A DNA stretch of 49,568 bases from Desulfobulbus sp. (GTDB lineage: Bacteria; Desulfobacterota; Desulfobulbia; Desulfobulbales; Desulfobulbaceae). The translations under genes and the position numbers were made by a program. The notes under the pieces are model-generated. The model was not told the origin of the DNA. It worked only from the letters and a program-made list of their open reading frames with translations, and searched no databases. Shown one piece after another: positions 1-49,568 of this stretch. Where the stretch lies: contig NZ_JAVBXR010000123.1 in NCBI RefSeq assembly GCF_030824455.1, positions 1 to 49,568 of the forward strand, in the 5' to 3' direction. Position 1 is the stretch's first letter, and every line of letters starts with the position of its first letter.

Positions 1-14
1 TGTAGACCCTTGTT

Positions 15-590
15 TTATTTTAGGTTTTCTACCGTTTTTTCTGATTTTTCAAAACCGACGGTGCAAGAGATAGAAAACGTTTTCAACTGTCTTTCTGCAA
101 AATTTTCCATGGCTGAACTGACAAGAACGACATTGTTGACGAATGGAGATTTTTCAAGATCTTCCATATATCTGGCAATGGTTTGGTCATCCATCGCCAT
201 CCCCGTCAAGCTTAACGTGTTAGCGCTTTGGCTTAATGTTTTTAGCCACATCCGATCAGAAGGCGTAAAGCGCGCGACTTCGTCCAAAACGCGAACAGTA
301 AGTGATGAGGATTCTTTCAGCTTGTTAATTACTTCAATCCTAGCCAATAGATCTTTTTTTTCCTGTTCCAACTTTGTAATTTCTTCTAATATTTTAGAAT
401 ATTTCTTTTTTTCTTCCTGAAGTTTATTATTTGTGTCCGTGATATTTGCGATTGCATTAGATTGATACCCAGCCCATAGGCCTAAGATTAGGAGGAGACA
501 AACTAGCAATCCTGCTGAAAATAATATTTCCTTTTTTGCTTTCCTGCGCCGTTTTATATCCCTTACCGGGATTAGATTTATATATATCAT
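15..590 (-). CDS. pilN: Type IV pilus assembly protein PilN
   Basis: 191-residue bitopic inner-membrane protein of the type IV pilus alignment subcomplex (PilM-PilN-PilO-PilP). The N-terminus MIYINLIPVRDIKRRRKAKK carries the INLIP-type motif by which PilN docks into cytoplasmic PilM, followed by a basic patch and one hydrophobic helix at about residues 23-42. A charged, Lys/Glu-rich coiled coil follows (about 50-95), then a ferredoxin-like periplasmic domain. It starts 10 bases after pilM ends, which is the usual pilMNOP order. pilO and pilP would lie beyond the left edge. Length is normal for the family (about 180-200). Confidence 0.93.
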   Translation of the reverse strand: MIYINLIPVRDIKRRRKAKKEILFSAGLLVCLLLILGLWAGYQSNAIANITDTNNKLQEEKKKYSKILEEITKLEQEKKDLLARIEVINKLKESSSLTVRVLDEVARFTPSDRMWLKTLSQSANTLSLTGMAMDDQTIARYMEDLEKSPFVNNVVLVSSAMENFAERQLKTFSISCTVGFEKSEKTVENLK

Positions 591-600
591 GGTATATTTA

Positions 601-1650
601 TCAAAAATCAGCTTGGCGGATAGCGAGACCTACAGCTATAGCCATTTCAGGTGCTATTGAGTTGAGGTAATTTGGATCAAATGTTTTATCGTCACATATC
701 ATTTTATCAAAAGGGTTAAAGGCCAACACTCGCAACCCCGTCTCTCGTTCGATATATTCATTCAGCCCGTTCACCTTTGACCCACCCCCACTTAATACTA
801 TAGAATGAATAGGTTTCTCAGGATTGTTCGCGAGGTAAAGGTCAAGAGCTTTCTTGATCTCGAGAACCCATTGGGTACACGTTTTATTGAAAATTCTTTC
901 AATGCTTTCCTCGTCGCCAGGCGGGGGCGGAACAATTCCCAGCTTAACTTTTTCCGCATTGGCATAATCAACATCAAGCGCACTCGCCAACTGATCGGTT
1001 AATTGTTCGCTACCCACTACGATATCTCGCGCCAAAACGGAGACACCTTCAGAAATGATGTTAATATTCATTTTTGAGGCTCCGATGTCGACAAGAGCTA
1101 TGTTCTCAATCTTTTCGGAAACTGTTTCCCATATATTTTCCAAAGCAAAGCCGTCGACATCGACCAAGACAGTTGTTAGTTTCAAATTCGTCAACATGTC
1201 GATGTAATCGTTAATAACCTCTTTTTTGGCGGCAACGAGCATAACGTCGTTCCTGTCGCTCCCTTCTTTTTTCGAGGGGAGTTTTTGAAAATCGAGGTAC
1301 ACGTCATCTAAATCAAAGGGAATATATTGTTCAGCCTCAGCCTTGATATAGGAAGCGAGGGTTTCATCATCCATTGATTCCAAATTAATCTTTTTTACGA
1401 TGACCGAATAGCCGGATATGGAGATGCCGACTTTTGTGCTCTTGATTTTTAGATTTTTCAAAAGTGCTGCAATAGCCTTCCCAACCTCTTCGGGTTCCTG
1501 GAGGACGCCGTCTTCAACGGCTCCCGGTGGAATAGCAGCGCTTCCGACCGCCAAGAGCCTGTATGTTTGACCTGTTTTCTGTAATTGACAGATTTTGACG
1601 GCATGGGAGCCAATGTCGACACCTACAATGAGGTTTTCTTTCTTTGCCAT
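601..1650 (-). CDS. pilM: Type IV pilus assembly ATPase-like protein PilM
   Basis: 349-residue actin-like cytoplasmic protein that links the pilus motor to the PilN/PilO inner-membrane complex. Near the start it has the phosphate-1 motif VGVDIGSHAVK, and later IALVDIGASKMNI and the adenosine-type motif VLSGGGSKVNGL, as expected for the ASKHA fold of PilM (TIGR01175-like). A purine-rich AGAGAG stretch precedes the ATG at 1650. It is the first gene of a leftward operon with pilN and has a 227-bp divergent region with acnA. Confidence 0.95.
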   Translation of the reverse strand: MAKKENLIVGVDIGSHAVKICQLQKTGQTYRLLAVGSAAIPPGAVEDGVLQEPEEVGKAIAALLKNLKIKSTKVGISISGYSVIVKKINLESMDDETLASYIKAEAEQYIPFDLDDVYLDFQKLPSKKEGSDRNDVMLVAAKKEVINDYIDMLTNLKLTTVLVDVDGFALENIWETVSEKIENIALVDIGASKMNINIISEGVSVLARDIVVGSEQLTDQLASALDVDYANAEKVKLGIVPPPPGDEESIERIFNKTCTQWVLEIKKALDLYLANNPEKPIHSIVLSGGGSKVNGLNEYIERETGLRVLAFNPFDKMICDDKTFDPNYLNSIAPEMAIAVGLAIRQADF

Positions 1651-1731
1651 TTCTCTCTTTTAGCTCTCTTGTGGGATGGCAGACTTTGGTAACAGCAGAA
1701 ATTAAATGCCTTTTCTACCCGTGTAGTATTA

Positions 1732-1757
1732 AGCACACAAAATATATTCTTTGTCAA
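1732..1757 (-). promoter_or_regulatory. Candidate promoter for pilM-pilN
   Basis: On the minus strand a perfect TTGACA (complement of 1752-1757) is followed by an AT-rich spacer and a TTAATACT stretch near 1724-1731. The spacing to TTAATA is about 19, longer than ideal for sigma-70, so the -10 assignment is weak. It lies about 80-100 bases upstream of the pilM ATG. Confidence 0.35.
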
Positions 1758-1805
1758 GGCGGGAACTGGATTTTACCAGCTTTTCTCGACTTTCCCTGCC
1801 GCTGG

Positions 1806-1821
1806 GATAATCTGGTATAAT
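1806..1821 (+). promoter_or_regulatory. Candidate -10 elements for acnA
   Basis: Two overlapping choices for a -10 box are visible, GATAAT at 1806-1811 and a consensus TATAAT at 1816-1821. Neither has a convincing -35 at 16-18 bp, so expression may need an activator. The acnA start has a good Shine-Dalgarno (AGAGGAG) about 8 bases before the ATG. Confidence 0.4.
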
Positions 1822-1877
1822 CGTGCATAAAGATTTATTCTCAACAGATACACACCCCGTACCAAGAGGAGACCCAT

Positions 1878-4559
<2,682 letters not shown>

Positions 4560-4624
4560 GCCAACCGGTTCCGGAGCAGGGGGACCGCATCAAGGTCAAC
4601 CTGTTCCCACCCTGCGGTACGCCC

Positions 4625-6151
4625 ATGCCCGGAATCGTTCTCACCACCATCAACGCCCGCTACATCCACGCCAGCCTTGGCCTTCGCTGGCTCTACGCCA
4701 ATTTGCGCGAACTGCAGCCGCAGGCCTGCATTCAGGAGTACTGCCTCACCGATCAGATCGGTGATATGGCGGAGAAAATTCTCGCCTCGCAGCCCGCGAT
4801 TGTCGGCATCGGCGTCTACATCTGGAACGCGGCCCAGGTGCGGCAGTTGGTGGGGATGCTCAAACGGGTGGCCCCGGAGGTATGCGTGGTTCTCGGCGGG
4901 CCGGAGGTCAGCCACCTGCCCTTGCGGGTGGATCTGGGCGAGGCCGATTATCTCCTTCAAGGCGAAGGCGAGCTAGCCTTTCACACGCTCTGCGCGGCCC
5001 TGCTCGGCGGCGCGCCGCCCCCGGACAAGCTGATCCCGGCCGCGCCGCCTGCGGTTGAAGACCTGACCTCGCCGTACCCTTTCTACACCGACGAGGACCT
5101 GGCCCACCGGCTCACCTATGTCGAGGCCTCGCGCGGCTGTCCCTTTACCTGCGAGTTCTGCCTCTCCTCCATCGACAAACAGGTCAGGCCCTTTGCCGTC
5201 GACGCCTTCCTGGCTGAGATGGAAGAGCTCTGGCGCCGGGGGGCGCGGACCTTTAAATTCGTTGACCGGACCTTCAACAGCAACCTGGTCGCCGCCGGCC
5301 GCATCCTTGACTTTTTTCTCGCCAAGGAGCCGCCCTTTCACGTTCATTTCGAGGTGATTCCGGACCATTTTCCCGAGGCCCTCAAAGAGCGGCTGCAGCG
5401 TTTTCCCGCCGGCGCCCTGCAACTGGAGGTGGGCATTCAAACCCTGCATCCCCCGACCGCCGCCAACATCAGCCGGCGGCTTGATTTCGACCGGATTCGG
5501 GAAAATCTCGCCTTCCTCGAACAGGCCACCACCGCCCACCTCCATGTTGATCTCATCGTCGGCCTGCCCGGCGAATCCATCGACCAGTTCGGCGCCAATC
5601 TCAACGCCCTGGCCGGTCTGACCCGGGGCGAGATCCAGATCGGCATCCTCAAAAAACTCTCCGGCACAACCCTTAGCCGCCATGACCACACATACGGCAT
5701 GGTCTATTCGCCGGATCCGCCCTACGAAATCCTGCGCAACGACCTGATCCCCTTTGCCCGGATGCAGGAAATGAAGCGGCTGGCCCGGTTCTGGGATCTG
5801 GTTTACAACAGCGGCAATTTTGGCCGGACCGTCCGGCTGCTTTGGCCGGACAACGACGTGTTCCACGGTTTCCTTGATTTTTCCCGCTGGCTCTACCAGG
5901 AAACCCGCGCCACCTGGCAGATTGGCCTGCCCCGGCTGGCTGAACTGCTGTTTCGCTATCTGGTGGAACACAAGGGTTGGGACAAAGGCGAGGCGGCCGA
6001 CAGACTGGCCGCCGACATTCTGGTGATCAAGGGAAGGGTCTTGCCGCCGGCGATCAGCGCCCATGTCACCCGTCTGCCCGACGAACGCCGCAACCTTGGC
6101 GCCGGCCTGACCAAACGGCAGAGCCGCCGCGAGGAGCAGCATCGCGGTTGA
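4625..6151 (+). CDS. B12-binding radical SAM protein with DUF4080 C-terminus
   Basis: About 508 residues from the ATG at 4625, where the text MPGIVLTTINARYIHASLG opens a normal cobalamin-binding Rossmann domain. An in-frame TTG at 4556 would add 23 residues and overlap the acnA stop, and neither start has a clear ribosome site. After the B12 domain (about 1-130) comes a radical SAM core with the cluster motif RGCPFTCEFCLSS (CxxxCxxC), then motifs VGIQT and DLIVGLPGE. The C-terminal part (about residues 370-490) matches the DUF4080 arrangement. Members are called Fe-S oxidoreductases; the substrate is unknown. Its position directly after acnA suggests co-transcription but says nothing firm about its reaction. 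Confidence 0.88.
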   Translation: MPGIVLTTINARYIHASLGLRWLYANLRELQPQACIQEYCLTDQIGDMAEKILASQPAIVGIGVYIWNAAQVRQLVGMLKRVAPEVCVVLGGPEVSHLPLRVDLGEADYLLQGEGELAFHTLCAALLGGAPPPDKLIPAAPPAVEDLTSPYPFYTDEDLAHRLTYVEASRGCPFTCEFCLSSIDKQVRPFAVDAFLAEMEELWRRGARTFKFVDRTFNSNLVAAGRILDFFLAKEPPFHVHFEVIPDHFPEALKERLQRFPAGALQLEVGIQTLHPPTAANISRRLDFDRIRENLAFLEQATTAHLHVDLIVGLPGESIDQFGANLNALAGLTRGEIQIGILKKLSGTTLSRHDHTYGMVYSPDPPYEILRNDLIPFARMQEMKRLARFWDLVYNSGNFGRTVRLLWPDNDVFHGFLDFSRWLYQETRATWQIGLPRLAELLFRYLVEHKGWDKGEAADRLAADILVIKGRVLPPAISAHVTRLPDERRNLGAGLTKRQSRREEQHRG

Positions 6152-6218
6152 TTCCACGCGATTCGATGCTCAAAGCGCGCGGACGGGATGGTTTCAATCG
6201 GAAGACGGACAGGTACAG

Positions 6219-6251
6219 CCGTTTCCCGTCCCTTGCAGAGATGGGAAACGG
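6219..6251. terminator. Hairpin between convergent genes
   Basis: CCGTTTCCC (6219-6227) pairs perfectly with GGGAAACGG (6243-6251). Three more pairs, one of them G-U, extend the stem to 12 bp around a 9-base loop. It sits between the convergent radical SAM gene and bioD. There is no T-run on either side, so it is a candidate factor-assisted terminator or mRNA 3'-end stabiliser. Confidence 0.5.
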
Positions 6252-6264
6252 TGCGATGGAACGC

Positions 6265-6966
6265 TTATGCGATGTGAGCGGCGGCGGTTGCCAGTGTTTG
6301 CCAGGCGGCGGAGGCGCTTTCTTTGAGATCGGGCACCAGGACCAGGGTGTCGGCAAATCCGTAATCAACCAGGGCCTTGCGGCATTCGCGCAGCGTGTCC
6401 TGAACGATCTCCCGTGGATGGTCGCCAAAGAGATTGTACGCCAAACCAAGCAGGGGGATGTTGCGGTTTTTGACGGCCTCAAGGCTGAGGCGGGTGTGGT
6501 TAATCGAGCCCAGGCGCGGCGAGCAGACCAGGAGCAGGGGCAGCTTTCTGGAGGCGAAATAGTCCAGCAGCAACAGGTTGGGATTGAGGGGCACCAACAG
6601 GCCGCCGGCGCCTTCCACCAGCAGCCATTCATAGCGGGCCTGCAGGGTGGTTAGGGACTGGTCCAGCACCGCCGGGTCAATCTCTTTGCCCACCATGCGC
6701 GCCGACAACAGCGGCGAGGCGGGATAGGGAAACAGGTAGGGGCAGGTGGTGCCGTCGCGGTCGAATTCGCTCAGCGGCTGGCCCATCAGTTTGCGGTGCA
6801 GCAGGATGTCGTCCGAGGTTTCGCTGCAGCCGGTCTGCACCAGTTTCAAGGTGGTGACGTTGCGACCCTGCTGAACCAGCCAACGGGCAAACAGCCCGGT
6901 GACGTAGGATTTGCCGACGTCGGTGTCGATGCCGCCCACGGCGATGGTGTAATGGGGAGGGGTCAT
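6265..6966 (-). CDS. bioD: Dethiobiotin synthase
   Basis: 233 residues, normal for BioD, which carboxylates and cyclises 7,8-diaminopelargonate with ATP and CO2 to dethiobiotin. The P-loop is GGIDTDVGKSYVTG (most BioD have GKT; serine is conservative). It is followed by the TLKLVQTGC substrate-lysine segment and VEGAGGLLVPL. It lies 51 bases downstream of bioC on the same strand, so the two form a biotin operon. The other biotin genes (bioA, bioB, bioF) are not in the window. Confidence 0.95.
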   Translation of the reverse strand: MTPPHYTIAVGGIDTDVGKSYVTGLFARWLVQQGRNVTTLKLVQTGCSETSDDILLHRKLMGQPLSEFDRDGTTCPYLFPYPASPLLSARMVGKEIDPAVLDQSLTTLQARYEWLLVEGAGGLLVPLNPNLLLLDYFASRKLPLLLVCSPRLGSINHTRLSLEAVKNRNIPLLGLAYNLFGDHPREIVQDTLRECRKALVDYGFADTLVLVPDLKESASAAWQTLATAAAHIA

Positions 6967-7017
6967 GCGCGTGCCTGTTGCTCTGGATGTTGGCGGCGCG
7001 ATCCGCCACGGCCAAGC

Positions 7018-7815
7018 CTATGACCGGGGGCGCGCCACGATGAACATGGGGTGATAGGTCAGCCGGACGCCCTGGTCGCCGGAAAATTGGCTTTTGTAGT
7101 CGGCGATGAAGGCGTTGACCTGCCGTCGCGTCCAGGCCTGCTGGCCAATGGAGTTGACGCCGGTGGCCCGCAGGTGCTGCAGCACTGCGATGGGTTCAGG
7201 ATACCACAGGGTTTCCCGCGCCTCTTCGGCGGCCAGGATCTCAAACTTCTCGCCGACCACGGTCTGCAGTTGCTCCAGATCGCGGTAGGCCAAGCCCACG
7301 CCGGTCACCGAACGGATTTCCCGTAGGTTGTCCTTGCCGTAGAGGGAAAAGGCGAGGACGCCGCCGGGCTGCAGGTGATGGTGGAATTTTCTGCACAGTT
7401 CCGGCAGATCGTAGACCCAGTGCAGGGTTGAGGAGGAGATGATCAGGTCGTAGCGCGACGGCAGGCGGACGGTTTCAATGTCGCCGGCCAGGAAGGTGAT
7501 GTTGTCGGCCAGGGCGCCGATCTTGCGGCACACGCACTGTTCAAAGGCGGCCACCAGATCGCTGATCGTGAGGTGGACAATCCCCGGATAGCGGGTCAGC
7601 ACCTTTTCGGTGAGCAGCCCGGTGCAACAGCCGATCTCGAGAATGTGCTGCGGCTGCAATCCGGGCGCGGCGTCGGCCAGCAAGGTCAGCAATCGTTCAG
7701 CCACCCGCTGCTGCACGGTGGCCTGCTGTTCATAGGTGGCTGCGGCCTGCTCGAAGCGGAGCCGAATGAGCTGTTTATCGGGAATCATGGGAATGGATCG
7801 GGTTACGTCGTACAT
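7018..7815 (-). CDS. bioC: Malonyl-ACP O-methyltransferase BioC
   Basis: About 265 residues. BioC methylates the free carboxyl of malonyl-ACP so that fatty acid synthase can build pimeloyl-ACP for biotin. The N-terminal IRLRFEQAAATYEQQATVQ block is typical of BioC. The SAM motif reads ILEIGCCTGLLTEKV, with cysteine where most methyltransferases have glycine. The post-motif region has DLIISSSTLHWV, matching the BioC LQWC-like segment. Start choice is uncertain: ATG 7815, ATG 7788 (MIPDKQ) and TTG 7833 are all possible and none has a strong Shine-Dalgarno. Pairing with bioD supports the assignment. No BirA-type operator was recognised upstream. Confidence 0.9.
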   Translation of the reverse strand: MYDVTRSIPMIPDKQLIRLRFEQAAATYEQQATVQQRVAERLLTLLADAAPGLQPQHILEIGCCTGLLTEKVLTRYPGIVHLTISDLVAAFEQCVCRKIGALADNITFLAGDIETVRLPSRYDLIISSSTLHWVYDLPELCRKFHHHLQPGGVLAFSLYGKDNLREIRSVTGVGLAYRDLEQLQTVVGEKFEILAAEEARETLWYPEPIAVLQHLRATGVNSIGQQAWTRRQVNAFIADYKSQFSGDQGVRLTYHPMFIVARPRS

Positions 7816-7927
7816 ATTTCCAGAGCCTCGCAACCCAACCGAGCAAAACGGCGCCGAGCGGATAGAATGGAACGATGAAAATTAAAACGCTTAACCTCTG
7901 CCTCTACACCAAAAAACAAGCTGTTGC

Positions 7928-8389
7928 TTAAAAACCCCAGAGCAGGCTGCCTTCCACCCACCCGGTTACGCCCTGGCCGTGCTCCACTTTGACCCAGCCG
8001 TCCTTCTTCTCTACAGTTTTAAACACCACCCCGTAATTGGCCTTGGCCACGACCTGCCCCTTGGTGTTCGGTTCGCTGCGGACATTGATCTGTTGCTCGG
8101 TTCCTTTATTGGCCTTGACGATCATGTGCGGCGTTTTCTGGGTGGTCTTTTTGTGGACCCAACCGGTGCTGCCTTCAAAATCTTTGACCTGCAGCCATTC
8201 GCCCTTGGAGTCAACAACCTCCACCGGAAAACCGTCGCCGATCTTCCACAGGATTTCCTGCTCGGTTCCAGGGCCGGAGCGCATGTTGATGTCCTCGCCG
8301 GCAATCGAAACCATCTCGGCGGCGAAGGCTGCCCGCGCCACCAAGAGGAGCGAAAAGGCAAGGGAAAAAACGGTGTGTCGCATGGTCAT
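7928..8389 (-). CDS. Secreted protein with two bacterial SH3 domains
   Basis: 153 residues. It begins with a signal peptide (MTMRHTVFSLAFSLLLVARA, cleavage probably after AFA) and then has two SH3b repeats of about 55 residues. The first contains INMRSGPGTEQEILWKI and GWVHKK, the second INVRSEPNTKGQVVAK and GWVEGSLLWGF. Such domains usually bind peptidoglycan or act as periplasmic interaction modules. The ATG overlaps the stop of the upstream polyferredoxin gene in an ATGA, so the two are translationally coupled. Specific role unknown. Confidence 0.85.
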   Translation of the reverse strand: MTMRHTVFSLAFSLLLVARAAFAAEMVSIAGEDINMRSGPGTEQEILWKIGDGFPVEVVDSKGEWLQVKDFEGSTGWVHKKTTQKTPHMIVKANKGTEQQINVRSEPNTKGQVVAKANYGVVFKTVEKKDGWVKVEHGQGVTGWVEGSLLWGF

Positions 8390-9315
8390 GACCGGGATCC
8401 TTGCTGCATGGGTTCATCGGACGACGCCGGCGCGCCTGGCGTCATGCGCACGCCAAAACCGGCGATGTCGAGGGTGAGCGCGCCGGTTGGGCATGCCTCG
8501 GTGCAGCAGCGCAGGCAGCGAATGCATTCGGCGCTGTTGGGCGTTTGCTCAACCCGGATGTCCACCGGGCAGACCCGGCGGCATGCCCCGCACTTTGTAC
8601 AGGCATCCACGTTAAATTTCAACTGAATCAGGCTGAACCGGTTGAACAGGCCGTAAAAAGCCCCCAGCGGACACAGGGTGCGGCAGAAGGGACGTGAGGA
8701 CACGACGCTCCACAGGAGCACCGCCGCCAGCACGATCAACTTGTGCAGGTAGAGGAGGCCGGCGGCCGGCCGCAGATCCGGACTCAGCAGCAGCATGGGC
8801 ACGCCGGCCTCAAGCGTGCCGGCCGGACAGAGGAATTTGCAGAACCAGGGTTTGCCCATGCCGAAGCTGTCGACCACCACCAGCGGCAGCACCACCACCA
8901 TCAGCAGCAACACCAGGTACTTGCCCCACCGCAGCATCCTAGGAACGCTGTATTTGGGCGAGGGAATCCGGTGCAGCCACTCCTGGAGCAACCCAAAAGG
9001 GCAGGCCCAACCGCAGATGAATCGGCCGCATAGGGTCCCCAAGAGGCCCATGCAGCCCAGGACATAGGTTCCCACATAGATCTGCCCGGCCTGCAGCGAC
9101 AGCCGCACGCCCATGAGCAGTTGTTGCAGGCTGCCGATGGGACAGAAGGTGGTGGCGGCCGGGCAGGAATAGCAGTTGAGGCCGGGCGAGCAGAGCACCT
9201 TCAACGGCCCCTGATACAGCGTGCCGCTGACCGGAAAGCCCCAGAAGCCGTTGGTGAGGAAAAACCAGAGGACCTGGATCCATTTACGCAGGGTTTCCAT
9301 GGGCGGCGCGCTCAT
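8386..9315 (-). CDS. NapH/CcoG-like membrane polyferredoxin
   Basis: About 309 residues from the ATG at 9315, which overlaps the stop of the preceding small gene in an ATGA. A longer open frame upstream (to 9594) is out of context and is not used. There are four to five hydrophobic helices, one with LVLLLMVVVLPLVVVDSFG. Cys-Pro clusters follow in series: CGRFICGWACPFG, FCKFLCPAG and FCRTLCPLG. Two [4Fe-4S] ferredoxin motifs come at the C-terminus: CTKCGACRRVCP and CIRCLRCCTEACP. This is the architecture of quinol-linked or trans-membrane electron carriers such as NapH, NosR and RdxA. It probably passes electrons from the membrane to a periplasmic redox partner; the partner is not identified. 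Confidence 0.85.
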   Translation of the reverse strand: MSAPPMETLRKWIQVLWFFLTNGFWGFPVSGTLYQGPLKVLCSPGLNCYSCPAATTFCPIGSLQQLLMGVRLSLQAGQIYVGTYVLGCMGLLGTLCGRFICGWACPFGLLQEWLHRIPSPKYSVPRMLRWGKYLVLLLMVVVLPLVVVDSFGMGKPWFCKFLCPAGTLEAGVPMLLLSPDLRPAAGLLYLHKLIVLAAVLLWSVVSSRPFCRTLCPLGAFYGLFNRFSLIQLKFNVDACTKCGACRRVCPVDIRVEQTPNSAECIRCLRCCTEACPTGALTLDIAGFGVRMTPGAPASSDEPMQQGSRS

Positions 9316-9473
9316 CCGATGCCGATGCATTCCAGGCAGATCGAGCGGGCCTGTTCCAATACCCGCAGCGGTTCGTCCAGAGCGACGCCAAGGAGAAACA
9401 GCGCCAGGAAGACGACCAGCAAAACCAGCGGCGTTCTGCGCAGCCTGACCGTGGTCTCCGTGGTCAATGGCAT
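9312..9473 (-). CDS. Small CXXC membrane protein (CD1871A-like)
   Basis: 53-residue gene, easily missed: MPLTTETTVRLRRTPLVLLV at the start, one transmembrane helix (about 14-33), and a C-terminal tail ending ARSICLECIGIG. The CLEC-I-G-[IL]-G ending is the hallmark of the CD1871A-type CXXC small proteins that sit next to membrane 4Fe-4S proteins. Its TGA overlaps the ATG of the polyferredoxin gene, giving a three-gene coupled unit with it and the SH3 protein. The cysteine pair could be a thiol relay or metal ligand. No strong Shine-Dalgarno is visible. Confidence 0.75.
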   Translation of the reverse strand: MPLTTETTVRLRRTPLVLLVVFLALFLLGVALDEPLRVLEQARSICLECIGIG

Positions 9474-9505
9474 GCGTGCGCTCTGCGATCCGGCTGCATG
9501 GGAGG

Positions 9506-10375
9506 CTAGCGCGCCAGCAGGCTGACCAGCCGGTCGAGGTCGTCGCTGGAGTAGTATTCGATCTCCAACTTGCCGCGCTGACCCTGCTGGACAATCCGGA
9601 CCTTGGTGTGCAACTGGTTGGTCAACTGGTTGAGCAGGGCGGCGCAGTAGGCCTGCGGCACCCCTTCCGGTTGCGGCGTCGGCGTTTCGCTTGCCTTGGG
9701 CTCGGGCGGCTGCGGTTTTTTATTGCACAGCCGTTCCGCCGCCCGCACCGACAACTCCTCGTTGACGATCCGGTCGCGGACCTCCTGCAACTGCTCCGGC
9801 TGATCTTTGATCCGCAGCAGCACCCGCGCATGGCCCTCGCTGATCACCCCCAGGACGACGTCGTCCTGCAGGGTTTTCGGCAAATGGAGCAGGCGCAGCA
9901 CATTGGCGACCGTGGAGCGCTGGCGGCCCACCTTTTTGGCCACCTCTTCCTGGGTGAGTCGGAACTCCTCCATCAGGCGCGTATAGGCCTGGGCCTCTTC
10001 AATGGGATTGAGATCATGGCGCTGGATATTTTCAATCAGGGCCAATTCCAGGCTCTCGTTGTCGCTGGTCTCGTCCATCACCACCACCGGCACCTCGTCG
10101 CGGCCCGCCAGCTTGGCGGCCCGGAGCCGCCGCTCGCCGGCAATCAGGGTGTAGCGGTTGCCGTGAGCCCGGACGACCAGCAACGGCTGAATCACCCCTT
10201 TCTCGCGGATGGAATCGGCCAGCTGCTGCAACTTGTCGGCGTCGAAATGGCTGCGCGGCTGGTTGGGATTTGGGGATATCTTGTCGATATCACACATGAA
10301 AAATTTATCTGCCTCGTCCAGGCTGTCTTCGGGCAGCAATGCGCCAACGCCCCGGCCCAACACATTTTTCACCAT
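9506..10375 (-). CDS. parB: Chromosome partitioning protein ParB
   Basis: 289 residues. The N-terminal KNVLGRGVGALLP is the ParA-stimulating/ParB start motif. A ParB/Srx CTPase domain follows (about 30-120: NPNQPRSHF, ADSIREKGVIQPLLV and the CTP-binding GERRLRAAKLA). A helix-turn-helix region contains QEEVAKKVGRQRSTVANVLRLL, then a linker rich in Pro/Glu (about 220-245) and the C-terminal dimerisation region. It starts 3 bases after parA ends. The cognate parS lies about 0.9 kb upstream, on the far side of parA. Confidence 0.96.
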   Translation of the reverse strand: MVKNVLGRGVGALLPEDSLDEADKFFMCDIDKISPNPNQPRSHFDADKLQQLADSIREKGVIQPLLVVRAHGNRYTLIAGERRLRAAKLAGRDEVPVVVMDETSDNESLELALIENIQRHDLNPIEEAQAYTRLMEEFRLTQEEVAKKVGRQRSTVANVLRLLHLPKTLQDDVVLGVISEGHARVLLRIKDQPEQLQEVRDRIVNEELSVRAAERLCNKKPQPPEPKASETPTPQPEGVPQAYCAALLNQLTNQLHTKVRIVQQGQRGKLEIEYYSSDDLDRLVSLLAR

Positions 10376-10378
10376 ACC

Positions 10379-11155
10379 TCAGGCCCTCGCTTTGGCTCGT
10401 TTGAGGAATTCTGCGCCCAGTTGCTTGTAGGCCTTGGCGCCGCTGCATCCCGGGTCATATTCGATAATCGTTTGCCCGTGGCTGGGGCTCTCGCTCAGCC
10501 GGACGTTGCGCGGAATCACCGTATCGTAGACCTGCTCGCCGAAATGTTTTTGAATTTCGCTGGCCACTGAATGGGTCAGCCGGTTGCGCCGGTCATACAT
10601 GGTCAGCAGCAGCCCTTCAACGAACAGCTCGCGGTTGAGATTTTTCTTGACCTTGCGGATGGTTTGGATCAGTTGCGCCAACCCCTCCATGGCGAAATAT
10701 TCGCACTGCAACGGAACCAGCACCGAGTCGGCGGCGGTCAAGCTGTTGATGGTGAGGATGCCCAATGACGGCGGGCAATCGATCAGGATGTACTGAAAAT
10801 TTTCCTTCACCGATCGGAGGATGGTTTTGAGGCGTTTTTCTCGATTGTCCTGGCTGATCAGCTCCACCTCAACCCCGACCAGATTGATCGAGGCTGGTAG
10901 GATCGAGAGATTTTTCAATTGGGTGGGTAGGATGCAGTCTGCCGCCTCTTTGGCGCCGGTGTAGCAACTGTAGATGTTTTTGTCTTCGTTGGTCTTGAAA
11001 ACGCCCACCCCGCTGGATGCGTTGCCCTGGGGGTCGGAATCGACCAGCAGCACCTTCTTGCCCTTGTCCGCCAATACGGCGGCAAGGTTTAAGGCCGTGG
11101 TGGTCTTGCCCACCCCGCCTTTCTGGTTCGCCAGCGCGACAATTTGTGTGTCCAA
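10379..11155 (-). CDS. parA: Chromosome partitioning ATPase ParA (Soj)
   Basis: About 258 residues. The ATPase that, with ParB on parS, segregates the chromosome origin. The deviant Walker A KGGVGKTT, LLVDSDPQGNASS and IDCPPSLGILT are intact. I choose the TTG at 11155 (MDTQIVALANQKGG) because AGGAG lies about 10 bases upstream and this gives the normal ParA N-terminus. An ATG at 11194 would add 13 unusual residues. Co-oriented with parB. Confidence 0.95.
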   Translation of the reverse strand: MDTQIVALANQKGGVGKTTTALNLAAVLADKGKKVLLVDSDPQGNASSGVGVFKTNEDKNIYSCYTGAKEAADCILPTQLKNLSILPASINLVGVEVELISQDNREKRLKTILRSVKENFQYILIDCPPSLGILTINSLTAADSVLVPLQCEYFAMEGLAQLIQTIRKVKKNLNRELFVEGLLLTMYDRRNRLTHSVASEIQKHFGEQVYDTVIPRNVRLSESPSHGQTIIEYDPGCSGAKAYKQLGAEFLKRAKARA

Positions 11156-11198
11156 TGTAATTTTTCTCCTGACGGCTCTTTGTTGATGAAACATCCGA

Positions 11199-11215
11199 AG
11201 AGTATACTATACTCT
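11199..11215. promoter_or_regulatory. 17-bp palindrome upstream of parA
   Basis: AGAGTATACTATACTCT is a perfect inverted repeat about a single central C. It contains TATACT on the plus strand and TATAGT on the minus strand, so it could be a symmetrical -10 region or an operator for parAB. It lies about 45 bases upstream of the parA TTG. Confidence 0.45.
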
Positions 11216-11223
11216 CGCTTCCC

Positions 11224-11238
11224 AGAGAACAGTTCTCT
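11224..11238. promoter_or_regulatory. 15-bp palindrome between parA and nadB
   Basis: AGAGAACAGTTCTCT is a perfect inverted repeat about a central base. It shares the AGAG...CTCT ends with the neighbouring 17-bp palindrome, 9 bases apart. The pair may be a double operator in the parA/nadB divergent region. Confidence 0.4.
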
Positions 11239-11260
11239 TGCTTTCCTAATCACTTTGCCC

Positions 11261-11278
11261 ATGTTTCACGTGAAACAT
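11261..11278. other. parS: parS centromere site
   Basis: The 16-bp TGTTTCACGTGAAACA at 11262-11277 is identical to the canonical bacterial chromosomal parS, and the flanking A and T extend the palindrome to 18 bp. It lies about 20 bases before the nadB ATG and about 105 bases upstream of the parA start. ParB should nucleate here and spread, which may also affect nadB and parAB transcription. parS sites cluster near oriC, so the window is probably within the origin region. Confidence 0.95.
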
Positions 11279-11298
11279 TGCCGGCGCGGGACCCTTGT

Positions 11299-12900
11299 AT
11301 GACGGATTATAGCGATGTACTCATTGTTGGAAGTGGTGTGTCGGGGCTTTCGTTTGCGTTGAAGGTTGCGCAGTTTTCCAAGGTCACTTTGATCACCAAA
11401 AAGAAAAAAGCCGACACGGCAACCAACCTGGCGCAGGGTGGGGTGGCGGCGGTGTTGTCGGTGGAGGATACGGTCGACGCCCACATTGCCGACACCCTGT
11501 GTTCGGGGGATGGCCTGTGCAATGAAGAGATCGTGCGCATCGTCACCACTGAAGGCCCGGATCGGGTGCGGGAGTTGATGGATCTGGGGGTCCGGTTTCA
11601 AAAGGGCAAGGACGGCAAGGGGTTTGATCTGGGCATGGAGGGCGGCCATTCGGCGCGCCGGGTGGCCCACGCCTTTGACCTCACCGGCAAGGAGATCGAG
11701 CGGGCGCTGCTCGAGCAGATTGCGGTCAATCCCAACATCGAAGTGCTGGAAAATCATCTGGCCATTGACCTGCTGATTGAGTCCAAGGCGCGCGGTCAGG
11801 AGCGAACCAACGGCGACCGCTGCCTGGGAGCCTATGTGCTCAACCGGTTGACCGGCGAGGTCGAGACGCGCTGCGCCGGGGTCACGGTGCTGTGCACCGG
11901 CGGTTGCGGCAAGGTCTATCTCTACACCACCAACCCGGACATCGCCACCGGCGACGGCGTGGCCATGGCCTACCGGGCGGGGGCCAAGGTGGCTAATCTC
12001 GAGTTCATTCAGTTTCATCCCACCTGCTTTTTTAACCGGGAGGCGAAAAATTTCCTCATCTCGGAGGCGGTGCGCGGCGAGGGCGGCGTCCTGGTTAATC
12101 AGCAGGGCAAACCCTTTATGAAGAAGTACGACTCGCGCGGCGACCTCGCCACCCGCGATGCTGTGGCGCGCGGCATCGACGCCGAGATGAAGGCCACCGG
12201 CGCCGACTGCGTGTTCCTTGACATCACCCACAAGCCGGCCGCCTTTCTCCAAGAGCGGTTCCCCAACATCTACCAGACTTGCAAACAGTACGGGGTGGAC
12301 CTGACCCAAAAGCCGATTCCGGTGGTGCCGGCGGCGCACTACATGTGCGGCGGGGTATTGGTGGACGAGTGGGGCCGCAGCTCCATCACCAACCTAATGG
12401 CCCTGGGCGAGACCGCCTGCACCGGCCTGCACGGGGCCAACCGCTTGGCCTCCAACTCGTTGCTCGAGGCGGTGGTCTTTGCCCATCGCGCCGCCCATCT
12501 GCTCGAAGGCCAGATCGCCTCGACCCGGACCTTGGAAAAAATCGAGATTGAGCCCTGGCGGACCGGCGGCGCCGCCCTGCTCGACGAGTCAATTCTGATC
12601 AAGCACAACTGGGATCAGGTGCGACAGTTGATGTGGGATTATGTAGGGATTGTGCGGCGGAAAAAGCGGCTGGACCTGATCCAGACCCGCTTAAGTTGGA
12701 TGCTCACAGAGATCAAAGAGCATTTCTACGATTACCTGCTCACCCCCGATCTGGTGGAGTTGCGCAACCTGGCGGTGATCGCCGATCTGATTGTGCAGAG
12801 CGCCAGCCAGCGCAAGGAATCGCGCGGGCTGCATTACATTCTCGACTATCCTGAAAAGAACGATCAGGACTTTAAGCGGGACACCATTCTCCAGAAGTAA
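11299..12900 (+). CDS. nadB: L-aspartate oxidase
   Basis: 533 residues from ATG 11299; an in-frame TTG at 11278, inside the region just after parS, would add 7. The flavoenzyme oxidises L-aspartate to iminoaspartate for NAD synthesis. In anaerobes fumarate can replace O2 as acceptor. Visible: FAD motif VLIVGSGVSGLSFAL, TNLAQGGVAAVL, GGHSARRVAHAFDLTG, the EFIQFHPTC active-site segment, and ALGETACTGLHGANRLASNS near the C-terminal FAD contact. nadA and nadC are not adjacent. Confidence 0.96.
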   Translation: MTDYSDVLIVGSGVSGLSFALKVAQFSKVTLITKKKKADTATNLAQGGVAAVLSVEDTVDAHIADTLCSGDGLCNEEIVRIVTTEGPDRVRELMDLGVRFQKGKDGKGFDLGMEGGHSARRVAHAFDLTGKEIERALLEQIAVNPNIEVLENHLAIDLLIESKARGQERTNGDRCLGAYVLNRLTGEVETRCAGVTVLCTGGCGKVYLYTTNPDIATGDGVAMAYRAGAKVANLEFIQFHPTCFFNREAKNFLISEAVRGEGGVLVNQQGKPFMKKYDSRGDLATRDAVARGIDAEMKATGADCVFLDITHKPAAFLQERFPNIYQTCKQYGVDLTQKPIPVVPAAHYMCGGVLVDEWGRSSITNLMALGETACTGLHGANRLASNSLLEAVVFAHRAAHLLEGQIASTRTLEKIEIEPWRTGGAALLDESILIKHNWDQVRQLMWDYVGIVRRKKRLDLIQTRLSWMLTEIKEHFYDYLLTPDLVELRNLAVIADLIVQSASQRKESRGLHYILDYPEKNDQDFKRDTILQK

Positions 12901-12904
12901 CCGT

Positions 12905-12938
12905 AAAAAGCCCCCGCTGGCTGCTGCTGGCGGGGGCT
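12905..12938 (-). terminator. Rho-independent terminator of the 12949-13821 gene
   Basis: AGCCCCCGC (12909-12917) pairs perfectly with GCGGGGGCT (12930-12938) around a 12-base loop. On the minus strand it is followed by T5 (complement of 12905-12909), giving a standard terminator 11 bases after the minus-strand stop. It also separates that gene from the convergent nadB. Confidence 0.85.
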
Positions 12939-12948
12939 GGTCGCTTGT

Positions 12949-13821
12949 TCACTGTTGCGGCTTCACCTGCTGCATTTGCTGCATCGCTTCCTGCATCTGT
13001 TGCATCATCGCCTGTTGATCCTCCTTGCTGATCCCCTCGGCCTCCATCCCTTGCTGCATGCCGCCGGGGACCATGGATTGTCCCATCTGCTGCATTTTCT
13101 TTGCCCCGTCTGGTTGTTTGAGCGTGTCCATGGCCTGCTGCACCATACCGGTCATCATGGTTTCCGCCTCCTGGTTGAACACCGCAGTAATGCCGGCGGG
13201 CGGGGCAAAGGCGCTGTCGGGCACGGCGCCGGTGTCGACCTTAACCGCGACGTTGGCGCTCTTCATGCCCATCACCGAAACTTCCGAACGCAGCGGCACG
13301 TCGGTGTTGTGGATCATGGAAACGGTGGACATGCCGCCGCCGATGGCGGCAACGTCGCAGTCATAGCCCAGCACCTTCTCGGCCTTTTGCTTGACCGAAC
13401 CGCCGAACGAGCCCATCATGCCGGCGCCAAGCTCCTTGGCGTTCTTCTCAAAATTCTTTTTCTCAGCGGCGCTGAATTTGTTATATTCGGCCTGGTAAAT
13501 TTTGCGGGGGTTGGAGGTCTTTTCGCCGGTCTTGTCGATCAGGTTGTAGGTGGTGATCCAGTCCGGGTCGGTGAGCTCAAGGGTCTCAGACGGGTTGCTC
13601 ATCCCCATGACCATGGTGGTCGCCTTGTGGTGTTCGGCCCGCCGTTGACCGTAGTCTTTGACGTACAGGGTTTCCTTGCCCTGCTCGCTGCCGGTGAGCT
13701 CGTAATGAATGGCGGCCTCTTTGAACGGCAGCTTCATCTCCCAGGGCAGGTCATCGGCCCAGGCCAGAGACCCGGCCGCAAACAGGCTCACGGCGACAAC
13801 CAGCACACTTCTTTTTTTCAT
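12949..13821 (-). CDS. Periplasmic protein of unknown function, Met/Gln-rich tail
   Basis: 290 residues from ATG 13821, chosen because AAGGAG sits 6 bases before it (an ATG at 13827 is too close to that site). A signal peptide (MKKRSVLVVAVSLFAAGSLA, cleaved about AWA) leads to a beta-rich domain of about 190 residues resembling outer-membrane lipoprotein-sorting or DUF4412-type folds. It includes YELTGSEQGKETLYVKDYG and KVLGYDCDVAAIGGG. The last 80 residues are low-complexity, dominated by Gln and Met (QQAMMQQMQEAMQQMQQV). It is monocistronic with its own terminator. I do not recognise a specific function. Confidence 0.8.
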   Translation of the reverse strand: MKKRSVLVVAVSLFAAGSLAWADDLPWEMKLPFKEAAIHYELTGSEQGKETLYVKDYGQRRAEHHKATTMVMGMSNPSETLELTDPDWITTYNLIDKTGEKTSNPRKIYQAEYNKFSAAEKKNFEKNAKELGAGMMGSFGGSVKQKAEKVLGYDCDVAAIGGGMSTVSMIHNTDVPLRSEVSVMGMKSANVAVKVDTGAVPDSAFAPPAGITAVFNQEAETMMTGMVQQAMDTLKQPDGAKKMQQMGQSMVPGGMQQGMEAEGISKEDQQAMMQQMQEAMQQMQQVKPQQ

Positions 13822-13933
13822 ACACATCTCCTTTTTGTGCTCAACTATTCGGGCAGCAGCGCTGCGGTTACAGGGTAAACATTTCTATTGTAACGACTGG
13901 CAACAGAGACACAAGGGAAAGAGAGAAGAGGCC

Positions 13934-14320
13934 ATGCTTTCGATAATACAGCAAATCGCGGAACGAAAAATTCAGCAGGCCATGGAAGAGGGCACGATCC
14001 CCGACCTCAGCCACTGGAAAAACAAACCCCTGCCGCCGGACGACATGGCCCATGTGCCGGCAGACCTGCGCATGGCCTACCGGCTGCTGAAAAACGCCGG
14101 CTACGTGCCCGAGGAAGTGGCGGTGCAACAGGAGATTACCCGGCTTGAGCAGTTGCTGGCAACCTGCACGGATGAACGAGAGAAGGTGAGGCAGTTGAAG
14201 AAGATCAGCTGCTTGCGGACCAAGCTGGAATGCCGTATGGGCAGGGCGATGGAGCTTGGCGAGGATGGGCCGTATTACGGCCAGGTGGTGGACCGGCTGT
14301 CAACCCCCAAGGCGGGCTGA
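13934..14320 (+). CDS. DUF1992 (DnaJ-homologue, conserved domain) protein
   Basis: 128 residues. The N-terminus has the family signature: IIQQIAERKIQQAMEEG, then the NKPLPPDDMAHVPADLRMAY region, where the glycine-rich turn of many members is shortened. The C-terminal half is helical and charged. Function in bacteria is undefined; eukaryotic DNAJC28 shares the domain. A strong purine-rich ribosome site (GAGAAGAGG) precedes the ATG. Divergent from the periplasmic protein gene and convergent with the M16 protease gene. Confidence 0.85.
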   Translation: MLSIIQQIAERKIQQAMEEGTIPDLSHWKNKPLPPDDMAHVPADLRMAYRLLKNAGYVPEEVAVQQEITRLEQLLATCTDEREKVRQLKKISCLRTKLECRMGRAMELGEDGPYYGQVVDRLSTPKAG

Positions 14321-14327
14321 CAGCCGG
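14293..14327. terminator. Hairpin at convergent DUF1992/M16 gene ends
   Basis: CCGGCTGTCA (14293-14302) pairs perfectly with TGACAGCCGG (14318-14327), with a 15-base loop. The second arm contains the DUF1992 stop codon, and the M16 gene ends 8 bases further on. No T-run follows, so it is a possible bidirectional stop rather than a textbook terminator. Confidence 0.4.
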
Positions 14328-14334
14328 TTGCCGG

Positions 14335-17259
14335 TTACAGCTCGGCGATGTCGCTGAACAGGGTTTTGTCCTGTTCAATTTTCTCGCGGCTGCCGATGGT
14401 CGCCCGATAGCGGCAGGCCTGCAGCTGTTCAAAGAGCGGCGCAAAGCTGCGGAGGTCGCCGGCGCTGGTGCGGACAATCTCCTCAATGCGCTGCTGGCGG
14501 CAGGCGGGCGTGATGCCGGCCAGATAGTCGTTGCGGGCGGCGGCGCCCCTAGTGGCCGGGCCCTGATGCGGGGTGGCCGAACCATAGGCGCCAACGATCA
14601 GCTGTTGCAACGACTCCGCAGACAATTCCAGGCCGCTGATCACGCCGGGCAGGGCCTCGTAGGCCTCGAAGGTCTTTTTCACCTGCGGATCGCGGTAGCT
14701 GACCATGCCGAAATTGCCGGTCAGATGGTTGAACTGGATGAAGCAACCGTAGGCTCCGCCCATCTGCCGCACCGTATTCCACAGATAATCCCGCGAAAGC
14801 CAGGTCCTGAGCACCTCAAACGAGCCGTTGTAGCGCGCCGTGTCCGGAAAGAGGGTGCAGGCCTGGACGTTGTAGACCATTTCGGCCGAGGTGGTGAAAC
14901 CCTGGCTGGTGGGCGTGGCTGCGAACTGCGGTTGCGCCGCCGGCAGCGTCCGGTCGGACAGGGACTGGACAACCGACAGCCCCAGATCCTGGAAGCGGCG
15001 GATGTCCTTGTCCTCAGCGGTGACCGAGACAATCAGCCCCTGCCGCCGGAAGAGCAGCTCGCGAATCTGTTTGAGCGCCGCATGCAGTTTGGCCTCTTCG
15101 GCTTCATAGTTGCCGGCCAGGTTTTTGAGGTGCAGATAGGCCCGGACGCCATGGACATGCTCGTTGTACTGTCCGGCCCGGCTCAGGTGGGAAAAGGCCC
15201 GGGTCGAGGCCAGGCTGTACCCTTCGCTCTGCACCGAATGTTCCGCCCAGGCGTATTCCCGGTGGACGATCTCCTCAATGTGATGCTCGTCGGAGAAATC
15301 AACCGAGGTCAGCACCTCGGTGAGCAGGGCAATCGCCTGCTCCAGATAGGACGACAGGGCCTTGATCTGCAGCCAGAGAATCGGCCGGACCGTGTTGCGG
15401 TCGTCGGCCCGCACGTAGACCTGGAAGGCGTGCGAGAAGTCGCCGGTGCAAAGGTTGATCGCCTTGGCGAACTGCATGTAGTCTTTGGTTTCGGTGCCGA
15501 TCTCGGTGAGAACGGTGGCGAACAGATCAAGATACGGCAGCAGTTCCAGCGGCAGGGCTGAGCAGTCGAGGCCGAAGTCCAGATAGCAGATGCCGTTGGT
15601 TTCAAGATCGTTGATCAGCAATTCCGACCCGCCGAGGGTTGAAGGCTGCACCGCGTGAAAGGGCGGGCGGGCGTCGAGATCGTCGAGCGAAAGCCGGGGC
15701 AGGCGGCGCAGATCCTCGGCTGAATTCTGTTCGGCCTGCAGGGCCATCAGTTCCTGGGTGCGCTCAACCAACTGGGTGCGTCCGGCGGCGTCAAGCGACT
15801 GGGCAAAGGCCGCCAGCCGCTGCTGTTCATCCGCCAGATTCTGCGCCATTTTTTCCGGGTCCGGGGCGAGGGTCACCGTGACCGTGGCCGGGTTGTCCAG
15901 CAGGTGGGTCCGGATCAGCTGCTCGAAATAGCCGTTTTCAGTGGCGTCCTTACGGATTTCCGCCAGCAGGGCGTCGATCTGCAGGGCGTCAAAGGGCGTC
16001 ATGCCGTGCTTGAGCGCGGGCAGGGCCTTGCCAATCAGATCCAGGCCGCGCTGGGCCTTGTTCATCTCCTCCCGCACCGAAAATTCATATTTGTTCAATT
16101 CAGAGAGCATCAAATCCCGGTCCAGTCCCTGATCAACCATCCGGGTCAGGGTGGCCTGGTAGAGGGCGCGAAAATGTTCCCGCTTTTCCAGGTCGGTGCC
16201 GACCAGGTAGGTGATCATCAGGGTTTTGATGCTGGAGTTCGAAAGAAACAACCCGCCGAAATCTTTGCACAAAGATGCGTTAATCACCGCTTTTTTGAGC
16301 GGCGAGCCGTCGGAGTTGAACAGGATGTTGGCAATGATCTGAAAGGCGGCGTTGAGTTTGCGGTCCTGGACCGTGCCCACGGCCGAGCTGATGGCCATGA
16401 AGGTTTTTTGCTCAAGGGGGCTGCCCGGCTGCACCGGATAGCTGTCTTCAATGTTCAGCGGCGCGGTCACGTCCAAGCCCTCCTTGATCCGGGCTTTGGC
16501 CACCGGCTGCGGGAATTTGTCCAGGAAATTCTCCTGGACAAAGGCCAGTTCCTGGTCAAGCGGCGCATCGCCGTAGAAGAAAAAGGTGCTGTTGGAGGGA
16601 TGGTAGTGGGAGCGGTGAAAAGCAACGAACTGCTCATAGCTCAGCTCGGGGATGCGACGGGGATCGCCGCCCGATTCGTGGGCATAGGTCGATTCCGGCA
16701 TCAGCCCCTGGTAGGTGTGGTGGAACAGGGCCCGGATCGGATCGGAAAAGGCGCCCTTCATCTCGTTGAGCACCACGCCCATGAACTGCACCTGGTCGTC
16801 GCTGTTTTCGAGGTGGTAATGCCAGCCCTCCTGCTCAAAGGTTGATTTGAGCAGCAGCGGGTTGAACGCCACGTCGCAGTAGACGTCCATGATGCTGAAG
16901 TATTCCTTGAGGTTGCGGGTGGCAAAGGGATACCAGGTGGTGTCCGATCCGGTCATGGCGTTGAGAAAGGTCATCAGCCCGCCCTTGTTGATCTCGCCGA
17001 ACACGTCCCGAACCGGATATTTCTCCGACCCCATCAGCACCGAGTGCTCCAGGATGTGAGCCACGCCGGTGGAATCCTCGGGCACGGTCATGAACGAGAC
17101 GCAGAAGGTCTTGTTGACGTCCTGATTTTTAATCGCCAGGGCCTGACAGCCCAACACCGCGTGGGTAAAAAGCAACACTGTGGAATGAATTTCAGGAATG
17201 AATTCCTTCCGTTCAAGGACAAAGCCGTGGTAGGTCGAGCCAAGGGCAAACGAGGTCAT
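14335..17259 (-). CDS. M16C zinc metalloprotease (presequence protease-like)
   Basis: 974 residues, the length of PreP/falcilysin-type M16C enzymes. The inverted zinc motif HILEH is at about residue 70 (GVAHILEHSVLMGSEKYPVR), and the distal glutamate lies in ALLHTYQGLMPE-style text around residues 170-190. Four M16 half-domains follow with the M16C-associated hinge near residues 500-560. There is no signal peptide, so it is probably cytoplasmic and degrades peptides. It ends in a conserved tail GSREKIEQDKTLFSDIAEL. GGAG precedes the ATG. dtd follows upstream on the same strand with a 12-base gap. Confidence 0.92.
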   Translation of the reverse strand: MTSFALGSTYHGFVLERKEFIPEIHSTVLLFTHAVLGCQALAIKNQDVNKTFCVSFMTVPEDSTGVAHILEHSVLMGSEKYPVRDVFGEINKGGLMTFLNAMTGSDTTWYPFATRNLKEYFSIMDVYCDVAFNPLLLKSTFEQEGWHYHLENSDDQVQFMGVVLNEMKGAFSDPIRALFHHTYQGLMPESTYAHESGGDPRRIPELSYEQFVAFHRSHYHPSNSTFFFYGDAPLDQELAFVQENFLDKFPQPVAKARIKEGLDVTAPLNIEDSYPVQPGSPLEQKTFMAISSAVGTVQDRKLNAAFQIIANILFNSDGSPLKKAVINASLCKDFGGLFLSNSSIKTLMITYLVGTDLEKREHFRALYQATLTRMVDQGLDRDLMLSELNKYEFSVREEMNKAQRGLDLIGKALPALKHGMTPFDALQIDALLAEIRKDATENGYFEQLIRTHLLDNPATVTVTLAPDPEKMAQNLADEQQRLAAFAQSLDAAGRTQLVERTQELMALQAEQNSAEDLRRLPRLSLDDLDARPPFHAVQPSTLGGSELLINDLETNGICYLDFGLDCSALPLELLPYLDLFATVLTEIGTETKDYMQFAKAINLCTGDFSHAFQVYVRADDRNTVRPILWLQIKALSSYLEQAIALLTEVLTSVDFSDEHHIEEIVHREYAWAEHSVQSEGYSLASTRAFSHLSRAGQYNEHVHGVRAYLHLKNLAGNYEAEEAKLHAALKQIRELLFRRQGLIVSVTAEDKDIRRFQDLGLSVVQSLSDRTLPAAQPQFAATPTSQGFTTSAEMVYNVQACTLFPDTARYNGSFEVLRTWLSRDYLWNTVRQMGGAYGCFIQFNHLTGNFGMVSYRDPQVKKTFEAYEALPGVISGLELSAESLQQLIVGAYGSATPHQGPATRGAAARNDYLAGITPACRQQRIEEIVRTSAGDLRSFAPLFEQLQACRYRATIGSREKIEQDKTLFSDIAEL

Positions 17260-17271
17260 AATGCTCCGTTT

Positions 17272-17721
17272 TCAGAAAGTTTTATGGGAATCCAACAAAA
17301 TGGTGACCGGACCGGAATTTGTCAAGGAAACTTGCATCATGGCCTGGAAAACGCCGGCCTGGACCGGGATGTTGCGCAAGCGGCAGCAGTCGATGAACTG
17401 ATCGTAGAGACTCCGGGCCAGTTCGGGCGGCGCCGCCTCGTTCCAGGAGGGGCGGCGGCCCTTGCGGCAATCGCCGTAGAGGGTGAACTGGGAAACCACC
17501 AGCAGCTCGCCCTTAATGTCGGTCAGCGAGCGGTTCATCAGCCCCTGGTCGTCTTCAAAAATGCGCAGATGCTGGATTTTTTCGACCATCCAGGTCAGAT
17601 CCTTTTCGGTGTCGGCGCGGTGGACGCCGAGCAGGACCAGCAACCCCTCGGCAATGGCGCCGGTGGTCTGCTGGTCGACCTCGACTTGTGCGGTGCTGAC
17701 GCGTTGGACAACAGCTCTCAT
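17272..17721 (-). CDS. dtd: D-aminoacyl-tRNA deacylase
   Basis: 149 residues from ATG 17721 (MRAVVQRVSTAQVEVD), normal for DTD, which hydrolyses D-aminoacyl-tRNA and Gly-tRNA(Ala). The two signature segments are present: VVSQFTLYGDCRKGRRPSW and LTNSGPVTILLDS (the Gly-cisPro-like NSGPVT motif). The longer open frame to 18099 is an artefact overlapping rsmE. It is part of a same-strand run rsmE-dtd-M16 protease. Confidence 0.95.
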   Translation of the reverse strand: MRAVVQRVSTAQVEVDQQTTGAIAEGLLVLLGVHRADTEKDLTWMVEKIQHLRIFEDDQGLMNRSLTDIKGELLVVSQFTLYGDCRKGRRPSWNEAAPPELARSLYDQFIDCCRLRNIPVQAGVFQAMMQVSLTNSGPVTILLDSHKTF

Positions 17722-17785
17722 GGGCGTGCGGACAGGGAAAACGGCAAGGGTTGCGGGAAGCGCGCCGCCGCGCGCAGGCGGTTGT

Positions 17786-18550
17786 TCACAGCATTGCAGA
17801 CGGATTGGAGTCTGGATTGCAGCCTGCGGCCGGTTGCAGCGCCCCGGCGAGGTACTGGACAATGGACACCGCGGCCAGGGCGGCCGTCTCGCCGCGCAGG
17901 ATGCGCGGTCCCAGGGAAAAGGTGGTGAACTCGGCCTGGCGCAGCGCCTGGAGATCGTCGGCGTGCAGGCCGCCTTCAGGCCCCAGCAGCAGGCAGATCG
18001 GCCCGGGATGATCGGCAAAATTGGTCGGCAGCGGCGCCAATTGCTCTTCCTCCCAGGCGGCCAACCGATGGACAAAGGGCGCAAAATCGATCTGCGCAAG
18101 CTCCGTGGCCGGCAGGATGGTCATCGGCAGGGTGCGATGGCTCTGCTTGCAGGCCTCGATCATGATCCGGCGCCAGCGCTCTTCCTGATGGTCGCGGTCG
18201 CCGTGGTTTTCGCAGTACCGGGACACCACCGGCTGAAAGGACTGCACGCCGAGTTCGGTGGCCTTCTGCACCAGCAGATCCATTTTCTTGCCCTTGAGCA
18301 GGCATTGGGCCAGGGTCAGCGGCAAGCGGACATCCGTGTCTTCCTGTCGCGTCCCGGTGATGGTTGCGGTTACCTGGTTTTTGTCCGCCGTCTGCAGCAC
18401 CGCAGCGTAGACGCCGCCCTGGCCGTCGAAAAACTCAACGGCCTGCCCCGGCCTGAGGCGCAGCACCGAGGCGATGTGGCGGGCTTCGGGTCCGGTCAGG
18501 GCGATTCGGTCGTCGGTGCGGGCATGGGCTGGAAGAAAAAATCGTCGCAT
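17786..18550 (-). CDS. rsmE: 16S rRNA (uracil-1498-N3)-methyltransferase RsmE
   Basis: 254 residues from ATG 18550 (MRRFFLPAHARTDDRIALTG). RsmE methylates U1498 of 16S rRNA. There is an N-terminal PUA-like domain (about 1-75, EARHIASVLRLRPGQAVEFF). The SPOUT knot carries KGKKMDLLVQKATELGVQSF, then LLLGPEGGLHADDLQAL and LGPRILRGETAALAAVSIVQ. dtd begins 64 bases downstream. An in-frame start at 18580 lacks the conserved N-terminus. Confidence 0.95.
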   Translation of the reverse strand: MRRFFLPAHARTDDRIALTGPEARHIASVLRLRPGQAVEFFDGQGGVYAAVLQTADKNQVTATITGTRQEDTDVRLPLTLAQCLLKGKKMDLLVQKATELGVQSFQPVVSRYCENHGDRDHQEERWRRIMIEACKQSHRTLPMTILPATELAQIDFAPFVHRLAAWEEEQLAPLPTNFADHPGPICLLLGPEGGLHADDLQALRQAEFTTFSLGPRILRGETAALAAVSIVQYLAGALQPAAGCNPDSNPSAML

Positions 18551-18619
18551 GGTTCCTTGTGTAGCACAAAAGCAGGGCAAATGCCCACCCCATTCCCAGG
18601 GATGGCGGGGAAAAGTCGA

Positions 18620-19171
18620 TCAGCCGATCTGGAAGTCGCCGGAGCGAGGAGCAGGCGCCTCCCTGCGGTAGGTGTTGACGCGTGCCGGCACGGCGGCCCC
18701 CAGCGGACGGCTGTCGACCAGCCGGAAGGGGAGATCGGCAAAATCAGGGAAAAAGGCGTCGCCTTCATATTCCCGGTCGATCAGGGTGAGAATCAGGGTG
18801 TCGGCCAGGGGCAGGGCCGCGCGGTAGAGCTGCTCGCCGCCGATGACAAAGGCCTTGTCCGCGTTCGCGCAGAGGCCGACGGCGGCAGGCAGGGACAACG
18901 CCGACAGGCAGTCCGGATGCGGCCGGAACCGGGGATTGGCGCTGACCACGATGTTGCGCCGTCCCGGCAGGGGCGCGCCGAGCGAGAGGTAGGTTTTGCG
19001 GCCCATGATCAGGGGATGGCCCATGGTGGTCGCTTTAAAATGGGCCATGTCTTCCGGTATCCGCCAGGGGATGGTATTATGCAGGCCAATGACCCCCCGG
19101 TTGGCGGGCATACAGGTCAGTCCGGTCATTCCGGCCATTCCGGCAACAGCGGCGATGATGATCAGTTCCAC
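18620..19171 (-). CDS. folA: Dihydrofolate reductase with N-terminal insertion
   Basis: About 183 residues from GTG 19171. DHFR reduces dihydrofolate with NADPH. Strand A is ELIIIAAVA, and the Met20-loop equivalent is GVIGLHNTIPWRIPEDMAHF. Then come GHPLIMGRKTYLSLG, RRNIVVSANPRF and AFVIGGEQLYR. Unusually, about a dozen residues containing GMAGMTGLT are inserted between strand A and the VIG motif. They are encoded by three 9-bp tandem repeats. A start inside the insert would remove strand A, so the GTG is preferred; ribosome site weak. The upstream neighbour panE is divergent. Confidence 0.9.
   Translation of the reverse strand: MELIIIAAVAGMAGMTGLTCMPANRGVIGLHNTIPWRIPEDMAHFKATTMGHPLIMGRKTYLSLGAPLPGRRNIVVSANPRFRPHPDCLSALSLPAAVGLCANADKAFVIGGEQLYRAALPLADTLILTLIDREYEGDAFFPDFADLPFRLVDSRPLGAAVPARVNTYRREAPAPRSGDFQIG
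19117..19143. repeat. 9-bp tandem repeat x3 inside folA
   Basis: TCAGTCCGG, TCATTCCGG and CCATTCCGG follow one another at 19117-19125, 19126-19134 and 19135-19143. Read on the minus strand they encode three Gly-(Met/Leu)-(Ala/Thr) triplets in the DHFR N-terminal region. Unit length is a multiple of three, so copy number can change without a frameshift. Confidence 0.85.
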
Positions 19172-19182
19172 GTTGGTCGTCC

Positions 19183-19206
19183 GCAAAGCAAAGGCAAAAG
19201 CAAAGG
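19183..19206. repeat. GCAAAG-type simple repeat upstream of folA
   Basis: GCAAAGCAAAGGCAAAAGCAAAG-like text, four imperfect copies of a 5-7 base unit, lies just upstream of the folA GTG. It forms the purine/pyrimidine-skewed leader of folA. Confidence 0.5.
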
Positions 19207-19310
19207 CCGGACATCGCAATACGCCCGCGCCGGCCGGGATGTTTGGGAGTTGAATGTACGGTTTTTCAGGTGTTCCGGCAAGAGCGACGAGGAGCGCCAA
19301 GGAGAATGCA

Positions 19311-20255
19311 ATGCGTTTTTTGATTTATGGGGCCGGGGCGTTGGGCCAGGCCATCGGGTGCATGCTGGCGGCGGACGGCCACCGGGTCGATCTGCTGCTC
19401 AGGCCGCGCTTTGTCGACGCGCTGAAAACATCGGGCCTGGAAGTAACCGGCATCTTTGGCGAATATAGGGTTTCCGCCAACCAGCTGGGTCTACTCGCCA
19501 GCCTCAAGGGGCGAAAAGGCGGTGAATATGACGCCGTCCTGCTCACCACCAAGACCTACGACACCGACCGGGCCATCACCGAGATTGCCGGCATGCGGGA
19601 CTGCTACTGCCCGGTGGCGTCGCTGCAGAATGGGTGCGGCAACCTGGAAAAACTGGGGGAACGGTTGGGCCGTGAACGCAGCCTGGCAGGTCGGGTGATC
19701 ACCGGCTTTGAGATCGAGCGGCCCGGATCGGTGCGAATCACGGTGTCCGCCGATGCCGTCCATGTCGGCGGCTGCGTGCGCGGCGCCATCCCCGGAGCGG
19801 CCAAACGGCTGGCCGAGGCGCTGGCCCATGCCGGCCTGCCCAGCATTGCCGTGGACGACGTCTACCAGTCGCTCTTTGCCAAACTGCTCTACAACTGCGC
19901 CCTCAATCCCTTGGGCGCGGTCCTTGGCGTTCATTACGGCGCCCTGGCCGACAGCGTTGAAACCCGGATGATCATGGATCAGGTGATCGAAGAAACCTTT
20001 GCCGTGATCGCAGCAATGGGCGGGACCACCCCCTGGCCCAATGCGGCCGCCTATCAGAAGGTGTTTTACGGCCAACTGGTTCCGGCCACCTATAACCACC
20101 GCGCCTCCATGCTCCAGGATCTGGAAAACAACAAACCGACCGAGGTCGAGGCCATGGTCGGTTATGTGGCGGCCCAGGGCCGAAAATACGGGGTAGGGAC
20201 GCCCTGCTGCGATCTGCTCGCCTCCCTGGTGCGGTTCAAAGAGCAGCAAAAATAA
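19311..20255 (+). CDS. 2-dehydropantoate 2-reductase family (PanE/ApbA-like)
   Basis: 314 residues from ATG 19311, with AAGGAG about 7 bases upstream. The family reduces ketopantoate with NADPH in pantothenate synthesis. Visible: Rossmann motif FLIYGAGALGQAIGCML, VLLTTKTYDTDRAI, SLQNGCGNLEKL, and the catalytic lysine region SLFAKLLYNCALNPLGAVLG. The late segment ASMLQDLENNKPTEVEAMVGY is typical (SMLQD...TEID). Many paralogues exist that are not true PanE, so I leave the symbol open. Confidence 0.88.
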   Translation: MRFLIYGAGALGQAIGCMLAADGHRVDLLLRPRFVDALKTSGLEVTGIFGEYRVSANQLGLLASLKGRKGGEYDAVLLTTKTYDTDRAITEIAGMRDCYCPVASLQNGCGNLEKLGERLGRERSLAGRVITGFEIERPGSVRITVSADAVHVGGCVRGAIPGAAKRLAEALAHAGLPSIAVDDVYQSLFAKLLYNCALNPLGAVLGVHYGALADSVETRMIMDQVIEETFAVIAAMGGTTPWPNAAAYQKVFYGQLVPATYNHRASMLQDLENNKPTEVEAMVGYVAAQGRKYGVGTPCCDLLASLVRFKEQQK

Positions 20256-20276
20256 CGCCGCCCTTCTTCTTCAAGG

Positions 20277-20975
20277 CTATGCCAAGCGGTTGAGCAGGAT
20301 TTCCAGCATCCGGTTGATGTGCGCAAACAGCGCCGGATCGCTCGCCAGGATCTCGGCCTCGCTCTGGACGTAGCGCGCCGGGATCAGTTCATGGCCGCAG
20401 TGAGCCAGGATGGCGCGCACGGTGTCCGGAGTGGATTCCAGATGAAACTGGAGGCCGAGAATGCGGTTGTCGAACACAAAGGCCTGACTGCGGCAGCCCT
20501 CGCTCTCGGCCAGATGAACCGCGCCCTGGGGCAGGTCAAAGGTGTCGCCGTGCCAGTGAAACACCGTCGGCTGCTCGGGCAGGCCGGCCAGCAGGCCAGC
20601 ATCTTTGCCGTCGCCGGCCGGCCCGGTCAGTCTGATCGGCCACCAGCCGATTTCCTTGTTCGCCCCCGCATAAACCTTGGACCCCAGGGCGTCGGCCAGC
20701 AGTTGCGCCCCCAAACAGATGCCGATTGCCGATTTGCCGGCCTCAACCGCCGCCCGGATCAGGGCCCGTTCCTCAGCCAGCCAAGGGTAGCGGTCGTCTT
20801 CGTAGATGTTCATTGGCCCGCCCATGATCACCAGCCGGTCAAAGTCCTCCAGCCGGGGCAAGGGCTCGCCGGCAAACAGGCGAGTCAGGGTCAGCGGATG
20901 GCCCTGATGTTCGATCCAGGCGCCGATATGGCCCAGTCCTTCAAAATCAACGTGCTGCAAGGCGTGGATGCGCAT
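20277..20975 (-). CDS. GMP synthase-like class I glutamine amidotransferase
   Basis: 232 residues from ATG 20975, which has AAAGGAG 6 bases upstream. The class I GATase triad is visible: nucleophile Cys in AIGICLGAQLLADALG, with His and Glu in LGLQFHLESTPDT. Other markers are VIMGGPMNIYEDDRYPWL. It lacks a synthase domain and belongs to the stand-alone YfeJ/GuaA-like group that may act on gamma-glutamyl compounds. Convergent with the panE-like gene (21-base gap); substrate unknown. Confidence 0.88.
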   Translation of the reverse strand: MRIHALQHVDFEGLGHIGAWIEHQGHPLTLTRLFAGEPLPRLEDFDRLVIMGGPMNIYEDDRYPWLAEERALIRAAVEAGKSAIGICLGAQLLADALGSKVYAGANKEIGWWPIRLTGPAGDGKDAGLLAGLPEQPTVFHWHGDTFDLPQGAVHLAESEGCRSQAFVFDNRILGLQFHLESTPDTVRAILAHCGHELIPARYVQSEAEILASDPALFAHINRMLEILLNRLA

Positions 20976-21078
20976 TGTGTTCTCCTTTGCTCTTCGCCAA
21001 ACCGTTTCCATCCAGGCTGCCATACTATTGCAGGCCGCCGCGCCCGGCAACGGAAAAAAGGCGGTGCGCGCCATTCAC

Positions 21079-21114
21079 AAGCGGCTTGGCAAGCGGCTTG
21101 GCAAGCGGCTTGAC
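21079..21114. repeat. 12-bp tandem repeat x3 upstream of the histidine kinase
   Basis: AAGCGGCTTGGC occurs at 21079-21090 and 21091-21102. A third copy, AAGCGGCTTGAC, is at 21103-21114. The single G-to-A change in the third copy forms the TTGACA of the likely -35 box. The array lies between the divergent amidotransferase and kinase genes. Confidence 0.85.
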
Positions 21115-21137
21115 ATTGACTCCGCCCCTGCTATTCT
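21110..21137 (+). promoter_or_regulatory. Sigma-70-type promoter for the hybrid kinase
   Basis: TTGACA (21110-21115), a 16-base spacer and TATTCT (21132-21137). The -35 box overlaps the last copy of the 12-bp tandem repeat. The kinase start is about 65-80 bases downstream. Confidence 0.6.
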
Positions 21138-21202
21138 TCAGGCTATAGATTCCAAGGGTTTCACGGCAGTTCTCCGATGTCGGTCCTCAGAACCAAGACG
21201 TT

Positions 21203-24200
21203 TTGGAGGTGCAGGTGCCGCAAAAAAAGACAGCAACCCTCATTGCCCGGCTGACCCAGAATCCCTGGATAATGGCCGGCTTGAGCCTGATTCTGGGCCT
21301 GGCGGTCAGTTGGCGCGTCGGCTTGCTGGAAACCGAGCGGCAGGTCAGCGAGGCCCGCAGTCAGACAATCAACGACCTTGCCGCCGTCCGCGCCCGCCTG
21401 GAGGGGGGCGTCAACACGGTGTTCAGCGCCACCTCGGGGCTTGCCGAGGTGATTGCCCACCAGGGCGGCATTCAGCAGAATCTGTTCGACGCCCTGGCGC
21501 GGCAGGCCATCAAGGGGCATCCCCAAATTCGCATCATTGGCGTTGCGCCGGACAACATCCTGGCCATGATCTATCCCCTGGAGGGCAACCGTCAGGCCAT
21601 CGGCTTGCGCTACGCCTCAATGCCAGAACAGTACGCGACCGTGCGGCAAGCCATGGAGACCCGCACGGCGGTGTTCTCCGGGCCCCATCAACTAGTGCAG
21701 GGCGGGCTCGGCCTGATCGCCCGCGTCCCGATTTTCACCCTGGTCGGCGTCGATCCCGGATCCGCGCCCAGATATTGGGGCATTGTGTCGGTGGTGACCA
21801 ATGTCGACGCCCTGCTCGACGCCAGCCAGGTGCGTTCAACGGCGACCCTGGAGGTCGGGTTGCGGAAGATCGACGGTCAAGGCGCGCCGGGCGAGATGAT
21901 TCGCGGCGACGCCGACCTGTTTGCGCGGCAGCCGGTGTGCATGGAGGTGGTCATTCCGGGCGGCGCCTGGCAGCTCGGGGCAACGCGCAAAGGCGGCTGG
22001 CCGCGGATGACGGCCGCAGGCTCGCCGCAGTTCCTGATCGGCGCGCTCAACAGCGTCTGCGTCGCGGTCTTCATCTGGTGGTTGACGGCCCGGCCGTCGC
22101 GGATTCGGGCGCGCAACCGGGAACTGCAACGGGAGGTCGACGAGCGGAGCCGGGTCGAGGAGGCCTTGCGTTTTTCCGAGCGAAAATACGCCTCTATCTT
22201 TCAGCTAATGCCGGACATGGTCGGAATCACCCGCCTGGAGGACGGCTGCTTTCTGGAAATCAACGACGGGTTCACCCGCATCACCGGGTGGCAAAGGGAA
22301 GAGGTGCTCGGCCACACCTCGCTGGAGCTGGGCTTATGGACCACGCAGGCCCGAACTGAGGCGCTGGCGATTGTTCACGCCCAGGGCAGGCTGGAAAATT
22401 ATGCGTTTCGCCTCGGCACAAAATCGGGAGAACAACGCCACGCCCTGATGTTTTTGACCCCAATCAAAGTCCAGGAAGAGCTTTGCCTCTATTTCATGGC
22501 CCGCGACGTCACTGAACTGAAGCAGGCGCAAAACGTCCTCCTTCAGGAACAGGCGCGGTTGCGCAATCTCCTCCAGACCGTTCCTGCCATGATCTGGATG
22601 AAAGACCCGGCGGGCGTCTATCTGAGCTGCAACAGCCGCTTTGAACGGTTCTTCGGCGCGCTGGAGGGCCAGATCGTCGGCAAGACGGATTATGACTTCG
22701 TCTCGGCGGATCAGGCCGATCATTTTCGCGCGAATGACCAAAAGGCCATCGCCAACGGTCAGCCCAGCGTCAACGAAGAGTGGGTGGCCTATGCCGACGA
22801 CGGCCACCGGGAACTGCTAGAAACGATCAAGACGCCGGTCTACGACACCGCCGGCAATCTCCTCGGCGTGCTCGGCATAGCCTGGGACATCACCGAAAAG
22901 AAGCGCACCGAAGAGGAGCTGCGCCGCGAACGCGCCCGGTTTTTGAATCTGGTCGACTCGGTGGACGGCATTGTCTGGGAAACCGACGCCAAGACCTTGA
23001 CCTTCACCTATGTCAGTCAGCAGGCGGAACGCTTGCTGGGTTATCCAGCGGCGGACTGGCGCCGGGAGGGGTTCTGGCTGGAACATCTGCATCCGGATGA
23101 TCGAGAACAGACCCAGGCCCAATCCGTCGCCTTGACCGCGCAAGGCAAGGATCACCAACTTGAGTACCGATTCCTCGACCCCAACGGCAAGGTGTTCTGG
23201 ATGCAGGATTTCGTCACCGTGGTTGCCGAGGACGGTGCGCCCCGATGGCGGCGTGGCGTTATGGTCGACGTCACCAGCAAAAAAGAGGAGGAAAGAGAGC
23301 GCCGCAATCTGGAATCGCAACTGCGCCAGGCCCAAAAAATAGAAGCCGTCGGCCGATTGGCCGGCGGAGTGGCGCATGATTTCAACAACCAGCTCTCGGT
23401 GATCCTCGGCTACGCCGATCTGATGCTCAGCGCGCCCCTTACCCCGGACAAATTGCGCAGTTACGTTAATCAAATTCTCAAGGCGGCGACTTTGTCGCGG
23501 GACATTACCCGCCAACTGCTGGCCTTTTCCCGCCAGGAGGTGATTGCGCCCCAGGCGCTTGATCTCAACGCCTTGGTCACAGGGGTGAAAAAGGGGTTGG
23601 GGCGGTTGATTCGCGAGGACATCCGCTTTGAACTGCGGCTGGCCAAGGATTTGTGGCCGATCCTGATGGATCCCGCCCAGGTCGACCAGGTGATCATGAA
23701 TCTGATCGTCAACGCCCGCGACGCCATGGCCAACGGCGGCCAATTGCTCGTCGACACCCGCAACGTTGTTTTGGACGCCGCCTTTGCCCGACGTTATCCC
23801 GAGATCGCGGCAGGCGACTATGTGCAGTTGACGGTGAGCGACACCGGCAGCGGCATGGGCCCGGACACCTTGCTGCACATCTTCGAGCCGTTCTACACCA
23901 CCAAAGAGACCGGCAAGGGCACCGGCCTTGGCCTGGCCACGGTGTACGGCATTGTCTCCCAGAACAAGGGACTGGTGTTGGTGGAAAGCGCATTGGGCCG
24001 GGGTTCGGCCTTCAAGGTCTTTTTCCCCCGCGGCGAGGCGGTTCCGCAGGACCCGGTCGAGCCTGCGTCCTCGTTGCTGACGGTCCAACGGTGCGGCACA
24101 ATCCTGCTGGTCGAGGACGAGGACACGGTGCGCCAGATGGCCACCGACATCCTCATGGAAGGCGGGTATACGGTGTTGGCTGCGGCCACCCCGCAGGAAG

Positions 24201-24472
24201 CGCTGGCGATCTGCGCCAACCCTGAACAGGCAATCGATCTGTTGCTCACCGACGTGATCATGCCGGAGATCAACGGCAGGGAACTGAGCCGTAAGATCAG
24301 AGAGATGCGGCCTGAAATCAAGGTGTTGTTCATGTCCGGCTATGCGGCCGACATCCTGCCCGAGGAGACCGAAAACCTGGAAACGGTGCTTATTAAAAAA
24401 CCGTTTAGCGTCCAGGATTTGCTGAAAAAAATCGAACACCACATCGGCGTGAACACGCCATCGCGCGACTGA
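21203..24472 (+). CDS. CHASE/PAS hybrid sensor histidine kinase with receiver
   Basis: About 1089 residues (from TTG 21203). GTG 21215 is also likely, since GGAGG at 21205-21209 sits 5 bases before it. A transmembrane helix (about 24-41) precedes a periplasmic CHASE-type sensor (about 70-270, [29 protein letters not shown]). A second helix follows at about 278-295. Then come three PAS/PAC domains (about 335-450, 455-575, 585-705). The HisKA H-box is [20 protein letters not shown] (His725), and the ATPase has [19 protein letters not shown] and [13 protein letters not shown]. The C-terminal receiver has [13 protein letters not shown] and phospho-acceptor Asp1017 in [11 protein letters not shown]. 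Orphan: no separate regulator is adjacent. Confidence 0.93.
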
Positions 24473-24525
24473 ACGCGCTGGGCGCGGGAGGGGCAATTCA
24501 CTGTTGAAATGAAAATGGCATAACA

Positions 24526-24560
24526 AAACAGCCGGCACGGATGATCCGTGCCGGCTGTTT
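24526..24560. terminator. Strong bidirectional terminator
   Basis: A 17-base arm (24526-24542, AAACAGCCGGCACGGAT) and its perfect complement (24544-24560) flank a single base. With a realistic 3-5 base loop the stem is about 15-16 bp. AAA on one side and TTT on the other allow termination in both directions, between the convergent kinase and degP genes. Confidence 0.85.
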
Positions 24561-24593
24561 GCGTTGGTGTAGAGCCTGTGCAGGCGGGAAAGG

Positions 24594-26066
24594 TTATTCG
24601 CTCTGCAGCACCACGTACTGGCTGTGTTCACCGGAACGGATTCGCAACAGCACCTGCTTGGGATTGTTGGATTTCTTCAGGGCCTGCTGCAACTCTTTGA
24701 GGTTGCGGACCCTGATCCGGTTGACCTCCTCCACCAACTGGCCGGCCTGGAGGCCCAACTGGGCGGCGGCGCTGCCTTCCTCAACATCGGCAATCAACAC
24801 GCCCTGATCCTTGCTGTACCCAAATTGCTCGGCCACTTCCTTGGTCAGATCCTGGAGCGAAAGGCCCAGTTCGTTCAAGGCGGCGCCGGTCATCTTCTTG
24901 GCCACCGAGGCCATGTCGGCGGGCTGTTCGCCTACAGCCACCGCCAGCTCTTTTTCCTGACCGTCGCGGAGAATCCGCAGCTTCAACTCGGTGTTGGGCG
25001 GGGTCATGGCGATCTTGTTGCGCAAATCGGCCACATCGTTGACCTGCTCGCCGTTGATGGCAGTGACGATGTCCCCCTGGAGCAGACCGCTTTTCTGGGC
25101 GGGCGAGCCGTCGGTCACCTCGGAGATCAGCGCTCCGCCGCCGACCTTGCCGCCAAAGGACTTGGCCAGCTCCTCGTTGACGTCCTGAATGAGGATGCCC
25201 AGCCAGCCGCGCGTCACCTTGCCGCTCTTGCGCAACTGCTGCTCAATGCTCTTGGCCATGTTGATCGGAATGGCGAAGCCAATGCCCATGTAGCCGCCGC
25301 TGCGTGAAAAGATGGCAGTGTTCATGCCCACGGCCTCGCCGCGGATGTTGAGCAGCGGTCCGCCCGAGTTGCCGGGGTTGATGGCCGCGTCGGTCTGAAT
25401 GAAATTTTCGTAGTCGGTGATGCCCATGCGGTTGCGGCCCTTGGCGCTGACCACGCCGACTGTGACCGTCTGGCTCAGCTCAAAGGGACTGCCGATGGCG
25501 ATAACCCATTCGCCCACCTCCAGAGAATCGGAATTGCCCAGGGGCAGCACCGGCAAATCCTTGGCGTCGATTTTAATAATGGCCACGTCCGACTGCGGAT
25601 CGGTTCCCACCACCTTGGCGGGAAATTCACGCTGATCTGCCAGGCGAACCGTAATCTTGCTGGACTCTTCCACCACATGGTTGTTGGTCAGGATGTAGCC
25701 GTCGCTGGCGATGATAAAACCGGAACCGGCGGCCTGTTGCTTAAAGGTCTGCTTGTCCTGTCTGGGGTTGGCGCGGGGATGGCGGAACTGCGGACCAAAA
25801 AAGCGTTCAAAGAAGGGATCGTTGAACAGATCGGAAGGCAGTTGGCCCATGTTTTTGGCAGCGGTTTCCTTCTCCACCCCAACGTGGACGACCGCAGGCC
25901 CGGCTTTTTTGACCACCGAGGAGAAGGCCTTGGCGGAACGATCCAGCAGGGCCAGGTCTTCCTCGGTCTGGGCGTGGACGGGGTGATACCCGCCGGCCAA
26001 CAGCGTCAGGCACAGCAGGCAGGAGGCGAAGACGGTTTTCTTGTTTGGTTTCGAGAGGGTGTGCAT
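24594..26066 (-). CDS. degP: Do-family periplasmic serine protease/chaperone
   Basis: 490 residues from ATG 26066 (GGAG 9 bases upstream); the frame extends 13 residues further but without a ribosome site. A signal peptide (KTVFASCLLCLTLLAGG) is followed by the protease domain with the full triad: His in YILTNNHVVEE, Asp in QSDVAIIKID, Ser in AAINPGNSGGPLLNI. PDZ1 (about 300-385, GGALISEVTDGSPAQKSGL) and PDZ2 (about 400-485) follow. HtrA/DegP degrades or refolds misfolded envelope proteins. A terminator lies downstream and a hairpin-bearing leader upstream. Whether it is DegP or DegQ/DegS cannot be settled by sequence reading alone. Confidence 0.94.
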   Translation of the reverse strand: MHTLSKPNKKTVFASCLLCLTLLAGGYHPVHAQTEEDLALLDRSAKAFSSVVKKAGPAVVHVGVEKETAAKNMGQLPSDLFNDPFFERFFGPQFRHPRANPRQDKQTFKQQAAGSGFIIASDGYILTNNHVVEESSKITVRLADQREFPAKVVGTDPQSDVAIIKIDAKDLPVLPLGNSDSLEVGEWVIAIGSPFELSQTVTVGVVSAKGRNRMGITDYENFIQTDAAINPGNSGGPLLNIRGEAVGMNTAIFSRSGGYMGIGFAIPINMAKSIEQQLRKSGKVTRGWLGILIQDVNEELAKSFGGKVGGGALISEVTDGSPAQKSGLLQGDIVTAINGEQVNDVADLRNKIAMTPPNTELKLRILRDGQEKELAVAVGEQPADMASVAKKMTGAALNELGLSLQDLTKEVAEQFGYSKDQGVLIADVEEGSAAAQLGLQAGQLVEEVNRIRVRNLKELQQALKKSNNPKQVLLRIRSGEHSQYVVLQSE

Positions 26067-26100
26067 GGTGTGAAACTCCACTGGGACATGGAAGGGGTAT

Positions 26101-26119
26101 GTCATTCGAGACGAATGAC
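26101..26119. promoter_or_regulatory. Inverted repeat in the degP leader
   Basis: GTCATTCG (26101-26108) and CGAATGAC (26112-26119) form a perfect 8-bp inverted repeat with a 3-base centre, about 35 bases upstream of the degP start. It lies downstream of the candidate promoter, so it could be an operator or an mRNA hairpin. Confidence 0.5.
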
Positions 26120-26165
26120 GGTCTGACGATCAAACAACAGGCGGTGAACAACAGTGCTTGAGATA

Positions 26166-26191
26166 ATTATACCGGCCGTTCGGTTCGTCAA
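26166..26191 (-). promoter_or_regulatory. Candidate degP promoter
   Basis: On the minus strand TTGACG (complement of 26186-26191) is followed after 14 bases by a consensus TATAAT (complement of 26166-26171). The spacer is shorter than the ideal 17, so a stress sigma factor or activator could be involved. Confidence 0.45.
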
Positions 26192-27134
26192 GAGCCCGCC
26201 GCTGATTCAACGCTGAAGCGCCACCGCGTGAGCTGCTCCCAAGGGATACACCGCTGCAATGGACGCAGATGGACGACGCTGGAGCGGAATAGGTTTCGTT
26301 GGCCGTGGAGTTATCCTTGAGCGCTGGCGAAATTCCTTTCTCCGCAGCAATCAGCTCGGCAACCCGCTGCATCGTCTCTGCCACATTGATGTTGTCGAGG
26401 TCACGCCATCCCCCGGCGTCTGTATCATGCCGCAGTATGCCACGGGTTTTAAAACCGGAAATTTTGCGTTTCAATTGACCTGTTGACCGCCGCCGCATTC
26501 TTTTTTCTGCGCGCCCCGGCACTACTCCTGTTCGCTGTCGACCAGAAGCGCACGGGCCACGTTTTCGGGACGAAACAGGGCAAGTGCCCGGAGGGGTGGG
26601 AATCTGAAAAATCACTCCAAAATTTTATCAAGAACTTTTCTCGAAATTTTCGAGGACTCTTCTGAATTGTTACACAATATTGTTAATTCCGGAAATAATT
26701 CCACAAAACCGGTTTTTCATCATCCCGCAATCTGTCGCCGGATTAACAATTCTTAAAAGTTTAATAATTTCAATTGATTAATCGGCGACCATCGGCTCGC
26801 GGCAAACAAGCCTTATTTTTGCATGTAAAATCAATGGGTAAAAGTTGGCGGTGCTCGCTTGAGAACTTTCACAGGCTATGCCCAAGGAAGTTGAGAAAAT
26901 GTGGCACTTTGCTTGATGGCCTCGGTCTGCTTGGCCCTCGGCGGCACAGCGCGGCGGAAAAACATTGCCAAGCGCTAAAATGTCGGCCTCCCCTTGCCGT
27001 TATGACATGCAACGAAAATCAGGGAATCAGCAGTATGTTTTGGGCGGACAACGAGCAGTAACCACCGCCGGGAGCCGCTTGGCCTTTATGGTAAAGCTTG
27101 CGCCGAACTGAAATATAGGGAGCCTGAAAAACTG
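26192..27134. other. Gene-poor, AT-rich intergenic stretch
   Basis: About 940 bases with no convincing gene. From about 26600 to 26790 the sequence becomes strikingly AT-rich compared with the GC-rich surroundings and holds several short palindromes. One is CTCGAAATTTTCGAG near 26638. Others are ATTGT-tac-ACAAT near 26667 and an AATTCC direct repeat either side of TTCCGGAA. The left part contains a possible transposase scrap (26311-26410). The right part holds open frames that look non-coding. It resembles a decayed insertion site. Confidence 0.6.
26311..26410 (-). pseudogene. Possible N-terminal scrap of an IS66-like transposase
   Basis: The minus strand reads LDNINVAETMQRVAELIAAE followed by KGISPALKDN. 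This resembles the extreme N-terminal helix of IS66-family-like transposases (INV-ET-RV-LI--E-LSPALK). The similarity stops abruptly after about 35 residues, and no terminal repeats or target duplication are visible. Recognition is from memory of the family pattern and is tentative. Confidence 0.3.
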
Positions 27135-27965
27135 ATGATCGACAAATTATTTGATCTGCTAACGAGCACCCTCAGCGTGTCGGCGCCTATCCTGCTCCTG
27201 CTGTCGGTCTTCCTGTATCTGCTCAAGTCCATTTTTGAAAAGAGTCTGGACCTTGGTTTCAAGCGTCTCGAACAGAAGGCGGAAGAAACGGCACGTCAGG
27301 CACAGAGCCAGGCTGAAGCGTTGGCAAAGCAGGCTGAGCGCAGGGCTGACGAGATCGCGAAAAAGGTTGAGGAGATTGGTCGCACCTCACTCGACGTCAA
27401 GAAAGGTCTACGCGAAGCAGAACGCGAAGCCTTGGTGGCTCTGCGGATCGCCGTGGATAAATGGGAATATTTCCTCCAGTCGGCCGTTATCGATTTCACG
27501 ATGATGGACCCGGCCAAGGCGGACGTCCGGACTCTCTATGCAAGTGACCGGGATCTGTTTCTGGAGGTGCGGGTGGCTGTCGTCAGGGCCGGCACTTACC
27601 TGCGACGCAAAGAATTGGAAGAGCAGTTGATGAACACCATCCTCAAGATCCGACATATCTATTACCCGCTCATTAACGCCGTCGTGCCCAATCTGATTGA
27701 TCTACAGGTTCAACTCAGGGGCATAGACATCAAGCTGAAGGCCTTTGAACAGAGCGGCATGAAGGACATGAATTACGCTCCCACCGAAAAAGACCGCGAA
27801 GAAAATCTTCGTTTGCAAAGCCTGATGACGACCGAGGTCGGTGCGTTCCGGGATGCCTTTCTCGCACAGTATCGAAGCATAGCCGAGGAGATGGTCACCC
27901 TGAAAGAAGGCATTAATGTCTATATCTATCGCCCGATAAAGGAAACTGATATCGACAAAGACTAA
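27135..27965 (+). CDS. Membrane-anchored coiled-coil protein, unknown
   Basis: 276 residues. A single N-terminal transmembrane helix (about 15-33, SAPILLLLSVFLYLLKSIF) is followed by a long Ala/Glu/Lys/Gln-rich coiled coil (about 42-95). A helical cytoplasmic domain (about 100-270) contains the notable segments DKWEYFLQSAVIDFTMMDPA, KIRHIYYPLINAVVPNL and INVYIYRPIKETD. I recognise no family. A GGGAG lies 12 bases upstream of the ATG, rather far. It stands alone between the AT-rich gap and the hydrogenase operon, with lower GC codon choice than its neighbours, which suggests recent acquisition. Confidence 0.75.
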   Translation: MIDKLFDLLTSTLSVSAPILLLLSVFLYLLKSIFEKSLDLGFKRLEQKAEETARQAQSQAEALAKQAERRADEIAKKVEEIGRTSLDVKKGLREAEREALVALRIAVDKWEYFLQSAVIDFTMMDPAKADVRTLYASDRDLFLEVRVAVVRAGTYLRRKELEEQLMNTILKIRHIYYPLINAVVPNLIDLQVQLRGIDIKLKAFEQSGMKDMNYAPTEKDREENLRLQSLMTTEVGAFRDAFLAQYRSIAEEMVTLKEGINVYIYRPIKETDIDKD

Positions 27966-27976
27966 CCGCCAGGGCT

Positions 27977-27985
27977 CCCCCCCCC
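27977..27985 (+). repeat. Nine-cytosine homopolymer
   Basis: An uninterrupted run of nine C bases about 12 bases after the stop of the coiled-coil gene, followed by GC-rich short inverted repeats (GGATC-a-GATCC near 28000). It is intergenic, so slippage would not change a protein, but it is a likely sequencing-error spot. Confidence 0.8.
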
Positions 27986-28114
27986 GGTTCGAGCCGGATC
28001 AGATCCGGGGTGGCCGGTCCTCGGCGGGCTGGGCGGACAACGCCAGCGGAAAGGAAGAAACAATGGCAGCAATCCTTGACAAACCGGCAGGGACAATTGC
28101 CCCACGTCTCCCGG

Positions 28115-28585
28115 TTATCCTGCCGCAACCTTGCCGGCGATCAAGCTCTTGATCCGTTCCACCACAATCTCCACCGCCGCTTCGACCTCGGGCGACATCT
28201 GCTGGGTGAACTCTTTGATTTCCTTGACCTCAATCAGCAGGATGCGGATATCCGCCGGCATCTCCTCGGGAAAACAGAGATAGCCGGTCTTCAGGGTCGT
28301 GCCCAGAGTGATGGCGTGTGAATTGATCAGGGCGTGGGTGGAAAAGATGTCGTCCACCCCGACCTCAAGGATCGATCCCGGCTCGTTGCCGAGCATGCAG
28401 GCGTCGACAATGATCGCCCGCTCGCAGCCCCGAATCTTGTCCATCACCTCGAACCCCACCGTGTAGACCACCTCGGTGCGGCAGGCCAGGTTCTCCTGTT
28501 CCAACCGCTCGATCACGACCACGCCGGCCCGGTCGTCCTGGAGATAGGGGTTGCCGATGCCGACCACCACGCATTGCGTATCCAT
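28115..28585 (-). CDS. Hydrogenase maturation protease (HyaD/HycI family)
   Basis: 156 residues. This endopeptidase removes the C-terminal extension of the [NiFe] hydrogenase large subunit after nickel insertion. Family marks: VVVGIGNPYLQDDRAGVVVI with the conserved Asp for Ni sensing, RAIIVDACMLGNEPGSI with the second metal-binding Asp region, and the His segment LINSHAITLGTTL. It lies 93 bases downstream of mvhA on the same strand and almost certainly processes that subunit. Confidence 0.93.
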   Translation of the reverse strand: MDTQCVVVGIGNPYLQDDRAGVVVIERLEQENLACRTEVVYTVGFEVMDKIRGCERAIIVDACMLGNEPGSILEVGVDDIFSTHALINSHAITLGTTLKTGYLCFPEEMPADIRILLIEVKEIKEFTQQMSPEVEAAVEIVVERIKSLIAGKVAAG

Positions 28586-28678
28586 TGCGCCTCTTTAGGG
28601 TGAAAGATTGGCGAGCCGGGCGCCTGCCAGAGCATTTCTCCGACCGACGCCCACCCGCGAACTGCTTGCCTTGAACAA

Positions 28679-30145
28679 TCAGAAATTCTTCAAGGTTTTG
28701 TACAGGGCGCCGTTGGCGTCGAAAATCTCGACCAACAGCGGCGACTGGCCGCCGGTCACCGTGTGGGTGGCGCAGGCCAGGCAGAGGTCGTAGGGGCGGA
28801 AGGCCATCTCCACATAGTTAAGCATGGCCGGCGACACGTCGCCGTTTTTAATGAAGTGCTTGGCCGCCTTTTTCACCGCCAGGTTGATCGGCGCATTGTT
28901 GTGGGTGGTGGCCACGATCAGGTTGGCGTCGGTGACGATGCCCTTGCCGTCGGTGCAGTAATGGTGGATCAGGGTGCCGCGCGGGGCCTCGATGACGCCG
29001 ACGCCTTCGCCTGGACAGGAGGTCGGCTTGTTCCAGATGTCTTTGCTGGTGATCTCCGGATCGCGGGAGAGCTGCAGACATTTTTCCGCGGCGTTGAGCA
29101 GTTCGATGGCCCGAGCCCAGTGGTAGGCGAGCACATTGTGCACCGGCTTGGCGCCAAAGGTGGCGTGGAATTTCTCGAAATGGAGCTGCGCCAGCGGCGT
29201 GTCCATGCCTTTGACGATGTTCATCCGCGCCAGGGGGCCAACGGCGTAGATGTTGGTCCCTGGCCCCTCGACGATGCCCTTCCACGGCCCGATCTTCTTC
29301 TGATAGGGAAATTTGAGGTAGGTCCAGGGCTGGACCCGTTCGGAGATGAAATCCAGGTATTCCTTGCCCTTGAAGGTCCCCACCAGCTTGCCGTCGCTGT
29401 CGATGATCTTCTGGGTGCCGTCGTAATAGGTGATGCGCTCCTGCTCGTCCACCGAGCCCATGTAGCCCACCTCGACCCGGTACATGTCGCCGGTGACCAG
29501 CTCCATATACTTGTCGTTTTTCAGCACAACGTCGTCAAACACCTTCAGGGTCAGTTCGCCCAACCCCACCAACTCCTTGGACCACTCCTCGATCTGCTTG
29601 CGCTCGTCTTCGCAGAGTTGCTTGGACCAGCCGCCGGGAACCGCCGCCACCGGGTGGTTGGGCTTGCCGCCGAGCAGCTCGAAGATCTTGACCGCCAGAC
29701 CGCGCCGACGCAGGACGTCGCGGCCGACCTCTTTGCCGACCGCGTTGATCAGGCCGACCACGTTGCGCTCGGCCGGATTTGATTCCGGGCCAACCACGAA
29801 ATCGGGCAGCCCCAGGGCGTAGAGGATGACCGAGTGATCCTCGACATAGTGGGCGTTGAAAAACAGTTCGCGCAGTTTGCGTCCGGCCGGCGGCGGGGTG
29901 ACTCCGAAAACGCCGTCCGAGGCCTTCATTGAGGCGGTGAAATGCACCCCGCGACAGACGCCGCAGACCGTGGACACGGTCCGGGGCACCTCTTCCATGG
30001 GCATGCCCTGGAGGAATTTTTCAAAGCCGCGGAATTCCACGGTCTGGAAAAAGGCGTCGTCGACATTGCCGGCATCGTCAAGGAAAATGGCGATCTTGCC
30101 GTGCCCTTCCAGGCGGGTGATCGGGCTGATTTCAATTTTTCGCAT
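28679..30145 (-). CDS. mvhA: F420-non-reducing [NiFe] hydrogenase large subunit MvhA
   Basis: 488 residues, group 3c large subunit that oxidises H2 at a NiFe centre and feeds the Hdr complex. The proximal cysteine motif is STVCGVCRGVHFTAS (CxxC...H) near residue 60. The distal motif is YDLCLACATH near the C-terminus, with Leu where many families have Pro (DPCxxC). About 27 residues follow the terminal His and would be the peptide cleaved by the adjacent protease. The gene overlaps mvhG by 14 bases and starts MRKIEISPITRLEGHGKI, the classic large-subunit N-terminus. Confidence 0.95.
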   Translation of the reverse strand: MRKIEISPITRLEGHGKIAIFLDDAGNVDDAFFQTVEFRGFEKFLQGMPMEEVPRTVSTVCGVCRGVHFTASMKASDGVFGVTPPPAGRKLRELFFNAHYVEDHSVILYALGLPDFVVGPESNPAERNVVGLINAVGKEVGRDVLRRRGLAVKIFELLGGKPNHPVAAVPGGWSKQLCEDERKQIEEWSKELVGLGELTLKVFDDVVLKNDKYMELVTGDMYRVEVGYMGSVDEQERITYYDGTQKIIDSDGKLVGTFKGKEYLDFISERVQPWTYLKFPYQKKIGPWKGIVEGPGTNIYAVGPLARMNIVKGMDTPLAQLHFEKFHATFGAKPVHNVLAYHWARAIELLNAAEKCLQLSRDPEITSKDIWNKPTSCPGEGVGVIEAPRGTLIHHYCTDGKGIVTDANLIVATTHNNAPINLAVKKAAKHFIKNGDVSPAMLNYVEMAFRPYDLCLACATHTVTGGQSPLLVEIFDANGALYKTLKNF

Positions 30146-31133
30146 GCTGCGTCTCCTTCATTTCGGCAACCCGGTGGTTGAGCTTCGAGGCCGTGTGGCT
30201 GTAGCGATAGAACATCTTCGCCATGTCGTTGTATTTTTCGATGAACTGGGCCGCAACCTCTTCGCTGGCCATGCTCGAGGCCAGGGTGGACACGCAGCGG
30301 GCCCCGAAATCCTTGATGCCGGGAATCGGGCCGCCGCAGCCGCGACAGGGGATGTTGACGTTGAGGCAGGAGCCGCCGCAGTCGCCCTGGGTGACCGGGC
30401 CAAAACACATGTAGCCCTGCTGGAGCAGGCATGCGTTGGGATCGGGGCGGCCATCGATGGTGCGTTTGATCTCGCCCACCGGCAAACGCTCCTGACCGGT
30501 GAGGGCCGGGTTGCGCGTGCAGCTGTCGCAGACCGCCTTGCCGCTGGTCAGCCAGGAACCGACCGGGGGCAGGTCGCCGGCCAGGATGGCGCCGACCAGC
30601 TTGCCGACAAAGGACGGGTGGGGCGGACAACCGCCGACATAGTACTCCACGTCCACCACCTGATCAATGGTCGAGCAGTGGTCGAGGATGGCGGGAATGG
30701 TCAGGTCGTACTTGCCGTCCAGGAGGTATTCCGGGGTGGGGTAGACGCCGTCCGGATTGTCGGTGGAAAACGAGGTCTTGTAGGCCTGGCTGAACAGTTC
30801 CTCCTTGGTGTGCAGGTCGCCCATGGCGGCGATGCCGCCCAGGCTGGCGCAGGCCCCGAAGGCCACCAGCACCTTGGATTTCTGGCGCAGCACCTTGACC
30901 GTGTGCAGGTTCTCGGTGTTGCGGATCATGCCGTCGACAAAGGCCAGATCAATCGATTTGTCCGGCATCTCTTCCAGATCGGCATACTTGACGTCAGCCA
31001 CAGTGGGCGCCCAGAACACGATTTCCAGATGCTCCAGGGCGTCGACCAGTTTCTCCGAAAGATCGACCACGCTCATTTCACAGCCCGCGCAGCCGCCGGC
31101 GAGCAGAAAGGCGGTTTTTACTTTATCGGCCAT
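30132..31133 (-). CDS. mvhG: F420-non-reducing hydrogenase small subunit MvhG
   Basis: 333 residues of the [NiFe] small-subunit/NADH-ubiquinone oxidoreductase 20 kDa family, carrying Fe-S clusters from the NiFe site towards MvhD. Proximal cluster ligands: LLAGGCAGCEMSVVDL, VAFGACASLGG and YVGGCPPHPSFVGK. The C-terminal part has additional cysteines (CDSCTRN, GPVTQGDCGGSC, CRGCGGPIPG) for medial and distal clusters. There is no Tat signal, so the enzyme is cytoplasmic. It lies 2 bases after mvhD and overlaps mvhA. Confidence 0.95.
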   Translation of the reverse strand: MADKVKTAFLLAGGCAGCEMSVVDLSEKLVDALEHLEIVFWAPTVADVKYADLEEMPDKSIDLAFVDGMIRNTENLHTVKVLRQKSKVLVAFGACASLGGIAAMGDLHTKEELFSQAYKTSFSTDNPDGVYPTPEYLLDGKYDLTIPAILDHCSTIDQVVDVEYYVGGCPPHPSFVGKLVGAILAGDLPPVGSWLTSGKAVCDSCTRNPALTGQERLPVGEIKRTIDGRPDPNACLLQQGYMCFGPVTQGDCGGSCLNVNIPCRGCGGPIPGIKDFGARCVSTLASSMASEEVAAQFIEKYNDMAKMFYRYSHTASKLNHRVAEMKETQHAKN

Positions 31134-31135
31134 GA

Positions 31136-31549
31136 TTATTCTCCTCCCTTGAGCGGGTTGGGACCGAGTTGCTGCAACTCTTTGGTAAATTCCTCGACCA
31201 CCTCGGCAAAACGATATCCTTCAGCCCCGGATATCCATTCCAGACGGAAACGGCGGGCGTCAAAGCCGCTGTCTTCGAGCAATTTGGCCAGGATTTTCAT
31301 CCGGTTGGCGGTTTTATAATTGCCGGTTTTGTAGTGGCAGTCGCCGAAGTGACAGCCGCCGATCATCACCCCGTCCGCCCCTTTGGCAAAGGCCTCCATG
31401 ACGTGCTCGGGCTCGACCCGGCCGGAACAGGGCACCTTGATCAGCTTGATCGAGGGTGGGTATTTGGCCCGCAGGTTGCCGGCAAGATCCGCCCCGGCAT
31501 AGGTGCACCATTGGCAGGCAAAGCCGACGATATTGGGAAGAAAGGACAT
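31136..31549 (-). CDS. mvhD: Hydrogenase iron-sulfur subunit MvhD
   Basis: 137 residues. MvhD carries a [2Fe-2S] cluster and links the hydrogenase to HdrA. Conserved cysteines are visible in GFACQWCTYAGAD, KVPCSGRVEPEHV and GGCHFGDCHYKTGN. Its start overlaps the hdrB stop by one base and mvhG follows after 2 bases, so the whole cluster is one transcription unit. Length is typical for the stand-alone form. Confidence 0.95.
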   Translation of the reverse strand: MSFLPNIVGFACQWCTYAGADLAGNLRAKYPPSIKLIKVPCSGRVEPEHVMEAFAKGADGVMIGGCHFGDCHYKTGNYKTANRMKILAKLLEDSGFDARRFRLEWISGAEGYRFAEVVEEFTKELQQLGPNPLKGGE

Positions 31550-32466
31550 CAGGCCACCTCCTTGATCAGACGTTTTTCGCTTTGGATCTCGGCGATGATC
31601 GCACTGCGGTCAATCTGCGAGACGGCGGCCACCTGGGAGGGATCAAAGCCCATGGCCAGGGCCAGCAGTTGGGTGTAGTAGAGGGTCGGAATGGGTTCAA
31701 AATCGATCAAGCCCCGCTCCTTGAGAATCGGCTGGGACATGTCGAATTGCAGGAAGCAGGACGAACAGGTGGTGACGATCAGGTCGGCGTCGGTCTCGTC
31801 CTTGATCGACTGCAGTTTGTCCTTGAACAGCCGCAGCGATTTTTCCACGTCGGTGGAGCGCATGCCCCCCATGCCGCAACAGCTCTCCAGGCGGGAATAG
31901 TGGGGCACGGTCGCGCCGGTGGCCTCGCACAGTTCGCGCAGGATGGTCGGGTAATACGGGTTCTGTTCCTTGACCTTGTAGACGTCCGAAGGCCAGAGGG
32001 TGTGGCAGCCGGGCTGCACCGCGATCTTCAGCCCGTCGAGAGAATACTTGAGGTTTTCCCGGATCTTCTCTGCCCCGACCTTGCGATGGAGCACATGGGC
32101 GACATGATAGATGTCCGAGGTGCCCTTGAATTCGCGGTTGATGGTCGCCAGGCTGGCGTTGACCGCCTTGCGCCGATCCGCGTCTTCAAGGAAATGCTTG
32201 GCCTCCGAGAGCACGCCAAAGCAGGAGTTGCAGCCGGTCATGACGTCCACGCCCAGGGCCTCGGCAATGGTGAGGTTGCGGCTGGAGAGGGCGCACCAGG
32301 TGTTGAGGTCAAACGAGGGCGCGGTGCCCCAGGCCGGGCAGCAGGAAGCGCCCTGCAGATCCACCGGCTCGATCCCCAAAGCCGGCAGGATCTTGCGGAA
32401 CGACTGCTCGATGTCCGGGGCTTTGAGCGGGATGTTGCATCCGAGATATAAGCCAATTTTTTCCAT
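31549..32466 (-). CDS. hdrB: Heterodisulfide reductase subunit B
   Basis: 305 residues with two CCG domains, which in methanogens hold two non-cubane [4Fe-4S] clusters where the disulfide is cleaved. First domain: YLGCNIPLKAP, GASCCPAWGTAP and TGCNSCFGVLSE. Second domain: QPGCHTLWPSD, LESCCGMGGMRS and TTCSSCFLQFD. All ligands appear present, so it should be catalytic. In a bacterium the substrate may be DsrC trisulfide or another thiol pair instead of CoM-S-S-CoB; this is inference. Confidence 0.95.
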   Translation of the reverse strand: MEKIGLYLGCNIPLKAPDIEQSFRKILPALGIEPVDLQGASCCPAWGTAPSFDLNTWCALSSRNLTIAEALGVDVMTGCNSCFGVLSEAKHFLEDADRRKAVNASLATINREFKGTSDIYHVAHVLHRKVGAEKIRENLKYSLDGLKIAVQPGCHTLWPSDVYKVKEQNPYYPTILRELCEATGATVPHYSRLESCCGMGGMRSTDVEKSLRLFKDKLQSIKDETDADLIVTTCSSCFLQFDMSQPILKERGLIDFEPIPTLYYTQLLALAMGFDPSQVAAVSQIDRSAIIAEIQSEKRLIKEVA

Positions 32467-32485
32467 GCGTTGTGTCTCCTGTGCT

Positions 32486-32989
32486 CTAAAAAAGTCCCAA
32501 CTCGCCCATAGGGCTGTTGTTGATCAGGGTCTGGATTTCCTGTTTGGCCTGCTCGTCAAAGGCCGAGGTCGGCGTTTCCTCCGGCAGCCCCACCCGTTTG
32601 CGCGCCGCCCGTGGGTCGGTGTAGACCGCGTGCCCGGTTTCGTACAGGTTCATCTGGCTGGTGATGGAACTGGTCGAAAAGGCCAGTTCGTTGGCCTGAT
32701 AGCGGCGGAAGGCAAACACCACCTCCTGGGGCCGCACGTCGCGCGGGCAGACCTCGGTGCAGCGGTTGCAGGCCTGGCAGCCCCAACTGGACGAATCCTC
32801 GATGATTTCCTCGAGTTCGCCGTTGAGCAGATGGCGGATCAGATTGCGGCACAGGAGCGGAAAGCCGGCCCGGACGCCAGGGCAGATCGCGGAACAGGCT
32901 CCGCACTGGACGCAGTTGAGGATGCCATGGCCGCCGTAGCCAATGATGGTGTTGACGGCCTCGTCGATTTTTTGCTGGTCGATGATCAT
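32486..32989 (-). CDS. hdrC: Heterodisulfide reductase subunit C
   Basis: 167 residues with two [4Fe-4S] ferredoxin motifs, CVQCGACSAICPG and CQACNRCTEVCPR, that pass electrons from HdrA to HdrB. It has a helical C-terminus of about 60 residues. It lies 13 bases downstream of hdrA and 19 bases upstream of hdrB on the same strand. Confidence 0.95.
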   Translation of the reverse strand: MIIDQQKIDEAVNTIIGYGGHGILNCVQCGACSAICPGVRAGFPLLCRNLIRHLLNGELEEIIEDSSSWGCQACNRCTEVCPRDVRPQEVVFAFRRYQANELAFSTSSITSQMNLYETGHAVYTDPRAARKRVGLPEETPTSAFDEQAKQEIQTLINNSPMGELGLF

Positions 32990-33002
32990 GGTGCTGTGCT
33001 CC

Positions 33003-35015
33003 TTAGGCCGTCAGGGCCTCGATTTGCGCAAAAATCTGCGTTTCTTCATAGCCGTGGAGGACAATCGCCCCGGACGGACAGGCCGAGGTGCAGACGCCGC
33101 AGCCCTTGCAGGCCGACATCTCGATCACGGCCCGGGGCCGCTCTTCGCCGGCGCGCTTCATGCTGATGGCGTGGTAGGGGCAGAGCGGCGCACAGATGCC
33201 GCACCCGCTGCACACCTCGGCGCGAACTTCGGAAATAATCGGCTCGATTTTGACCCGGCCCTGGGCCAGCGGCACGGCGGCGGCGGCCGCAGCGCCCTTG
33301 GCCTGGCTGACGGTGTCCGGGATGTCCTTGGGACCCTGGCAGCAGCCGGCCAGGAACAAGCCTTCGGTGGCGGTTTCGACCGGCCCGAGTTTGGGATGCA
33401 GCTCGCGGAAGAAGTTGGAGCCGCAGAACTGCAGTCCCAGCTTCTGCGCCAGACTCACGGCGTCTTGCGGCAGTTCGACCGCCGTGGCCAGCACCACCAG
33501 ATCGGATGCGTAATCAATGCTGGTTGCGGACTCCATGTCGTAGGCCAGCACCCGCAGTTTGTCGCCCGGCAGCATTTCCAGGCCGCCGACCTTGCCCTTG
33601 AAGAAGTTGATCCCCATCTTGCGGGCGCCGGTGTAGTACTCGTCGTAGCCTTTGCCGGCGGCGCGGACGTCGATGAAGTGCATGTTGATCACCATGTCCG
33701 GATACTTCTCCTTGATCAGCCGGGCCTGTTTGATCATGTACATGCAGCAGAAACGCGAGCAATAGCTGTGGAAATGCTCGTCGCGCGAGCCCATGCAGGA
33801 GACAAAGGTGATGGTGTGCGGCTTTTCCCGGTCCGAGGGACGCAGCAGCTTGCCTTCGGTCGGCCCGGTGGCGGAGATGATCCGCTCCAGCTGCAGGGCG
33901 GTGACGACGTTGGGCGAGGCCGGGGCCATCTCCTTGAACCAATCCTTTTCCATCACCTGATAGCCGGTGGCGACCACAATCGAGCCGACCTCGATCTCTT
34001 TGATCGCACCCTGGGGGTCGTGGACCAGGGAGCGGTCAATTGCCTCGGCCGGACAGGCGCGCTCGCAGGGCGCGAGGATCGGCTTGCCGGTTTTTTGGTT
34101 GATCTTGGGGGCTGTGCCGATTTCCCGGCCGGCGCAGTTGATGCAGTGGTCAAGGTCGATCACCGCCTTTTTCGGCACCGCCTGGGGAAACATGATGTAG
34201 GCCGCCCGCCGGTCGGACAGGCCGGCGTTGAACTCGTCGGGAGTCTTGGACGGACACTTGCTGGCGCAGTCGCCGCAGCCGGTGCACTTGTTCCAGTCGA
34301 CATAGGTCTGCTTGCGCCGCACCTTGACCTTGAAGTTGCCGATGTAGCCTTCGACGTCGTCGACTTCGGAGTAGGTCAGGGTTTCGATGTTGGGATGATT
34401 GAAGGCCTCGACCATCATCGGGGTGAGGATGCAGGCCGAACAGTCGTTGGTGGGAAAGGTTTTGTCCAACTGGGCCATGACGCCGCCGATGGAGGGCCTT
34501 TTTTCGACCAGATAGGTCTTGTGGCCCATGTTGGCCAGTTCCAGGGCGGCGCTGATGCCGCCAATGCCGCCGCCGATGACCAGGGCCGCATCGGTGACCG
34601 GCACGAACTTGTCTTCCAGTGGCTCGAGGTTGCGGGCCTTGCCCACTGCAGAGGCCACCACCAACTTCGCCTTTTCGGTGGCGCCTTCATGGTCGTGACC
34701 ATGCACCCAGCTGGCCTGATCGCGGATATTGGCCATTTCAAACAGATACTTGTTGAGCCCGGCCTTTTCAACCGCCGCTCGGAAGATCGGCTCATGGGTG
34801 CGCGGGGTGCATGCGGCCACCACCACCCGGTCAACCAGGCCGTCGCGGACGTCTTGCTTGACCATTTCCTGCCCTGAATCCGAACACATGAACAGATCTT
34901 TGCGGGCGATAACCACATCCGGGAGCGTTGCCGCAAAGTCGCGGACCGCTGCAACGTCGATGACGCCGGCAATGTTTGAACCGCAATGACAGACGTACAC
35001 TCCGACTTTCGCCAT
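33003..35015 (-). CDS. hdrA: Heterodisulfide reductase subunit A (bifurcating flavoprotein)
   Basis: 670 residues from ATG 35015, with GGAGG upstream (a 29-residue extension to 35102 is not supported). HdrA holds the bifurcating FAD. N-terminal cluster segment: VGVYVCHCGSNIAG and KDLFMCSDSGQEM. FAD motif ALVIGGGIGGISAALELANM at about residue 150. Middle ferredoxin region: CTGCGDCASKCPSKTPDEF, then an inserted CINCAGREIG...PCERACP loop. Later come SCMGSRDEHFHSYCSRFCC and two C-terminal [4Fe-4S] motifs, CSGCGICAPLCP and CKGCGVCTSACP. It is first in the hdrACB-mvhDGA operon. No selenocysteine is needed. Confidence 0.96.
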   Translation of the reverse strand: MAKVGVYVCHCGSNIAGVIDVAAVRDFAATLPDVVIARKDLFMCSDSGQEMVKQDVRDGLVDRVVVAACTPRTHEPIFRAAVEKAGLNKYLFEMANIRDQASWVHGHDHEGATEKAKLVVASAVGKARNLEPLEDKFVPVTDAALVIGGGIGGISAALELANMGHKTYLVEKRPSIGGVMAQLDKTFPTNDCSACILTPMMVEAFNHPNIETLTYSEVDDVEGYIGNFKVKVRRKQTYVDWNKCTGCGDCASKCPSKTPDEFNAGLSDRRAAYIMFPQAVPKKAVIDLDHCINCAGREIGTAPKINQKTGKPILAPCERACPAEAIDRSLVHDPQGAIKEIEVGSIVVATGYQVMEKDWFKEMAPASPNVVTALQLERIISATGPTEGKLLRPSDREKPHTITFVSCMGSRDEHFHSYCSRFCCMYMIKQARLIKEKYPDMVINMHFIDVRAAGKGYDEYYTGARKMGINFFKGKVGGLEMLPGDKLRVLAYDMESATSIDYASDLVVLATAVELPQDAVSLAQKLGLQFCGSNFFRELHPKLGPVETATEGLFLAGCCQGPKDIPDTVSQAKGAAAAAAVPLAQGRVKIEPIISEVRAEVCSGCGICAPLCPYHAISMKRAGEERPRAVIEMSACKGCGVCTSACPSGAIVLHGYEETQIFAQIEALTA

Positions 35016-35172
35016 ACAGGCCTCCTTCTCTAAAATGACAGGGCTCCAAGAGATCGCGCACAACCTGCGCCGACCACGCGCTTCTTGCTTTGACAGCCTC
35101 AAGGTGTGATTTTCCTGATGCTTGCCGCCTCATTGACTGATCAATGGTTCGGCACCCGCTGAGGTTGCACGT

Positions 35173-35201
35173 TCTATAGAGAAGGTTCCTTGCCCCTGCA
35201 A
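35173..35201 (-). promoter_or_regulatory. Candidate promoter for the hdr-mvh operon
   Basis: On the minus strand TTGCAG (complement of 35196-35201), a 17-base spacer and TATAGA (complement of 35173-35178). It would leave a leader of about 150 bases before the hdrA ATG. Two tandem TTGCACAG units lie just upstream, where an activator could bind. Confidence 0.5.
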
Positions 35202-35213
35202 TCATTTTCTATT

Positions 35214-35235
35214 TTGCACAGCTTGCACAGTTTGC
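35214..35235. repeat. 9-bp direct repeat upstream of the hdrA promoter
   Basis: TTGCACAGC (35214-35222) and TTGCACAGT (35223-35231), followed by a partial third TTGC. It sits about 12 bases upstream of the -35 box on the hdrA side, a position suited to a regulator. Confidence 0.6.
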
Positions 35236-35516
35236 CGGCTCGAATTTTTTTCAAGCACCCGTGATAGATTGCGCAAAAACACGAAATTATTATTTTTCAT
35301 TTTATTCCACACGCACTGGCGGCACAGCATGCAGCCGGCAAACGGCGCTGAATTGCGCCTCATTTTTTTATCTTTCAATGCCCTTGGGCGACAAATCAAC
35401 AATTGCCCAATTGGCACAAATTGTGTTTCGTAGGCTCTTCAGCGCACTAAAAACGAATCAAGGCGGCGCAACCGGCGGCGACAGAGAAGACAGGACGGCT
35501 GGACGGAGAGCGGAAA

Positions 35517-35550
35517 TAAAAAAAGCCCCTTGCTCGGAAAGCAAGGGGCT
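35517..35550 (-). terminator. Rho-independent terminator of pckG
   Basis: AGCCCCTTGCT (35524-35534) pairs perfectly with AGCAAGGGGCT (35540-35550) around a 5-base loop. On the minus strand it is followed by a T7 run (complement of 35517-35523). It lies about 35 bases after the pckG stop. Confidence 0.92.
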
Positions 35551-35584
35551 GGATGGGCGGTGAAACTGGAAAAAACGACGCGGG

Positions 35585-37519
35585 TTACAGGTCCTGCGGT
35601 TTGACGATCTCGCCCTTGGCGGCTTTAAGCGCCAACAGGGCCGCCTTTTGCTCGGCATAGACCGCAAACAGCCGTTCGGACGCGCCCTGCTCCTTGCGCC
35701 AGGCGGCGTCCTGCAGATCGATGCGAGCCACCACGTTGTCGATATAGAGGGAAAACTGCATGGTGTAGAGCGACTCGGGATATTCCTTGTTGATCCGCTC
35801 CGTGAACAGCTTTTTCAGGTCTTCGTACTTGGGAATCCAGCCAATCGGGGTCTCGATGGCCTGGACGTCGCCGTGGGTGAACAGCTCAAGCCAGCCCAGC
35901 CAGACGTGGACGTCCCGCTTTTCGCCGAGCAAACCCTTGCCGCTGCCGCCGCGCGCCTCGTGGGTGAGGAAATAATTCAACCCGGCCATGACCGGCTTGT
36001 GCGTCATGCGGTTGTTGCCGTAAAAATTGAGCTGGGCCTCGAGGTAATCCACCAGATTGCCGGCGACAAAGGGCGTGTTGGCCCAGGGCTGACGGTTGAC
36101 GCCGCTGGCCCCGATCTCGGCGGCGGTGGCCTTGGAAACAATCGAGGCCCCGATGGCCACGCCCGCGTCCATGGTCTTGGCCACCCAGATCGGCGGCATG
36201 GTGTTGGCGTCGCGACCGGAATAGGTGATGACCTTGATCACGATGCCGTTCGGGTCGGCGTTGACCGCCTTGTTGTGGTTGCCCACCGCCTCGGCCCGTA
36301 GGGTGCAGCGCGAGTTGGGATGGGACATGGCCACCTTGGTCATGTCCGGGGTCCACTCGCCCTGGTAGTTGACGCCCCTGGCCGGAGCCGGTTCGCCGTC
36401 GCCGACCCAGCGCGGTTTGCCCTGCTCATCGACCAGCACGTTGGAGAAAATCACCTCGGCGCCGGGCTGCCGCAAGCACTTCATCAGGTAGGGGTCGCCC
36501 TCCAGGTTGACGTCCTCAATGATGCCAAAGATGCCAATTTCCGGGTTGACCGCCCGCAGGGTGCCGTCCGCCTCGATCCACATCTGGGCAAGATCGTCGC
36601 CGATAAAGTCGCTGCCGACCATGGCGGTGGTGGTTTTGCCGCAACCCGAAGGCGCCGCGCCGGCAAAATAGGTCTTGCGGCCGTCGGGGCCGGTCATGCC
36701 GGTGATGAACATGTGCTCCGAAAGTTCGTCGCCGTTGTACTTGTACATGGCGCAGTCGGAGGCGAACCGGTGGTTGCCCTTCTTCATCAGTAGGGTGTTG
36801 CCGGCGTAGGTGCAGAAGGTTGAGAAGGTAGTCTGCCAGCTGCGATCCATATAGATGCGCGCCTTGGGCACGTCTTCTGAACGGTTGGGGCCTTCGGAGT
36901 GCACATTGGTGAAAAATTCGCCGCGTCGGGCCACCTCGGCGTCAAAATCGGCAAAACAGTTGCGATAGAGCAGCTCCGCCGAATGCATGACATAGGTGGA
37001 GCTGGAGATCTCGATGGCCGGTATGGAGGCCTTGGCGCCCACCGGACCGCGGCTGTAAAAGCCGATGAACATGGTTTTGCCGCGCATGATGCCGCGCATG
37101 TTGTCGCGCATGTAGGCGTGGGAAACGTCCCGCAACTCTTTCTTGGCCAGCGACGAGACCTTTTCATCCTCGTTGACAATGTAAAAGGTCTGATCAACCA
37201 TGCGGCCCTGATCCTCGGGCAGGTCGAAATGGATGGTGTGGTTAGACATGGCCAGCGTTTTTTCCTCGCCTTTCTCCAGACTCATCCGACGGACGTTCGC
37301 GCGATCCTCTTCGCTGCCGGTGTGAACATACACCTGATCGGGGTCACACATGGCAATGGCGTTTGCAACCTTTAACAGCGCCTCTTCGTTCTTGATTGTG
37401 GCAAGCCGGTTGAAATGCTCGCCGTCGAGCCGCCGCTCAAACAGACTTTTTGCCTCTCCGATGGTCGTAACGCCGCCAACCGCTGATAAAATATCAACGC
37501 CCTTCTTAAACTCCAACAT
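35585..37519 (-). CDS. pckG: Phosphoenolpyruvate carboxykinase (GTP type)
   Basis: 644 residues from ATG 37519 (GGAGG 7 bases upstream; the frame runs on 41 residues without support). It interconverts oxaloacetate and PEP with GTP/GDP. The kinase P-loop is AAPSGCGKTTTAMVG, preceded by the NCFADF/HSEGPNRSED region and followed by GIFGIIEDVNLEGDP and the NFYGNNRMTHKP segment. GTP-type features such as the WIPKYEDLKKLF C-terminal region are present, and length agrees with GTP enzymes (about 600-650). In anaerobes it may work in gluconeogenesis or anaplerosis. It has its own terminator and an upstream region with paired palindromes. Confidence 0.95.
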   Translation of the reverse strand: MLEFKKGVDILSAVGGVTTIGEAKSLFERRLDGEHFNRLATIKNEEALLKVANAIAMCDPDQVYVHTGSEEDRANVRRMSLEKGEEKTLAMSNHTIHFDLPEDQGRMVDQTFYIVNEDEKVSSLAKKELRDVSHAYMRDNMRGIMRGKTMFIGFYSRGPVGAKASIPAIEISSSTYVMHSAELLYRNCFADFDAEVARRGEFFTNVHSEGPNRSEDVPKARIYMDRSWQTTFSTFCTYAGNTLLMKKGNHRFASDCAMYKYNGDELSEHMFITGMTGPDGRKTYFAGAAPSGCGKTTTAMVGSDFIGDDLAQMWIEADGTLRAVNPEIGIFGIIEDVNLEGDPYLMKCLRQPGAEVIFSNVLVDEQGKPRWVGDGEPAPARGVNYQGEWTPDMTKVAMSHPNSRCTLRAEAVGNHNKAVNADPNGIVIKVITYSGRDANTMPPIWVAKTMDAGVAIGASIVSKATAAEIGASGVNRQPWANTPFVAGNLVDYLEAQLNFYGNNRMTHKPVMAGLNYFLTHEARGGSGKGLLGEKRDVHVWLGWLELFTHGDVQAIETPIGWIPKYEDLKKLFTERINKEYPESLYTMQFSLYIDNVVARIDLQDAAWRKEQGASERLFAVYAEQKAALLALKAAKGEIVKPQDL

Positions 37520-37561
37520 CCTGCCTCCGTGGGATTTTCCGCTCTGAATGGGTATAGGGGA

Positions 37562-37595
37562 ACTGTTGTGCAACAGTTGCTTACAAGTTTGTAAA
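37562..37595. promoter_or_regulatory. Twin palindromes upstream of pckG
   Basis: AACTGTTG-TG-CAACAGTT (37562-37579) and TTACAA-GT-TTGTAA (37582-37595) lie two bases apart, about 45-75 bases upstream of the pckG ATG. Both have symmetric arms with 2-base centres, as expected for dimeric repressor sites. They may overlap the pckG promoter, for which no good -35/-10 pair was seen. Confidence 0.5.
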
Positions 37596-37710
37596 CCTCG
37601 ATATTTAGCTCGATTTTTTAGAATACGCAAACAGGAATGCACTTTTTTTGAGTTTTTCCCGGCACGCCCGAGGTCAGTCGGCGCAGGGCGGGAGGAACGC
37701 GGCGAAAAAA

Positions 37711-37743
37711 GCGAGGGAAAGGCGAGGGAAAGGCGAGGGAAAA
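37711..37743. repeat. 11-bp tandem repeat x3
   Basis: GCGAGGGAAAG at 37711-37721 and 37722-37732, then GCGAGGGAAAA at 37733-37743. Intergenic, between pckG and the end of pyk. Confidence 0.85.
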
Positions 37744-37862
37744 GGCAGGGGATGTGCAGCGATTTTAAAGCGTTGTATGGCGCAATTCAAGCGCTGCGGC
37801 GCCACGTTATTGCCTGGCTTTGCCTTGCCAAAGAGGAGAAGAAACGGCGACGCTTCGGGGCC

Positions 37863-39308
<1,446 letters not shown>

Positions 39309-39349
39309 GGGATCTCCTTGCATGTGTGCTGTCACTGTAAAGCGTTGCC

Positions 39350-39763
39350 TCAGACCCGCTGCGTCATGTCGCCCAGGGACTGATCCATGGAGGCGCGCAA
39401 CCGCTCCTCAATGGGCACGGCGTTGCCGTCGGCGTCAATCTTGACGTAGACGATGCGGGTTGAGCAGACCAGCTCCTCCAGCTCCTTTTCAAAATCAAAC
39501 CGCCGGGCCTCCACATCAATGGTCAGCGAGGTGTTGCCGATCTTGTACACCCGGGCGTAGATGCGGACATGATGGCTGATTTTGACCGGCCGCCGGAATA
39601 GAACCTCCTCCATTTTCAGGGTGACCATGGCCGGCGCGCGGCAGAGATAGCCGGCAAAGGCCGCCCCGGCCTCGTCCAGCCAGGAGAGCATGGTGCCGCC
39701 GAACAGGTTGCCGTTGAGGCCGATCTCGCTGGTGCGACAAATCTTGGTTGCAACGTAGTGCAT
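39350..39763 (-). CDS. Hotdog-fold acyl-CoA thioesterase (YciA-like)
   Basis: 137 residues. Hotdog core: EIGLNGNLFGGTMLSWLDEA with the catalytic Asp/Glu region of YciA/BACH-type enzymes, then MVTLKMEEVLFRRPVKISHH and IGNTSLTIDVEARR. The family hydrolyses acyl-CoA esters; chain-length preference cannot be read from sequence. Co-oriented with pyk after a 41-base gap and divergent from radA. Confidence 0.88.
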   Translation of the reverse strand: MHYVATKICRTSEIGLNGNLFGGTMLSWLDEAGAAFAGYLCRAPAMVTLKMEEVLFRRPVKISHHVRIYARVYKIGNTSLTIDVEARRFDFEKELEELVCSTRIVYVKIDADGNAVPIEERLRASMDQSLGDMTQRV

Positions 39764-40050
39764 GGGAACTCCGTGGGGGAAAGTATTCGACCGTTTGCCA
39801 ACCCGGCAACACTACGCGGTCGAGATTGGGAAACGGTTTGTTTTTGGTCAGGGAAAGATCCGGCGGAACGAACCGGCAAGCGGCCGCGCCCCGCCCCGGC
39901 GAACGCCTTGCGCCGCCCGGCGTCGCGGAGTATAAGGCCATGATACGAGCGCCAAGGAAAAAATCCACGGAAAAACAGGCCACGCCGCCTTGCCGGCGCC
40001 GCCCCTCTTGCCCTGAACCTTTGCCAGACACTGGTCACTGCGGAACCAAC

Positions 40051-41418
40051 ATGCAACCACCGAAAAAAGACGCCCTGCTCTTTGTCTGCGGCCAATGCGG
40101 CTTTGAAAGCCGCAAATGGCTGGGACGCTGCCCCGATTGCGGGGCCTGGGACAGCCTCACCGAACAGAAAAAACAGATCAGCGTCCGCCACGGCCGCAAG
40201 GCGGCCACCGCCCAACCGCTCACCGCGACGGGCGAGGAGGAGTGCGTTCGCCTGGTGACCGCCATCGGCGAGATGGACCGGGTGCTGGGCGGCGGCATCG
40301 TGCCCGGCTCCCTGGTGCTGATCGGCGGCGATCCGGGCATCGGCAAATCGACCCTGATCCTGCAGCTGCTCTCCTCGCTGGCGGCCAAGCAGATGAAGGT
40401 GTTGTACGTCACCGGCGAGGAATCGGTGCGCCAGATCCGCATGCGGGCCAGCCGGCTCAACATCAAGGACGAGGCAATCTACATCTCCACTGAAAACTGC
40501 GTCGAGGCGATTGTCGATCTGGCCGCGAAGATGCAGCCGGCCCTGCTGGCGGTGGATTCGATTCAGACGGTGTTCAGCGAGGAGGTGGGTTCGGCGCCTG
40601 GTTCGGTCACCCAGGTGCGGGAGGCCACGGCCCGCCTGCTGGCGCTGGCCAAGTCCAGCCATCTGCCGATCCTCCTGGTGGGCCACGTCACCAAGGACGG
40701 GGCCATTGCCGGCCCCCGGGTGCTGGAACACATGGTGGACACCGTGCTCTATTTCGAGGGGGATCGGGGCCAGGTTTTTCGCATCCTGCGCACGGTGAAA
40801 AACCGATTCGGTTCCACCAATGAAATCGGGGTGTTTGAGATGAAGGAGAGCGGCCTGGCCGGGGTCGACAACCCCTCGGCGCTGTTTCTTGCCGAGCGGC
40901 CGGTCAACGTGCCGGGATCGGTGGTCATGCCCAGCGTCGAGGGCACCCGGCCCATCCTGGTGGAGGTGCAGGCCCTGGTCAGTCGTTCAAGCCTGGGTAC
41001 GGCGCGGCGCACCGCCATTGGCGCCGACCCCCAGCGCCTGGCCCTGCTCACCGCTGTTTTGGAGAAAAAACTGGGGGTGACCCTGTTTGATCACGATATT
41101 TTTTTGAATATTGCCGGCGGCATTCGCATCGACGAGCCGGCCTTGGATCTGGGGGTGGTCGCAGCCCTGTTGTCGAGCTTTTTTGAAAAACCCATAGATC
41201 CCTTCACCGTGGTCTGCGGCGAGATCGGCCTAGCCGGCGAGGTCCGGGCCGTGGGGCAGATGGAGATGCGGTTACGCGAGGCCGGCCGGCTTGGCTTCAA
41301 GACCTTCCTCATGCCCGAATCCTCGACCCGTCAGGTCCAGGGCAAGGCCAAGGAAGGGATGAAAATCCTGCCGGTGCGGACAGTGGCGGAACTGGCTGAT
41401 CGGTTGTTCAAGCCGTGA
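40051..41418 (+). CDS. radA: DNA repair protein RadA (Sms)
   Basis: 455 residues from ATG 40051, normal for RadA; the open frame continues upstream to 39748 but lacks family likeness. RadA is a RecA-like DnaB-type helicase that processes recombination intermediates. The N-terminal C4 zinc finger is FVCGQCGFESRKWLGRCPDC, and Walker A is GGDPGIGKSTLILQL. The RadA-specific KNRFGSTNEIGVFEM motif is present. The C-terminal Lon-protease-like domain (about 290-450) contains FLNIAGGIRIDEPALDLGV. Confidence 0.96.
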   Translation: MQPPKKDALLFVCGQCGFESRKWLGRCPDCGAWDSLTEQKKQISVRHGRKAATAQPLTATGEEECVRLVTAIGEMDRVLGGGIVPGSLVLIGGDPGIGKSTLILQLLSSLAAKQMKVLYVTGEESVRQIRMRASRLNIKDEAIYISTENCVEAIVDLAAKMQPALLAVDSIQTVFSEEVGSAPGSVTQVREATARLLALAKSSHLPILLVGHVTKDGAIAGPRVLEHMVDTVLYFEGDRGQVFRILRTVKNRFGSTNEIGVFEMKESGLAGVDNPSALFLAERPVNVPGSVVMPSVEGTRPILVEVQALVSRSSLGTARRTAIGADPQRLALLTAVLEKKLGVTLFDHDIFLNIAGGIRIDEPALDLGVVAALLSSFFEKPIDPFTVVCGEIGLAGEVRAVGQMEMRLREAGRLGFKTFLMPESSTRQVQGKAKEGMKILPVRTVAELADRLFKP

Positions 41419-41639
41419 CGCAGAGCGCAGGGAGGAGTTGCCGCGCGCCAACAATGGACACCGGCTCGCTGTGTTCCTCGTGGCAGTACCTTGCCAGGAG
41501 CAGATAGGTGATCAGCCCGGAAATCTCCGCGCCTTTAGCTGTCGCTGTCGCAAATTTAATCCTTCATCGTTTCCACTTTCAACCTTCTGTTGCCGGATGG
41601 CGACTGCGGAATAAACAATTTCAACAAATCCACCGCAAC

Positions 41640-42773
41640 CTAAACCGCCAGGTTGTTGCCCAGGCAGGCGCCGGTTTCCAGGGCGGCGCGAATCCAGGGA
41701 TGATCGAGCGGCACCACCTTGCGTTTGCCGACCACGTCGGCGAGGTCCACCAACTCGGTGGACTCGCCCTTGACCGCCACCATGCAGCCAAAGCGCCGTT
41801 CTTCAATGGCCGCGACGCAGGCGGCGCCCAAGCGGGTGGCGAGGATGCGGTCGGTGGCGGTGGGCGTGCCGCCGCGTTGCAGATGGCCCAGGATGGTGAC
41901 CCGGCTTTCCAGCCCGGTCAGGGCCTCCAGTTGACCCGACAACCGCAGGGTGTTGGTGGTGTGGTTGGTCTGGAAGGCCTCCAGGGCGGCGATGACTTTC
42001 TTCTGCTTTTTCTCGTCCTTGGTCGCCAGTTTTTTCTCTTTCAATTGCGCCAGTTCCTTGGCGTCCTCCTGCGACAGCGCCCCTTCCGAAACCGCGACAA
42101 TACTGAAATTTTTGCCCCGGTGGCGGCGTCTGCGGATGGCTTCGGCCACCTGATTGACGTCGTAGGGAATCTCCGGAATGAGGATGACGTCGGCGCCGCT
42201 GGCCACGCCTGCGCCCAGTCCCAGCCAGCCGGTGTTATGGCCCATGATCTCGACCACGATGATCCGGTGGTGGCTGTGGGCGGTGGAATGGAGGCGGTCG
42301 ATGGCGTCGGTGGCAATGGACAGGGCGGTGTCGAAGCCGAAGGTGATGTCGGTCATGGCCACGTCGTTGTCGATGGTCTTGGGTAGGGTGAGCACGTTCA
42401 TCCCGGCCTGGGCCAAGCGATAGGCGTTTTTCTGGGTGCCGCCGCCGCCGATGCAGATCAGGGCCTCCAGGTTGTGGCGATGGTAGTTGTCGAGCATCAC
42501 TTCGGTCATGTCCTGGACCTTGGAGCCCACCGGCATCTTGTGAGGTTTGTCGCGGCTGGTGCCGAGGATGGTGCCGCCCAGGGTAAGGATGCCGGAGAGA
42601 ATCTCGCCCTCCAGGTGCACGGTGCGGTTTTCCATCAGGCCGCGAAAGCCGTCGCGAAAGCCAATCGCCTGCATGTTGTAGGCGTTCAGGGCGCTCTTGC
42701 CGATGGCCCGGATGGCCGCGTTCAAGCCGGGGCTGTCGCCGCCCGCCGTCAGCACGCCAATGCATTTTCCCAT
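41640..42773 (-). CDS. pfkA: 6-phosphofructokinase, atypical donor motif
   Basis: 377 residues, longer than E. coli PfkA (320). Phosphorylates fructose-6-phosphate. N-terminal [19 protein letters not shown]; substrate site [50 protein letters not shown]. The phosphoryl-donor loop reads [11 protein letters not shown]: glycine stands where ATP enzymes have the Mg-binding Asp (GGDG). The Lys in PKTIDND is typical of PPi-dependent or group III enzymes (ATP enzymes have PGTIDND). An insertion of about 45 charged residues (near 235-280) follows [15 protein letters not shown] versus PPi use is therefore uncertain. Divergent from pstC. Confidence 0.88.
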
Positions 42774-42832
42774 GTGCTCTCCTTATAGGTGCAATTTTAC
42801 GGTCGCCGCATGCAACCGGCTCCTGACCTGTT

Positions 42833-42904
42833 CTTAACCATAACAAAACCAAGGGCGCAATAATCCTCATCAAACCCTAACAAACGTCGAACCCGCCCTT
42901 AACA
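42833..42904 (+). promoter_or_regulatory. Pho-box-like half-site arrays upstream of pstC
   Basis: Seven-base units with AAC in a fixed place recur every 11 bp. The first array is CTTAACC (42833-42839) and CAAAACC (42844-42850). The second is CCTAACA (42876-42882), TCGAACC (42887-42893) and CTTAACA (42898-42904). Units of 7 plus 4-base spacers are the known layout of PhoB/PhoP boxes. The array ends 64 bases before the pstC ATG, in the region shared with divergent pfkA. Confidence 0.65.
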
Positions 42905-42968
42905 GAGCGCCGGTAACGTACCCACATGTGCAGGCGAGATGGTCTCGCCGCCAATTTGTGGAGTGTTC

Positions 42969-44354
42969 ATGCCGCCCTTGTTGCTTGTTTCCCTTGTTCT
43001 CGCCCTGTCGACCCTGGCCTTCTGGCAGGGAAAACGACGGGCCTTTGCCCTGTCCACCCAGGCCTCCAGTGTGAAAATGCACTCCCGGCCCGGCTATTAC
43101 GGCATGCTCGCCGCCCTGTGGTGCGCCCTGCCGGCGCTGACCATTGTGGTGGTCTGGCAGTTGGCCGCCGATTCCCTGCTCACCCGGATGGCCATGGACG
43201 GCGTTGCCGCCGCCAAGGGCGCGCTCACCCCGGATCAGGTGAATCTGCTGGTCAACGACATGCGCAATCTGGTGACCGGCAGCGTGGTCGACAGTCAGAT
43301 TGATCCCCTGTTGCAGGCCGCCGCCGACCGCTACTCCGGCATGCTCCGCATCAGCCACATGGCCCTGGCGGTGGTGGCGCTGGTTACGGCCGCGGTAGGC
43401 GCCTATCTTGTCCATGCGCGGATCAAGCCCAGCCTGCGGGCCCGCAATCAGGTGGAACTGGTGATTGAGGTGATCCTCACCCTCTGCTCCACCTTTGCGG
43501 TGTTCATCACCATCGGCATCGTCTTGTCGGTGCTGTTTGAGTCGATCCGTTTTTTTCAGCAGATTCCGTTTTTTGATTTCCTCTTCGGCCTCAAATGGAG
43601 CCCGCAGATGGCCATCCGGGCCGATCAGGCCGGCAGCTCCGGCAGTTTCGGGGCGGTCCCAGTGCTGATGGGCACCTTTCTCATCTCCGGCATTGCCATG
43701 GCCATTGCCGTGCCTTTTGGCCTGATGTCGGCCATTTATCTCTCCGAATACGCCGGCCCGAAATTCCGCGCCACCGTCAAGCCCCTACTGGAGATCTTAG
43801 CCGGCGTGCCCACCGTGGTCTATGGTTTTTTCGCCGCCCTGGTGGTGGCCCCGTTCATCCGCGACCTGGGGGTGATGACCGGCCTTTCGGTTTCTTCGGA
43901 AAGCGCCCTGGCCGCAGGCCTAGTCATGGGCATCATGATCATTCCCTTTGTCAGCTCGCTCTCCGACGACGTGATCAACGCCGTGCCCCAGGCCATGCGC
44001 GACGGCTCCTACGGTCTGGGCGCCACCAAGAGCGAGACCATCAAGCTGGTGATCCTGCCCGCCGCCCTGCCGGGCATTGTCGGCTCGATCCTGCTGGCGG
44101 TGTCGCGGGCCATCGGCGAAACCATGATCGTGGTCATGGCCGCCGGCCTGGCCGCCAACCTGACCGTCAATCCCCTGCAGGCGGTGACCACTGTGACCGT
44201 GCAGATCGTCACCCTGCTGGTCGGCGATCAGGAGTTCGACAGCCCCAAGACCCTGGCCGCCTTTGCCCTGGGCATGCTGCTGTTTGTCGTCACCCTGGCG
44301 CTCAACGTCGTCGCCCTCTATGTGGTGCGCAAATACCGTGAAGAATACGAATAA
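42969..44354 (+). CDS. pstC: Phosphate ABC transporter permease PstC, extended
   Basis: 461 residues from ATG 42969 (GGAG 6 bases upstream). One of two membrane subunits of the high-affinity phosphate importer. The C-terminal two-thirds is the normal permease with FGLMSAIYLSEYAGPKFRAT, the EILAGVPTVVYGFFAAL coupling segment and LGATKSETIKLVILPAALPG (EAA loop). The first about 180 residues, with two or three extra helices, an Ala-rich periplasmic stretch and a soluble segment, are an extension absent from E. coli PstC but known in several proteobacterial groups. Confidence 0.93.
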   Translation: MPPLLLVSLVLALSTLAFWQGKRRAFALSTQASSVKMHSRPGYYGMLAALWCALPALTIVVVWQLAADSLLTRMAMDGVAAAKGALTPDQVNLLVNDMRNLVTGSVVDSQIDPLLQAAADRYSGMLRISHMALAVVALVTAAVGAYLVHARIKPSLRARNQVELVIEVILTLCSTFAVFITIGIVLSVLFESIRFFQQIPFFDFLFGLKWSPQMAIRADQAGSSGSFGAVPVLMGTFLISGIAMAIAVPFGLMSAIYLSEYAGPKFRATVKPLLEILAGVPTVVYGFFAALVVAPFIRDLGVMTGLSVSSESALAAGLVMGIMIIPFVSSLSDDVINAVPQAMRDGSYGLGATKSETIKLVILPAALPGIVGSILLAVSRAIGETMIVVMAAGLAANLTVNPLQAVTTVTVQIVTLLVGDQEFDSPKTLAAFALGMLLFVVTLALNVVALYVVRKYREEYE

Positions 44355-44390
44355 CCGCCGGCGTCCATCACGCTGTCAAGGAAAGCCCCA

Positions 44391-45665
44391 ATGAGCGAAA
44401 ATCACCAAATCTCCACCATGGACCGGGTCAGCGTCGGCCTGGCCGCCCGCTACCGCAAGGAACGACGGTTCCGGTTGTTTGGCATCTCCGCCATCGTCGC
44501 CAGCCTGCTCTTTCTGGCGCTGCTCCTGGCCTCGATCACCGCCAAGGGCTACACCGCCTTCCGCCAAACCGAAGTTCTGCTCGACGTGTATCTCGACCCG
44601 GCCGTGCTCGACGTCCACAACCTGGCCACCGCCAATTACGCCGCCCTGGTGCGGGACGCCGCTCTGGCGCTTTTCTCGCAGGTCGAAAGCCGGCAGGACA
44701 AGCGCATTATCGGCAAGCTGATCAGCACCGGCGCCGCGTACCGGCTCCAGGACCTGGTGACGAGCAAGCCGGAACTGATCGGTTCCACCAGACCGATCTG
44801 GGTCCCGGCCGACGACGAGGTCGACATGTTCGTCAAGGGGCACATCCCCCGCGACGTCCCTGAAGCCGAACGGCGGGTCAGCGACAAACAGGCGTCCTGG
44901 ATCGATCAGTTGGTCGCCGCCGATCGTTTGAAGCTGAAATTCAACACCGCCTTTTTCCAGGCCGGCGACTCGCGCGAACCCGAACTGGCGGGCATCCGCG
45001 GCGCGGCGGCCGGCTCGATGTTCACCTTGGCGATTACCCTGCTGCTCAGTTTTCCCGTCGGCGTGGCCGCCGCCGTGTATCTGGAGGAGTTCGCGCCCAA
45101 GAACCGCTGGACCGATCTGATCGAGGTCAACATCAACAATCTGGCCGCCATTCCGTCGATTGTCTTTGGCTTGCTGGGCCTGGCGGTGTTCCTCAACTTC
45201 ATGAACCTGCCGCGTTCGGCCTCCCTGGTCGGCGGCCTGGTGCTGACCCTGATGACCCTGCCGACCATCATCATCGCCAGCCGGGCTTCCCTGAAATCGG
45301 TGCCGCCGTCGATCCGCGAGGCGGCCTTGGGCGTCGGGGCCTCGAAGATGCAGACCATCAGCCATCACATCCTGCCCCTGGCCATGCCGGGGATGATGAC
45401 CGGTGCCATCATTGGCATGGCAAGAGCCCTGGGCGAGACTGCGCCGCTGTTGATGATCGGCATGGTGGCCTTTATTGTCGACGTGCCCAACAGCTTCAGC
45501 GATCCGGCCACGGTGCTGCCGGTGCAAATCTTTCTTTGGGCCGATTCCCCGGAACGGGCCTTTGTCGAACGGACCTCGGCGGCGATCATGATCCTGCTCC
45601 TCCTACTGCTGGCCATGAACGCTGCCGCGGTCTTCCTGCGCAACAAATTTGAGCGTCGCTGGTAA
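44391..45665 (+). CDS. pstA: Phosphate ABC transporter permease PstA, extended
   Basis: 424 residues, longer than E. coli PstA (296). An N-terminal helix (about 30-50, ISAIVASLLFLALLLASITA) is followed by a periplasmic insert of about 150 residues before the permease core. Core signatures: FPVGVAAAVYLEEFAPKNRW, AAIPSIVFGLLGLAVFLNFM, and the EAA loop AALGVGASKMQTISHHILPL. It lies 36 bases after pstC. A second Pho-box array begins at its stop codon. Confidence 0.93.
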   Translation: MSENHQISTMDRVSVGLAARYRKERRFRLFGISAIVASLLFLALLLASITAKGYTAFRQTEVLLDVYLDPAVLDVHNLATANYAALVRDAALALFSQVESRQDKRIIGKLISTGAAYRLQDLVTSKPELIGSTRPIWVPADDEVDMFVKGHIPRDVPEAERRVSDKQASWIDQLVAADRLKLKFNTAFFQAGDSREPELAGIRGAAAGSMFTLAITLLLSFPVGVAAAVYLEEFAPKNRWTDLIEVNINNLAAIPSIVFGLLGLAVFLNFMNLPRSASLVGGLVLTLMTLPTIIIASRASLKSVPPSIREAALGVGASKMQTISHHILPLAMPGMMTGAIIGMARALGETAPLLMIGMVAFIVDVPNSFSDPATVLPVQIFLWADSPERAFVERTSAAIMILLLLLLAMNAAAVFLRNKFERRW

Positions 45666-45700
45666 CGCAACCAGAACGATTCGCTAACACAACACCAACA
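45661..45700 (+). promoter_or_regulatory. Pho-box-like array upstream of pstS
   Basis: Four AAC-containing 7-base units at exact 11-bp steps: GGTAACG (45661-45667), CAGAACG (45672-45678), GCTAACA (45683-45689) and ACCAACA (45694-45700). A TATTTT stretch at 45710-45715 could be the -10. The array overlaps the pstA stop and ends about 60 bases before the pstS ATG, so pstS probably has its own Pho-activated promoter. Confidence 0.65.
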
Positions 45701-45761
45701 ATGACACGCTATTTTTTCTTTCGTTGACCTTTTACCTCATTCTTACAAAGGAGATTCACCC

Positions 45762-46820
45762 ATGCAGAAATTCGCTCTTTCCCTGGCCACCGCCACCATG
45801 CTGATCGGAGCCGCCGCCACTTCAATGGCCGCAGACGGCCGCGATTACATTTCCGTTGTCGGCTCTTCCACGGTCTACCCCTTTTCCACCGCCGTAGCCG
45901 AGCAGTTCGGCAAGGCCACCAAATTCAAAACTCCGAAGATCGAATCCACCGGCACCGGCGGCGGCATCAAGCTGTTCTGCTCGGGCAGCGGCGTCGACAC
46001 CCCGGACATCGCCAACGCCTCCCGCCAGATCAAGAAGGCGGAGATTGAAACCTGCGCCAAGAACGGCGTGACCGAGATCGTTGAAGTCAAAGTCGGCTAT
46101 GACGGCATTGTCCTGGCCAACAGCAAAAAATCCGAGCAGTTCAAATTGAGCCGCAAGGATCTGTTCATGGCCCTGGCCAAGGAAGTGCCGAGCCCTGAAG
46201 GCGGCGACAAGTTGGTCGCCAACCCGTACAAAACCTGGAAGGAAGTCAACGACAAATTGCCTGCCGCCAAGATCGAGGTGCTCGGCCCGCCGCCTACCTC
46301 CGGCACCCGCGACGCCTTTGTGGAAATGGTCATGGATCACGGCTGCACCGCTTTTGAGTCGATCAAGGCCTTGAAATCAAAGGATGAAAAACAGTTTAAG
46401 GCTGTTTGCCAGACCGTGCGCGAAGACGGTGCCTTCATTGAGGCCGGCGAGAACGACAACCTGATCGTGCAGAAGCTTGAGGCCAACCCCAACAGCCTGG
46501 GCATCTTCGGCTTCAGCTTCCTGGATCAGAACGCCGACAAAATCCAGGCGTCGAGCATCGACGGTCAGGCTCCCACCTTTGAGACCATCGCCGACGGCAA
46601 ATACCCTGTTTCTCGTCCGCTTTTCATCTATGTGAAAAAAGCGCATGTCGGCGTGATTCCGGGCATCGCCGAGTACCTGGCCGAGTTCACCAGCGAGCGG
46701 GCTTGGAGCGAGGAAGGCTACCTGGCCGAGAAGGGTCTGATTCCTTCGCCGAAGAATGAGCGGAAAACCATTGCCGCCGACGCTAAGGCCCTGAACGTGA
46801 TCGTCAACAACAAGTTCTAA
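45762..46820 (+). CDS. pstS: Phosphate-binding periplasmic protein PstS
   Basis: 352 residues. A signal peptide (MQKFALSLATATMLIGAAAT, cleaved about SMA-AD) precedes the type II periplasmic binding protein that delivers phosphate to PstCA. Phosphate-site loops are visible: VVGSSTVYPFSTAVAEQFG, ESTGTGGGIKLFCSG and PPPTSGTRDAFVEM. A good ribosome site (AAAGGAG) lies 7 bases upstream. Gene order is pstC-A-S-B rather than the common S-C-A-B. Confidence 0.95.
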   Translation: MQKFALSLATATMLIGAAATSMAADGRDYISVVGSSTVYPFSTAVAEQFGKATKFKTPKIESTGTGGGIKLFCSGSGVDTPDIANASRQIKKAEIETCAKNGVTEIVEVKVGYDGIVLANSKKSEQFKLSRKDLFMALAKEVPSPEGGDKLVANPYKTWKEVNDKLPAAKIEVLGPPPTSGTRDAFVEMVMDHGCTAFESIKALKSKDEKQFKAVCQTVREDGAFIEAGENDNLIVQKLEANPNSLGIFGFSFLDQNADKIQASSIDGQAPTFETIADGKYPVSRPLFIYVKKAHVGVIPGIAEYLAEFTSERAWSEEGYLAEKGLIPSPKNERKTIAADAKALNVIVNNKF

Positions 46821-46917
46821 GCGACGCGGACCGTGCGCGACGTGCCTGAACGCCCCGAAGGATTGGTCGATTTGCGGCCGTCGGGCGAACACGGTTGAGC
46901 GCGGTTGAGATGCGCCA

Positions 46918-46949
46918 AAGAGCGGGCGGCGTGCATGCCGCCCGCTCTT
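46918..46949 (+). terminator. Intercistronic stem-loop between pstS and pstB
   Basis: AAGAGCGGGCGGC (46918-46930) pairs perfectly with GCCGCCCGCTCTT (46937-46949), a 13-bp stem with a GTGCAT loop. It lies about 100 bases after the pstS stop and 30 before the pstB start. With only a weak T stretch afterwards it may be a partial terminator or RNA-stability element that keeps PstS in excess of PstB. Confidence 0.65.
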
Positions 46950-46978
46950 GCCGATCTTTGGGGCGTGAGGGTGGAATA

Positions 46979-47932
46979 ATGGAAGAAACTATGTCGCATG
47001 AACGTGCAAGGCCGCGTTCAGGCGAACGGAGTACAACGATGGCGCCAGCTATGGACACGATTTTAGACATGCGTGACGTGATAATGGGCAAGGATGAAGC
47101 AGAGGCTGCGGTGGCGACCAAGGCGCGCAAGGTGGACCGCGATCAGCGGACAACCGTGGGCGTGCCCTTTGTTGAAGAGCCGCGCATGATCTGCCGCGAG
47201 GTCAACGTTTTTTACGGCGACAAACACGCCATCAACAACGTCAGCATCGACGTGGGCAAAAACGAGGTTTTGGCGATGATCGGGCCGTCGGGCTGCGGCA
47301 AGTCGACCTTTCTTCGCTGTCTCAATCGGATGAACGACACCGTGGCCAGTTGCCGGGTGACCGGCGAAATCCTGCTCGACGCGCTCAACATCTACGACAA
47401 AAAGGTCGACGTGGTGCCGTTGCGGGCCCAGGTGGGCATGGTCTTTCAGAAGCCCAACCCCTTTCCCAAGTCCATCTTCGACAACGTCGCCTATGGGCCC
47501 AAAATCCACGGTTTGGTCAACAACAAAACCGAACTGAACGACGTGGTGGAGGATTCACTGAAAAAAGCGGGTCTGTGGAACGAGGTCAGCGACCGGCTCG
47601 ATCAGCCCGGCACCGGCCTTTCCGGCGGTCAGCAGCAGCGGCTGTGCATTGCCCGGGCCATTGCGGTGCGGCCGGAGGTGATTCTTATGGACGAGCCCTG
47701 TTCAGCGCTTGACCCCATCGCCACCGCCACGGTCGAGGATCTGATCACCGAACTGAAAGAGCACTACACCATCGTCATCGTCACCCACAACATGCAGCAG
47801 GCGGCCCGGGTTTCCCAGCGCACCGCCTACTTTCATCTTGGCGATCTGGTTGAGGTCGGCCCCACCGACCGCATCTTCACCAACCCTCGCCACCAACTGA
47901 CCGAAGACTACATCACCGGCCGTTTCGGCTGA
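46979..47932 (+). CDS. pstB: Phosphate ABC transporter ATPase PstB
   Basis: 317 residues from ATG 46979, which has a GAGGGTGGA ribosome site; ATGs at 46991 and 47041 are alternatives. Walker [20 protein letters not shown], the PstB-typical [21 protein letters not shown]-loop, signature [15 protein letters not shown] and Walker [17 protein letters not shown] are complete. About 60 residues at the N-terminus (to [12 protein letters not shown]) exceed the usual 250-260-residue protein. phoU does not follow. The 3' end overlaps the convergent methyltransferase gene by 20 bases. Confidence 0.95.
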
Positions 47933-48983
47933 TCTGCGGGTCAAAGGCCCGCAGGGCTTCTTCGGCGCGGGCAAAGGCCAACAGGGTCGAACCCGACGGC
48001 AAGTGCCGCGTGCTGTGGTGGGGCAAGCCGAAGCGGCAGGCGGCGGCAACGATCTCGCTTTGGCGAGGGGCGGTGCCGTTGTAGGTGTTGAGCATCATGT
48101 GCAGGTCGTAGAGCGCGCCGCGCCAGTCGGCGTCGGCAAAGAAATCGTGAACAAGCAGGACGCCGTTGGCCGAGGTTTTGGCCGCCGCCTTGCGCAGCGC
48201 CCGCAGACTTTCCTCTGCGCTCTGACAGTGCAGGACGTTGGACAGCAGGACAATGTCGCAGCTCTGTTCGGCAATGCGGTCAAAATCCGAGGGGCCGTCG
48301 TCCAGCAGATTGCAGCCGCACCAGCTGATCCGCGCGCGCAGCGGATGCAGTTGCGGGTGGAGATCTTCGGCGGCGACGATGTCCGGCAAATCGCAAAAAT
48401 GAGCGGACCATCCCGGGCTGCGCTGTAAAAATTCCCGCAGGTAGGCGCCTGATCCTGCGCCGATATCAAGCATCACGCCGCTGGCCGCCAGGTTGGGGCA
48501 GCATTGCCACAACTCCCCGGCGCGTACCCCAGCCGCCTCATCCATGGCCCCAAGATACCGCTGCCGAGCCCGGTGCAGCTCTTCCGGAGGCAGACCGTCT
48601 GCCGCAAAAATCCGTTTTCCCCCCTGCAAGGTAGTCTCCAGCTGACTCCAGGAATCGATTAACTGTTGCTCGAAGTCCAGGGTCTGTTGCTGGCGACAGG
48701 GTGAACTGCTGTGGAGATAGGGTTGGGCGCAGCGGCTGAAGTCGTAGCGGTTTCCCTTTTTGGCGAGCAGTCCCAGGGCGCACAAACAGTCGAGAAGGCG
48801 TTGGCCGTAGGCAGAATCCCAGCCAAGTCGGGCGCAAAGCTCCGCGCTTGAGGCGGGCCGCTCCGCCATACAGGCAAACAAGCCCGACCGATGCGCGGTC
48901 ATCAGCACCGCCGAGATCCGGTAGCCGGTCAGCAGGTCGGAGAAGCGGAGAAACTCGGAGCCAGGCTCCGAGTCGGGCATCAT
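47913..48983 (-). CDS. SAM-dependent O-methyltransferase, possible BzaC-like
   Basis: 356 residues. N-terminal winged-helix dimerisation domain (about 12-90: [40 protein letters not shown]), then a class I methyltransferase domain. It has motif [21 protein letters not shown], the acidic motif [31 protein letters not shown] and VLLVHDFF. This is the plant-O-methyltransferase/hydroxyneurosporene-methyltransferase architecture. It overlaps cobT by four bases (ATGA). BzaC, the methyltransferase of anaerobic benzimidazole synthesis, has this architecture and is found next to cobT in bza clusters, so a role in methoxylating the cobamide lower ligand is plausible but unproven. Confidence 0.75.
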
Positions 48984-49568
48984 CCCTCCTGGGCGTTGCG
49001 AATGCCCACTTCGGCAAAGGTCTTGATGTCCGCCAGCACCCGGGTGGCGGCGTCGAGCAGGTGCATGGCCACCGCCGCGCCGGTGCCCTCGCCCAGGCGG
49101 AAATCGAGATTCAGCAGCGGCGTGAGGCCCATCCGCTCGAGCATGCAGCGGTGGCCGATTTCCACCGAGTTGTGGCTGGCAAAAAGATAGGCCTTGGCCG
49201 CCGGGGCCAGTTCGCAGGCGATCAAGGCGCCGGCGGTGGAGATCAACCCGTCGCAGAGCACCGGAATGGAGCGCGCGGCCGCGCCGATCACCAGCCCGGC
49301 CAAACCGCCGATTTCAAAGCCGCCGACCTTGGCCAGCACGTCCAGGGCGTCGGCGGGATCAGGGCGATGCAGCGCCAGAGCCTGTTCGATCACCCGGATT
49401 TTGTTGGCCAGCATGGCGTCGTCGATGCCGGTGCCCCGGCCGGTGACGCTGCGCACCGGCAGCCCCGAGAAGGCGGCGATGATCGCCGACGAAGGCGTGG
49501 TGTTGCCGATGCCCATGTCGCCGGCGCCGAGCAGATCCAGCCCTTCTTCATCCGCCAGCTGATTGACG
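48980..49568 (-). CDS. cobT: CobT phosphoribosyltransferase, truncated by window edge
   Basis: About 195 C-terminal residues of nicotinate-nucleotide:dimethylbenzimidazole phosphoribosyltransferase (full length about 350), which activates the lower-ligand base of cobamides. The frame is open through the right edge, so the ATG at 49516 is internal. Motifs: [42 protein letters not shown], and the catalytic-glutamate segment [20 protein letters not shown]. The stop overlaps the methyltransferase start, so the two are co-translated. Confidence 0.96.

Follow-up and report, generated by a model that had tools for sequence, protein, structure and literature searches.

A probable bzaF-cobT-bzaC operon, predicted to make 5-methoxybenzimidazolyl cobamide, across a contig end of Desulfobulbus sp.

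The window (the whole 49,568-nucleotide stretch of DNA that was analysed) probably carries the downstream portion of a bza operon that makes 5-methoxybenzimidazolyl cobamide (Factor IIIm) by way of bzaF, cobT and bzaC. When the window is joined to a second contig, C87, the gene order is cobalamin riboswitch, terminator-like hairpin, bzaF, cobT, methyltransferase. The features are as follows (window coordinates unless a contig or locus is named).

47913-48983, minus strand: O-methyltransferase gene, predicted BzaC-type, PF08100 and PF00891, 356 aa (open reading frame call)
48980-49567, minus strand: cobT, C-terminal 195 codons with the GEGTG motif, remainder on C87
48980-48983, minus strand: four-base overlap ATGA, methyltransferase start codon and cobT stop codon
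48985-48990, minus strand: AGGAGG, Shine-Dalgarno-like, ahead of the methyltransferase start
C87:52258-52445 (L008:12259-12446): cobalamin riboswitch, 73.7 bits (cut-off 31.5)
C87:52538-53866: ThiC-family gene read as bzaF, directly upstream of cobT, 442 aa

Since the window is the whole of contig C97, cobT is truncated where the contig stops. In the assembly (4.03 Mb, 127 contigs, 92% completeness) the ends of C87 and of the window share an exact 37-base overlap (window 49532-49568, minus strand), and the C87 terminus carries a second cobT piece, the N-terminal half; after joining, CobT is full length (354 aa). Beyond the overlap C87 holds the start of cobT, bzaF, the hairpin and the riboswitch. 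The first-pass annotation had proposed a search upstream of cobT for bzaA/bzaB or bzaF, and bzaF is found directly 5' of cobT, under the cobalamin riboswitch. The CobT portion in the window matches PF02277 with 252 bits and TIGR03160 with 255 bits; the latter falls short of its full-length cut-off (319) because the gene is cut. Another cobT sits on contig C122 together with CobS and a gene whose sequence reads as CobC-like.

The methyltransferase and cobT lie on the same strand and share four bases, as first described, in the ATGA at 48983-48980. The spacing of the AGGAGG fits the second ATG (48980-48978) at least equally, and the start given for the methyltransferase is a presumed one. By open reading frame coordinates the four-base overlap is kept in the window's own locus and in L044, L045, L046, L047 and L137; in L042 it is seven bases, and more distant members of the clade vary.

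The riboswitch lies about 90 bases before the start of bzaF, and the interval contains a stable hairpin with a T-run after it (folded stretch, -25.7 kcal/mol). A cobalamin riboswitch is present in all 18 scanned loci with bzaF or bzaAB, in 17 of them no more than about 300 bases ahead of the first 5-hydroxybenzimidazole (5-OHBza) synthase gene and in the other (L142) about 1.3 kb upstream. Locus L054, which contains a methyltransferase gene, a BzaD-like gene and a second radical SAM gene without bzaF, also has one. The order in L237 is radical SAM, methyltransferase, cobT, then the riboswitch, then bzaF. No riboswitch was found near the solitary methyltransferase genes of L040, L041 and L043, all three of which were scanned.

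The product of the gene upstream of cobT matches PF01964 with 563 bits and is one of two ThiC-family proteins of the genome; the other (648 bits) is encoded on contig C32, and the two are 40% identical. A tree of 57 ThiC-like proteins, built by a quick method and with long branches flagged, sets the C87 protein and 23 relatives (24 in all) apart from ThiC, BzaA and BzaB by a branch with 100% SH-aLRT support. The C32 gene is the last of a row behind a TPP riboswitch, and from the sequences this row reads as thiG-thiH-thiF-thiE-thiC. We read the C87 gene, a ThiC-family radical SAM protein gene distinct from thiamine thiC and linked to cobamide genes, as bzaF and its product as a predicted 5-OHBza synthase. 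The BzaF of Geobacter sulfurreducens makes 5-OHBza, according to PMC7726332 and PMC8123684. The upstream gene might instead be an ordinary thiamine thiC adjacent to cobT by coincidence, and it does exceed the cut-off of the NCBIfam ThiC model NF009895 (552 bits against 410); however, the thi row and its TPP riboswitch belong to the C32 copy, while the C87 gene has a cobalamin riboswitch and sits in its own fully supported group. We rejected the thiamine assignment, which is nearly refuted already and has only a very small chance of being correct.

The methyltransferase has the two-domain layout that the first-pass annotation had likened to BzaC. The O-methyltransferase dimerization domain PF08100 scores 40.9 bits and PF00891 scores 36.8 bits, each above its gathering cut-off. 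An AlphaFold model (mean pLDDT 76, nine sequences, several stretches below 50) resembles O-methyltransferases with these two domains, and 3mcz is the top match (Foldseek E = 1.2e-19). Two residues separate the methyltransferases of the bza side of the tree described below from the others: Asp293 is present in 37 of 37 on the bza side vs 0 of 33, and Asn249 in 37 of 37 vs 1 of 33. His252 is found in all 70 sequences of the tree and thus marks the fold family, not BzaC alone. The catalytic role of the fold-family histidine is known from plant O-methyltransferases; we take His252 to be that residue, and it is the predicted catalytic base. The NCBIfam models for quinone and bacteriochlorophyll methyltransferases give no support for an enzyme of that kind, with BchU at 18.1 bits (cut-off 276) and no UbiE/MenG match at E <= 0.01; nor does any NCBIfam BzaC model match the window methyltransferase or that of L180. 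We rejected an assignment to quinone, BchU-type or secondary-metabolite methyltransferases, as the scores are far below the cut-offs and the trees disagree. The phylogeny that would have spoken against BzaC, a grouping with such enzymes, is absent, and the protein groups with methyltransferases of bza operons.

As a stand-in for BzaC we looked for an operon-defined sequence and ran the BzaB model TIGR04386 against 395 genomes of the phylum, of which two, G613 and G541, passed the cut-off. The G613 locus, L180, is bzaA-bzaB-cobT-methyltransferase, the order given for Moorella in PMC8123684; G541 has bzaA-bzaB-cobT with no methyltransferase behind. The window and L180 methyltransferases are 35% identical over 303 residues. 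When 390 genomes were searched with the L180 enzyme, the methyltransferase of G064 ranked sixth and that of the window seventh; the five higher ranks were L180's own, three beside bzaF, and G412, a fusion of methyltransferase and DUF2284 that adjoins a BzaD-like gene.

The methyltransferase tree contains 70 sequences (100 extracted, less 29 duplicates and one fragment, L058 of G248), with at most the best 30 loci of each genome search placed, labels assigned by hand from gene neighbourhoods and the root not inferred. A branch with 99/97 support (bootstrap/SH-aLRT) unites 33 of them, including the window and L180 enzymes (the latter as row L203): the 20-member clade of the window, the L180 enzyme, seven other bza-linked methyltransferases and five of family f15. 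Within it the node joining the L180 enzyme and 12 other bza rows reaches only 96/67. Four more bza-linked methyltransferases (L210, L213, L226 and L229), each with an rSAM494-type gene and cobT beside it, form their own group next to the 99/97 branch, outside the 33 rows, so that the methyltransferases of bza clusters are not one tight family. All 37 on the bza side split from the 33 others at 88/89, an unstarred branch of this unrooted tree; the 33 have no bza-type neighbour within 2.5-4 kb each, and for eight of them also within 6-11 kb. The f15 methyltransferases (32-34% identity, adjoining an NAD-synthetase-like gene) were considered as strangers to the bza group and this was rejected, as the tree places them with the bza side and their genomes carry BzaF.

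The window enzyme is thus encoded with a 5-OHBza synthase and cobT, has PF08100, PF00891 and the fold-family histidine, and groups at 99/97 with the enzyme of a bzaA-bzaB-cobT-methyltransferase operon, an anchor that is one operon-defined sequence and not a characterized enzyme. It is a predicted BzaC-type O-methyltransferase of 5-OHBza (or of its alpha-ribotide). The BzaC reading offered by the first-pass annotation finds support in the bzaF context and in the bza-side phylogeny anchored on the operon-defined L180.

A methyltransferase at least 46% identical to that of the window occurs in 9 of 257 genomes of the class (its own included), vs 131 with a BzaF-like match at E <= 1e-180 (at least 62% identity); most genomes with BzaF therefore lack this methyltransferase. 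Six of the nine have the order bzaF-cobT-methyltransferase (the window's own genome by way of C87), and in G092, G093 and G151 the methyltransferase gene is solitary with BzaF elsewhere in the genome. Among named genomes 17 loci were retrieved, none from Firmicutes and several on contigs that the genome set also contains; named carriers include Desulfobulbus rhabdoformis (DSM 8777), Desulfogranum mediterraneum (DSM 13871), three Desulfoluna species, Desulfatitalea and a Kiritimatiellia MAG. Among the loci placed, the clade of the window enzyme has 20 distinct members, 15 of them in bzaF-cobT-methyltransferase order (counting L044, whose bzaF is cut by a contig end), and the pairing with cobT first noted in the window is beyond chance. 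This order spans Desulfobulbaceae, Desulfosarcinaceae, Desulfolunaceae and the Kiritimatiellia MAG. The remaining members are L141 (a Desulfococcaceae MAG), with bzaF and the methyltransferase gene without cobT, and L040, L041, L043 and L144, with no bza neighbours in the stretch examined. BzaF is present in 17 of the 17 class genomes with a bza-side methyltransferase vs 132 of 257 overall (hypergeometric P = 7e-6, kinship ignored). This count includes G049, whose bzaF is cut by a contig end, and omits G248 (a methyltransferase fragment; genome 93% complete), in which no BzaF match at E <= 1e-180 was found.

The pathway would proceed as follows. When cobamide is scarce the riboswitch would permit transcription. 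BzaF, a radical SAM enzyme of the ThiC family, would convert 5-aminoimidazole ribotide to 5-OHBza, and the CobT of the operon would join this base to the ribose-phosphate of nicotinate mononucleotide. BzaC would then O-methylate the 5-hydroxyl, either on the base or on its ribotide, with SAM as methyl donor and His252 as the predicted general base. In this order CobT would act before BzaC; according to an account by Mathur from 2020, the two enzymes reportedly activate and methylate 5-OHBza regiospecifically. CobS and the CobC-like enzyme, whose genes lie on C122, would complete the loop to give 5-methoxybenzimidazolyl cobamide.

The predicted end product is Factor IIIm because neither BzaD nor BzaE was found. 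At E <= 1e-10 neither the BzaD model TIGR04385 nor the BzaE candidate query (the second radical SAM gene of L054, a candidate BzaE by position only) finds a match in the window's own genome (92% complete); at this completeness a missed BzaD or BzaE is conceivable. The BzaD and BzaE-like genes of a complete dimethylbenzimidazole (DMB) route were thus not found in this assembly at that threshold. None of the 18 genomes tried passes the TIGR04385 cut-off of 450, and 13 have weaker matches, the strongest in G062 (410 bits); among genomes that carry the operon, G052, G054 and G064 have matches of 182, 150 and 152 bits, all below the cut-off. The second radical SAM gene exceeds 360 bits only in G062, G232, G461 and G370 (23 genomes). 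In genome G055, a single contig estimated as 100% complete and with the same operon, the BzaD model finds nothing and the only radical SAM match is weak and partial. DMB made by BluB was rejected: every match to the BluB model was below cut-off in 10 of 10 genomes, and such weak matches mean nothing because the same search matches all 14 control genomes. The methoxylated lower ligand that the first-pass annotation predicted from a bzaC-cobT pair gains support, in that the operon does have bzaF, with the base itself a prediction.

Two other readings of the methyltransferase are much less likely. The enzyme could be a true BzaC whose product, 5-methoxybenzimidazole, is a mere intermediate, converted before or after base attachment to 5-methylbenzimidazole or another base by an unrecognized enzyme. 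Desulfobulbus propionicus is reported to contain 5-methylbenzimidazolyl cobamide, an rSAM494-type radical SAM gene lies beside the methyltransferase gene in L142, L235, L237, L213, L226 and L229, and some operon-bearing genomes have the below-cut-off BzaD-model matches given above. The strain appendix of PMC8123684 names D. propionicus and gives no base there, and the one paper that mentions both Desulfobulbus and methylbenzimidazolyl offers no more than an acetogen reference. We consider a further conversion unlikely, as the window's own genome has no BzaD-model or rSAM494 match at E <= 1e-10 and the complete G055, with the same operon, offers no more than the partial radical SAM match.

It is more doubtful still that the enzyme methylates some other target (another phenol, a nitrogen atom or a carbon) and that regulation alone accounts for its place in the operon. 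The fold family is broad, the PDB neighbours of the model including melatonin, phenazine and antibiotic methyltransferases, and three relatives are solitary in other contexts; yet the genomes of these three still carry BzaF, bzaF, cobT and the methyltransferase gene are kept together across three families and the Kiritimatiellia MAG (bzaF and the methyltransferase gene in the Desulfococcaceae MAG), and the window enzyme groups with, and has residues in common with, that of the bzaAB-cobT-methyltransferase operon. O-methylation of the 5-hydroxyl as the last change to the base therefore remains the preferred reading.

Two known systems bracket the operon. In Moorella thermoacetica, bzaA-bzaB-cobT-bzaC makes the 5-methoxybenzimidazole cobamide, according to PMC8123684, which also reports that bzaF and cobT of G. 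sulfurreducens make the 5-OHBza cobamide. The window operon resembles that of Moorella in having an O-methyltransferase gene after cobT and the same predicted product, and differs in that a single BzaF makes 5-OHBza in place of the BzaA and BzaB pair. The window methyltransferase is likened to Moorella BzaC by operon layout; the sequence comparison is with its relative in L180, the Moorella-layout operon from the window's own phylum. With Geobacter the operon has in common BzaF as single 5-OHBza synthase together with cobT, but it adds a methyltransferase, from which a methoxylated base is predicted. By analogy, the operon would be Geobacter's bzaF-cobT crossed with Moorella's bzaAB-cobT-bzaC. 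The first steps and BzaC are common to the bza route through BzaD and BzaE as set out in PMC8123684, whereas the window assembly has no BzaD or BzaE match. No bzaF-cobT-bzaC operon was found in the literature searched: the parts are known, whereas their combination and its distribution seem not to have been described there. The gene-combination table of Shelton 2018 may already list bzaF with bzaC. Such operons are easily missed because NCBIfam likely names BzaF 'ThiC' and no model for the methyltransferase was found.

Which bacteria can make use of a cobamide depends on its lower ligand. The operon predicts 5-methoxybenzimidazolyl cobamide in the cultivated sulfate reducers Desulfobulbus rhabdoformis, Desulfogranum mediterraneum and Desulfoluna species; BzaF alone predicts the hydroxylated form. 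Genomes G064 and G062 have the same genus code, and G064 has bzaF-cobT-methyltransferase while G062 has bzaF-cobT without it. Elsewhere G062 carries a methyltransferase-DUF2284 fusion followed by a BzaD-like gene and a second radical SAM gene, so it would make dimethylbenzimidazole. If so, these two members of one genus would make different forms of B12. From its position the second radical SAM gene may be bzaE.

Other related loci combine these genes in further ways. L142 and L235 have the methyltransferase-DUF2284 fusion and the second radical SAM gene with no adjacent BzaD; L237 has an unfused methyltransferase gene, cobT and the second radical SAM gene, as do L213, L226 and L229 (short stretches); and L236 has the fusion with a BzaD-like gene only. 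To our knowledge there is no known pathway for 5-methylbenzimidazole, a natural lower ligand. One possibility, put forward tentatively and with the odds against it, is that the sets of methyltransferase and rSAM494-type gene with no neighbouring BzaD (the absence applying to the gene neighbourhood, not the whole genome) make this base, and that the phylum and the Kiritimatiellia MAG mix bza genes freely: bzaF with or without the methyltransferase, fusions of it with the metal-binding domain DUF2284, and BzaD-like or other radical SAM genes separately. The carriers of the bzaF-cobT-methyltransferase operon are a scattered group of relatives, and the methyltransferase clade is uncommon.

A second radical SAM gene, of the rSAM494 type and by position a candidate BzaE, accompanies the BzaC-type methyltransferase gene in six of the extracted loci (L142, L235, L237, L213, L226 and L229), where cobT and bzaF are mostly present as well, and an adjacent BzaD was not found beside these sets. 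We regard the six as candidate gene sets for 5-methylbenzimidazole. In L054, L055, L142, L234, L235 and L236 the methyltransferase is fused to a C-terminal DUF2284, a predicted metal-binding domain [L054 and L142 by a Pfam check, the others by similarity], and the fusion genes adjoin genes for BzaD-like radical SAM proteins, the second radical SAM gene or both.

Three methyltransferases that the tree places among the bza-side rows, in L048 (G250), L049 (G247) and L050 (G255), have a gene directly 5′ that reads from its sequence as NAD-synthetase-like; bzaF is absent from the extracted stretch around them. The co-substrate of CobT is nicotinate mononucleotide. The bzaA–bzaB–cobT–methyltransferase operon of the BzaC anchor locus is followed by a further gene:

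L180:7706-8836, 376-aa protein, 3′ of the operon

At E ≤ 0.001 this protein matches no Pfam family, and NCBIfam gives a single weak hit.

The BzaF of the Desulfobulbus genome itself (C87:52538-53866) exceeds the NCBIfam cut-off for ThiC (NF009895), and is therefore likely to be labelled automatically as thiamine ThiC. The same genome carries a third cobT paralogue:

L002:1441-2538 (C125:27519-28616), third cobT paralogue

It has GVGAG where the other CobTs caught by the motif search have GEGTG, the Glu of which is the catalytic base. The preceding gene encodes a 464-aa protein for which neither Pfam nor NCBIfam gave a hit at E ≤ 0.01.

At its 3′ end the methyltransferase gene of the window overlaps a convergent ABC-transporter ATPase gene by 20 bases (47913-47932); we read the latter from its sequence as pstB-like, ending what would be a phosphate-transport-like gene row.
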